47,895 nucleotides of DNA from NCBI GenBank assembly GCA_937900875.1, contig CALCGD010000136.1, positions 1 through 47,895 on the forward strand, given 5' to 3'. How positions within the stretch are numbered: position 1 is the stretch's first letter; each line of letters starts with the position of its first letter. The position numbers were made by a program, and so were the translations under genes. The notes below the pieces were generated by a model that was not told the origin of the DNA, ran no database searches, and was given only the letters and a program-made list of their open reading frames with translations. The DNA is from an uncultured Flavobacteriales bacterium (GTDB lineage Bacteria > Bacteroidota > Bacteroidia > UBA10329). This document shows, in pieces, positions 1 through 47,895 of this stretch.

Positions 1-70
1 AAACATTGTCCAAGGCCTTTACTCCATTTGGGTAAGTCTTAGATAGGTTTTGGATGATTAGTTTGTTCAT
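1..70 (-). CDS. ABC transporter ATP-binding protein, N-terminus only (cut by window edge)
   Basis: Minus-strand ATG at 70 reads MNKLIIQNLSKTYPNGVKALDNV, typical ABC ATPase N-terminus before Walker A. Confidence 0.75.
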   Translation of the reverse strand, partial: MNKLIIQNLSKTYPNGVKALDNV

Positions 71-182
71 GTGTGATGCGCTGGTTGATTGGTCTTTCAA
101 AGGAACAAATCTATTTCAGCGCAGCAACACTTCGCCTTTTGAAATGATAAGGAGTGTTAAAATGTAGGCTATACGAAATGGG

Positions 183-1598
183 TTAGAATATCTTCTCAGG
201 ATTCAAGATCCCTTTCGGGTCAAATACGGCTTTAATGCCACGCATGAGGTCGAGGTTCTTTTCGGCCATAGCTAAATGCATATAAGGGCGCTTAGCAATG
301 CCAATACCATGCTCGCCAGATAGCGTACCGCCTAGTTCGATTACCGCCTTAAAGATGTCGGTAATCCCTTCGTTCACTTCTTTATTCCAATAGGCGTCTT
401 CCAGCTGCTCCTTCATCACATTCACGTGGAGGTTACCATCGCCAGCATGCCCAAAGCACACCGAACGAAAGCCATATTGCTTTCCAATGGTCTTAATTGC
501 CGTTACCAATGCAGGTAAATTCCCTCTCGGAACCACAACGTCTTCTGCTTTGGTCAGCGTGTACGAGTTAACCGCAGGACTTACATTTCTGCGCAACCGC
601 CACAGACCTTCCTTCTCCTCAGCGCTTTGCGCGAAGTAAACTTCTCCTGTCTCGTAGTTCTCCAATACCTCAACAATCTTCTCAGCATCCCGCATCAACA
701 CCTCATCATCATTGCCATCTAATTCAATAATTAAATGTGCGTTAATGTTGTCGGGAAGGTCAATCGCAACGGGAGCACTCAGCACCTCATCCACATATTT
801 CATGGTAATTTCTATCGCATCGCGCTCCACATATTCCATTCCCGATGGCGTAATACCGGCCATGTAAATACCAGAAATAGCTCTACACGCCTCTTCAGAT
901 GTGGTAAATGGCACAAGCAGCGTTACATCTTTCGTAGGGAAAGGTCTGAGCTTGAAAACAATCTTGGTAATAATGCCAAGCGTTCCTTCGCTACCGCACA
1001 TCAACTGCGTAAGGTTATATCCTGTCGAATTCTTGAGCACATTAGCCGCTGTCCAAATCACTTCTCCCGTAACCAACGCCACTTGCATGTTAATCACATA
1101 ATCACGCGTTACACCATACTTTACGGCCTTTGGTCCACCGGCATTTTCACCCAAGTTTCCTCCCAAAAAGCAGCTGCCCTTGCTGCTTGGGTCTGGCGGA
1201 TAAAACAATCCTTTTTCCTTCACCGCATTCTGAAACACCTCAGTAATCACACCGGGCTCTACCGTAGCTTGAAGGTTCAATTCATCAATTTCCAAAATCT
1301 CATTGAAGCGTTTCATTGCCACTACAACACCGCCTTTTACAGGCAAGGCACCGCCACTTAAACCTGTTCCGCCACCACGTGGCGTAATTGGAATGACGTG
1401 GTCGTTGCAAAGTTTAAGTACTGCCGCTACTTCTTCCGCAGTGCGTGGCATAACCACCACTTGCGGCATAAAAACATGGTCTTCTGTCTCGTCAGACGCA
1501 TGAATCGTGAGGGTTTCTTCGTCAATATGAAAGTTGGCTGCTCCAACTATCGACTTCAATTGTTCTTGTAATGCAGGGGTAATCTGACCGTAAGTCAT
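183..1598 (-). CDS. FAD-binding oxidase, glycolate oxidase GlcD / D-lactate dehydrogenase family
   Basis: 471 aa; PRGGGTGLSGGALP FAD-binding motif and C-terminal GEHGIGIAKRPYM motif. Confidence 0.93.
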   Translation of the reverse strand: MTYGQITPALQEQLKSIVGAANFHIDEETLTIHASDETEDHVFMPQVVVMPRTAEEVAAVLKLCNDHVIPITPRGGGTGLSGGALPVKGGVVVAMKRFNEILEIDELNLQATVEPGVITEVFQNAVKEKGLFYPPDPSSKGSCFLGGNLGENAGGPKAVKYGVTRDYVINMQVALVTGEVIWTAANVLKNSTGYNLTQLMCGSEGTLGIITKIVFKLRPFPTKDVTLLVPFTTSEEACRAISGIYMAGITPSGMEYVERDAIEITMKYVDEVLSAPVAIDLPDNINAHLIIELDGNDDEVLMRDAEKIVEVLENYETGEVYFAQSAEEKEGLWRLRRNVSPAVNSYTLTKAEDVVVPRGNLPALVTAIKTIGKQYGFRSVCFGHAGDGNLHVNVMKEQLEDAYWNKEVNEGITDIFKAVIELGGTLSGEHGIGIAKRPYMHLAMAEKNLDLMRGIKAVFDPKGILNPEKIF

Positions 1599-1642
1599 GT
1601 AATGATTAGTTTTGATCGGCTTAACGCAAAACTAAAGTTGAA

Positions 1643-3829
1643 ATGGCACAAGTTCTGTTCAGAATTTCCATAGTTATTCTCATCATTTTCAACAGTGGAC
1701 TTCTTGTAGCACAAAACTCCATTACACTGGAGGATATTTGTAGCACTAGAAAATTTAACGCTGATAATGTTTACGGAATCAGGTCTTTGAATGATGGAGT
1801 GCATTATACCGTTCTAGAAAACGGTGGAATTGAAAAATATAGCTACGAAACTGGCGATCCCGTAGAAGCAATTGTTTCGAAAAAAGATTTCATCCTCAAT
1901 GGAGATACGCTTAAAATAGATGAATATGAGTTCAATAAGTCAGAAACAAAACTGCTTATTGCAACAGAGTCTCAGCCTCTTTATCGCCATTCAGCTAGCT
2001 ACAGGTACTTCGCTTTTGATCGAACAACTAAGAAACTGAAGGAGTTAGCTGGCGGTAAACATGTCTATCATGCAACCTTTTCGCCCGTTTCTAACCAAGT
2101 GGCGTATGTGCTTAACAACAATCTTTATGTAGAAGACCTCGACACCAAAAAGATGGTGGCCGTTACCTCCAATGGAGTTCAAAACCAGATAATCAACGGA
2201 ATGGCAGATTGGGTGTATGAGGAGGAATTTGCATTCACAAAGGCGTTCGAATGGTCTCCAGATGGAAGATTCATTGCGTTTTATGAGTTTGACGAGAAAG
2301 AAGTGAAGCAGTTCTCAATGACAACTTATGAGGGAAATCTATATCCAGAAGAATATCGCTTCAAGTACCCAAAAGCAGGAGAGGCGAACTCTCAAGTTGA
2401 TATTTTTATTTATCACCTAGATAGAGACCTAAAGGTTAAAGTAGAACTAGGCGAGCGTTCTGACATTTATATACCACGCATAAAGTGGACGAATGATCCG
2501 GCCACTTTGTCAATTCAGCGTATGAACAGATTGCAGAATCGAATTGAATTGTTGTTTGCCGATGCCCTCAAAGGAAAAACGCGTGTTGTAATAAAAGAGT
2601 CTGCTGATACCTATATAGACGTTACCGACAACCTTACCTTTTTAGATGGAGGCGAGTTTATTTGGTCTAGCGAGAAAGATGGATACAACCACCTTTATAT
2701 GTATGATGCTGCCGGTAATGAGAAAGTTCAGCTTACAGCTGGGGAATGGGACGTAACCGATTTTTACGGAATTGATGCCAAGGGAAAGAACTTCTATTAC
2801 CAATCATCAGAAGAAGGACCAACACAAAGGCACGTGTACGCAGCTTCATTAAACGGCAGTTTTAAGCGAAAGCTCACCCCAAACAAAGGACAAAGCTCTC
2901 CTCGGTTTAGCAAGACGAAAGAGTATTTCATCAACAACTATTCAGATGCAAATACACCAGATTTTGTATCCCTTATCAATGCAAAAGGAAAGGAAATTCG
3001 TGTTTTGAAGGACAACTTGAAATTGGGCAAAACACTAAGAGACGTTAACGCACCAAAAAAAGAGTTCTTCACTTTCACACCTTCCCACGGCATTCCATTA
3101 AACGGCTGGATGATTAAGCCAAACGATTTTGATGCATCCAAAAAGTATCCTGTAATGGTCATGGTTTATGGTGGCCCAGGCTCCAATACAGTTCATGATG
3201 GGTGGAATACGTATTGGGGAACAGGACGTCATTTGTGGCAACTGATGTTAGCACAACAAGGTTATATTGTCGTTTCGGTAGATAATCGTGGAACAGGTAA
3301 CCGAGGCCGCGATTTTAAGAACTGCACCTACCAAGAGTTGGGGAAACTGGAAACGGAAGACCTTATTGAGACCGCAAAATATCTTGGGAATCTTAAGTAT
3401 GTGACCGCTTCTAGAATTGGAATTTTTGGCTGGAGTTATGGAGGATATATGAGTTCATTAGCCCTAACAAAAGGAGCAGATTATTACACGATGGCAATTG
3501 CTGTCGCACCAGTTACAAACTGGCGTTTTTATGATTCTGTCTACACCGAGCGCTACATGCGAACTCCTCAAGAAAATGCAAGTGGATATGACGATAATTC
3601 GCCCATCAACCACGTAGATAAGATGAAAGGCGCTTACCTTTTGGTGCATGGCACTGGCGATGATAACGTGCATTTCCAAAACTCAGTAGAGATGACTGAA
3701 GCGCTAATAAGAGCCAACAAGCAATTCGACTTTTACATGTATCCAGATAGAAACCACGGTATTTATGGCAACAATGCGAGGCTACATTTATTTACCAAAA
3801 TGACCGACTTCATTAAGAAGAATCTCTGA
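1643..3829 (+). CDS. S9 family peptidase, dipeptidyl peptidase IV-like
   Basis: 728 aa; DPP-IV beta-propeller region, catalytic GWSYGG, conserved DWVYEEEF, C-terminal DRNHGI; signal peptide. Confidence 0.95.
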   Translation: MAQVLFRISIVILIIFNSGLLVAQNSITLEDICSTRKFNADNVYGIRSLNDGVHYTVLENGGIEKYSYETGDPVEAIVSKKDFILNGDTLKIDEYEFNKSETKLLIATESQPLYRHSASYRYFAFDRTTKKLKELAGGKHVYHATFSPVSNQVAYVLNNNLYVEDLDTKKMVAVTSNGVQNQIINGMADWVYEEEFAFTKAFEWSPDGRFIAFYEFDEKEVKQFSMTTYEGNLYPEEYRFKYPKAGEANSQVDIFIYHLDRDLKVKVELGERSDIYIPRIKWTNDPATLSIQRMNRLQNRIELLFADALKGKTRVVIKESADTYIDVTDNLTFLDGGEFIWSSEKDGYNHLYMYDAAGNEKVQLTAGEWDVTDFYGIDAKGKNFYYQSSEEGPTQRHVYAASLNGSFKRKLTPNKGQSSPRFSKTKEYFINNYSDANTPDFVSLINAKGKEIRVLKDNLKLGKTLRDVNAPKKEFFTFTPSHGIPLNGWMIKPNDFDASKKYPVMVMVYGGPGSNTVHDGWNTYWGTGRHLWQLMLAQQGYIVVSVDNRGTGNRGRDFKNCTYQELGKLETEDLIETAKYLGNLKYVTASRIGIFGWSYGGYMSSLALTKGADYYTMAIAVAPVTNWRFYDSVYTERYMRTPQENASGYDDNSPINHVDKMKGAYLLVHGTGDDNVHFQNSVEMTEALIRANKQFDFYMYPDRNHGIYGNNARLHLFTKMTDFIKKNL

Positions 3830-3867
3830 TTTATTCTACTTTCAGCACCATTCAAATAGACTAATAC

Positions 3868-5892
3868 ATGACATCAGCACAACAAAACCAACTATTCGGA
3901 CATCCAGCGGGGTTGTTCATACTGTTCTTTACCGAAATGTGGGAACGTTTTTCGTACTACGGAATGCGTGCTATTTTGGTGCTCTTCTTGGTAAGCGCGG
4001 CAGGTTTAGGTGGTTGGGAATGGACGAGAGGACAGGCCCTAGAGTTATATGCAACTTACACGGGCTTGGTTTACATTACGCCAATCATCGGTGGTTTTCT
4101 TGCCGATAGGTTTTTAGGCTTTAAACTGGCGGTTCTTATAGGCGCGTTGCTAATGACGCTCGGCCATGCTTCGATGGCATTTGAGACAGAGACCACATTT
4201 TATTTAGGAATTGGTCTTTTAATCATTGGAAACGGATTTTTCAAGCCGAATATATCCTCTATTGTTGGAGGGATTTATGGTAAAGAAGAACACAAAAAGG
4301 ATGGAGGGTACACAATCTTTTACATGGGTATTAATGCAGGTGCTTTCCTTGGGATTTTGTTGTGCGGTTACATTGGCGAAAAGGTTGGTTGGAGTTACGG
4401 ATTTGGACTTGCAGGAGTATTCATGTTTTTCGGGATGCTTCAATTCTACTTTGCTCAAAAAATATTTGGAACAGTTGGCGATAAACCAAAGAAGCAGGCC
4501 GAGAGTGCCCTGGAAGTGTTTCAGGAGTTGGAGGAAATACGAAATGCAGAAGCCCAACTTGTAGGGTTTGATGAGGATAATGTGAAACAGAAGATTGATG
4601 AAGAAGTTAGTCATGCTTCTGAAGAGGACCGACACTCTTTGATGAAAGAATTGAAAGAACGGTTTCGTAAAAAGATTTCTGGCGATAGATTATTGGTGAT
4701 TACCGTGCTGGCATTTTTTACAATTTTCTTTTGGATGGCTTTTGAACAAGCGGGAGGTTCAATGACAATCTTCGCTAAGGATTATACCAACAGGATTCTA
4801 TCTGGTAATGCGGCAACCACGTTCACCATTGTGAATGCATTGATGGCCATCGTTCCGCTTGCAATTATCACCTGGGTACTGTTGTCGCTTTTTAAAGCAA
4901 CATTTAAGCATTATGGCATATCAAATCTTTTCTTAGGTGCCAGTTTTGTAATTATTTGGGGGGTTGTTCTTTGGATGGTGAACAAGGATTTCAACACAAA
5001 TGCTTATGAAGTGCAGTTTACCTACTTGGAGGAACGAGAATTGAATGATGTCATCCCGATTCTGGGAGGAGACCATGACCAAACACTGACCGATTATATT
5101 CAATCGAATGAAGCACTAGGCTCGGCTGTGGCAATCAAATCCTTCGATGCCAATATCAATGCCACCAAGGATAGTTTTAAAATTGAAGGTTACTATACTG
5201 TTTCAACAGAGACCTTGACTTCGATTAGACATGATTCCCAATTGGCTTTAGACGATGAGGTTAGTATTTTGGATATTGACCAGAGGGGAAGTTACATCTA
5301 CATTGACGCTGAAGAAGCGAAGAGTATTCCCACTACGGTCACGGCAAAGATTGTTGAGGTGAAAGACACGGAAATTGAAGTTGCAGCATCTTGGTTCGGT
5401 ATCCTTAATTCTCTGTTTATCATTCTTTTTGCTCCAATTTTTTCTAAGATTTGGGAGAGTAAGTACAATCCTACTGCCCCCAAGAAATTTGCTCTTGGGT
5501 TAGCGTTACTCGGATTGGGTTTTGCTGCATTAGCTTTTGGCAGTATGAGTATTCCAAACGGAGCAGAAACGGCTTCGGTAAGCATGGTTTGGCTAATTCT
5601 CGCTTATTTGCTTCACACTCTGGGAGAGCTTGCTGTGTCTCCTGTAGGATTGTCGTACGTAAGTAAGTTGTCTCCTCCACGACTGGTGAGCCTCATGTTC
5701 GGAGTGTGGTTTACGGCTTCTGCGATAGCGAACTTTATGGCAGGAATGACTGGAAGTTATATTGATAAGATAAGCGAGTCAGTCGGCCTCACCGGTTTTT
5801 TCTTGATATTCACAATTCTTCCTTTAGGGGCTGCAACGATTATGTTGTTCCTTAATAAGCTGTTGGTCAAGAAAATGCACGGAATCCGATAA
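3868..5892 (+). CDS. Peptide MFS transporter (POT/PTR family)
   Basis: 674 aa; FFTEMWERFSYYGMRAIL signature and multiple TM segments. Confidence 0.95.
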   Translation: MTSAQQNQLFGHPAGLFILFFTEMWERFSYYGMRAILVLFLVSAAGLGGWEWTRGQALELYATYTGLVYITPIIGGFLADRFLGFKLAVLIGALLMTLGHASMAFETETTFYLGIGLLIIGNGFFKPNISSIVGGIYGKEEHKKDGGYTIFYMGINAGAFLGILLCGYIGEKVGWSYGFGLAGVFMFFGMLQFYFAQKIFGTVGDKPKKQAESALEVFQELEEIRNAEAQLVGFDEDNVKQKIDEEVSHASEEDRHSLMKELKERFRKKISGDRLLVITVLAFFTIFFWMAFEQAGGSMTIFAKDYTNRILSGNAATTFTIVNALMAIVPLAIITWVLLSLFKATFKHYGISNLFLGASFVIIWGVVLWMVNKDFNTNAYEVQFTYLEERELNDVIPILGGDHDQTLTDYIQSNEALGSAVAIKSFDANINATKDSFKIEGYYTVSTETLTSIRHDSQLALDDEVSILDIDQRGSYIYIDAEEAKSIPTTVTAKIVEVKDTEIEVAASWFGILNSLFIILFAPIFSKIWESKYNPTAPKKFALGLALLGLGFAALAFGSMSIPNGAETASVSMVWLILAYLLHTLGELAVSPVGLSYVSKLSPPRLVSLMFGVWFTASAIANFMAGMTGSYIDKISESVGLTGFFLIFTILPLGAATIMLFLNKLLVKKMHGIR

Positions 5893-5987
5893 GAGCGCAA
5901 CTTTTAGCACAAGAGTAACGTAACTGAAGATTACAAGAGATTGATTTCAGGCCGAGTAAGGTCGATTAGAACTTAAAATGAAAGGAA

Positions 5988-6377
5988 ATGGCAGATATAA
6001 AAGCATTTACACTCGAAGCAACTAAAGAAACCCCACAGGTAACGTTGGATGCAGCTGCGAGTAAATTCGAAGTCAGTGGTCGATCTTTTCCTTTAAATGC
6101 TAAAGGATTTTATTTGCCTATTCTAGATTGGTTGGAGACTTACGCTAAAAGCCCAAACCCAAGAACGGAGTTCATTTTTAAGTTGGAATATTTCAACACA
6201 CCTTCTTCAAAATCCATTTCAGACATTCTTAAATTGTTGAAAGGTGTGAAAGATGGAGGAAATGAAGTGAATGTAGTTTGGTACTACGAAGAAGACGATA
6301 TTGACATTTTAGACCTAGGTCACGTTTTTGCACGCACTGTAGGAATGGATTTTGACTTTAAAGAGTACATAGATTAG
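5988..6377 (+). CDS. SiaC family regulatory phosphoprotein (DUF1987)
   Basis: 129 aa; TPQVTLDAAASKFEVSGRSFPLNAKGFYLPILDWLETY matches the SiaC/DUF1987 pattern. Confidence 0.85.
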   Translation: MADIKAFTLEATKETPQVTLDAAASKFEVSGRSFPLNAKGFYLPILDWLETYAKSPNPRTEFIFKLEYFNTPSSKSISDILKLLKGVKDGGNEVNVVWYYEEDDIDILDLGHVFARTVGMDFDFKEYID

Positions 6378-6398
6378 ATACTAATCTCGAACAATACA

Positions 6399-6432
6399 AG
6401 CCCGATACATGAAAATGTGTCGGGCTTTTTTT
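6399..6432 (+). terminator. Rho-independent terminator after SiaC-like gene
   Basis: AGCCCGATACAT-GAAA-ATGTGTCGGGCT followed by T-run; one G-T wobble. Confidence 0.85.
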
Positions 6433-6640
6433 ATCGCTTCGGAACCAAGTGTTCCAGACCATTCGTCTTGATTACGTGAGCAGTTGAAAGCAACATTCCC
6501 AACTTTCCTTGCGGAAAGCCTTGGGAAGCCATCCACTCTAAATAATGAACTGGAATGCGGATAATAGCCGTGCCCTTGTATTTGCCGTAAGGCATTTTAA
6601 AGGTGCTTAGTTCTTTTAAAATATTTGGGTCTGGCTGCAT
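6431..6640 (-). CDS. DUF3820 family protein
   Basis: 69 aa; FKMPYGKYKGTAIIRIPVHYLEWM characteristic of DUF3820. Confidence 0.85.
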   Translation of the reverse strand: MQPDPNILKELSTFKMPYGKYKGTAIIRIPVHYLEWMASQGFPQGKLGMLLSTAHVIKTNGLEHLVPKR

Positions 6641-6651
6641 AGCTTAAATGT

Positions 6652-6687
6652 AAAAAGTCCTGACTTCAAGTGAAATCAGGACTTTTT
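6652..6687 (-). terminator. Bidirectional-looking terminator downstream of tRNA-His
   Basis: Perfect 12-bp arms AAAAAGTCCTGA / TCAGGACTTTTT with A/T tracts on both sides. Confidence 0.8.
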
Positions 6688-6688
6688 G

Positions 6689-6762
6689 GGTGGAAGATGG
6701 GGCTCGAACCCACGACCCTCGGTACCACAAACCGATGCTCTAACCAACTGAGCTACAACCAC
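6689..6762 (-). tRNA. tRNA-His (GTG)
   Basis: Reverse complement GTGGTTGTAGCTCAGTTGGTTAGAGCATCGGTTTGTGGTACCGAGGGTCGTGGGTTCGAGCCCCATCTTCCACC; anticodon GTG at 6726-6728; D, anticodon and T arms fold; encoded G at -1 (6763). Confidence 0.95.
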
Positions 6763-6849
6763 CGTTTAGGCGCGCAAAGATAGTGCAACAGTTTATTCAA
6801 ACAACAGTTTCATTGCGCCATTGTTAAGTTAATAGCATACGCCATTAAC

Positions 6850-6857
6850 TATCTTTG
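6850..6857 (+). promoter_or_regulatory. Putative Bacteroidota -7 box (TATCTTTG)
   Basis: Matches TAnnTTTG, ends 5 nt before the copA ATG; no well-spaced -33 TTG. Confidence 0.4.
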
Positions 6858-6862
6858 TTTAG

Positions 6863-8992
6863 ATGTCAGAATTAAAGGAAGCAACCGTACTTGTAGAAGG
6901 AATGACCTGCAGCAGTTGTGCTGCTGGAGTTTCACGTGCACTCACCAAGGGAGGGTACTCAAATGTGGATGTTAACTATGCGTCTGGAGAGGTTTTTCTC
7001 GCAGATGCACAAGACATCGACCTAAAAAGGGTAGAGCAGCTAGTGAAAAAAGCTGGCTACGAATATGTTGGTACGAAGAAAATTGAGAAGGCTGGTTTAG
7101 CTTCTATCGAGAAGAAATTCCTTTTCACGCTTCCTTTTACTATTCCACTGTTGCTTCACATGATACCGGGAATGCCTGATTTTTTCAGCAATCCCATCTT
7201 TCAGCTCGTTCTAAGTTTGCCAGTCATGCTACTCGGAATGTGGCATTTTGGTAAAAGTGCCTTAGGCTCCTTGAGAAACGGTGTGCCGAATATGGATGTG
7301 CTCATTTTCATCGGTTCCACATCAGCCTTTGCATATTCATTGGCAGGAACGCTAATGTATTGGGGAGACCCAATGGCACAACACACTTTTTTGTTTTTCG
7401 AAACCTCAGCCACCATCGTCACACTGGTTCTACTTGGAAATGTGATTGAACATCGTTCCGTGAGACAAACCACAACCGCCATCACCGAACTTGGGAAATT
7501 ACAAGAAGGTTTGGCCGATAAGGTAGTGCAGCATGACGGTCATGAACACATTCAACGTGTGCCTTTCAATCAATTAAAAGTGGATGATTTGGTGATGGTA
7601 AAATCGGGAGACAGTATTCCTTCGGATGGGATCCTCGTAAAAGGCGAACTCCGCATTGATGAAAGCATAGTGACAGGAGAAAGCCTTCCTGTATCGAAAG
7701 ATGTAGAAGATATTTTGATTGGCGGCACATTGGTCTCAGACGGAAACGGCTTGGTTCGCATTACAACAATTGGAAAATTGACGGTGCTTTCAAGCATCAT
7801 CACAATGGTGAAGAAGGCGCAAATGGAAAAGCCTTCTATTCAGCGTTTAGCCGATAAAGTGAGTGGGGTATTCGTTCCTGTGGTACTCGGAATTTCTGCT
7901 TTGACCTTCGTAATTGCCCATTTCGCTTTCGATGTTTCGCTTCAGCAATCCATTATGCAGGCTGTGGCTGTGCTCGTTATTTCTTGTCCGTGTGCAATGG
8001 GATTGGCAACACCGACAGCTGTTATGGTTGGTTTAGGAAGAGGAGCAAAGGCAGGTATTCTTTTCAAAGGCGCAGAAAGCATTGAGAACCTTTCGAAAGT
8101 GAAGAAGGTCGTTTTTGATAAGACTGGAACGCTGACTTCGGGCGATATCAAAATTGGTTCTTTCAATGTGCTTTCTGGTACGGAAGAAGAATTGAATAAT
8201 GTGCTTTTCAGTATTGAGCAACATTCTTCTCATCCAATTGCTCGCGCGGTAGTTGAAGAACTTCAGCCAAAAGCCAAGAAGGTTGAATTCGCTTCTGTCG
8301 AAGAAATAAAAGGAAAAGGACTGCTTGCAAAAGATACTGCTGGCAATGAATGGAAAGTTGGTTCGTTCAAGATGCTTGAAACAAGTATGAAGCCAACTGA
8401 TAACGATATCTATATCCTAAAGAATGGAGAATTGGCTGCGGAAATTTCGCTTACCGACAAGGTGCGAGAGGATGCCAAAGACCTCATTTCGTATCTCAAC
8501 TCAAAAGGCATTGAAACCATTATGCTAAGTGGCGACCGCAGGCGTAAGTGCGAATTAGTCGCACAAGAACTGGGTATCAAAACAATTTATGCGGAGCAAT
8601 CTCCAGACGAAAAACTGAAGCTAATTGAGCAATTCTCAGATCAAATGCCAACTGCCATGGTTGGGGATGGAATAAACGATGCACCAGCCTTGACTAGAGC
8701 AACAGTTGGAATATCGCTGAGCAATGCCACACAAGTTGCCATTAACGCAGCAAGTGTGGTCGTACTTGATAAAGGGGGTATTGGCAAAATCAAGGAGGCT
8801 TTTCAACTCGGACATCATACCGTGCTGACTATCAAGCAGAACCTGTTTTGGGCATTTTTGTACAACACCTTAGCAATTCCTGTGGCCGCAATCGGATTAC
8901 TCAATCCAATGGTTGCTGCTTTCAGTATGGCATTTTCAGATGTTGTGGTAATCGGAAACTCAGTTCGATTTAAGTTCAAATCCATTAAGTAA
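6863..8992 (+). CDS. copA: Copper-translocating P1B-type ATPase with one HMA domain
   Basis: 709 aa; GMTCSSC HMA motif, SCPCAMGLATP, DKTGTLT, SSHPIA, GDGINDAPAL. Confidence 0.95.
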   Translation: MSELKEATVLVEGMTCSSCAAGVSRALTKGGYSNVDVNYASGEVFLADAQDIDLKRVEQLVKKAGYEYVGTKKIEKAGLASIEKKFLFTLPFTIPLLLHMIPGMPDFFSNPIFQLVLSLPVMLLGMWHFGKSALGSLRNGVPNMDVLIFIGSTSAFAYSLAGTLMYWGDPMAQHTFLFFETSATIVTLVLLGNVIEHRSVRQTTTAITELGKLQEGLADKVVQHDGHEHIQRVPFNQLKVDDLVMVKSGDSIPSDGILVKGELRIDESIVTGESLPVSKDVEDILIGGTLVSDGNGLVRITTIGKLTVLSSIITMVKKAQMEKPSIQRLADKVSGVFVPVVLGISALTFVIAHFAFDVSLQQSIMQAVAVLVISCPCAMGLATPTAVMVGLGRGAKAGILFKGAESIENLSKVKKVVFDKTGTLTSGDIKIGSFNVLSGTEEELNNVLFSIEQHSSHPIARAVVEELQPKAKKVEFASVEEIKGKGLLAKDTAGNEWKVGSFKMLETSMKPTDNDIYILKNGELAAEISLTDKVREDAKDLISYLNSKGIETIMLSGDRRRKCELVAQELGIKTIYAEQSPDEKLKLIEQFSDQMPTAMVGDGINDAPALTRATVGISLSNATQVAINAASVVVLDKGGIGKIKEAFQLGHHTVLTIKQNLFWAFLYNTLAIPVAAIGLLNPMVAAFSMAFSDVVVIGNSVRFKFKSIK

Positions 8993-8996
8993 ACAT

Positions 8997-10280
8997 ATGT
9001 GGCTGCGGTGGTTACATAAGGATGCAATCAAATACTACATCCTGTTCGGATTGCTGTATTTGGGTTTCCTTTTTCTACTGCCCGATGCTGGCTACGATAA
9101 GTACTTCTGGATTACCTGGTCGCAGGATATTTTAAACAATGGATTGGGAAATGTTTACCTCAATCCTGAGGTGGACAACCACCCGCTTATTTTGTATTTA
9201 CTCAAGGTTTTTTCACTCTTTCATCATAATGCAGCAGAGATTGGACTTACTTCTGTCAATTGGTTAAAAGCCCTCGTCCTTCCGTTCGATTTTCTCACCC
9301 TTATCGTGGTCATTCACATCCTGAAAAGAACAGGAAAACCAATGATGGGATTTCTGATTTTCTTCCTAAATCCTGCGTTTTGGTACAACACCGTTATCTG
9401 GGGACAAGTCGATACTATTCACACCTTTTTTGCTTTCGCAGCCTTAATTTATGCAGAGCGTGGTCATTGGAAATGGTCGTTGATATTGATGCTTGTTGCC
9501 ATAAACTTCAAGTTGCAGGCCATCATTTTTCTTCCATTGGTGCTCATACTCAGCTTGCCATTTATCAAAGACAAAGGCTGGAAATTTCTGGGCATTCACG
9601 TTTTCGCAATTATCGGGGTTCAGCTACTCATTCTGTCTCCGTTTCTATTTACAGGCAACATGACCGAAACCATTCATGCTCTGGCTACTCGGTCGGTAGA
9701 TCATTATCCTGTGCTTTCCCGAAATGCCTACAACGTTTGGCATTATCTGGTTGAAGACCCATTCAACTTTTCGGATAAACGAACGGTGTTTCAAGTCCCG
9801 CTCAAGTTTTGGGGATTGGCCATGTTTTTTGTGGCTTCCGGAATGGTGCTTTTGCCTCTTTTTCTGGCTGTAAACAACGGAGCATTTGAAAATCTAAAGC
9901 GAAACGAACGCCTAGGGACCATCTTTCAAGTGGCGGCACTAGTTACGATTGCGTTTTTCATGTTTAACACACAAATGCACGAACGGTACGTTCATCCCGC
10001 GGTACTCTTTTCTGGACTATTTATGATTTTGACCCATCGACCAATAGTTTACATGCTCGTTTCCATCGGTTATTTGCTAAATATGGAAGCCGTAATGAAA
10101 TATCTACGCTATTTCGATGGTTTGGTGGGAATGAATTTCAACCACAACGAATGGTTCATTTTTTGGCCCGAATTGATCGCAACCCTGTTTATGATTGCAT
10201 TCCTTTGGGGAAGTTTCGAGTTTTACCGAACGTTTTTCTCGTTTAAGAATAACGTCCCACAAGAAATCATCACAACTTGA
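8997..10280 (+). CDS. Polytopic membrane glycosyltransferase (GT-C type, mannosyltransferase-like)
   Basis: 427 aa multi-TM; FWITWSQDILNNGLGNVY, WGQVDTIHTFFA, FMFNTQMHERYVHPA typical of GT-C enzymes. Confidence 0.75.
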   Translation: MWLRWLHKDAIKYYILFGLLYLGFLFLLPDAGYDKYFWITWSQDILNNGLGNVYLNPEVDNHPLILYLLKVFSLFHHNAAEIGLTSVNWLKALVLPFDFLTLIVVIHILKRTGKPMMGFLIFFLNPAFWYNTVIWGQVDTIHTFFAFAALIYAERGHWKWSLILMLVAINFKLQAIIFLPLVLILSLPFIKDKGWKFLGIHVFAIIGVQLLILSPFLFTGNMTETIHALATRSVDHYPVLSRNAYNVWHYLVEDPFNFSDKRTVFQVPLKFWGLAMFFVASGMVLLPLFLAVNNGAFENLKRNERLGTIFQVAALVTIAFFMFNTQMHERYVHPAVLFSGLFMILTHRPIVYMLVSIGYLLNMEAVMKYLRYFDGLVGMNFNHNEWFIFWPELIATLFMIAFLWGSFEFYRTFFSFKNNVPQEIITT

Positions 10281-10281
10281 T

Positions 10282-11553
10282 TTGACACCCGTTCGCGCTC
10301 TTCAGTTTTTTCAAGTTCTCCGTTTCGGAACGTTCTTCCTTACGGGAATTCTGTTCACAAAACTGGGACTGACTACCAAAGAAATTGGAATTTATGAAGC
10401 ACTTCTTTTCCTCGGAAGCGTACTCAGTTTCTTTTGGCTTTCTGGTCTGACACAATCGCTTTTGGCGAATTATCAGCCTAAAGAAAAATCGAAGGAATTC
10501 TTCAACACATTCTTGGTTTTGGTGGGGCTTTCGGTTTTGGTTTTCATCGCCTTCCGATTGCTTATTACGCCATACTCCTTCATGGCTAACAATCCTGAAG
10601 TCCTGGCGTTTTACGGTACGTTTTCATTCTACGTACTCTTCATTGGGCCAAGTTTTTTAGCAGAATACATCCTGCTTCTCAAGGAAAAGTCGAAAGGATT
10701 AGCGCTTTATGGAATAGTCGCTTTTGGTGTGCAGTTGGTTGCAGTCGCAGGGCCAATTGCTCTAGGTCACGGATTGGAAGAAGCCATGCTTGGATTGGTT
10801 GCCAGCTCTGTTGTGCGGTTTATAATTACCCTTGGGCTTCTAGCCAAATACGCGGAATTCAAACTCGACACGGATTACATTCAGCAATTTCTTGCCACAG
10901 CTGGGCCGCTCATGGCAGCAACACTGCTCTCTGGCTCTGCCGAATATCTTGATGGTTTCATTGTATCTAAATACTTTGATGAAAGAACATTTGCCATCTA
11001 CCGGTACGGTGCAAAAGAGTTTCCGTTGGTGTTGCTTTTGGCAAATGCATTTAGCAATGGGATGGTACCAAAAGTTGCTCAATTAGGAGTTGAAGAAGCG
11101 ACTAAAACCATCAAGAAGGAAAGTCTCAAGTTGATGCATCTCTTCTTTCCAATCTCCATTGGCTTTATGCTCATCAGCGAATGGATTTATCCGCGCTTAT
11201 TTAACCTCGATTTCATTGAAAGTGCGGCAGTTTTCAATGTGTATCTGTTGCTTGTGGTAAGCAGATTGGTTTTTCCTCAAACACTCCTCATTGGACTGAA
11301 AAAGACCAAAACGATTATGCTTGTAGCAGGATTAGAATTAGCGGTCAACTTTGGACTAAGCATTCTACTCGTCCATCAATTTGGCTTGGTCGGAATTGCC
11401 TTTGCAACAGTAATTGCAAGTGTATTGGATAAGTTGGTTCTGATGCTTTGGCTCAAATCTTCCGAAGGCGTTGCTCCATCCAACTACTGGCCTTGGAAAT
11501 GGCACTTGGGGTATTCGGTGATGATTGGGTTGGCCTACTGGTTTGTGACTTAG
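10282..11553 (+). CDS. Polysaccharide biosynthesis / Wzx-like flippase
   Basis: Multi-TM MATE/Wzx-like; ORF track begins at 10195 but that overlaps the GT by 86 bp; TTG at 10282 (LTPVRALQFFQVLRFG) is a plausible start just after the GT stop. Confidence 0.75.
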   Translation: MTPVRALQFFQVLRFGTFFLTGILFTKLGLTTKEIGIYEALLFLGSVLSFFWLSGLTQSLLANYQPKEKSKEFFNTFLVLVGLSVLVFIAFRLLITPYSFMANNPEVLAFYGTFSFYVLFIGPSFLAEYILLLKEKSKGLALYGIVAFGVQLVAVAGPIALGHGLEEAMLGLVASSVVRFIITLGLLAKYAEFKLDTDYIQQFLATAGPLMAATLLSGSAEYLDGFIVSKYFDERTFAIYRYGAKEFPLVLLLANAFSNGMVPKVAQLGVEEATKTIKKESLKLMHLFFPISIGFMLISEWIYPRLFNLDFIESAAVFNVYLLLVVSRLVFPQTLLIGLKKTKTIMLVAGLELAVNFGLSILLVHQFGLVGIAFATVIASVLDKLVLMLWLKSSEGVAPSNYWPWKWHLGYSVMIGLAYWFVT

Positions 11554-11559
11554 GCTCGG

Positions 11560-11982
11560 TTAAAGCTGAATTTCAAAGACGTAAAGTTCACCTGTAAGAG
11601 CATCGAGGTAATACCGACTGTTCCCGAATTGAGATTTATATACAATACAATTCTCAGGTGGATTAAACCATTCAGGCGTTTGTTCAATCGAATAGATTAA
11701 ACGGTCGGTAGTCTTTTCCAAATCATTCAATTTGATGAGCTCGTTAAGCCATTTTTTGGTTGGATTGAGTTTTAGAAAGACTTCGTATTCATACGACCAG
11801 TGTGCGGAAGACCAATACTGACCGTTTAGCACTTCCACTTGTGAATTATTGGATTGTCCGGTCCAAAATTCAAAGGCTTCCTTAGCATCCGAGGTTCGGG
11901 TTTCAGAACAACTGGTAAACAATAAAACTGAAAAAATTAAAGCAAGTTTCAGTTTGGAAAGCGGCATTCTAAACCAAATCAA
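11560..11982 (-). CDS. Hypothetical lipoprotein
   Basis: 140 aa; signal peptide with lipobox LLFTSC; overlaps bshB1 3' end by 14 bp. Confidence 0.65.
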   Translation of the reverse strand: MIWFRMPLSKLKLALIFSVLLFTSCSETRTSDAKEAFEFWTGQSNNSQVEVLNGQYWSSAHWSYEYEVFLKLNPTKKWLNELIKLNDLEKTTDRLIYSIEQTPEWFNPPENCIVYKSQFGNSRYYLDALTGELYVFEIQL

Positions 11983-12670
11983 ACAAACTATTCACTCCCA
12001 AATTCCTTGCGGCCGTAAAACCTTCAGCATAATTTGCGCCAATTGGTCGTCCAACCAACTTGGCTCTTCCAATAAGAAAATCCAGAAAATCTTTCCCGGA
12101 AATGGGAGTTTCAGGCAGGTCGCTGTCCTGAATATAGAACTGAGAGGTATAAGCCTTAATACTCTCCATTTTTTTATCGAAGTAAGGCGTAATATCAATC
12201 GTCAGATCGGGGTGGATGTACTCATCTTGAATATAGTGGTAAACTGCTTTCGGTCGCCATGCTTCTTGTCCGGTTTCAATCTTGATTAGGCCCGAAAGGA
12301 AACAAGCATCTGCTACCAACTTGGCAGCTTTTCCGTGGTCTGGATGACGGTCGCTAACCGAATTCGCCAGTACAATTTCAGGCTGATACTTCCGTATCAT
12401 TTCAATAATCGGAAGTTGATGCGCTTTGTCATTCAAGAAAAAGCCATCAGCAAGGCCGAGGTTTTCTCTGGCTGAGAGTCCGAGAATCGTCTTGGCTCTT
12501 TCCGCTTCCTGAAGTCGTAGTTCACCGGTACCTCGGGTGCCAAGTTCACCTTGGGTAAGGTCAACCACTCCGCATTTGTAGCCAAGCTCAATGTGTTTGA
12601 GAATGGTTCCTGCTGCAGAAATCTCTACATCATCTGGGTGGGCTCCGAAAGCAAGAATATCTAGTTTCAT
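11969..12670 (-). CDS. bshB1: Bacillithiol biosynthesis deacetylase BshB1 (PIG-L family)
   Basis: 233 aa; LDILAFGAHPDDVEISAAGTI, DLTQGELGTRGT, DRHPDHGKAA. Confidence 0.93.
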   Translation of the reverse strand: MKLDILAFGAHPDDVEISAAGTILKHIELGYKCGVVDLTQGELGTRGTGELRLQEAERAKTILGLSARENLGLADGFFLNDKAHQLPIIEMIRKYQPEIVLANSVSDRHPDHGKAAKLVADACFLSGLIKIETGQEAWRPKAVYHYIQDEYIHPDLTIDITPYFDKKMESIKAYTSQFYIQDSDLPETPISGKDFLDFLIGRAKLVGRPIGANYAEGFTAARNLGVNSLFDLV

Positions 12671-12674
12671 TGGG

Positions 12675-13211
12675 TTATTTGCCGGCTAGCCAATTGATAA
12701 TTTGCTCATCAACAGGACTGGTTTTTGGTTCTAGATTCAATACTAGGTTGCCGTTTTCATCAACGAGAAATTTTTCAAAATTCCAGCTCACCTGAGCGTC
12801 CATAACTCCATTTTCTGATTTACTGGTAAGCCAAGAGTAGATGGGACTTTGCTTCTTTCCCTTCACATCCACTTTTTCCATCATCGTAAACGTAACGCCA
12901 TAATTTTTTTGGCAGAATTCAGCAATCTCATCGCCACTTCCTGGTTCTTGACCCATAAAATTGTTGGCCGGAAAACCAATGATTTCAAAATTCTCTCCCC
13001 CGTATTGTTCGTACAACTTTTGCAATTCTTCGTATTGTGGCGTTAATCCGCACTTAGAAGCAACATTTACAACCAATACTTTTTTGCCTTTGAGGGTTGA
13101 GAAATCAAGTTCACCTCCATCTAAGGTTTTGGCTTTGAATTGATGAAAATTGCTTTGTGCCATAATTGTGGTTGTTGATAGTGCTAGTAGAATAAAAAGT
13201 ATCTGCTTCAT
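12675..13211 (-). CDS. Glutathione peroxidase family protein, exported
   Basis: 178 aa; N-terminal signal peptide, NVASKCGLTPQYEELQ active site, FCQKNYGVTF, WNFEKFLVDENG. Confidence 0.93.
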   Translation of the reverse strand: MKQILFILLALSTTTIMAQSNFHQFKAKTLDGGELDFSTLKGKKVLVVNVASKCGLTPQYEELQKLYEQYGGENFEIIGFPANNFMGQEPGSGDEIAEFCQKNYGVTFTMMEKVDVKGKKQSPIYSWLTSKSENGVMDAQVSWNFEKFLVDENGNLVLNLEPKTSPVDEQIINWLAGK

Positions 13212-13297
13212 GAAGTTTGTTTTGTTCGAAACACTTGAATAGCGTCAATGTTTAGCGATTGGAAAATTAGGCATTTCAGGTTGCGTAAATTCGTAGC

Positions 13298-13954
13298 GTG
13301 TTAGCGCAAGTCAAAACCTTATTTCTGAAAGAGTTCACGCTTGAGTGGAGAAATCGCTATGCGTTGAACGGCATGTTGCTTTATGTAATCAGCACAGTTT
13401 TCGTTTGCTATCTCAGTTTTAGAAATGTGGTTTCTGTTCCCGTTTGGAACGCCCTTTTCTGGATTATTATGCTCTTTGCATCCCTTAATGCGGTCGGGCG
13501 CTCCTTCATTCAAGAACGAAAAGGAAGATTACTCTATTACTACAGCATAGCATCGCCACAAGCATTTTTGTTAGCCAAAATGGCTTACAATTCGCTGCTA
13601 ATGCTGGTCATTACTTTTTTAGCGTACGGAATTTACGCATGGTGGATTGGAGATTTAGTGCAAGACCATCTCATGTTCATGGTGGCTTTGGTGCTTGGGT
13701 CCACGGGGTTTTCGCTCATTTTAACGCTTATGTCTGCCATCGCATCTAAGACCGAAAACAACATGAGCTTGATGGCAATTTTGAGTTTTCCAGTTCAGTT
13801 GCCGTTTCTTATTACACTTATCAAACTATCTAAAAACGCAGTGGACGGTTTGGATGCAAGTGTCAGCTACGGACTAATTACAGTTTTAGCGCTGATCATT
13901 GTCATCGTTCTCGCCCTTAGCTACATACTATTTCCCTACCTTTGGCGCGATTAA
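13298..13954 (+). CDS. ccmB: Heme exporter protein CcmB (GTG start)
   Basis: 218 aa with 6 TM-like segments, upstream of ccmC-F; LFLKEFTLEWRNRYALNGMLLYVI. Confidence 0.88.
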   Translation: MLAQVKTLFLKEFTLEWRNRYALNGMLLYVISTVFVCYLSFRNVVSVPVWNALFWIIMLFASLNAVGRSFIQERKGRLLYYYSIASPQAFLLAKMAYNSLLMLVITFLAYGIYAWWIGDLVQDHLMFMVALVLGSTGFSLILTLMSAIASKTENNMSLMAILSFPVQLPFLITLIKLSKNAVDGLDASVSYGLITVLALIIVIVLALSYILFPYLWRD

Positions 13955-13993
13955 AAATAAAGGGTAATTCGTATTCAATTTACCCGTGCAGGT

Positions 13994-14698
13994 ATGCTTA
14001 AAATCGGAGAAACATCAACACAAATTTTGGGGCTTGCCTGGTGGAAGTGGATTTCCATCGCGCTAATTCTTTTTTCGCTTACAGCGGGAATGATTTTGGA
14101 CGTTCCAAAGCTGCCAATCCTTCATGAAACTATTCGTAATCTGTACTACCATGTAACTCAGTGGTTTGGAATGATGATTATTCTAACTGCTTCATTGGTA
14201 TACAGCATTATTCATCTTTCCAAGGGCGATAGACGTTCGGATATTATTGCTTCCGAAGGGGTTAACGTAGCACTTTTCATGGGCGTTCTCGGATTACTAA
14301 CTGGAATGCTTTGGGCCAAGAACACTTGGGGAACGTATTGGACAGGCGATGCCAAACTGAATGGCGTTGCAATGGGAATGTTGGTTTATTTGGCATACAC
14401 GGTCCTCCGTGGAAGCATGGATGAGGAACAGAAACGTGGTCGCGTTTCGGCTGTGTACAACATCTTCGCTTACGTCATGTTCATGGTTTTTATCATGGTG
14501 CTACCGCGAATGACTGATAGTTTACACCCAGGAAATGGGGGTAACCCTGGTTTCGGAGGTTACGACCTTAACAGCAACATGAGATTAGTATTTTATCCTG
14601 CCATCATTGGCTGGACGCTACTTGGCGTTTGGTTCATCAACATTCGTGTTAGGATGAAATCGATTGAAGAAAACAGATTATCAAAGTCACATCAATGA
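13994..14698 (+). CDS. ccmC: Cytochrome c biogenesis protein CcmC
   Basis: 234 aa; divergent WWD region WGTYWTGDAKLNG; PRMTDSLHPGNGGNP. Confidence 0.9.
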   Translation: MLKIGETSTQILGLAWWKWISIALILFSLTAGMILDVPKLPILHETIRNLYYHVTQWFGMMIILTASLVYSIIHLSKGDRRSDIIASEGVNVALFMGVLGLLTGMLWAKNTWGTYWTGDAKLNGVAMGMLVYLAYTVLRGSMDEEQKRGRVSAVYNIFAYVMFMVFIMVLPRMTDSLHPGNGGNPGFGGYDLNSNMRLVFYPAIIGWTLLGVWFINIRVRMKSIEENRLSKSHQ

Positions 14699-14898
14699 AA
14701 CGATTCCTGAACCTACTTCTGCTTTTGGCAATGCCAATTTTCACTTTTGCAAGTGATGTTGAAATGGCAGATTTGCTGCACGAAAACGGAAAAATTTACG
14801 TGGTTGTCGCTGTCATTGCGATCATTTTCGTAGGTATCGTTGTTTACCTCGTGACCATCGACCGTAGGTTGACCAAAATTGAGAAAGAAGAGAAATGA
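14695..14898 (+). CDS. ccmD: CcmD family protein
   Basis: 67 aa, single TM then basic tail RRLTKIEKEEK, overlaps neighbours by 4 bp in ccm order. Confidence 0.8.
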   Translation: MKRFLNLLLLLAMPIFTFASDVEMADLLHENGKIYVVVAVIAIIFVGIVVYLVTIDRRLTKIEKEEK

Positions 14899-15311
14899 AA
14901 AAGACACACATTCTCGCAATTATTGTGATTGCATTGGCCATTGGTGCCATCATGACCACGGTTTCAGACAGCAGCACGTATTCCAATTTCAAAGAGGCGA
15001 TTGAAAATCCTGGAACAGAATATCATGTGGTTGGGCAGTTAGACAAGGAATCTGAATTGATGTATGACCCTGAAGTTGATGCAAACCTCTTTGCCTTCAA
15101 CATGATTGACAATAATGGTGATAATCACAGGGTTCATTTTGCAGGTTCAAAGCCACAAGATTTTGAACGTTCAGAGCAGATTGTTCTTGTAGGCAAGTAC
15201 GAAAACGACATGTTTCAAGCTTCAACTATTCTAATGAAGTGCCCATCAAAGTACAATGAAGGGCAAGAAGGCGAGATGCAAGAGTTTACTGCGAAAACGG
15301 CTTCTTTTTAA
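14895..15311 (+). CDS. ccmE: Cytochrome c maturation protein CcmE, CxxxY type
   Basis: 138 aa, N-terminal TM plus OB-like domain; ILMKCPSKYNEG where HxxxY is expected. Confidence 0.88.
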   Translation: MKKTHILAIIVIALAIGAIMTTVSDSSTYSNFKEAIENPGTEYHVVGQLDKESELMYDPEVDANLFAFNMIDNNGDNHRVHFAGSKPQDFERSEQIVLVGKYENDMFQASTILMKCPSKYNEGQEGEMQEFTAKTASF

Positions 15312-17731
15312 TGGATATCAATTACATCGGAGAGCATCTCTGGGCAGGTCAATTAGGCCAAATCAGCATTATAATCGCTTTTGTTTCTGCATTTGTTGCG
15401 GCCATTGGTTATGCATTTGCATCTAGAAATGATGCTGCTTTCAGCGATTGGAAATTGCTATCGAGAAGTGCTTTCAGCATTCATATTCTTTCGGTTTTTA
15501 GCATAATCGGAACACTCCTTTACATGCTTTACAATGGGATGTTCGAGTACCATTACGTGTGGCAGCATTCCAATTCGGAAATGCCAATGCGCTATATTAT
15601 GTCCAGTTTTTGGGAAGGGCAAGAAGGAAGTTTTCTGCTTTGGCTTTTTTGGCATGCTGTGCTTGGTGCGATACTTCTGAAGACCTCCAAAACGTGGGAA
15701 GCACCAGTAATGTCTGTGTTTGCCATGGTGCAAATGTTCTTGGTATCGATGGTCTTGGGCATCAATCTGGGCGATGTGATTCGGATAGGAAGCACACCAT
15801 TTCTGCTGCTACGCGAGCATCCAGACTTCATGAATTTGCCATTCTTACAGAATGCAGCTTATTTGGATAGACTAGATGGCCGCGGACTAAATCCTTTACT
15901 TCAGAATTACTGGATGACAATTCATCCTCCAACACTATTCCTTGGTTTTGCCTCTACACTTGTTCCGTTTGCTTTCGCGATTGCTGGTCTTTGGAAAAAG
16001 AAATACACCGAATGGATGAAGCCTGCTTTGCCATGGACCTACTTCGGAGTAATGATTCTCGGAACAGGGATTTTAATGGGTGGCGCTTGGGCTTATGAAG
16101 CTTTGAGTTTCGGTGGTTTTTGGGCATGGGATCCTGTAGAGAATTCAAGCCTTGTTCCGTGGATTACGCTCGTTGGAGCAGCGCACGTTATGGTAATTCA
16201 GAAAAACCGTGGGCAATCGCTCATAATGACGTTTGTGCTTACCACGGTCACGTTCATTCTCATTCTGTATTCCACATTCCTAACCAGAAGCGGAATTCTA
16301 GGAGAAACATCCGTGCACGCCTTTACCGATTTAGGCATGTCTGGTCAGCTGCTGATCTACCTTTTATCATTCACGTTTCTTACCATCTTCTTACTTATCA
16401 TCAATTGGAAAGATATTCCAAAATCAAAGGACGAAGACAGTCTTTACTCGCGTGAGTTTTGGATGTTTATCGGTGCCTTGGTGCTGGTTATTTCCTCCTT
16501 CCAAATCATGTTTACTACCTCTATTCCAGTTTGGAATAAGCTATTGGGAACCAACTTGGCACCACCTCTTGATCCGATTGCTCATTTCAATAGTTTTCAG
16601 ATACCACTGGCAATAATTTTATCCTTACTTATTGCTGTTACGCAGTATTTTAAATACAAGAAATCCGACCCGCAGCAGATTACCAAAGCACTGACCATTC
16701 CATTCATTATTTCGTTGATAGGAACTGCTGCCATAGGATACGCAATGCATTATCGCAATGTGATGTATTTGGCCATGTTGTTTACCACACTGTTTCTTAT
16801 TTGTGCCAATGCGTATTACTGGCTGAAAATGTTGAAAGGAAAACTGAAAATTGCTGGTGCTTCCGTAGCACACATCGGCTTTGGAATGATTCTTCTTGGA
16901 GCATTCCTCAGCACTTCTAAAACTCAGGTCATTTCCATGAATACATCTGGTACCGATGTGGAAAGTTTGGGTTCTAAGGGCGATTTCTCTAATAGAGAAA
17001 ACATCCTAATGATGAAGGGAGATACGCTGCGTATGGCAGACTATTTTGTGACCTATGCAGGTAAGAAGAAGGAAGGTGTTAACGTGTTCTATCAGGTGGA
17101 CTACCTCACTAAAACGGACAACACGTATAACCTCGAGTTCTCGCTTTATCCGCGTGTGCAGACTAATCCACGCATGGGCAACATTGCGGAGCCAGACACC
17201 AAGCATTTCTTGCACAAAGACATTTACAGTTTTGTGACTTATGCTGAAGTGGAGACTGAAGAGGCGAAGAACAAGCCAGAAGAATACAAAAAGACTCTTA
17301 CCGAATCTTTGGCAAAAGGAGATACATTGATTACCAGTCAGGCATTTGTGATTTTAACCGGATTTAATCTGGAGGTAGATCGTGCAAAAAGCCAATTACT
17401 TGAAGACGACATAGCAGTGGAGCTATTGCTTACCGTAATTGATATTAATGGGAAAGCGCAGAACACCTCCACAATCTTCGTTATCAGAGGTAATAAGTCG
17501 TTCGGAATACCCGCCAATTTAGAGGATTTAGGACTAAGACTGGTGGTTCAAAAAATAATTCCAGAGGACGGAAAAGCAGAAATTTCAGTGTATGAAAAGC
17601 CAGATAATTACCGCGAATTTATTGTAATGCAAGCCATGATATTCCCATGGATTAATATCCTTTGGGCTGGTTGCTTGGTTATGATTATTGGAACCATTCT
17701 AGCAATGAGAAGAAGGCTGAAAACAGCTTAA
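15311..17731 (+). CDS. ccmF: Heme lyase CcmF
   Basis: 806 aa; FGGFWAWDPVENSSLVPW WWD domain, multi-TM. Confidence 0.93.
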   Translation: MDINYIGEHLWAGQLGQISIIIAFVSAFVAAIGYAFASRNDAAFSDWKLLSRSAFSIHILSVFSIIGTLLYMLYNGMFEYHYVWQHSNSEMPMRYIMSSFWEGQEGSFLLWLFWHAVLGAILLKTSKTWEAPVMSVFAMVQMFLVSMVLGINLGDVIRIGSTPFLLLREHPDFMNLPFLQNAAYLDRLDGRGLNPLLQNYWMTIHPPTLFLGFASTLVPFAFAIAGLWKKKYTEWMKPALPWTYFGVMILGTGILMGGAWAYEALSFGGFWAWDPVENSSLVPWITLVGAAHVMVIQKNRGQSLIMTFVLTTVTFILILYSTFLTRSGILGETSVHAFTDLGMSGQLLIYLLSFTFLTIFLLIINWKDIPKSKDEDSLYSREFWMFIGALVLVISSFQIMFTTSIPVWNKLLGTNLAPPLDPIAHFNSFQIPLAIILSLLIAVTQYFKYKKSDPQQITKALTIPFIISLIGTAAIGYAMHYRNVMYLAMLFTTLFLICANAYYWLKMLKGKLKIAGASVAHIGFGMILLGAFLSTSKTQVISMNTSGTDVESLGSKGDFSNRENILMMKGDTLRMADYFVTYAGKKKEGVNVFYQVDYLTKTDNTYNLEFSLYPRVQTNPRMGNIAEPDTKHFLHKDIYSFVTYAEVETEEAKNKPEEYKKTLTESLAKGDTLITSQAFVILTGFNLEVDRAKSQLLEDDIAVELLLTVIDINGKAQNTSTIFVIRGNKSFGIPANLEDLGLRLVVQKIIPEDGKAEISVYEKPDNYREFIVMQAMIFPWINILWAGCLVMIIGTILAMRRRLKTA

Positions 17732-17743
17732 CTTCGGAGTTCA

Positions 17744-18526
17744 ATGCCTCTCGAACCAAAAAACGTAGTCCTTGTTGGTGCCGGTCATGTTGCATTCCAT
17801 TTAGGAAAGGCGCTCAAACGTTCCGGCAATAAATTACTTCTGCTTATTAATAGGGATGAAAAACGAGGCGAACGCTTGGCATTTGAACTTGCTTGCAAAT
17901 TCAGTTCAGATTTCACTACAATACCAGACGAAACAGATATTGTCATCATTGCAGTAAAGGACGATGCTATCAGTGAAGTGGCCAGCAAAATTTTCTGTCC
18001 AGGGAAAGTGGTAGTGCACACCTCAGGCAGCGTTCCCATGTCTGCGTTGGGAGATAGCTCTGATAGATTAGGCGTTTTTTACCCCCTGCAGACTATGCAT
18101 AGGGCATCGGAGGTGAATATGAGAGAAGTCCCGTTTTGTATTGAAGGAAACTCAAAATGGAATGAGGGCATGCTTCTGGAATTGGCGCGTTCAATAAGCG
18201 ACAATGTGCAAATATTGAGTTCGGACCAAAGAAAAATTACGCATATAGCCGCAGTGTTCGCATGCAATTTCACGAATCATTTTTACGCTTTATCAGAAGA
18301 AATTCTAGAGAAGAATGGCCTGAGTTTGGACATTCTCAAACCACTTATTGAAAAGACGGCTGCCAATATTCTTGCAGACCGTCCCAAGGCATTACAAACA
18401 GGGCCAGCCAAGCGCAATGACACTAAGGTGATGCAAGAACACTTGGAAATGCTCTCACCAGAATTGAGGAAACTTTATTCGGATATAAGTGATAGCATCG
18501 TTAAGATGTATCAGTCTGACAATTAG
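17744..18526 (+). CDS. Rossmann-like and DUF2520 domain-containing protein
   Basis: 260 aa; VVLVGAGHVAFHLGKAL and C-terminal DUF2520-like helical region. Confidence 0.88.
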   Translation: MPLEPKNVVLVGAGHVAFHLGKALKRSGNKLLLLINRDEKRGERLAFELACKFSSDFTTIPDETDIVIIAVKDDAISEVASKIFCPGKVVVHTSGSVPMSALGDSSDRLGVFYPLQTMHRASEVNMREVPFCIEGNSKWNEGMLLELARSISDNVQILSSDQRKITHIAAVFACNFTNHFYALSEEILEKNGLSLDILKPLIEKTAANILADRPKALQTGPAKRNDTKVMQEHLEMLSPELRKLYSDISDSIVKMYQSDN

Positions 18527-19206
18527 ACCTTCTCTGAGATTGGTTTTTGCTCATCGACCAGTAGCTTTCTTAATGTGTCGTAATTGAAAATGTGAGGATA
18601 ATTGAGCACCATCACAGCCACGAAATACTCTCTCGGAAAATCATCGAAAACACCGTGCTGCGCCACATATTCCATGAACTTGTTGTGTTTTTTGTCAAAT
18701 TCATGAAACATGCTATTGCTTTCGCCATCAAACTCAAGTGGTTCCACATCAAAAAGAAGGCATAATTCTTTATTAAATGCCGGAGTGCATTTTACCCATT
18801 TCCCGTCTATAAAAAGCTGAGTAATGCCATGCATGGCAAAGATGTCGCTCTTCAGCATTTCAACAAATTTCTCACTACTGATGTGGTTTTTTACATCCGC
18901 AAATTCTAATCGAGATGGAATGCCCGCAGCTCTAGCGCAGGCAGCCAGAAAAATTGCCTTATCAATACAATGACCATCACCAACGGTAAGTAGATGACTT
19001 GCAGTCACTTCTTCAGGCTTCATTCGCAGGTTGTATGGGTTATACCGAAAACCATCTCGCACGGCATAGTATAAGTTCACAGCTTTCTCTTTATTCGTGC
19101 TTGCCCCACCAATATGTTTCTTAACAAAAGCAACAATTTCAGGATGGTCGCTGTCTATATAGAACGTTGATTTTAAATGTTCGGGTCTGTAACTATCCAT
19201 CGGCAC
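18523..19206 (-). CDS. Transglutaminase-like family protein
   Basis: 227 aa; GDGHCIDKAIFLAACARAAGIPSRLEFADV. Confidence 0.9.
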   Translation of the reverse strand: MPMDSYRPEHLKSTFYIDSDHPEIVAFVKKHIGGASTNKEKAVNLYYAVRDGFRYNPYNLRMKPEEVTASHLLTVGDGHCIDKAIFLAACARAAGIPSRLEFADVKNHISSEKFVEMLKSDIFAMHGITQLFIDGKWVKCTPAFNKELCLLFDVEPLEFDGESNSMFHEFDKKHNKFMEYVAQHGVFDDFPREYFVAVMVLNYPHIFNYDTLRKLLVDEQKPISEKV

Positions 19207-19264
19207 AATTTATAGCTACAAAGTTAGCCAATGTTGGAACGGATACAGGTTATATTTGTTGACT

Positions 19265-19909
19265 ATGATGGATGAGTTAACCGCCCGATTGTCCGAAAGG
19301 ATGACATCTCCTTTACCTGGCCTTTCTGCGCAACTCACCATGGCAAGTGGATTACGAGCTAAAGCTGCTGCATCATTCAAAATGGACGTGAAGAATGCCA
19401 AAGTAGGAGCTGTTCTCATTGCACTTTATCCGGATAATGGAGTTGTAAGAACGGTGTTGATGAAACGACCAGATTATGACGGTACACACAGCGGTCAAAT
19501 CAGCTTTCCGGGCGGAAAGGTTGAAGAACAAGACGTAGATATTGTGGCAACTGCCCTTCGTGAAGCAGAAGAAGAGGTGAATATAAAACCAAATGATGTT
19601 ACCGTGATTGGGCAGCTCACTGAACTATACATTCCGCCAAGTAATTTTTTAGTGCACCCAATTGTGGGGGTCTTGCATTCTCCTCCCAATTTTATTCCCG
19701 ATAAGCGTGAAGTTGAATCTATTCATCTACCCCAACTAGACTACTTGCTACGGGATGATATTATTGCTGAAACTGAGATTCTTCTTAGTTCGGGGTTTAA
19801 ACTTAAAACGCCATCGTTTAAGGTAGATGGGCATATAGTTTGGGGTGCTACCGCAATGATAATTGCAGAATTGAAAGCGCTATTAAATGAGGTAGGTCGC
19901 ACCCACTGA
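19265..19909 (+). CDS. NUDIX hydrolase, CoA pyrophosphatase-like
   Basis: NUDIX box GGKVEEQDVDIVATALREAEEEV; ORF track start (TTG 19256) overlaps a TATATTTG box, ATG at 19265 preferred. Confidence 0.9.
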   Translation: MMDELTARLSERMTSPLPGLSAQLTMASGLRAKAAASFKMDVKNAKVGAVLIALYPDNGVVRTVLMKRPDYDGTHSGQISFPGGKVEEQDVDIVATALREAEEEVNIKPNDVTVIGQLTELYIPPSNFLVHPIVGVLHSPPNFIPDKREVESIHLPQLDYLLRDDIIAETEILLSSGFKLKTPSFKVDGHIVWGATAMIIAELKALLNEVGRTH

Positions 19910-19973
19910 TAAAGGTCTTGTCTTAACCTAGATTAGGTGTGTTACTTTTGTAATCCCGCATTAATAACCCCTT

Positions 19974-22103
19974 ATGTTGTTGAATACTTTTCGAAAAAGC
20001 TTTTTACTCACTTTTTTACTGATAGCGGTTAATTTGCTACAAGTAAAAGCGGGTGCAATTGATAAGGCGTTTGAAGCTCTTGAAATGAAAGATTATTTCA
20101 AGGCTAGAGACCTTTTTGAAAAGGTAGAGAAGAGTGACAAGCTAGCCGGTAACTTTGGTTTATGCCTTGTACATGTTGCTAAACAAAACCCGTTTTATAA
20201 CCTCGATTCTGCTCAAGTTTACGCCATGCGAGCCGAATCTTTTTGGCGCCTAGCTTCAGATAAGGACAAGAAGAAACTTGCACCATACGGCATTTCCGAT
20301 AAAGGTGTACAAGGCTTACGTGTTATGGTGTACATGTACGCCACAGCAGAAGCAATGGAATTAAGAACAATTGAAGGCTGTAATTCTTTCCTAAAACGCT
20401 TTTCATCAGCACCTCAAAAGAAGGAAATTCTTGATTTGAAAGCGACTCTTTCATTCGAAACCGCCAAGGCAGAAAATTCTCATCAATCAATTAAGAAATT
20501 CATTCAAGATTTCCCTAGCGCTCCAGAAACTGTCGATGCAAAATCGCTTTATGAAAAGTTTCTTTTTGAGGAAAAAACGAAAGATGGGTCTGTTGAAAGT
20601 TTCAGGCAATTTGTAGAAGATTATCCAGATTCTCCATTCAAGAGCAAGGCGGATGACATGATATTCGAAATATCGATGGAGAACGCATCTGTGAAAACTG
20701 TTCATGATTTTATCAAGAAGAATCCGAACAGTCCATTCAAGAATGACGCTTGGAGAAAACTCTTCCGTCTTTTCGCTCCAAAATTGACTGCCGCAGTTTT
20801 GGCTGAATTTAAGCTAGAGTACCCCCAATATCCGTTTATGGACGAATTGGATGACGAACTTAATATTTTGACTATGCAGCTTTTTCCGGCAGAGCAAAAC
20901 GGCCGCTTCGGTTTTGTTAGTCGAAATGGGAAACTGATTGTGCCATTTGAGTACGAAAATGCAGCAGATTTCTCGGATGGTCTTGCTGCTGTCTACCAAA
21001 ATGGCAGATGGGGTTACATCGATAAAAAAGGAAAAATCATTGTGAGTTTTAATAATGACGAAGCATTTGCTTTCAACAACGGATTGGCAATTGTAGAGCG
21101 TGGAGATTTCGCTGGGGTAATTAACAAGACTGGAGATGTTATAGTTTCCATCAGTTATGATGAGGTGTTTGAATTTAGAGACGATATGGCGAGCGTTGTA
21201 AAAGATGAGTTATACGGGTTTGTTAATGTGGATGGCGAACTGACGATTCCACTAAAACTGGAAGAAGCGTGGGATTTTTCTGAAAGTTTGGCGGTAATAA
21301 GTCTGCGTGGATTAAAGGGGTACATAAATAAAAATGGAGCAGTTGTAGTAAAGTGTCAGTATGACGATGCGGAGAGTTTCGAACAAGGATTAGCACGCGT
21401 AACAAGAGCTGGGAAAATGGGATTGATTAATGCCGGAGGTGATTCCATTGCTCCGGTTAAGTATGATAGAATAGGGCAGTTTTCCGAGGGTTTAGCGTGC
21501 GTGCTTTTGAATAATAAAGTCGGCTATATAGACAGATATGGTAACGAGGTGATTCCTCTTATTTACGATGGAAAGCCAGAGGAAATGGTGCGATTTGCGT
21601 TCTCGAATGGCAACGCCATAGTTAGAAAGGATAAAAAGTACGGAGTAATAGACAAAACGGGCGCAATTGCTAAACCTTTAGAATTCGCATTAATTGATGC
21701 GGTGAAAGATGGCCGTTATGCGGCTAAGAAGAAAGACAAGTTCGGTTTCTTTAATGAAATGGGAATAGACGTGATTGCTTCGAAATATGATGACACAGGT
21801 GGTTTTTCTGAAGGCCGAGCTTCTGTAAAAGTGGGTGATTTTTGGGGTTACATAGATGATGTTGGAGAAATCGTAATTCCGGCAGAATTTCAGCAAGTTT
21901 CTGATTTCATTGGTGGCGCTGCCATAGTGATGAGGGCTGATTTTTATGGTCTAATAAACAAGAATGGCGAATACTTGATTCCTTGCGGTATGGACGAGAT
22001 AGTAGCCACAGAAGGTGATTTGCTTAGGCTGGAGAAAGAAGGTAAGATGGCCTACTTTGATCTTCGAACCAAGAAAATGATGTGGCAAGCAGCTGGGTTT
22101 TAG
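19974..22103 (+). CDS. WG repeat-containing protein
   Basis: 709 aa; signal peptide, helical N-terminal half, then many (Y/F)G(Y/F)(I/V)(D/N)..G...IP..Y repeats. Confidence 0.93.
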   Translation: MLLNTFRKSFLLTFLLIAVNLLQVKAGAIDKAFEALEMKDYFKARDLFEKVEKSDKLAGNFGLCLVHVAKQNPFYNLDSAQVYAMRAESFWRLASDKDKKKLAPYGISDKGVQGLRVMVYMYATAEAMELRTIEGCNSFLKRFSSAPQKKEILDLKATLSFETAKAENSHQSIKKFIQDFPSAPETVDAKSLYEKFLFEEKTKDGSVESFRQFVEDYPDSPFKSKADDMIFEISMENASVKTVHDFIKKNPNSPFKNDAWRKLFRLFAPKLTAAVLAEFKLEYPQYPFMDELDDELNILTMQLFPAEQNGRFGFVSRNGKLIVPFEYENAADFSDGLAAVYQNGRWGYIDKKGKIIVSFNNDEAFAFNNGLAIVERGDFAGVINKTGDVIVSISYDEVFEFRDDMASVVKDELYGFVNVDGELTIPLKLEEAWDFSESLAVISLRGLKGYINKNGAVVVKCQYDDAESFEQGLARVTRAGKMGLINAGGDSIAPVKYDRIGQFSEGLACVLLNNKVGYIDRYGNEVIPLIYDGKPEEMVRFAFSNGNAIVRKDKKYGVIDKTGAIAKPLEFALIDAVKDGRYAAKKKDKFGFFNEMGIDVIASKYDDTGGFSEGRASVKVGDFWGYIDDVGEIVIPAEFQQVSDFIGGAAIVMRADFYGLINKNGEYLIPCGMDEIVATEGDLLRLEKEGKMAYFDLRTKKMMWQAAGF

Positions 22104-22354
22104 TGCTTGAATCGTACAAACAATCTTCCGAAATTTTTACTGTCCTTATCAATTCGGTGATACTTGGCTTTAATATGCTTTTGTTCTAAAAATCGAATCA
22201 CTTTCTTCTTTAATTGACCGCTTCCTTTTCCAGGAATAATCTCCACCATGGGAATTTTTTTCTCAATGGCTTCGTCAATAATGTCATTTAGGGCTTGGTC
22301 AATTTTCCATCCCTTATTAAATATTTCGTGCAGATCAAGTTTAAGTTTGGCCAT
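22100..22354 (-). CDS. Smr/MutS2 C-terminal domain protein
   Basis: 84 aa; LDLHEIFNKG and VEIIPGKGSGQLKKKVIRFLE. Confidence 0.88.
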   Translation of the reverse strand: MAKLKLDLHEIFNKGWKIDQALNDIIDEAIEKKIPMVEIIPGKGSGQLKKKVIRFLEQKHIKAKYHRIDKDSKNFGRLFVRFKH

Positions 22355-22372
22355 CGGTCTGCAATATAATTA

Positions 22373-23107
22373 GTGCAAAATTCTTTTCTCGCTAAGTCTA
22401 GGATATTCGTTTCTTTCGGCCGAATTAAGACCATCTTTTTGAGCAAGCCGCATATTTTTTTCATTTCTGGACTTGGGGCAGATCACCGCGCTTTCGACCG
22501 TATTAAATTAGATGGTTATGAGCAAACTCATCTTCCATGGATTGTTCCAGAATGGAAGGATAACATGCACACATATGCCAGAAAAATGGCAGAGCCAATT
22601 ATGAATGCGGAAAACCCAGTTGTAATTGGGTTATCGTTGGGCGGTATGCTTGCTTCCGAAATGACCACTTTTATTCCTCAATTGAGAGTCATTTTGGTTT
22701 CTAGCATTAAGTCTCATGAGGAGCGTTCTAATATTTTAAAGCTTGGCCGAGCTTTTCCAATTCAGCATTTAATGCCACCTAATACCATGCAACGCTTCAC
22801 TTTTATGTGGGAACTGGCGCAGAAAAAACGGTTACAAGGCGATGGAAAGCACATGGTTGAAATGTTTAAAGATCAAAACGACAAGTTTATGCGTTGGGCA
22901 ATTGTTAACGCTCCCAAATGGCGCGGAAAAGGAGATGAATCGCGTATTGCCCATATTCATGGTACATTGGATCGGATGTTTCCATTCAGAAGAATTAAGA
23001 ATGCGATTCCCGTGCATGGCGGTACGCACCTAATGGTGTATGTTAAAGGGGAAGAGGTTACCAGGCTTATTCTGCAAGAACTAAATCGCATTGAAGGTGT
23101 TCAGTAA
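22373..23107 (+). CDS. Alpha/beta hydrolase
   Basis: IFFISGLGADHRAF, VVIGLSLGGMLASEM nucleophile elbow, HGTLDRMFP; true start may be TTG at 22439. Confidence 0.85.
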   Translation: MQNSFLAKSRIFVSFGRIKTIFLSKPHIFFISGLGADHRAFDRIKLDGYEQTHLPWIVPEWKDNMHTYARKMAEPIMNAENPVVIGLSLGGMLASEMTTFIPQLRVILVSSIKSHEERSNILKLGRAFPIQHLMPPNTMQRFTFMWELAQKKRLQGDGKHMVEMFKDQNDKFMRWAIVNAPKWRGKGDESRIAHIHGTLDRMFPFRRIKNAIPVHGGTHLMVYVKGEEVTRLILQELNRIEGVQ

Positions 23108-23111
23108 GCGA

Positions 23112-23639
23112 ATGTTTCGAATTTTTATTTCAGTATTAATTGTGGCAGGTTTAATTTCTTGCCAACCAGAAGAAAAACAACAGATGGGAAAAGTGAATAT
23201 TGGCGATATGGCGCCAGATTTCGAATTGAAGGATAAAGACAAAAACCTAATTAAACTCAGTGATTTTCGAGGAGAAAAAAGCGTGGTTGTGTATTTCTAT
23301 CCAAAGGATGAAACGCCAGGTTGCACAGCACAAGCATGCTCATTTAGAGATAGCTACGAAGACTTTAAGCAAGTAGGTGCCGAGGTAATTGGAATAAGTA
23401 GTGATGGCTCTAGCAGCCATACTGGATTTGCGGAAAATCATCGTCTGCCGTTTATTCTATTAAGCGACTCTATTGGAAAAGTCAGGAAGGCCTATGGCGC
23501 TTACGATTTGTTTGGAATGATTCCGGGGAGAGTAACCTATGTGATAAATAAAGAAGGAATCGTTATTCACAAGTTTGACTCCCAGTTAAGTCCAACTAAG
23601 CACATCCAAGAATCACTAGAAATTTTACAAAAGCAATAA
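23112..23639 (+). CDS. Thioredoxin-dependent peroxiredoxin (Bcp family), lipoprotein
   Basis: Lipobox GLISC; FYPKDETPGCTAQACSFRD; start moved from 23091 to ATG 23112 for signal peptide. Confidence 0.92.
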   Translation: MFRIFISVLIVAGLISCQPEEKQQMGKVNIGDMAPDFELKDKDKNLIKLSDFRGEKSVVVYFYPKDETPGCTAQACSFRDSYEDFKQVGAEVIGISSDGSSSHTGFAENHRLPFILLSDSIGKVRKAYGAYDLFGMIPGRVTYVINKEGIVIHKFDSQLSPTKHIQESLEILQKQ

Positions 23640-23703
23640 GCTTTTTAGGAACTAAAATTGAGTTTCAAGGAACAATTACCTTTGGCGCTCAAATTCTGAA
23701 AAC

Positions 23704-24408
23704 ATGAAGAATCTATCGTTGATTATTAATGCCATTCTTGCGGTAGCAATTGCGGTGCTTTTCTACTTTCAATTCTCTGAAAAGCAGCCAGAGCCACGAA
23801 AAAACAAGGTTAATTCGGCTGTAATAGATAGCGTTTCTGCCACTCTACGGATTGCTTTTGTTAATCATGATTCGTTAATGGCTAACTACAAGCTAGTAGA
23901 TGATATTAGAGAAGAATTGGAGATAGCAAAAAAGAAAAGCGAACGTAAAGTTGAACAGCGCAATGCCGTTTTGTCTCAGCATTTAGAGCAAATGATGGGC
24001 GAATATCAGTCCAAAATTTCTGAGTTAGAACGAACTGGTCAGGCAATGAATGAGACTTTACGAAATATGAAAATTCAAGAATTGCAAAGTTTGGAGCAGA
24101 ACGTGCAAGCGTTTTCTCAAGAGGCGGAGCAAGAGGTAATGATGCTTGGTCAGAAATTACAAGGCGAGTTGATTGACCTTGAAATGAAGCGCAATACTGA
24201 GATTAGTTCTAAGCTTAAAGCGTTGTTGGCAGATTACAATCAAGAATTCGGTTTCTCGTTTATTCTTGCCCATTCCGAAGAAGCTGGAGGAATCCTTCTT
24301 GGCAACCCTTCTTTAGATATTACAGTTGATGTAGTTGACGGTCTAAACGAAATCTATGATGCCGAACAAGCGGCTAAGGCGGAAGAAGACGCGAAAAAGA
24401 AGAAGTAA
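23704..24408 (+). CDS. OmpH/Skp-like periplasmic chaperone family protein
   Basis: 234 aa; N-terminal TM, long coiled coil, C-terminal Skp-like region. Confidence 0.85.
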   Translation: MKNLSLIINAILAVAIAVLFYFQFSEKQPEPRKNKVNSAVIDSVSATLRIAFVNHDSLMANYKLVDDIREELEIAKKKSERKVEQRNAVLSQHLEQMMGEYQSKISELERTGQAMNETLRNMKIQELQSLEQNVQAFSQEAEQEVMMLGQKLQGELIDLEMKRNTEISSKLKALLADYNQEFGFSFILAHSEEAGGILLGNPSLDITVDVVDGLNEIYDAEQAAKAEEDAKKKK

Positions 24409-25329
24409 GTGTTCGCTACTTATCTGCGACTAATTCGATGGCCCAATCTGTTAATAATTGGGTTGATTTTCCTACTAGCTAAAACACAGCTGGTAGATGG
24501 ACTTACAGAACTTTCAGGAATAGAATCTTGTGTAGATAACCTGTATTGGTTTTTACTTGCATTGGCTACTATGTTCATAGCGGCTTCTGGAAATGTGGTC
24601 AACGATATTTTTGATCAAGACATTGATTTTCATAATAAGCCCTCCGAAATTATTGTAGGTAATACAGTTTCCGAAGCCACTTCATGGAACCTTTATTATG
24701 GTTTGGCAAGTGCGGGATTAGTTGTTGGTATGGTGCTTTGCTGGGGGATGGGGAATTTATCAAATTCGCTCATATTCATGTTAGCTGCTGGCGGATTGTA
24801 TTTCTATTCGCATACCTACAAACGCCAATTTCTAATTGGAAACCTAGTGATTGCCCTGCTGGCCGGACTGGTGCCATTTCTTCCTTTGTATTTAGAAATG
24901 ATTTGCGAGCCATCTCAATGGAGCAGCGTGCCTTGGGCTGGATTTCTGATGGCATTTTCGGTTTTTTCGTTTCTCACCACGCTCATCCGTGAGATTATAA
25001 AAGACATGGAAGACGTAAAAGGTGATACACTTGTGCGGTGCAATACTGTTCCTATAGCTATTGGAATGAAAGGAGCGAAAGCGCTAGTGGTGGCGCTTTT
25101 ATTGTTGTTAATGGGGCTTGTAGGTTGGTTGCAGGTGGCATGGCTGTCTGAGCGAATGCTGCTTAGTCTATACTTCTTAATTGCGGTGCAAATTCCGGCT
25201 GTTTACCTTGTATTTCTTGTGATTAAAGGAGAAGGTAAACCTAGTTTTAAAAGGGCGAGTTTGATTTCGAAAATTATCATGTTAACGGGTATTTTATCGA
25301 TGATTGTGTTTAAAATCACGCTTTCATGA
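24409..25329 (+). CDS. UbiA-family prenyltransferase, geranylgeranylglycerol-phosphate geranylgeranyltransferase-like (GTG start)
   Basis: 306 aa; VVNDIFDQDIDFHNKP and IREIIKDMEDVKGD Asp-rich motifs. Confidence 0.9.
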   Translation: MFATYLRLIRWPNLLIIGLIFLLAKTQLVDGLTELSGIESCVDNLYWFLLALATMFIAASGNVVNDIFDQDIDFHNKPSEIIVGNTVSEATSWNLYYGLASAGLVVGMVLCWGMGNLSNSLIFMLAAGGLYFYSHTYKRQFLIGNLVIALLAGLVPFLPLYLEMICEPSQWSSVPWAGFLMAFSVFSFLTTLIREIIKDMEDVKGDTLVRCNTVPIAIGMKGAKALVVALLLLLMGLVGWLQVAWLSERMLLSLYFLIAVQIPAVYLVFLVIKGEGKPSFKRASLISKIIMLTGILSMIVFKITLS

Positions 25330-25901
25330 TTGATTTGAAAGGGAAAGAACTCATTGTAGCCTCTGCATCTCCTCGAAGAAAATGGCTGATGGAAGAGTTA
25401 AGTGTTCCTTTTTCGGTTCAACCCAAAAATGTAGAGGAGATTTATCCCGAAAACCTGAAAAGAGAGGAGATTCCCTTGTTTCTTTCCAAACTGAAGGCCA
25501 GCGCTTTTTCTGAAGATGAGTTAATAGGAAAGATTGTCCTTACAGCTGATACAATTGTTTGGTTAGATGATAAGGAACTTCAGAAACCTGCAAACCTTGA
25601 AGAAGCCAAGCGAATGATTCGACAACTTTCTGGAGCTATACACGAGGTTTATACAGCTATTACGATTCGCACTTCAGAAAAAACCATCTCTGATTTTGAT
25701 AGAACCGAAGTTCACTTTCGCGAGTTAACTGAAGCGGAAATAGATTTCTACGTTGAGAAATATCAACCTCTGGATAAAGCAGGTGCATACGGAATTCAAG
25801 AATGGATTGGTTATGTAGGAATTGACCGAATAGACGGCTGCTATTTCAACGTAATGGGATTGCCTTTGAGGAAGGTTTATGCTGGGTTGAGTTTGCTCTA
25901 G
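25326..25901 (+). CDS. Maf family nucleotide pyrophosphatase
   Basis: 191 aa; ELIVASASPRRKWLM, VLTADTIVWLDD, GAYGIQEW. Confidence 0.93.
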   Translation: MIDLKGKELIVASASPRRKWLMEELSVPFSVQPKNVEEIYPENLKREEIPLFLSKLKASAFSEDELIGKIVLTADTIVWLDDKELQKPANLEEAKRMIRQLSGAIHEVYTAITIRTSEKTISDFDRTEVHFRELTEAEIDFYVEKYQPLDKAGAYGIQEWIGYVGIDRIDGCYFNVMGLPLRKVYAGLSLL

Positions 25902-26926
25902 TCCAACAAGAACGCCATCGTATCCACCCCATCTGCGTAATCCCACAATTCAGGAGATTGCGCCTTTCCGAAAGGCACAGAATTCTCTAAACCAAGCTTA
26001 TCTGAAGCTACTACACATTGAATTTCATCTTCGTGTATTTTGATTTCGGCTTTCATTTGATCCAAAGTAGCATAGGTCTGAAAATGAAGCACGCCAACCG
26101 GACAACCCAAACTGGCTTCCTCGCGCAGCAAAAGGAAACCATTGTCCAAATGCGCCATTCTTTCTACAAGGAAAATTGCCTTGTGGTATTCGTAATTGTT
26201 GAAATACTTATTGTGATTGCCAATTGGTTTCCAGTCTTCTAGCGTAGCTATGAATGTTTTGGGCTCCATTTTATCCGACAGATAAACTTTGGAAACATTG
26301 CGGCAGCCTAAACCGAAATAGCGGAAAATATCTTTTCCCAAGGCGCGAAGTTCGTCCAACGATTCATCTCCATTTATGATGGCAATCGAATTTCTATTCT
26401 TTCTAATGATGTTCGGATATTTTCCGAAATAGTACTCAAAGTATCGAGCGCTATTGTCGCTTCCTGTGGCAATTACGTGGGTAAAATTTTCCAGTTTTCC
26501 ATCGCTCAGCTCAATTTTTGATGCTAATTCAGGGTTGATTTCTGCGATTGTTTCAAGCAGTTTTTTCGGGAGAATTTCATCTTGAGAAGAAACCTTTACA
26601 ACAGCCGTATTTCCAGATGCCAAGACACAAAGCAGGTCATGAAAACCGACTAATGGAATGTTTCCAGCCATAATTAGTCCAACGCGCTTTTCTCCTTTTT
26701 CTGGAATATTTGGATAGGTAGCAAGCCATTTTTCTAGCTTCTCTCCCTCAAGCATATATGAAATACCCTTTAATGCCAGTGCGATGTTTTCTTGTGTGAA
26801 CCACCTGTTATTGGCTTCAGCCTGATTGACAGTCACGCTCCAATTACTTTCAGATGGATTCTCGGCCACAGAACCCAAAACTATCCCTAACTCAATAAAT
26901 GCCGAAATCCTCTCTTGATGGTTCAT
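25898..26926 (-). CDS. LuxC-like acyl-CoA reductase
   Basis: 342 aa; RKNRNSIAIINGDE and YFGLGCRNVSKVY with candidate catalytic Cys. Confidence 0.88.
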   Translation of the reverse strand: MNHQERISAFIELGIVLGSVAENPSESNWSVTVNQAEANNRWFTQENIALALKGISYMLEGEKLEKWLATYPNIPEKGEKRVGLIMAGNIPLVGFHDLLCVLASGNTAVVKVSSQDEILPKKLLETIAEINPELASKIELSDGKLENFTHVIATGSDNSARYFEYYFGKYPNIIRKNRNSIAIINGDESLDELRALGKDIFRYFGLGCRNVSKVYLSDKMEPKTFIATLEDWKPIGNHNKYFNNYEYHKAIFLVERMAHLDNGFLLLREEASLGCPVGVLHFQTYATLDQMKAEIKIHEDEIQCVVASDKLGLENSVPFGKAQSPELWDYADGVDTMAFLLD

Positions 26927-26944
26927 GCCTGTGTGCTATCTTTG
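26915..26944 (+). promoter_or_regulatory. Bacteroidota-type promoter upstream of ferredoxin
   Basis: TTG (26915-26917), 19-nt spacer, TATCTTTG (26937-26944); ATG at 26982. Confidence 0.65.
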
Positions 26945-26981
26945 AAGCCGCAAAACTAAACCACTTAAAGCAACAGACAAG

Positions 26982-27329
26982 ATGGCTATCAAGATAACAG
27001 ACGAGTGTATAAACTGTGGGGCGTGCGAGCCAGAATGCCCAAACAATGCAATTTATGAGGGCGGTGCAGAATGGCGCTTTGCTGATGGAACTTCGGTAAA
27101 AGGCGAATTCAAGGGATTTAGTGGGTTTTCTGCAGATGCAGATGCCGCTCAAGAACCAAACGAGATGGACGTGTATTACATCGTTACTGATAAGTGTACC
27201 GAGTGTAAAGGATTTCATGACGAGCCTCAATGTGCTGCTGTTTGCCCAGTAGATTGCTGTGTTGACGATGAAGATAACGTGCACACAGAAGAAGAAAATC
27301 TTCAGAAAAAAGCATCAATGCACCTTTAG
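26982..27329 (+). CDS. 2[4Fe-4S] ferredoxin
   Basis: 115 aa; [12 protein letters not shown] and [22 protein letters not shown]. Confidence 0.95.
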
Positions 27330-27348
27330 TTTTAGGCAAGGTGTTTGG

Positions 27349-27377
27349 AAAGGCGAGGCATGGTTCTCGCCTTTTTT
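27349..27377 (+). terminator. Rho-independent terminator after ferredoxin
   Basis: AAAGGCGAG-GCATGGTT-CTCGCCTTTTTT. Confidence 0.85.
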
Positions 27378-27416
27378 ATGCAATTTTCATTCATCTGTGG
27401 CGTATATAAAATCCAA

Positions 27417-28274
27417 ATGCTCCGTAAAATAATCTTGTTCTTGTTTCTATTGCCTCTGGTGGCTCAAGCTCAGGTGGATACTAGTTTGCGCGATTCGATA
27501 AACCGTGTTTTTGAGGTGCTAAGAACTGGAGACGATGCTCAGAAAATTGTGGCTGCAGCAAGGTTAGAAATTATGTTTTCTGACTATTACGAAGATCTCG
27601 ATCACTTTGAGCACGAGTTCGATTCAGTGCCTTTTCTAGGACAACTTTCTTCGTGGGATGGGGTGATAAGAATGCTCTGTTGGAACATTGCATTAGAGAA
27701 TGGTAGTTACAAGTATTACTGTATAATGCGCCACAAACCAACCAAAGAAACCGTTGCGGTAACAGTGTTTCAGCATTTAGATACAGATTGGGATAGAATT
27801 GGCCGAAAACCTATTAGAACAGATGATTGGTACGGGGCCCTCTACTATAAAATACTTGCACATCGATACCGTGGCAAAACTTATTACACATTAATAGGGT
27901 GGGATGGAAAGAATAACATTACCAACCGAAAAGTGGTTGATGCACTCAGTTTTCAAGGAAAAACTGTGATTTTAGGATCGTCCATCTTTAAGGATGAGAA
28001 GGAAAGACCAGCGCACAGACTCATTTACGAATACGCCAATGATGTATCAATGGCTCTTAATTATGACGATAAGGAGAAGATGATAATTATGGATCATCTA
28101 GAACCTGAAGATTCAAGGTTTGTTGGCCAGTACCAGTTTTATGGTCCAGACTTTAGCTATGACGCGCTTCAGTTTAGTAAGGGTGTTTGGGTTCTAAAGA
28201 GGGATGTCTTTGCTAAGAATCGTAGCTTGAATAACCTGCCTCAAGATGCCAAACCTGGCGATTTCGAAGATTGA
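27417..28274 (+). CDS. Hypothetical exported protein
   Basis: Signal peptide MLRKIILFLFLLPLVAQAQ; ORF track start 27345 lies before the ferredoxin terminator. Confidence 0.8.
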   Translation: MLRKIILFLFLLPLVAQAQVDTSLRDSINRVFEVLRTGDDAQKIVAAARLEIMFSDYYEDLDHFEHEFDSVPFLGQLSSWDGVIRMLCWNIALENGSYKYYCIMRHKPTKETVAVTVFQHLDTDWDRIGRKPIRTDDWYGALYYKILAHRYRGKTYYTLIGWDGKNNITNRKVVDALSFQGKTVILGSSIFKDEKERPAHRLIYEYANDVSMALNYDDKEKMIIMDHLEPEDSRFVGQYQFYGPDFSYDALQFSKGVWVLKRDVFAKNRSLNNLPQDAKPGDFED

Positions 28275-28302
28275 TTTTCGATTATTCTTTGCCATATCTT
28301 TG
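28271..28302 (+). promoter_or_regulatory. Bacteroidota-type promoter for DUF4476 gene
   Basis: TTG (28271-28273), 21-nt spacer, TATCTTTG (28295-28302). Confidence 0.55.
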
Positions 28303-28346
28303 GCATCGATTTTGCCAAAACCTTGCATCAACCTTAAACTAAAGCA

Positions 28347-28856
28347 ATGAAAACAATACTTACAATTTTAGCCGCGTGCGGCTCAATGGTCGTTTTAGCC
28401 CAAGACACCGAAGTGGATGTAAACGTAAACATGGGAGGAATGGGAATAGACATGAACGTCAACATTAGCGAAACTTACACCGAAACGCATACTACAACTA
28501 CCACATCATCATCTGGTGGAGGTGATCATTATGTAATGAACGGATACAATGGAGCAATTGGGTGCGATTGGCCAATGGACGAAGCTCAATTTTCTGATGC
28601 GCAACAATCTGTTTCGTCAAAAAGCTTTGAGGACTCCAAAATGACTGTCGCCAAACAGATAACAGGCGCTAACTGCTTAACCGCAGATCAGGTGAAAAGA
28701 ATGATGATGGAATTTGATTTTGAAGATTCAAAATTGGAATTTGCCAAGTTTGCCTACAATAAAACCTACGATATTGGTAACTACTACAAGCTAAATGATG
28801 CTTTCGATTTTGAGAGTAGTATTGATGAACTGAATGAATACATCAACGGATATTAA
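28347..28856 (+). CDS. DUF4476 domain-containing protein
   Basis: 169 aa; signal peptide; repeated F.D.K...AK and LTADQVKRMMMEFDFEDSKLEFAKFAY. Confidence 0.85.
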   Translation: MKTILTILAACGSMVVLAQDTEVDVNVNMGGMGIDMNVNISETYTETHTTTTTSSSGGGDHYVMNGYNGAIGCDWPMDEAQFSDAQQSVSSKSFEDSKMTVAKQITGANCLTADQVKRMMMEFDFEDSKLEFAKFAYNKTYDIGNYYKLNDAFDFESSIDELNEYINGY

Positions 28857-28875
28857 TCTGAAGTTGATATAAATG

Positions 28876-28909
28876 AAAAGCCCCTCACATGCATATGTGA
28901 GGGGCTTTT
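28876..28909 (+). terminator. Strong bidirectional terminator
   Basis: Perfect 15-bp arms AAAAGCCCCTCACAT-GCAT-ATGTGAGGGGCTTTT. Confidence 0.92.
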
Positions 28910-29006
28910 ACGTTCGTAGTCTAGGAGTTTCACCTAAGACTGACAAAGCATTTTTGACATTTCACGAACCTTGCGGTTCAATATTTTGTCAAAAGAGAGT
29001 TGGCAA

Positions 29007-29153
29007 TTACGCCTTACCCAAGATCTTGAACATTCCTGTTCCACAAGTAGGGCAAGTTCCTTTCAACGCTTTACGCTGATTTTTCATTACCACTTCAGAT
29101 GAATCTTTCATCTCTCTCTTTGCTTTGCACTTTACACAATAAGCTTCAGCCAT
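29007..29153 (-). CDS. DUF5679-like small zinc-ribbon-type protein (48 aa)
   Basis: Manual translation MAEAYCVKCKAKREMKDSSEVVMKNQRKALKGTCPTCGTGMFKILGKA; CxxC...CxxC; absent from ORF track (below its length cutoff). Confidence 0.88.
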   Translation of the reverse strand: MAEAYCVKCKAKREMKDSSEVVMKNQRKALKGTCPTCGTGMFKILGKA

Positions 29154-29420
29154 TTTAAATGATTTTTGGTTAACAATTGTTTAAATGTAAGAACAAATGA
29201 ACACGAACTACCGATCATATCAAATAATTATACCCACAAGTTATCAACGTTTTTCCCTGAACGATTGAACTCAGCACTTTTTACAGCCTCATTATGGGGC
29301 TATTCGTTGTTGATTAATCATTGTTTTTTCAAGGAAATACTAACCCTTACCGCCTGTTTCCCAATTATTTAAGACTTTCGCGCAGGTAAATTAAAAATCA
29401 CTCCAGAAACACTAAAAACT

Positions 29421-30491
29421 ATGAAGGTTCACAACTACAGTGCGGGTCCTTGTATCCTACCAAACGAGGTTTTTCAACAGGCTAGCAAGGCTGTTCTTGA
29501 GTATGAGAACACCGGACTTTCCATTTTGGAGATGTCACATCGCAGTAAAGAGATGGTTGCAATGGCTGATAATGCGGTTGCTTTAGTTAAAGAAGTACTT
29601 GGTGTACCTGAAGGATATTCAGTATTGTTTTTACAAGGTGGGGCAAGCATGCAGTTTTATATGAGTGCTCTTAATTTTCTTTCTTCAAACGGAAAGGCAG
29701 GCTATATAGATACAGGTGTATGGTCTTCAAAAGCAATTATAGAAGCTAAAAGACTTGGAGATATCGAAGTGCTTGCATCATCAAAAGACAAGAACTACAA
29801 CTACATACCTAAAGGATATAATGTACCGGCCGGACTCGATTTTCTACATTATACTACTAACAACACTATATATGGTACCGAGTTTTTCCATACCCCAAAA
29901 ACAGATGCTGTTCTAATTGCTGATATGTCGTCAGATATTTTTAGCAGACCAATTAATGTGGCGGATTACGGTTTGATTTACGCTGGAGCTCAGAAAAACC
30001 TTGGCCCAGCTGGTGTAACCCTTGTTATTGTAAAAGATGAATTGCTCGGTAAATCTGGGCGCGATATCCCATCAATGCTAGATTATTCTGTACATGTTAA
30101 AGGAGAAAGCATGTTTAATACACCGCCAGTGTATTCAATATATGTATCAATGCTAACCTTAGAATGGCTGAAAAAGAATGGCGGAATTCCTTGGATGGAT
30201 AATTTAAATCAGCAAAAAGCAGATTTACTTTATTCAGAAATAGATAGAAACACCAAGTTCTTAGGAACAGCCGAAAAAGAGGATCGGTCTAGAATGAATG
30301 TCACCTTTGTGCTTCAGGATGATTCTAAATCAGATGTATTTAGCAAGATGCTTGCAGATGCGAATATTAGTGGGTTGAAAGGTCATCGTTCTGTTGGTGG
30401 GTTTAGAGCGAGTATGTACAATGCGCTGCCGCTAGAAAGTGTGCAGGTGCTGGTAGATGTAATGAAGGAATTTGAAAGAACGAACGGATAA
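29421..30491 (+). CDS. serC: 3-phosphoserine/phosphohydroxythreonine transaminase
   Basis: 356 aa; NYSAGPCILPNEV, FLQGGASMQFYM, AGAQKNLGPAGVTLVI. Confidence 0.95.
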   Translation: MKVHNYSAGPCILPNEVFQQASKAVLEYENTGLSILEMSHRSKEMVAMADNAVALVKEVLGVPEGYSVLFLQGGASMQFYMSALNFLSSNGKAGYIDTGVWSSKAIIEAKRLGDIEVLASSKDKNYNYIPKGYNVPAGLDFLHYTTNNTIYGTEFFHTPKTDAVLIADMSSDIFSRPINVADYGLIYAGAQKNLGPAGVTLVIVKDELLGKSGRDIPSMLDYSVHVKGESMFNTPPVYSIYVSMLTLEWLKKNGGIPWMDNLNQQKADLLYSEIDRNTKFLGTAEKEDRSRMNVTFVLQDDSKSDVFSKMLADANISGLKGHRSVGGFRASMYNALPLESVQVLVDVMKEFERTNG

Positions 30492-31447
30492 TGGGATTGA
30501 TTTTAGCGAACGATGGTATAGACGCAACAGGCAAGCAAATTCTTGAAGCTGCTGGATTCACTGTTCAAACAGATAAAGTAGCACAGTCAGACCTAGCTGC
30601 TTATATTTTAGATAATAGCGTAGCTGGTGTTTTGGTGCGTAGTGCAACACAAATCACTACCAAAGAACTCACAGCCTCAAAAAGCCTGAAGGTTATTGGG
30701 CGTGCTGGGGTTGGCTTAGACAATATTGATTTAAAAGCCGCTGAAGCCAATGGAGTTGCCGTTGTTAATACACCTGCTGCTTCTTCACAATCTGTGGCCG
30801 AATTGGTACTTGCACACTTGTTTACGGTTTCCCGATTTTTGCAGCAATCCAACCGAGAAATGCCAATATCAGGCGTCTCTGAATTTGGAAAGCTCAAGAA
30901 AAACTATTCTAAAGGAGTAGAACTCCAGGGTAAAACCCTTGGCATTGTGGGCATTGGCAGAATAGGACAGGCTTTGGCAAAAATGGCACTTGGTCTTGGT
31001 ATGAAGGTGGTAGCACATGATCCTTTTATGCCTGAAGTTTCGTTAGCATTTAGCGTACATATATATGGTGAGGTTAGCGTGAGTTTAACCACTTGCTCAC
31101 TTGATGAACTTTTAAAAGAGTCTGATTTTATTTCGCTGCACGTTCCAAAGCCAAAAGATGGAGCTTTAATTGGGGCTGTTGAGTTTTCTAAAATGAAAGA
31201 CAATGTCATTTTGGTGAATGCATCACGAGGTGGGGTGGTGAACGAAAGTGATTTGCTAAAAGCCTTAGAGTCGGGCAAAGTTGCTGCCGCTGGATTAGAT
31301 GTTTTTGAGAACGAGCCACAACCAATGGCCGAACTGCTTAATCATCCTCGGATTTCTGTAACGCCTCATATTGGTGCTTCAACAAACGAAGCTCAAACCA
31401 GAATTGGAATTGAGTTGGCCGAAAAGGTCATAGCCGCAATCGGCTGA
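30491..31447 (+). CDS. serA: D-2-hydroxyacid dehydrogenase, phosphoglycerate dehydrogenase-like, no ACT domain
   Basis: 318 aa; GRAGVGLDNIDLKAAEANGVAVVNTP, GIVGIGRIGQALAKMA, TPHIGAST; adjacent to serC. Confidence 0.9.
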   Translation: MGLILANDGIDATGKQILEAAGFTVQTDKVAQSDLAAYILDNSVAGVLVRSATQITTKELTASKSLKVIGRAGVGLDNIDLKAAEANGVAVVNTPAASSQSVAELVLAHLFTVSRFLQQSNREMPISGVSEFGKLKKNYSKGVELQGKTLGIVGIGRIGQALAKMALGLGMKVVAHDPFMPEVSLAFSVHIYGEVSVSLTTCSLDELLKESDFISLHVPKPKDGALIGAVEFSKMKDNVILVNASRGGVVNESDLLKALESGKVAAAGLDVFENEPQPMAELLNHPRISVTPHIGASTNEAQTRIGIELAEKVIAAIG

Positions 31448-31465
31448 TTTATTCATATTTATCAA

Positions 31466-32707
31466 ATGGCTAGGGTAAAACCATTCCGAGGCATTCATCC
31501 GCGTCCTGATAACGCTGCGCAAGTAGTTAGTCGGGCGTTCGATTCCTATAATAAGAAGGAAATAAAAACTATTCTTAGTGAAAATCAGAGTTCCTTTCTG
31601 AATGTGATTAAGCCTGAAGTGATAACTGGAAAACGGTATCCAGCCAATTCACCAAAACTATTTGCTCAAAGCAAGCAGGTGTATCAAGCTATGTTTGATG
31701 TGGGAGTGTTTGAGCAGGATTCTGAACCCTCATTTTACGTGTATACGCAGCACATTGGGCGCATGTCGTTCACAGGAATTATGGGCTGCGCGGCAGTAGA
31801 AGATTACGACAATGGTGTTATTCGAATTCACGAACAGACCATAGCTAGTCGCGAGAAGATTCTGAAAGAATACCTCTCTGTTTGCGATATAAATGCAGAG
31901 CCTGTTTGCTTCACGTATCCACGAAGTGGTAGCCTCGAACTGTTAACCGAGATTGTGAGGCAAAACAAACCAATGCTCGATTTTGAGGATGATGAAGGGA
32001 AAAAGCACCAAGTTTGGAAAGTGAGCAGTCCCGAATGGACCATGAAATTTTCGGAAAAGCTAGGTCTGTTAGACCATATATATATAGCAGATGGACACCA
32101 TCGCTCAGCATCTTCTGTGTTGTTGGCGCATGATAGATGGTTAAAAGCAGATCAGGTAACGGGTAGGGAGCCTTGGAATTATTTCCTCGGAATCTTTTTT
32201 CCTGATGATCAGCTAAAGATTTTTGAATTTAACCGAGTAGTGAAAGACCTAGGAGACAAGGGTATTTCCCAGTTTTTGGAAGAATTGTCAGAAGATTTTG
32301 AAATTCATTTTAAGGAGCAGATTCCAATTAAGCCTGAACAGCAGGGTCATTTTGGAATGTGCCTAGGCGGACATTGGTATAAGCTTGTTTACAAGAAAAG
32401 GAGAAGCACCGAAGTGGTTGCTGCATTGGATGTAAGCATATTGTCCGATAAAATACTGGCTCCACTGCTTGGAATCCGAGACTTACGAAACGATGTAAGA
32501 ATAGGATTTGTTCCTGGCACCAAAGGCCCGTATGAGTTGGAAAGACTTGTAAATACTGGAAAGTACGATGTTGCTTTTTCTCTGTTTCCTGTTAGTGGGC
32601 AAGAGTTTTATGCCATTTCTGATCAGGGAAAAACGATGCCACCAAAGAGCACTTATGTTGTGCCTAAATTGCTGAGTGGAATATTGATTTACAGCCTTTC
32701 AGACTGA
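31466..32707 (+). CDS. DUF1015 domain-containing protein
   Basis: 413 aa; KPFRGIHPRPDNAAQVVSRAFD and IADGHHRSASSVLL. Confidence 0.92.
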   Translation: MARVKPFRGIHPRPDNAAQVVSRAFDSYNKKEIKTILSENQSSFLNVIKPEVITGKRYPANSPKLFAQSKQVYQAMFDVGVFEQDSEPSFYVYTQHIGRMSFTGIMGCAAVEDYDNGVIRIHEQTIASREKILKEYLSVCDINAEPVCFTYPRSGSLELLTEIVRQNKPMLDFEDDEGKKHQVWKVSSPEWTMKFSEKLGLLDHIYIADGHHRSASSVLLAHDRWLKADQVTGREPWNYFLGIFFPDDQLKIFEFNRVVKDLGDKGISQFLEELSEDFEIHFKEQIPIKPEQQGHFGMCLGGHWYKLVYKKRRSTEVVAALDVSILSDKILAPLLGIRDLRNDVRIGFVPGTKGPYELERLVNTGKYDVAFSLFPVSGQEFYAISDQGKTMPPKSTYVVPKLLSGILIYSLSD

Positions 32708-33112
32708 TTCTTTCTCAAGAAATTTGGCAATGTTGGGTCTAAAGTAATTCTCGCCCTTCATCACCTTCCCATCTTCGCGATAAATAGGATTGCCATCTGC
32801 ATCCAGTTTACTCATGTTACTACGATGAATTTCATCAAAGATGTCAGCAATTCTATGCTGTAACCCGTGCTTGCAAATAGTTCCGTAAAGGATATACATC
32901 ATATCTCCCAAGGCATCAGCAATTTCTACCAAATCACCATCTCTTGCGGCTTCTAGGTACTCTTCATTCTCCTCATGCATTAGCCTATGTCTCAACAAGA
33001 AATCAGCCTCTCCAATGTTGTATTCCGGTTTATCATTATTTCCAATGCCAAACACACGATGGAATTCGTAAACGGCTTCAAGTTTGTCTTTTAGAGAATG
33101 TTCTTTGCTCAT
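32699..33112 (-). CDS. MazG-like / nucleoside triphosphate pyrophosphohydrolase family
   Basis: 137 aa; LMHEENEEYLEAARDGDLVEIADALGDMMYILYGT. Confidence 0.88.
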   Translation of the reverse strand: MSKEHSLKDKLEAVYEFHRVFGIGNNDKPEYNIGEADFLLRHRLMHEENEEYLEAARDGDLVEIADALGDMMYILYGTICKHGLQHRIADIFDEIHRSNMSKLDADGNPIYREDGKVMKGENYFRPNIAKFLEKESV

Positions 33113-33115
33113 CTT

Positions 33116-33868
33116 TCAGTAGTAGAGGTATACACTTTTAGAGCTTTGGCCAAAACGTAAAGCATTTTGCTCTGTTAATTTGCCAGCTGCATCATAAATG
33201 TACTTTTCATACCGGGTTACCTCGCCTGCGGCAGTGGTGGTTTCAATCGAAGTTATCAACCCCAATTGTGAAAAAACAAAAACCGTATTTGTGATTAATT
33301 GATGAGTAGGAGTGTAGCGAGTAACTCGGTGTTGTCCTGTGCTGAAATACTGATAATTCTGGTAATCGGTAAGTGAGTCGGTTGATGTGTAGAACGATTT
33401 ACGATACAATTTTCCGTCATCCTGATAGTATCGGTAATCCACCCACCTAGCCAATTCTCCAGAATGGAAATAGTCTTCTCTAACTCGTTTTCCATTCTCG
33501 TAAGAAATCTCTAGCAAGCTATCGCTTGAACCGTAATTGATTTGAAATAGACTGTCATGGGTATTGTAGTGCCAAGATTGAACGCGTGTTTGATTGGATG
33601 GAAACTGCTCTGCGATAATAATTGGTTGCCCGTTTTCGAAACGTTCGACAATTGTTTTTACAAGATTGGATTGCTGATTGAAAATTTTGGAAATCACTGT
33701 GGAGTCAGCTTCGTACTCAAATTCAACAAATCCCTGGGCTTGTTCTTCAACATACCTATATTCTCTACACGCCTTTCCTGTAGGTCCTTCAACATCGCAG
33801 GGAAGCAGCACATCGGCTTCGCAAGCAGTAAGACCGAAAACTATGGCTATGTAGAATAGGTTTTTCAT
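33116..33868 (-). CDS. Hypothetical lipoprotein with YD-like repeats
   Basis: Start ATG 33868 gives MKNLFYIAIVFGLTAC lipobox; repeated Y..G....Y pattern. Confidence 0.75.
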   Translation of the reverse strand: MKNLFYIAIVFGLTACEADVLLPCDVEGPTGKACREYRYVEEQAQGFVEFEYEADSTVISKIFNQQSNLVKTIVERFENGQPIIIAEQFPSNQTRVQSWHYNTHDSLFQINYGSSDSLLEISYENGKRVREDYFHSGELARWVDYRYYQDDGKLYRKSFYTSTDSLTDYQNYQYFSTGQHRVTRYTPTHQLITNTVFVFSQLGLITSIETTTAAGEVTRYEKYIYDAAGKLTEQNALRFGQSSKSVYLYY

Positions 33869-33972
33869 CGTGGTCGGTGAAAATAGAAATATCACCGTTT
33901 GGTTAAAGTCGTTTTTAGAGCAAACGAATCAATCTCGAAAGATTAAATTTGATTTCCCTATTAAAAAGAAAC

Positions 33973-35655
33973 ATGAAACAGATTTACCTGCTCTTAGTTG
34001 CGTTTGCTCTTCAAGTAACAATTTCTGATGCTCAAGTCGTAACTCGCGGACCGTACCTTCAATTCCCTACTTCAAGTAGCATGAAAGTTATGTGGCGTAC
34101 TGATGTTGCCACCTCAAGCCGTGTTTATTATGGCTCAAGCTTGTCAACGGTTATGGATAATCAAGTTGATATTGCGACTGCAGAAACAAATCATACGGTT
34201 AACTTAACTGGCCTAGATCCTTATTCTGAATATTTCTATGCTGTAAGCGATGGAACAAACGTTTTAGCTGGTGCAGATGCAAACCATAAGTTCAGGACTT
34301 CTCCGGTAATTGGAACTGTTCAGCCAATTCGAACTTGGGTTATTGGAGATTTTGGCAAGGGTAATGATAAACAGATGGATGTGAAGGAAGCATTCCTTGA
34401 CCATGTTGGGGATGATATGCCAGACCTTTGGTTGTGGTTAGGAGATAACGCGTACGATGAAGGAACCGATGAGGAATTTACCCAAAAGGTATTCGGAACT
34501 CAATACGGTTATGGTGAGATTTTCCCACGAGTACCGTTTATGGCTACTCCGGGTAATCACGATTATGGCTCGGTTCTGAACATACTTACAGGTGCTGATC
34601 CAGTTACACATGATGGACCATACTATGATATTGTTGATGTGCCTACAGACGGAGAAATTGGCGGTGTGCCATCTGGTTACGAATTGTATTATTCTTTCGA
34701 TTACGGGAATGTGCATTTCGTTTCATTGAATTCTGAAATTGGGTCCATTTTCGTTGGCGGTTGGGACTGGACAGGAGCAAGCCCATTCAGCAGTTTCAAC
34801 AATTCGCCATTTACTGATTGGTTACATGCGGATTTACAGGCAAATGATATGCCGTGGGTAGTTGCCTATGTACACCAACCACCGCATACCGATGGTTCGC
34901 ATGATTCTGATGCTTTTTGGGAGGTGTACATGGAAGCGATGAGAGAAAACATCATGCCTATACTAGAAAGTTACGGTGTTGATTTAGTGATTGCCGGACA
35001 TAGCCACGTTTACGAAAGATCGTACCTGATTGATGGCTTTTATGGGCTTCCTGCTGATTTTGACGCAAATCAACACGTGGTAGATGGCTCTAGTGGAAAG
35101 CTTTCGGATGGTACTCCTTATGTTAAGTATTTCGATGGCCCAGAACCAAATTTAGGAACGCTTTACATCGTACAAGGAAATTCTGGAAGTAATGATTCTG
35201 ACGCAAGTTTGCAGCACCCTGCCATGTATTATGGCCATGGTTGTGATACCTGCGTGGGGTCTACCATGCTGTATGCGAATGGCGACACGCTTTCTGGCTA
35301 CTACCTTACCAAGGATGGAGAGATTCTTGACGATTGGGCCATTGTAAAACAAAATTTCCCAACTGGGGTAGATGAGGTAGTTAAACTCCCCGTGTCTCAG
35401 TTAGAAGTCTTTCCTAATCCGTTTAAAAACGAAACAACTTTCACCTTCGAGGTGAATGAAAATCTTTGGGCAAATGTTGAGCTAGTTGATGTTTCTGGAA
35501 GGCTAATTCACTCTTATCACAGTGGTTTAATGAGTCCAGGATTTAAGGAGTTTAAAGTAAACGCAGCAGACCTCGGATTATCTACAGGTGCGTACTTGGT
35601 AAGAGTTATGACTGATAAGCGACCTGCCGTAGCAAGGCTGATAAAAGTTGAATAG
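33973..35655 (+). CDS. Metallophosphoesterase (purple acid phosphatase-like) with T9SS type A C-terminal sorting domain
   Basis: GDFGKGN, GDNAYDEG, GNHDY, HSHVYERS; C-term VFPNPFKNETTFTF...GAYLVRVMTDK; start moved to ATG 33973 for signal peptide. Confidence 0.92.
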   Translation: MKQIYLLLVAFALQVTISDAQVVTRGPYLQFPTSSSMKVMWRTDVATSSRVYYGSSLSTVMDNQVDIATAETNHTVNLTGLDPYSEYFYAVSDGTNVLAGADANHKFRTSPVIGTVQPIRTWVIGDFGKGNDKQMDVKEAFLDHVGDDMPDLWLWLGDNAYDEGTDEEFTQKVFGTQYGYGEIFPRVPFMATPGNHDYGSVLNILTGADPVTHDGPYYDIVDVPTDGEIGGVPSGYELYYSFDYGNVHFVSLNSEIGSIFVGGWDWTGASPFSSFNNSPFTDWLHADLQANDMPWVVAYVHQPPHTDGSHDSDAFWEVYMEAMRENIMPILESYGVDLVIAGHSHVYERSYLIDGFYGLPADFDANQHVVDGSSGKLSDGTPYVKYFDGPEPNLGTLYIVQGNSGSNDSDASLQHPAMYYGHGCDTCVGSTMLYANGDTLSGYYLTKDGEILDDWAIVKQNFPTGVDEVVKLPVSQLEVFPNPFKNETTFTFEVNENLWANVELVDVSGRLIHSYHSGLMSPGFKEFKVNAADLGLSTGAYLVRVMTDKRPAVARLIKVE

Positions 35656-37107
35656 TTGAAGAAAAGTTTAATAGGGTTTGTATTTCTACTGTTCGGGGCT
35701 ACTGTTAGCGGACAGTCGCTCAATCTAATAGGTTCTATTTCTGGATTGGCAGATGAGGGTTTAACACTCACGTCTCCACCCGATTGGTTTGGTAATACAA
35801 AGAAGGAAACCATACCAGTTGTGGCGGGCGCATTCAATAAAGATGTGATTTTGTCTGCAAGCGGTTGGCTCACGTTGACGTATAAAGACAAGGACCGGTC
35901 CATTTACGTTTGGAAAAACGCTTCCGCTTTGGAAGTGCAATTTGAAGCCGATTTTCTGGATTCTGACTTTAGTTTGAAAGGTGAAAGCGCGGCCATTTCA
36001 AGTTTTTCCGACTCTATTAGTAAGAAGTTCGGTTCTAAATTGACGATTGGTTGGCTAGAAGAGCAAGCGAAAGAAGCAACTAACATAGACGCAATGGAAA
36101 TGGAAACATTCCGCTTGCGAAATGATGCGGTTTTTGCTCTCGAAAAGTTCGGGCAGCTCCTACCTGAAGAGTATGTAAAGGCTTATAAAAATCATCTAGG
36201 TTATCATTATTACTTGTCGTTGTTTAAGTTTTCTGAAGCCAAATCGGCTAAAAGCAACATTCCTAAGGCGACAGAAATCCCTAAGGTTTTACTGCAAGGC
36301 ATTACCTGGGAAAGAATGAATAAAGCCTCTGAATTGGATAGCGAATTCTTTAGAGAATTGCTCATCCAGTTTGTCAATTACAAGGCACTTGAAACATACG
36401 ATTTCATGAAGTTTGGCACGAAAGAATCTGCCGTTCAAGAGGGGTTCAATCTTGCAAGAGAAAATTTGCAAGGAGCTTCATTGCAGTATTTTCTCACCGC
36501 ATCTATGCTATCGAATGCTCAGTTTGTTCAACCTTCATTATTGCGTCAAATGCAAGCCACGTTAAAAGCCACAGAAGGGTCTACGCCATTTGTCGAGGTT
36601 ATTATGGCGAATATATCGGAGCGTTTGGATGCCAAAGATGACGAAGTGGAATTAGCTGTGTCTGAGCAAGCCACCGACCACGATGCAATTGACCTTGAGT
36701 TGGAAGGATTAGACGGAAAGTCTTTCAAACTATCTGACCTAAAAGGAAAAGTGGTTTACCTGGATATTTGGGCTAGTTGGTGTGGTCCGTGTCGCAAAGA
36801 ATTTCCGGCTGCAAAAGCGCTCAAAGAGAAGCTCTCCAAAAAGGACAAGAAGAACATTGAATTCTTATACATTTCAATCGACAATACAGAAACGGTTTGG
36901 AAAATGGCCATTAAAGAACTTGAGATTGAAGGAGTTCATGGTATTTCAAAGGGAGGATGGGGCTCAGAAGCAACTGCTAAATTTGGCGTTCATAGTATTC
37001 CTCGTTATCTCATTTTTGACAAAAAGGGAAAAGTTGTAGACGGAAATGCGCCAAGAGCCAGCGATCCTCGTTTGTTGGAAATGCTCAGGAAATTAGCCGC
37101 AGAATAA
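35656..37107 (+). CDS. TlpA family thiol-disulfide reductase (TTG start directly after previous stop)
   Basis: 483 aa; signal peptide; C-terminal WASWCGPCRKEFPAAKAL. Confidence 0.9.
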   Translation: MKKSLIGFVFLLFGATVSGQSLNLIGSISGLADEGLTLTSPPDWFGNTKKETIPVVAGAFNKDVILSASGWLTLTYKDKDRSIYVWKNASALEVQFEADFLDSDFSLKGESAAISSFSDSISKKFGSKLTIGWLEEQAKEATNIDAMEMETFRLRNDAVFALEKFGQLLPEEYVKAYKNHLGYHYYLSLFKFSEAKSAKSNIPKATEIPKVLLQGITWERMNKASELDSEFFRELLIQFVNYKALETYDFMKFGTKESAVQEGFNLARENLQGASLQYFLTASMLSNAQFVQPSLLRQMQATLKATEGSTPFVEVIMANISERLDAKDDEVELAVSEQATDHDAIDLELEGLDGKSFKLSDLKGKVVYLDIWASWCGPCRKEFPAAKALKEKLSKKDKKNIEFLYISIDNTETVWKMAIKELEIEGVHGISKGGWGSEATAKFGVHSIPRYLIFDKKGKVVDGNAPRASDPRLLEMLRKLAAE

Positions 37108-37109
37108 GC

Positions 37110-37562
37110 CTATTTTACCTCAATATCTTCTCCAAGCCAATTTTGTCCTACAATTAGTCGGTGCTCACTTTCCGTTAAATCGGCTAGTATGCAATTAACC
37201 TTTCTGTATTCCCACCTGGAAGACAGATTAACACCTATTTCTAACTCTACCGTATAGAGTTTTTCTCCGTTCCATTCCGCAACTCCCGTTACCACAGCAT
37301 TCACGGTTCTACCTTGGTCATCACCATTTTTAAGCTTAAAACTGATTTGTTTGGTAATGTTTTTCTCCATCGGAAACGAACCGTTCATTACCGCAATGCT
37401 GGAAGCGTTGATAACCGTAGTAGGAACTTGGTCATTGATTTCCGCCTTCCAATAAACATTCGATTCTTTTACCTGAACAGTCTCAAGTGGAGAAAGTGTG
37501 ATTTGAGCAAATAATCCCGTTGGGATAACCAGCATTAGGAAGGCATTTAGAACATTTTTCAT
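37110..37562 (-). CDS. Hypothetical exported protein
   Basis: Start ATG 37562 gives signal peptide MKNVLNAFLMLVIPTGLFAQ. Confidence 0.7.
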   Translation of the reverse strand: MKNVLNAFLMLVIPTGLFAQITLSPLETVQVKESNVYWKAEINDQVPTTVINASSIAVMNGSFPMEKNITKQISFKLKNGDDQGRTVNAVVTGVAEWNGEKLYTVELEIGVNLSSRWEYRKVNCILADLTESEHRLIVGQNWLGEDIEVK

Positions 37563-37731
37563 GCTTAGAAGCAGTTTAGAGTTCAACAAAATTAACCTTA
37601 ACAGACAACCCTAATAAACCCTCACCGTCTTTAAAGCAGACATTCCACTTTTTCCCGAGGGAGTTAGGACTCAAGTTTCAATTGAAATTAGAATTTTAAC
37701 TCCCTTTCCTTTTGCCGTAAGTTTGGGACGC

Positions 37732-38313
37732 ATGAATTTTCTTGGTCATATATTCCTTTCACCTGATAATGATGAAATTCTGTTAGGCAATTTTATTGCA
37801 GATTCAGTCAAGGGCAATCCCGATAAGTTTTACTCAGGTAACATTGCCGAGGGAATTCGGTTTCACAGAGCCATAGACCATTTTACAGATAATCACCCTC
37901 TCGTAAAGCAAGGCGTTCAGCGCTTTCGCGCTACGCAAGGCAGGTTTTCTCCTGTCGTGATTGATGTTGTTTACGACCATGTTTTGGCCGCTAATTGGGA
38001 TCAGTTTCACGAATCGGAACTAGGCAGTTTTACTCAAAGCATTTACCATCGATTGGAATCTCAATCTGAGCATTTCCCCATTTATGTGCAACGCTTTTTC
38101 CCCTACATGAAAGAACAAAACTGGTTATACAATTATAGGTTTGATTGGGGGTTGCTAAAGTCGTTGCAGGGCCTAGACAGAAGAACAATTATTGAAACCG
38201 AAATGCACTTAGCTTCCGAAGTTTATGCCAAAAACCAAGCAGAATTTGATTCCGAATTCTCAGAATTTATTGAGGATGCTAAGAAGATGGTGGCGTCCTA
38301 CTTTTCTGGCTGA
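37732..38313 (+). CDS. ACP phosphodiesterase-like (AcpH family)
   Basis: MNFLGHIFLSPDNDEILLGNFIADSVKG, FHRAIDHFTDNHP; ATG 37732 preferred over 37723. Confidence 0.9.
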   Translation: MNFLGHIFLSPDNDEILLGNFIADSVKGNPDKFYSGNIAEGIRFHRAIDHFTDNHPLVKQGVQRFRATQGRFSPVVIDVVYDHVLAANWDQFHESELGSFTQSIYHRLESQSEHFPIYVQRFFPYMKEQNWLYNYRFDWGLLKSLQGLDRRTIIETEMHLASEVYAKNQAEFDSEFSEFIEDAKKMVASYFSG

Positions 38314-39506
38314 AGCGAATTGATAGGCACCAGACTAACCCCTTTATAATAGTACCCAAGAATTTGACTGTAGGTGTATCCACTTTCGGCCATTTTCATG
38401 GCGCCCTGTTGGCATAGCCCAACTCCATGTCCATAGCCACGCCCTGTCATTTCAACTTCATTATCCTTTATAGTGATATCAAAAAAGGTTGACCTAAGTC
38501 CCAAGTATCGTCTCATTTTGGATGTCTCAACAGAATCCGTTTCAACCACAAAGTATTTTTTTCGGTTAGGCTGATTGAACGTCTTGCCAGCGTATTTCTC
38601 TTGTTCAATAGGTAATCCAGCTTGAGACAAAAACTCATCAAGTGGTAAACTTTTAGACCATCTAGAGCTTCTTGCTTCAAGACAAAATGTATCAATAACA
38701 GAGGTGAGATAGCTTCGAGATTCTCTCCAAACATCTTCCGAGTTGGATGTTTGTCCACCGCAATTTGCGTGAAAAGCACTCAGAATTAATTCATTTTCAC
38801 TACCAACCATCACATAACCACTTGTAGCAGCGGTTGCTTTAATTACCGCATTGGTCGGTGGCTTAATTCCAGAAAAAACCTGGCAATGCTCGTGGTCACA
38901 CAAATCATATCCATCTGTTGCATGCCGTTCTAAGTTACGCATGGCGTATGTTCTGCAAATGATGCTTTGAATCTTGTAGTATTCATCAGCAGCGCCCGAA
39001 CCAACCTCTGCTTGCACAACCAGACTCACGTACCGATCTAAATTCAAATTGTTTACAAGGTTAAGTAGGCCTTGTTTGGCAGTAATGTTTACCGTTTCAA
39101 AATAGATATGTTGCTTGATTTCCGAACCAATCCGCATATATATCGAGGCGTTTGTTCCAGTTCCGATTACCGCTATCGATTGCAACGTGTCGGTTAATCC
39201 ATAAACGCTTTTAAGAACAAGATTATCTCCCAGAGCTTCGATTGAAACAGCATCATCGGAGCGAAACTTGTATAGCGTGTCTCCAGCCTCAGATTTCAGA
39301 AGGTATTTGCCTTCGTTGGGCGCTATTAGAATACCTGAAACGGATTCTTTAGTTAATAAACCAACAGAAATCTGGGCGAATGTGGAACCAACCGACAGAA
39401 AAATTATGGAAATCAGTACGAAAAGGTGTCTAAACCTTGATAAGTCAGCTGTTGGACTTACACGTTTAAAAACAATCTGAAATGCCGATAAATCATGGTT
39501 TATCAT
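38298..39506 (-). CDS. SpoIID/LytB domain-containing protein
   Basis: Up to 402 aa; AHCGG-like FHANCGGQTSNSEDVW, GRGYGHGVGLCQQGAMKMAESG; exact start uncertain. Confidence 0.88.
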   Translation of the reverse strand: MINHDLSAFQIVFKRVSPTADLSRFRHLFVLISIIFLSVGSTFAQISVGLLTKESVSGILIAPNEGKYLLKSEAGDTLYKFRSDDAVSIEALGDNLVLKSVYGLTDTLQSIAVIGTGTNASIYMRIGSEIKQHIYFETVNITAKQGLLNLVNNLNLDRYVSLVVQAEVGSGAADEYYKIQSIICRTYAMRNLERHATDGYDLCDHEHCQVFSGIKPPTNAVIKATAATSGYVMVGSENELILSAFHANCGGQTSNSEDVWRESRSYLTSVIDTFCLEARSSRWSKSLPLDEFLSQAGLPIEQEKYAGKTFNQPNRKKYFVVETDSVETSKMRRYLGLRSTFFDITIKDNEVEMTGRGYGHGVGLCQQGAMKMAESGYTYSQILGYYYKGVSLVPINSLQPEK

Positions 39507-39575
39507 TGGGTAAAAACAAATATTTTTGGGTGCTTGAATGAATTGTCGAAAATAACCCGAAAAACGGGTAATTCT

Positions 39576-42500
39576 ATGGTGTTGTCGGCTCGATTGACTT
39601 TCTTTTTCTCCTTCTTCCTATTGGCCTTCCAAGGATTTGGACAGGTGAGCTTTGATAGTCAAGAGGAGCTCGAAAAAGCGGCTAATGAGTTTTTTGAATC
39701 GGAAGATTACAATAACGCTAAGCCTCTTTTTTCCCAATTGCTGAGTAAAGATGCCTTAGATCCTAACTATAATTATCGTTTTGGGGTGTGCATATTGTAT
39801 ACCGAGGCAGACCCTCTGAAGCCACTTCCATACATCGAAGGTGGCGCGAGCACGAATGGAGTAAATAAAGAAGCGCATTATTATTTGGGCAAAGCCTATC
39901 AGTTTAATTACCGATTTGACGATGCCATCGGAGCATTTCAAAAGGCAAAAACAGCTGGTTATCAGAAACTTAAAGTTGATTTAGATAGAAGCATTGCCGA
40001 ATGTTTGAATGGGAAACTGCTCTATAATGCCGCTGTCGAATTTAAGCCGGCATCCGAAAAAGAAGTATTAGCAAGTGAGTTTTACAGGCCGTACGATTTT
40101 AGAAAGTTGAAAGGCAAAGTGATTCCAATGCCGCCTACTTTCAAAACGAAGTATGATGAGAAAAACCTTTTTGGAACTGTAGTTTATACTCCCCTGAATA
40201 GCACTGTTTTGGTGTATGCTAGTTATGGAGAAGATGGCGCAAACGCCAAAGACTTGTACAGAGTAAACAGACTTCCTTCGGGAGATTGGGCATTGCCACA
40301 AAGATTGCCAGAAGCGATTAATACCGCTTATGATGAGGACTACGCCTATTATGATGAGGATTCTCAGACCTTGTTTTTTGCATCAAAAGGGCACAATACA
40401 ATGGGTGGATATGATGTTTTTAGCTCCAATTTTGATGCGGAGACAAACAAATGGTCTAAGGCCGTAAACCTACAGCATCCAATAAACTCGCCTTATGACG
40501 ATTTCCTATACGCAAGTGACCCTGATGGAAAGGTTGCGTTTTTTACCACCGCCAGAAATACTGCCGAGGGCAAACTAAGAGTCTTTAAAACACTTCTTTA
40601 CGACCCACAGCAGGTTGAGCTTTCGATAGTAGAAGGTACGTTTGAGGATATGACGGATAGCGTCTACAATTATATGTCGGCCACCGTTTTTGACCCAACA
40701 ACTAACCAAGTGGTGGGTAAGTACAGAAGTCATAAAGAAACAGGTAAATACTTGCTGATTCTTCCGCCTCAGAATGACTACGTAATGGACGTTGGTCCAA
40801 AGGAAGCTGAAGGATTTAAGTTTGATTTGGACGTTCCTCAGCATGAAGCATTTAAGTCTCTAAGTCAAGGAATTAGGTACGAATCAACAACTGATAAAGG
40901 AACTGTTACTATCACAAATTATTTCGATGCTGCTGGAAATCCAGACTCGTTAGAACGTGCTGAAAGCCTATCTCTTAATGAGGTTAATTCTAAGATGGTG
41001 GCTATGCCAGACCCTGCAGAAATACTGGCAGCTAGAGAAAAAACGGCTAAAAGTGAAGCAGATGTTCTATCTGCTGCGAATGCTGTAAAAACCGAAGAAG
41101 CAGCTAAGCTTAAGGCAAAGAAAGAGGAAGAGGAGCGCGCAGGCGCTTTAGCAAAAGAGAATGAGTTGGCAGCCGCGGCAAAGTTGAAGATGGAGCAGGA
41201 GGAAGCGGCAAAACAGCAAGCGGCAGCTTTGGCGAAGGAAAAAGAATCAGCGGCAGCAACAAAGTTGAAAGCAGAAAAAGAGGCTGCCGAAAAAGCCGCA
41301 GAACTTGCAAAAGCTCAAGAGCTAGAAAGAAGCGAAGTAGAAAAAAAGAAAGCAGAAGATGCAGCACTTGCTAAGGCAAAGGAATTTGAGTTAGCCGAAA
41401 AAGTGAAGCAACAAGAGGCTGCTATTGCGGCAGAAGCGAATGAAAAAGCAATGGCTGCTGCTGCTAAAACCAGGCAAGACAGTCTAGCGCAAGTTCAATT
41501 AGCGTTAGAAATTGAAAGTGAAGCCGCTGAAGCAGAAGCTGATGCAAAAGCTCTTGCTGCTGCCAAAGCGAAACAAGACAGTTTAGACCAAGTTCAATTA
41601 GCGCTGGAAATTGAAAAGGAAGCAACTGAAATAGAGGCTAATGCTTTAGCTGAAGCGAAGGAGTTAGCAGAAAAAGCGAAGCAACAGGAAGCTGCCGTTG
41701 GTGTAGAAGCCAACGAAAAAGCACTGGCTGCTGCTGCCCAAGCGAAGCAAGATACTTTAGCCGAAGTTCAATTAGCGTTAGAAATCGAAAGTGAAGCAGC
41801 TGAAGTGGAAGATGCGATGTTGGAAAAAGAACAACAAGCGGCTTCACGTAAAGCTGAGATGCTAAAACAAGATAGTGTTGCACGTGCCCAACTAGTGACA
41901 AAAGCAGACGCGGAAAAGGCGTTAAAAGAACTGGAAATAACGCAGCAAATAAAGGATGATGCTTACGCCCAGTTGCAGATTAAAAACCAAGCAATAAAAG
42001 ATAGTCTGGCTGTAGCGCAAAAAACACGAGAAGCAGAATTAGCTGAGGCTAAAAGACTAAAAGCTGAGCAAGACTCTCTTGCAGCAGCACAGCTGGCGGC
42101 AGACCAAGTAGAAAAGGCTCGTTTGGCGCAAATTGACCGAGAGGTTGAGCTTGCCAAGCAACAAGCAATGAAGGATTCATCAGTTCAAATTGCTGCTGAA
42201 GTGAAACTAGCTGAAGAAGAGTCTTTCGCGGAGCTGCTGAAGGAAATGGAGGAGAAGGAAGCGGAATTGTTAGGTCAGCAAACAGAACCTGAAACCGTTG
42301 AAGTGAAGGAACTGGTAGTTGCCACAGAGCTAGTACAGGAAGTTACCACAGAGGAAACTAAAGCGATAGCTGAGAATAACAATCCAGCAGAAGTAAGTGT
42401 TCAGTCTTCAAACACGGAAAATCTATCAGATTCTGACTTGTTTTTGCAAACCATTGCGCGGCTAGAAGACCAGAAAACGCAGCAAGAAAAATTGATTGAA

Positions 42501-44153
42501 GACGAAAACAAGTCTATTGATGAAGCGGAAGAAGCAAAGGTAGCAGCTGCCAATCTAGCTTTAACTGAACAGAGATTAGCTGCTGAAAATGACACTTCGG
42601 CTTCGTGGGTTGAGGAGAAAGAAGCCATTGCAGAAGAGCTTGCAGCAGAAATAACCGACATTGAAAATGAAATTGTAGCACTTAAAAGTGATGCAAATCC
42701 TGCTGATTACTTAGCAGCCTTGAATGAAATGGAAGCTGAAATGGCGGCCCAAGCTAAGGCAAGACCAGATAAAGACTACACGCTTAAGCCATTGGAAAAC
42801 CGCCAAACCAATGGAAAAGAGGTAGACCCAGTGTTGCAGTCTGCTATGGATGCAGATCGGATTGCTTTGGACAAGCACCAAAAAATTGCAAGAGAGAAAG
42901 AGGCAGCGTTGAGAGCTGAGATGCAGCAGGATAAAGATGTCCTTGCGCAAAGTGGGAATAAAGAAATGGCTGCTTTAGACATTAATGAAATCAATGAAGC
43001 TTTAGCGGAGGTTGAGTCTAATCCTGCCAAGCCGGCCAAGGTGGTAGAGGCTACTCCAATGAAAGCTGAAGTTGTGAAGCCTGCAGTTGAAGCCACAACC
43101 ATTGAAGAAGAAGATGAGTTGGTTAAGGACTTGCTTGAAGAAGAATTAGCCGCTGTGGAACAAACAGCAGAGGTTGTAGAAGTACCAACGCCTTTAGTTT
43201 CTGAAGAAACCGTAAGCCTTGAAGAGCCAGTTGTTACGGACGAAGTTGTTCGGGAAGTAGTGGCAACTGAACCAATTGAAGAGGTTGAGCCAGTCCGAGA
43301 TGAAGTGGCAGAAGCCACAAAAGAATTCGAAGCTATTCTTGCCGAAGCCGACAATCTTTTTGAAGAGGAAGTAGAATCGGAAGAGGTTGCAGCACCTGCT
43401 GCGTCTGAAGAATCAGTTCAGGTAGCGGAGGAAATAAAAGAAGAAGCTGAAGTAGCGGTAGAGGAGGTAGTCGCAGCAACAGAGGAAGAAGATGTTGTAG
43501 CAACAGAAGAGGTTGGGGAAGATGAAGAGGCCGTAGTAGAAGCAAAGCCAGTGGTTGAAAAGCCTGCGGCCCGTGTAATTACGGTAGGAACTATTCCGTT
43601 TTTGACGGCTACCATCAGAAACCCAGACAAGAGCAAGCCGAGTTTTACTGCTATAGAAGATGCCGGTTTAAGACGCATGGTAAAACGTATGCGTGCTGAG
43701 GATGTAGGTAGATTGGCGGTAATGAAAAACGTGCGCAATCAGCAGATTGATGCTGGAGACGATGCAAATGCTGCCAAAGAAATTGCAGAAAACCTCAGAA
43801 ATCAGGACGTGTTGGCAAACTCAAACCTAACAGGTAGAGAAGAGTACATACGTCCAGCGTTTGACCGCAGCCAACTGAAGCAAAGAGCAGACGTTTTCTA
43901 CAAGCTTGAGTTTAGAATTAAGGCAAATGGCGTTTCTGAAACCATCTACGAATCAATGGACCCAGAGCTTTCTATGACTTTTGCAATGCCTGAGTTCAAC
44001 TTGTCGTCAGCACATTACACCACGTTGGCAGATGCCAACTCGGGATATAGAGAATATGTAGATAGAGGGTTCGCCAGTGTGAAGATTGTTCCTTATTTGA
44101 AAGGGGCGCCAACTACGTTGTCTGCCGTTGAAGCAATCCCGTTTATCGATTAA
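39576..44153 (+). CDS. Large envelope protein: TPR-like + PD40/WD40-like N-terminal half, long Ala/Glu/Lys coiled coil, SPOR-like C-terminus
   Basis: 1525 aa from ATG 39576 (signal peptide MVLSARLTFFFSFFLLAFQGFGQ); AHYYLGKAYQFNYRFDDAIGAFQKAK, TLFFASKGHNTMGGYDVF. Confidence 0.88.
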   Translation: MVLSARLTFFFSFFLLAFQGFGQVSFDSQEELEKAANEFFESEDYNNAKPLFSQLLSKDALDPNYNYRFGVCILYTEADPLKPLPYIEGGASTNGVNKEAHYYLGKAYQFNYRFDDAIGAFQKAKTAGYQKLKVDLDRSIAECLNGKLLYNAAVEFKPASEKEVLASEFYRPYDFRKLKGKVIPMPPTFKTKYDEKNLFGTVVYTPLNSTVLVYASYGEDGANAKDLYRVNRLPSGDWALPQRLPEAINTAYDEDYAYYDEDSQTLFFASKGHNTMGGYDVFSSNFDAETNKWSKAVNLQHPINSPYDDFLYASDPDGKVAFFTTARNTAEGKLRVFKTLLYDPQQVELSIVEGTFEDMTDSVYNYMSATVFDPTTNQVVGKYRSHKETGKYLLILPPQNDYVMDVGPKEAEGFKFDLDVPQHEAFKSLSQGIRYESTTDKGTVTITNYFDAAGNPDSLERAESLSLNEVNSKMVAMPDPAEILAAREKTAKSEADVLSAANAVKTEEAAKLKAKKEEEERAGALAKENELAAAAKLKMEQEEAAKQQAAALAKEKESAAATKLKAEKEAAEKAAELAKAQELERSEVEKKKAEDAALAKAKEFELAEKVKQQEAAIAAEANEKAMAAAAKTRQDSLAQVQLALEIESEAAEAEADAKALAAAKAKQDSLDQVQLALEIEKEATEIEANALAEAKELAEKAKQQEAAVGVEANEKALAAAAQAKQDTLAEVQLALEIESEAAEVEDAMLEKEQQAASRKAEMLKQDSVARAQLVTKADAEKALKELEITQQIKDDAYAQLQIKNQAIKDSLAVAQKTREAELAEAKRLKAEQDSLAAAQLAADQVEKARLAQIDREVELAKQQAMKDSSVQIAAEVKLAEEESFAELLKEMEEKEAELLGQQTEPETVEVKELVVATELVQEVTTEETKAIAENNNPAEVSVQSSNTENLSDSDLFLQTIARLEDQKTQQEKLIEDENKSIDEAEEAKVAAANLALTEQRLAAENDTSASWVEEKEAIAEELAAEITDIENEIVALKSDANPADYLAALNEMEAEMAAQAKARPDKDYTLKPLENRQTNGKEVDPVLQSAMDADRIALDKHQKIAREKEAALRAEMQQDKDVLAQSGNKEMAALDINEINEALAEVESNPAKPAKVVEATPMKAEVVKPAVEATTIEEEDELVKDLLEEELAAVEQTAEVVEVPTPLVSEETVSLEEPVVTDEVVREVVATEPIEEVEPVRDEVAEATKEFEAILAEADNLFEEEVESEEVAAPAASEESVQVAEEIKEEAEVAVEEVVAATEEEDVVATEEVGEDEEAVVEAKPVVEKPAARVITVGTIPFLTATIRNPDKSKPSFTAIEDAGLRRMVKRMRAEDVGRLAVMKNVRNQQIDAGDDANAAKEIAENLRNQDVLANSNLTGREEYIRPAFDRSQLKQRADVFYKLEFRIKANGVSETIYESMDPELSMTFAMPEFNLSSAHYTTLADANSGYREYVDRGFASVKIVPYLKGAPTTLSAVEAIPFID
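41388..41815 (+). repeat. Internal tandem repeat in coiled-coil gene (273-bp offset, with a shorter internal copy)
   Basis: ELAEKxKQQEAAxxxEANEKAxAAAAxxxQDxLAxVQLALEIESEAAE occurs at 41388 and 41661; QVQLALEIEKEA third copy near 41590. Confidence 0.85.
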
Positions 44154-44204
44154 AAACCTTAACTAGTCTTTCAATTTCATATCTTCATCATCGATTATTA
44201 CAAG

Positions 44205-44519
44205 ATGAACCTAGACCCAACCCTAAACCTTGAGCTCGAAGTAGAGTTTCAGCAAGAGCTGGAACAACTGGTGCAAGCACCAAAGACCTTGGTTATTCAT
44301 AATGACGAGTACAACACATTCGATTTCGTAATCGAGTCGTTGATTGAGGTTTGTCGGCATGAGCCATTACAAGCAGAGCAGTGTACGTTTATTATTCATT
44401 ACAGCGGAAAATGCGCTGTAAAAACAGATGCGTTTAGTCGCTTACAACCTATTTGGGTGGAGATGATTAACCGTGGCCTCACCGCAACCATAGAGGATAT
44501 TCCCATTATTAAATGCTAA
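44205..44519 (+). CDS. clpS: ATP-dependent Clp protease adaptor ClpS
   Basis: 104 aa; LVIHNDEYNTFDFVIESLIEVCRHEPLQAEQCTFIIHYSGKC. Confidence 0.93.
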   Translation: MNLDPTLNLELEVEFQQELEQLVQAPKTLVIHNDEYNTFDFVIESLIEVCRHEPLQAEQCTFIIHYSGKCAVKTDAFSRLQPIWVEMINRGLTATIEDIPIIKC

Positions 44520-44980
44520 TAACTGGAGCCGTTATCGCCTTTCTTCTGCTTGGCGTCTTACTGCTATTGTTAGAAATTGTCTTTGTTCCTGGAACTACCA
44601 TTGTTGGTGTTGGCGGAATTATCCTTTTATCCATCGGTATTTATTTAGCCTACACGTACCTAGGCACCATGCAAGGCCATGTTTCTTTGGCTTCTAGCGT
44701 TGCAATTATTTTCCTCTCGCTTATTGTTCTCTTAAAAGGAGAAACATGGAAAAAGATGGCGCTTGATACCACTGTAGAAGGCAAAAGCGTTCAGCAAGTT
44801 GAGAACATGGTAAAACTTGGAGAAATTGGTAAGACCGTTACTCGCTTAAACCCCGCAGGGAAAGCTATCTTCGGAGACCAAATAATAGAAGTTGATGCCG
44901 CAGGCAAGTTTGTAGATGCCGGTTGCGAGATTGTTGTAACCAAGGTTAGTCAGAACAAAATCATAGTAAAAACCACTTAA
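44513..44980 (+). CDS. NfeD family protein
   Basis: 155 aa; N-terminal TM segments, C-terminal OB-like [44 protein letters not shown]. Confidence 0.9.
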
Positions 44981-44990
44981 AAGAACCAAC

Positions 44991-45980
44991 ATGGGCCTAC
45001 CAATTTTAATAGCATTAGTCGTTTTCTCCGTAGTCCTACTATGGTTGTTTTTCTACTACGTACCACTCGGCTTGTGGATTACAGCCATATTTTCAGGAGT
45101 GCCAGTTGGTATTGGTGCCTTAATTGGCATGCGCTTAAGAAAAGTGCCACCAACGGTTATTGTAAATGCTATGATTAGCGCCACCAAAGCAGGACTTACC
45201 GTAAACCGTGATGCATTGGAAGCACACTATTTGGCAGGAGGAAGCGTGCAGAACGTAACGTTTGCACTTATTTCTGCCGATAAGGCGAATATTCCATTGG
45301 ATTTTAAAATGGCAACTGCCATCGACCTTGCAGGACGAGATGTATTGCAAGCAGTGCAGATGTCTGTAAACCCAAAGGTGATTGATACACCACCGGTTAC
45401 GGCTGTTGCAAAAGATGGTATTCAGCTAATTGCGAAAGCACGAATTACAGTACGCGCCAATATTGCACAATTGGTTGGTGGTGCTGGAGAAGACACCATT
45501 CTTGCCCGTGTGGGCGAAGGGGTTGTTTCTTCTATTGGTTCTGCCGAATCGCACAAAAAAGTATTGGAGAACCCTGATTCAATCTCTAAAGTTGTATTGG
45601 CAAGAGGGTTGGATTCTGGAACGGCTTTCGAGATACTTTCTATTGATATTGCGGATGTAGACATAGGCAAGAACATTGGTGCCGAACTACAAATGGATCA
45701 GGCAGAAGCAGATAAGAACATTGCCCAAGCCAAGGCAGAGGAGAGAAGAGCCATGGCAGTTGCATTAGAGCAAGAGATGAAAGCCAAAGCGCAGGAAGCA
45801 CGAGCCAAAGTAATTGAGGCAGAAGTTCAAATACCACAGGCAATGGCAGAAGCATTTAGAGCAGGCCACCTTGGAATAATGGACTACTATAAGTTTGATA
45901 ATATAAAGGCAGATACAGAGATGAGAAGCTCTATTGCCAAGTCAGGAAGTAAAGGAGATTCTGGAAAGACCTCTAAGTAA
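44991..45980 (+). CDS. floA: Flotillin-like protein FloA
   Basis: 329 aa; [57 protein letters not shown]. Confidence 0.93.
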
Positions 45981-46000
45981 TTTCGGCTAACACGAAAAAA

Positions 46001-46032
46001 CAAAGGCGCGGTGAGTAATCACCGCGCCTTTG
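46001..46032. terminator. GC-rich hairpin terminator after floA
   Basis: CAAAGGCGCGGTGA-GTAA-TCACCGCGCCTTTG perfect 14-bp arms. Confidence 0.85.
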
Positions 46033-46084
46033 TTGCTTTTGGCTGTTTTTAGTAGGTAAGGAGATAGGTAATTCTATTCATGGC

Positions 46085-46642
46085 TTAATCAGTCTTTATA
46101 AACCTATGGCGGTAGCGAACGCCTACTTCGTACTCATCTCCTACGTAGAACATTCTAAGCCCACTGATCTGGGCAATGATTGGGTCATCAGGTTCTTCAG
46201 GTACATATGTGTCTACTATCAAACCTCCAAAGCCAGGTGCATCCCACTGATAAAAAAGAGCACGGACCACTGTGTCAGAAGGACCGATAGACGTATGATA
46301 TATCGCTGAATTCCACTCTTTGTAACAGCCAGAAGCAACCACCCCGTTGATGGTAACGTAGATTTCACGGTCATTCACCGTACCATGAACAGATTCTAAT
46401 ACTTCGAACCCAGATTCCGCCTCACCTGGAAACACGGTGTCTGAAATGACCCACTCCTCCTGAATGGAACTCCAGTGCCACTTTATGGTATACAGCCAAC
46501 TCCAACTACCAAAACAGATACTGTCTGCTGGTGTGCTCTATAATTCAACCGTAGCAATGGGGCATGGTTCAGGTTCTTCACAATCATTACAACCTGCCAA
46601 AACAGCTACCGCAACTAATATTAAAATGAATCTACCAACCAT
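46085..46642 (-). pseudogene. Small lipoprotein gene interrupted by one in-frame amber stop
   Basis: From ATG 46642: MVGRFILILVAVAVLAGCNDCEEPEPCPIATVEL*(TAG 46538-46540)STPADSICFGSWSWLYTIKWHWSSIQEEWVISDTVFPGEAESGFEVLESVHGTVNDREIYVTINGVVASGCYKEW...RHRFIKTD; same frame on both sides. Confidence 0.75.
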
Positions 46643-46770
46643 ACATTAAAAATAAGCCATAACTGAACAATGTGTTTATGGGTTGCAATACAATAGTTCT
46701 ATCTTTTTACGGTCTGGTTGCCGTGGGCTTGGCTCAAAAGGTAAATACTTCGTGGCCTAGCTAGCCGATT

Positions 46771-46806
46771 AACCTCCTAGGTTTCCAAAACCTAGGAGGT
46801 TTTGTC
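46771..46806 (+). terminator. Strong hairpin terminator
   Basis: AACCTCCTAGGTTT-CCA-AAACCTAGGAGGTT then TTGTCTTT. Confidence 0.8.
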
Positions 46807-46820
46807 TTTGATCTCACCAC

Positions 46821-47012
46821 CTACCAACAGCACCACCCCGTTGCTACGCTGCAAGCCTCAATTGCAGTAGAGTAAGATTCAATTGTTCCGCTGCACGATT
46901 CAATTGCAGTAGTGTAAGACTCAGTCGCTGTTCTGTAAGGTGCATTTTCCTTAGTGCAACATGAAATTGCGGCCGAGCGAGGAAGAAACATCTCCTTTAA
47001 ATCCTCTACCAC
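46821..47012 (-). CDS. Possible heptad-repeat small protein (GTG start)
   Basis: 63 aa; YRTATES/YTTAIES/CSGTIES/YSTAIEA/CSVATGW; coding status not established. Confidence 0.35.
   Translation of the reverse strand: MVEDLKEMFLPRSAAISCCTKENAPYRTATESYTTAIESCSGTIESYSTAIEACSVATGWCCW
46855..46980. repeat. Degenerate 21-bp tandem repeat, about six units
   Basis: Units start at 46855, 46876, 46897, 46918, 46939, 46960; best pair GATTCAATTG(TTCCGCTGCAC/CAGTAGTGTAA). Confidence 0.75.
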
Positions 47013-47053
47013 TTTAAGGTTTACACCTATGAAGTAACCATTGGGTAAAAAGA

Positions 47054-47083
47054 AAGAGGCGCGGTAATGCTACCGCGCCTCTT
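47054..47083. terminator. GC-rich hairpin terminator downstream of DUF4920 gene
   Basis: AAGAGGCGCGGTA-ATGC-TACCGCGCCTCTT perfect 13-bp arms. Confidence 0.85.
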
Positions 47084-47104
47084 CTTGCATAAAACCGTCA
47101 AAGC

Positions 47105-47605
47105 TTAGTCAATCAATACACCAGTAGCTTCAAACGTGATAGCTAATTCTGGTTCTGTAATGGCATCAATTTCTTCTTGCGTAGCGTTGGCATCTTCTGC
47201 CAAATGCTTCAAGAAATCAACACTAATGGTATCGTACATTGCCACACCTTTCATGGTAATGGTGCTTCCAGCTGCATCAAGCGGCACAAAAAAGGCGTAG
47301 TCTTTAAAAGATACACGCATCGATTCGCCATCTGCGGTAGGCACTTTCATCCAACAACCTTTTTTCTGGCAGCATTCTTCAATGGTTGTTTTAATTACAA
47401 ATTCGTTTTCAGAAGCATCGTTCATCAACCCAGCAATTTCGCTTGCCGTAATTGCTTCGGTAAATTCAAATTCTTCGCCATACCAACCAGCGTTAGGGTT
47501 TGTTCCTTCGGTGGTTTCGGCAGTTGCATCTCCTTCGTGGTCGTGGTTATGCGAACCGCATGCAGAGAAAAAAACAATAGCAAAAAGGGGCACTAAATAT
47601 TTCAT
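47105..47605 (-). CDS. DUF4920 domain-containing lipoprotein
   Basis: ATG 47605 gives MKYLVPLFAIVFFSACGSHNHDHEG; CCQKKGCWMKVPTADGESMRVSFKDYAFFVP. Confidence 0.88.
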   Translation of the reverse strand: MKYLVPLFAIVFFSACGSHNHDHEGDATAETTEGTNPNAGWYGEEFEFTEAITASEIAGLMNDASENEFVIKTTIEECCQKKGCWMKVPTADGESMRVSFKDYAFFVPLDAAGSTITMKGVAMYDTISVDFLKHLAEDANATQEEIDAITEPELAITFEATGVLID

Positions 47606-47708
47606 GATTGTCTGTTTAAAATTTCGCGGCAAATGTAAGATTCTTGCAAATAAGCTGCAGTGACCATCCACACACAACTTTACTATCTTGCCCCATATCA
47701 ATCGTGCT

Positions 47709-47895
47709 ATGACAACAACTAGAACGCCTTCTCTTTTCGAATCGTTTATTCCGCTCCTTTTTCTGGTGGCCCTTTTAGGTATGAATGTTGCCTTTTATGG
47801 CGATAATTCGCTTGGAGGAGCTAATCAGATGGCACTGCTATTTTCTGCGGGCGTTGCTGCTATTGTTGCCATGGTTGGCGGTCAAAGATGGACCA
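47709..47895 (+). CDS. Na+/H+ antiporter NhaC family, N-terminus only (cut by window edge)
   Basis: MTTTRTPSLFESFIPLLFLVALLGMNVAFYGDNSLGGANQMALLFSAGVAAIVAMVGGQRW resembles NhaC N-terminus. Confidence 0.8.
   Translation, partial: MTTTRTPSLFESFIPLLFLVALLGMNVAFYGDNSLGGANQMALLFSAGVAAIVAMVGGQRWT

Follow-up and report, generated by a model that had tools for sequence, protein, structure and literature searches.

The window analysed here, a stretch of 47,895 nucleotides from an uncultured Flavobacteriales bacterium, contains a group of cytochrome c maturation genes in which the heme chaperone CcmE carries a cysteine where the classical protein has its heme-binding histidine. This raises the question of whether we are looking at a peculiarity of one gene or at a different type of maturation machine, and whether such a machine could deliver heme to cytochromes without CcmH. 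Allen et al. (2006) is reportedly the paper in which the Cys-type variant of CcmE was defined. Machines containing this variant, usually together with the lack of CcmH, are known as System I* and were reviewed in 2011 (PMC3601427). The same review named delta-proteobacteria, Chloroflexi and Firmicutes as System I* groups, found CPSKY more often than any other motif (25 of 36) and reported that CcmH is kept in about one third of the bacteria with the variant CcmE (PMC3601427).

Organization of the ccm locus

The genes ccmB to ccmF lie on the same strand (Table 1). The overlaps between ccmD and ccmE (ATGA) and between ccmE and ccmF (TAATG) look as in a translationally coupled operon, and CcmC keeps a WWD-type pattern (WGTYWTGDAKL). 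According to the original prediction neither ccmH nor ccmG follows ccmF, and the next gene does encode a DUF2520 protein instead; but the missing ccmG says little, because TlpA/ResA-like thiol-disulfide proteins occur elsewhere, one of them within the window.

Table 1 Features of the ccm locus and of the TlpA/ResA-like gene in the window
Feature	Position	Strand	Evidence
ccmB, heme exporter permease	13298..13954	+	Pfam PF03379, 42 bits, above cut-off
ccmC, heme delivery to CcmE	13994..14698	+	Pfam PF01578, 48 bits; top NCBIfam match ccmC
ccmD-like small membrane protein	14695..14898	+	PF20077 CcmD_alt, 76 bits; TIGR04391 above cut-off
ccmE, periplasmic heme chaperone, Cys type	14895..15311	+	Pfam PF03100; OB-fold model
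CPSKY motif, residues C116-Y120 (position of E. coli H130-Y134)	15240..15254	+	gap-free profile alignment; codons
ccmF, cytochrome c heme lyase, 806 aa	15311..17731	+	Pfam PF01578 and PF16327; Thermus CcmF 6zmq, E=1e-33
CcmF H205 (IHPP)	15923..15925	+	invariant, 100% of 62 Bacteroidota CcmFs
CcmF WWD heme-handling segment, residues 260-278 (WAYEALSFGGFWAWDPVEN)	16088..16144	+	conserved in 62 CcmFs; aligned with Thermus CcmF
CcmF enlarged beta-rich periplasmic domain, residues 538-769	16922..17617	+	alignment; model pLDDT 88
TlpA/ResA-like thiol-disulfide protein	35656-37107	+	WCGPC following N-terminal domain

The heme-binding position of CcmE

The CcmE protein has 138 amino acids and contains ILMKCPSKYNEGQEG in the translation of its ORF. 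It matched the Pfam CcmE family with 48 bits (cut-off 24.6) and starts with a membrane helix that is followed by the CcmE domain. The motif is encoded by TGC CCA TCA AAG TAC. We aligned 26 Bacteroidota CcmEs and compared the resulting profile with CcmEs of known structure. K-C-P-S-K-Y fell over E. coli K-H-D-E-N-Y with no gaps (8ce8_E and 1sr3_A), the E. coli segment VLAKHDENYTP pairing with ILVKCPSKYNE so that C116 equals H130 and Y120 equals Y134, and the K-C-P of the Cys-type CcmE of D. vulgaris (2kct) paired with the same residues of the profile. Translation and alignment thus agree with the original prediction of a CxxxY motif (CPSKY) in place of HxxxY, and the cysteine, far from being displaced from the heme-binding site, aligns exactly with the H130 column. 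Judging from this alignment, it occupies the heme-binding column of the classical CcmE. Residues K115, C116, P117, S118 and Y120 were invariant in the 26 sequences, a conservation that excludes a chance origin of the cysteine.

The AlphaFold2 model of CcmE (pLDDT 85) shows an OB-fold, and its last long strand, residues 106-115, stops just before C116. Foldseek retrieved the CcmE structures 8ce8, 1lm0/1j6q, 2kct and 1sr3 with a probability of 1.00 and E-values above 0.001. A segment of the Dictyostelium nuclear pore protein Nup160 (PDB 9hcj_R0, approximately residues 1585-1650) also matched the CcmE profile (E=1.3e-6) and the fold.

Distribution in the Bacteroidota

CcmE was present in 192 of 297 Bacteroidota genomes. 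We read its sequence in 107 other genomes of these 192, comprising 80 that mostly represent one per genus and 27 more chosen among the lowest-scoring matches, where exceptions would hide; about 84 were left unread. All 107 had the cysteine, always as KCPSKY save two KCPSRY and one RCPSKY. Counting the protein of this genome, [KR]CPS[KR]Y was found in 108 of the 108 CcmEs inspected and HxxxY in none, and the motif was also found in seven genomes of the same genus. The trait had been presented as a feature of this particular gene, a view that these counts do not sustain. On the sequences sampled, the Cys-type CcmE appears to be a phylum-wide trait, fixed in Bacteroidota. A pattern scan of a contig collection gave 580 matches, of no use for counting Cys against His since KCPSKY itself was the query.

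Two irregular versions of the gene were seen. One genome (G062) has a second CcmE-like protein of 112 aa (L259:1369-1704, + strand) that stops just before the CxxxY motif and is encoded directly upstream of a UvrB-like ORF, with a weaker match in G295. In a genome of the same genus that is 83% complete (G298; L149, L150), ccmE is broken by stops and a change of frame, what could be an assembly error or decay.

Canonical CcmH was found in none of the 297 genomes. Weak matches appeared in seven of them, two above the cut-off, and were rejected as canonical CcmH, the six that were decoded being a different Zn-ribbon/Cys-rich protein. This protein (L123:1216-2004, - strand; also L124, L125, L126, L127 and L129) begins with a zinc ribbon and has a single membrane helix and two Cys-rich domains that resemble CcmH (FxCxCGxC ... 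QFIR ... KYG). It occurs in two families of the phylum (f17 and f35), both with Cys-type CcmE and without canonical CcmH, and is a candidate stand-in for CcmH.

Other pathway genes in the genome

The genome-wide check for ccmA, ccmG and ccmH had a mixed outcome: no ccmH (PF03918, zero matches in this genome and in 38 relatives), a candidate ccmA unlinked to the operon, and the TlpA/ResA-like protein in the window. The assembly consists of 355 contigs and is 96% complete, so that an absent gene could fall in a gap, though the 297 genomes of the phylum agree on the lack of CcmH. There is a single CcmE in the genome, and neither a CcmH nor a second set of assembly proteins accompanies it, so no HxxxY protein with a full ccm set was found elsewhere in the assembly to weaken the original prediction. 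Only two PF01578 proteins were found, CcmC and CcmF of the ccm operon itself, and therefore the genome has no System II CcsA. That the Ccm genes might have decayed or lost their function, leaving the cytochromes to be matured by System II, would agree with the unlinked ccmA and with nothing else; the lack of any further PF01578 (CcsA) protein and the five intact ORFs, overlapping or closely spaced and with invariant catalytic residues, make it extremely improbable.

The gene ccmA is not adjacent to ccmB. We built a CcmA profile from the ATPases adjoining ccmB in other Bacteroidota, after removing GldA and one further outlier. The best match in this genome was an ATPase of 216-220 aa on contig C149 (L138:3826-4473, + strand), directly after lpxA and far from ccmB, that scored 174 bits; the second-best ATPase reached 124. 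With the NCBIfam ccmA model the same protein scored 80 bits, below the cut-off of 131.6; actually, this model is unfit to pick CcmA here because 38 ABC ATPases match it and none above the cut-off. Sequence comparison thus suggests that CcmA is probably encoded away from the ccm operon, beside lpxA.

The genome also has a DsbD/CcdA-like protein. Together with the TlpA/ResA-like protein, which could fill the role of CcmG in apocytochrome reduction, it indicates that the thiol-reducing side of the pathway is not empty in spite of ccmF having no ccmG downstream. The potential substrates, retrieved from PF13442 matches, are at least eight ORFs with CxxCH, one with six such motifs. A 350-aa ORF with two CxxCH motifs is among the c-type cytochromes and could be a cbb3 oxidase subunit.

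CcmF and the absence of CcmH

Four histidines of CcmF (205, 292, 336 and 521) were invariant in the alignment of 62 Bacteroidota CcmFs, and no position had a conserved cysteine, indicating that CcmF has not gained a thiol site to replace CcmH. Some other thiol protein, not recognised as such, might instead work with CcmF in the place of CcmH. The membrane-anchored Zn-ribbon protein of some Bacteroidota families, with its tandem CcmH-like Cys-rich domains, and the TlpA/ResA-like protein in the window speak for this, but the former has no match in this genome, CcmF has no conserved cysteine of its own, and in M. acetivorans ccmABCEF seem to be sufficient when placed in M. barkeri (PMC9084895). 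We consider such a substitute unlikely, if still worth bearing in mind.

The enlarged periplasmic domain of CcmF sits between the last two helices and has no conserved Cys or His. A fold search gave no significant match, CcsBA coming second (E=5e-3, TM 0.25); on the model, CcsBA would be the nearest plausible fold match, only a lead. One could speculate that in a phylum-wide CcmH-free System I* this Cys-free domain assumes the apocytochrome-holding role of CcmH/CcmI and gives the Bacteroidota machine a structure intermediate between those of Systems I and II, an idea to which we give little credence.

A probable System I* machine

The locus combines a cysteine in the heme column of CcmE, CcmB, CcmC and CcmF above their Pfam cut-offs and the absence of CcmH, all as in System I*. 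With CPSKY instead of HxxxY and no CcmH it departs from classical System I, and with no CcsA-type PF01578 protein beyond CcmC and CcmF it departs from System II. The Cys-type CcmE machine found here belongs thus to an already known type and is no oddity of this genome. The original prediction had taken the cysteine as the mark of a variant System I that lacks CcmH. The type was correctly recognised, but the rule on CcmH is too strict because about a third of the Cys-type bacteria keep this protein (PMC3601427). A Metabacillus plasmid (NZ_CP088246), the sole match in the plasmid collection, encodes a KCPSKY CcmE together with CcmH, so that both can coexist.

This plasmid shares with our locus the KCPSKY CcmE, CcmF, CcmB, a CcmC-like protein and a CcmD family protein, and differs in having CcmH. 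The System I* of D. desulfuricans and D. vulgaris has in common with it the CxxxY Cys CcmE, the lack of CcmH, CcmD and the OB-fold (2kct), but here ccmA is unlinked, ccmD is of the CcmD_alt type and CcmF, at 806 aa and with the enlarged periplasmic domain, is probably larger. CcmABCEF of Methanosarcina acetivorans also combines a CxxxY CcmE with the lack of CcmH and CcmI; archaea have no CcmD, and in M. acetivorans CcmF occurs as CcmF1 and CcmF2, whereas here there are CcmD_alt and a single CcmF. With E. coli System I (CcmABCDEFGH) the locus shares homologues of CcmB, CcmC, CcmD, CcmE and CcmF, the CcmF histidines and WWD segment, and a CcmE that aligns along its OB-fold; the differences are the Cys for His in CcmE, the absence of CcmH and the lack of a single ccmA-H operon.

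We conclude, with a probability of roughly 0.9, that the locus is the ccmBCDEF core of a cytochrome c maturation machine of the System I* type, in which CcmE would carry heme via C116 and CcmF would transfer it independently of CcmH. In the proposed mechanism, CcmB, CcmC and CcmD, together with a CcmA encoded elsewhere, would load heme onto CcmE, which would hold it via C116 rather than a histidine, with Y120 as the likely iron ligand. CcmF would then hand the heme from CcmE to CxxCH apocytochromes without CcmH. The Tyr ligand, the assignment of CcmA and the CcmH-independent function are inferred, as is the covalent attachment of heme through the cysteine.

In the literature searched we found no experiments on a Bacteroidota CcmE, and the covalency of the Cys-heme bond is not settled even for the Cys type. 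CcmE could bind heme only non-covalently through the Cys thiolate and act as a chaperone without a covalent intermediate, as suggested by the D. vulgaris protein, in which ferric heme was reported to be bound non-covalently via C127 (PMC3884852). However, the D. desulfuricans operon, which has a Cys-type CcmE and lacks CcmH, produces holocytochrome when expressed in E. coli, and its CcmE binds heme covalently (PMC3601427). In M. acetivorans the change C120A abolished heme on CcmE (PMC9084895). In both, the covalent heme depends on the cysteine. A purely non-covalent chaperone appears to us the less probable alternative, and rather doubtful.

Significance

No mention of the fixation of the Cys-type CcmE across Bacteroidota was found in the open papers searched, nor any Bacteroidetes-specific paper on the subject. 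What is added here is that the cysteine is fixed in the Bacteroidota sampled and that canonical CcmH is absent from all 297 sampled genomes. For annotation, a missing ccmH and an unlinked ccmA in Bacteroidota do not equal an incomplete pathway. The Cys-type CcmE, until now a curiosity known from archaea and a handful of bacteria, turns out to be the form of all the CcmEs that were read in a large phylum. Bacteroidota include many species that can be cultivated and in which the covalency of heme on CcmE and the action of CcmF without CcmH could be resolved.
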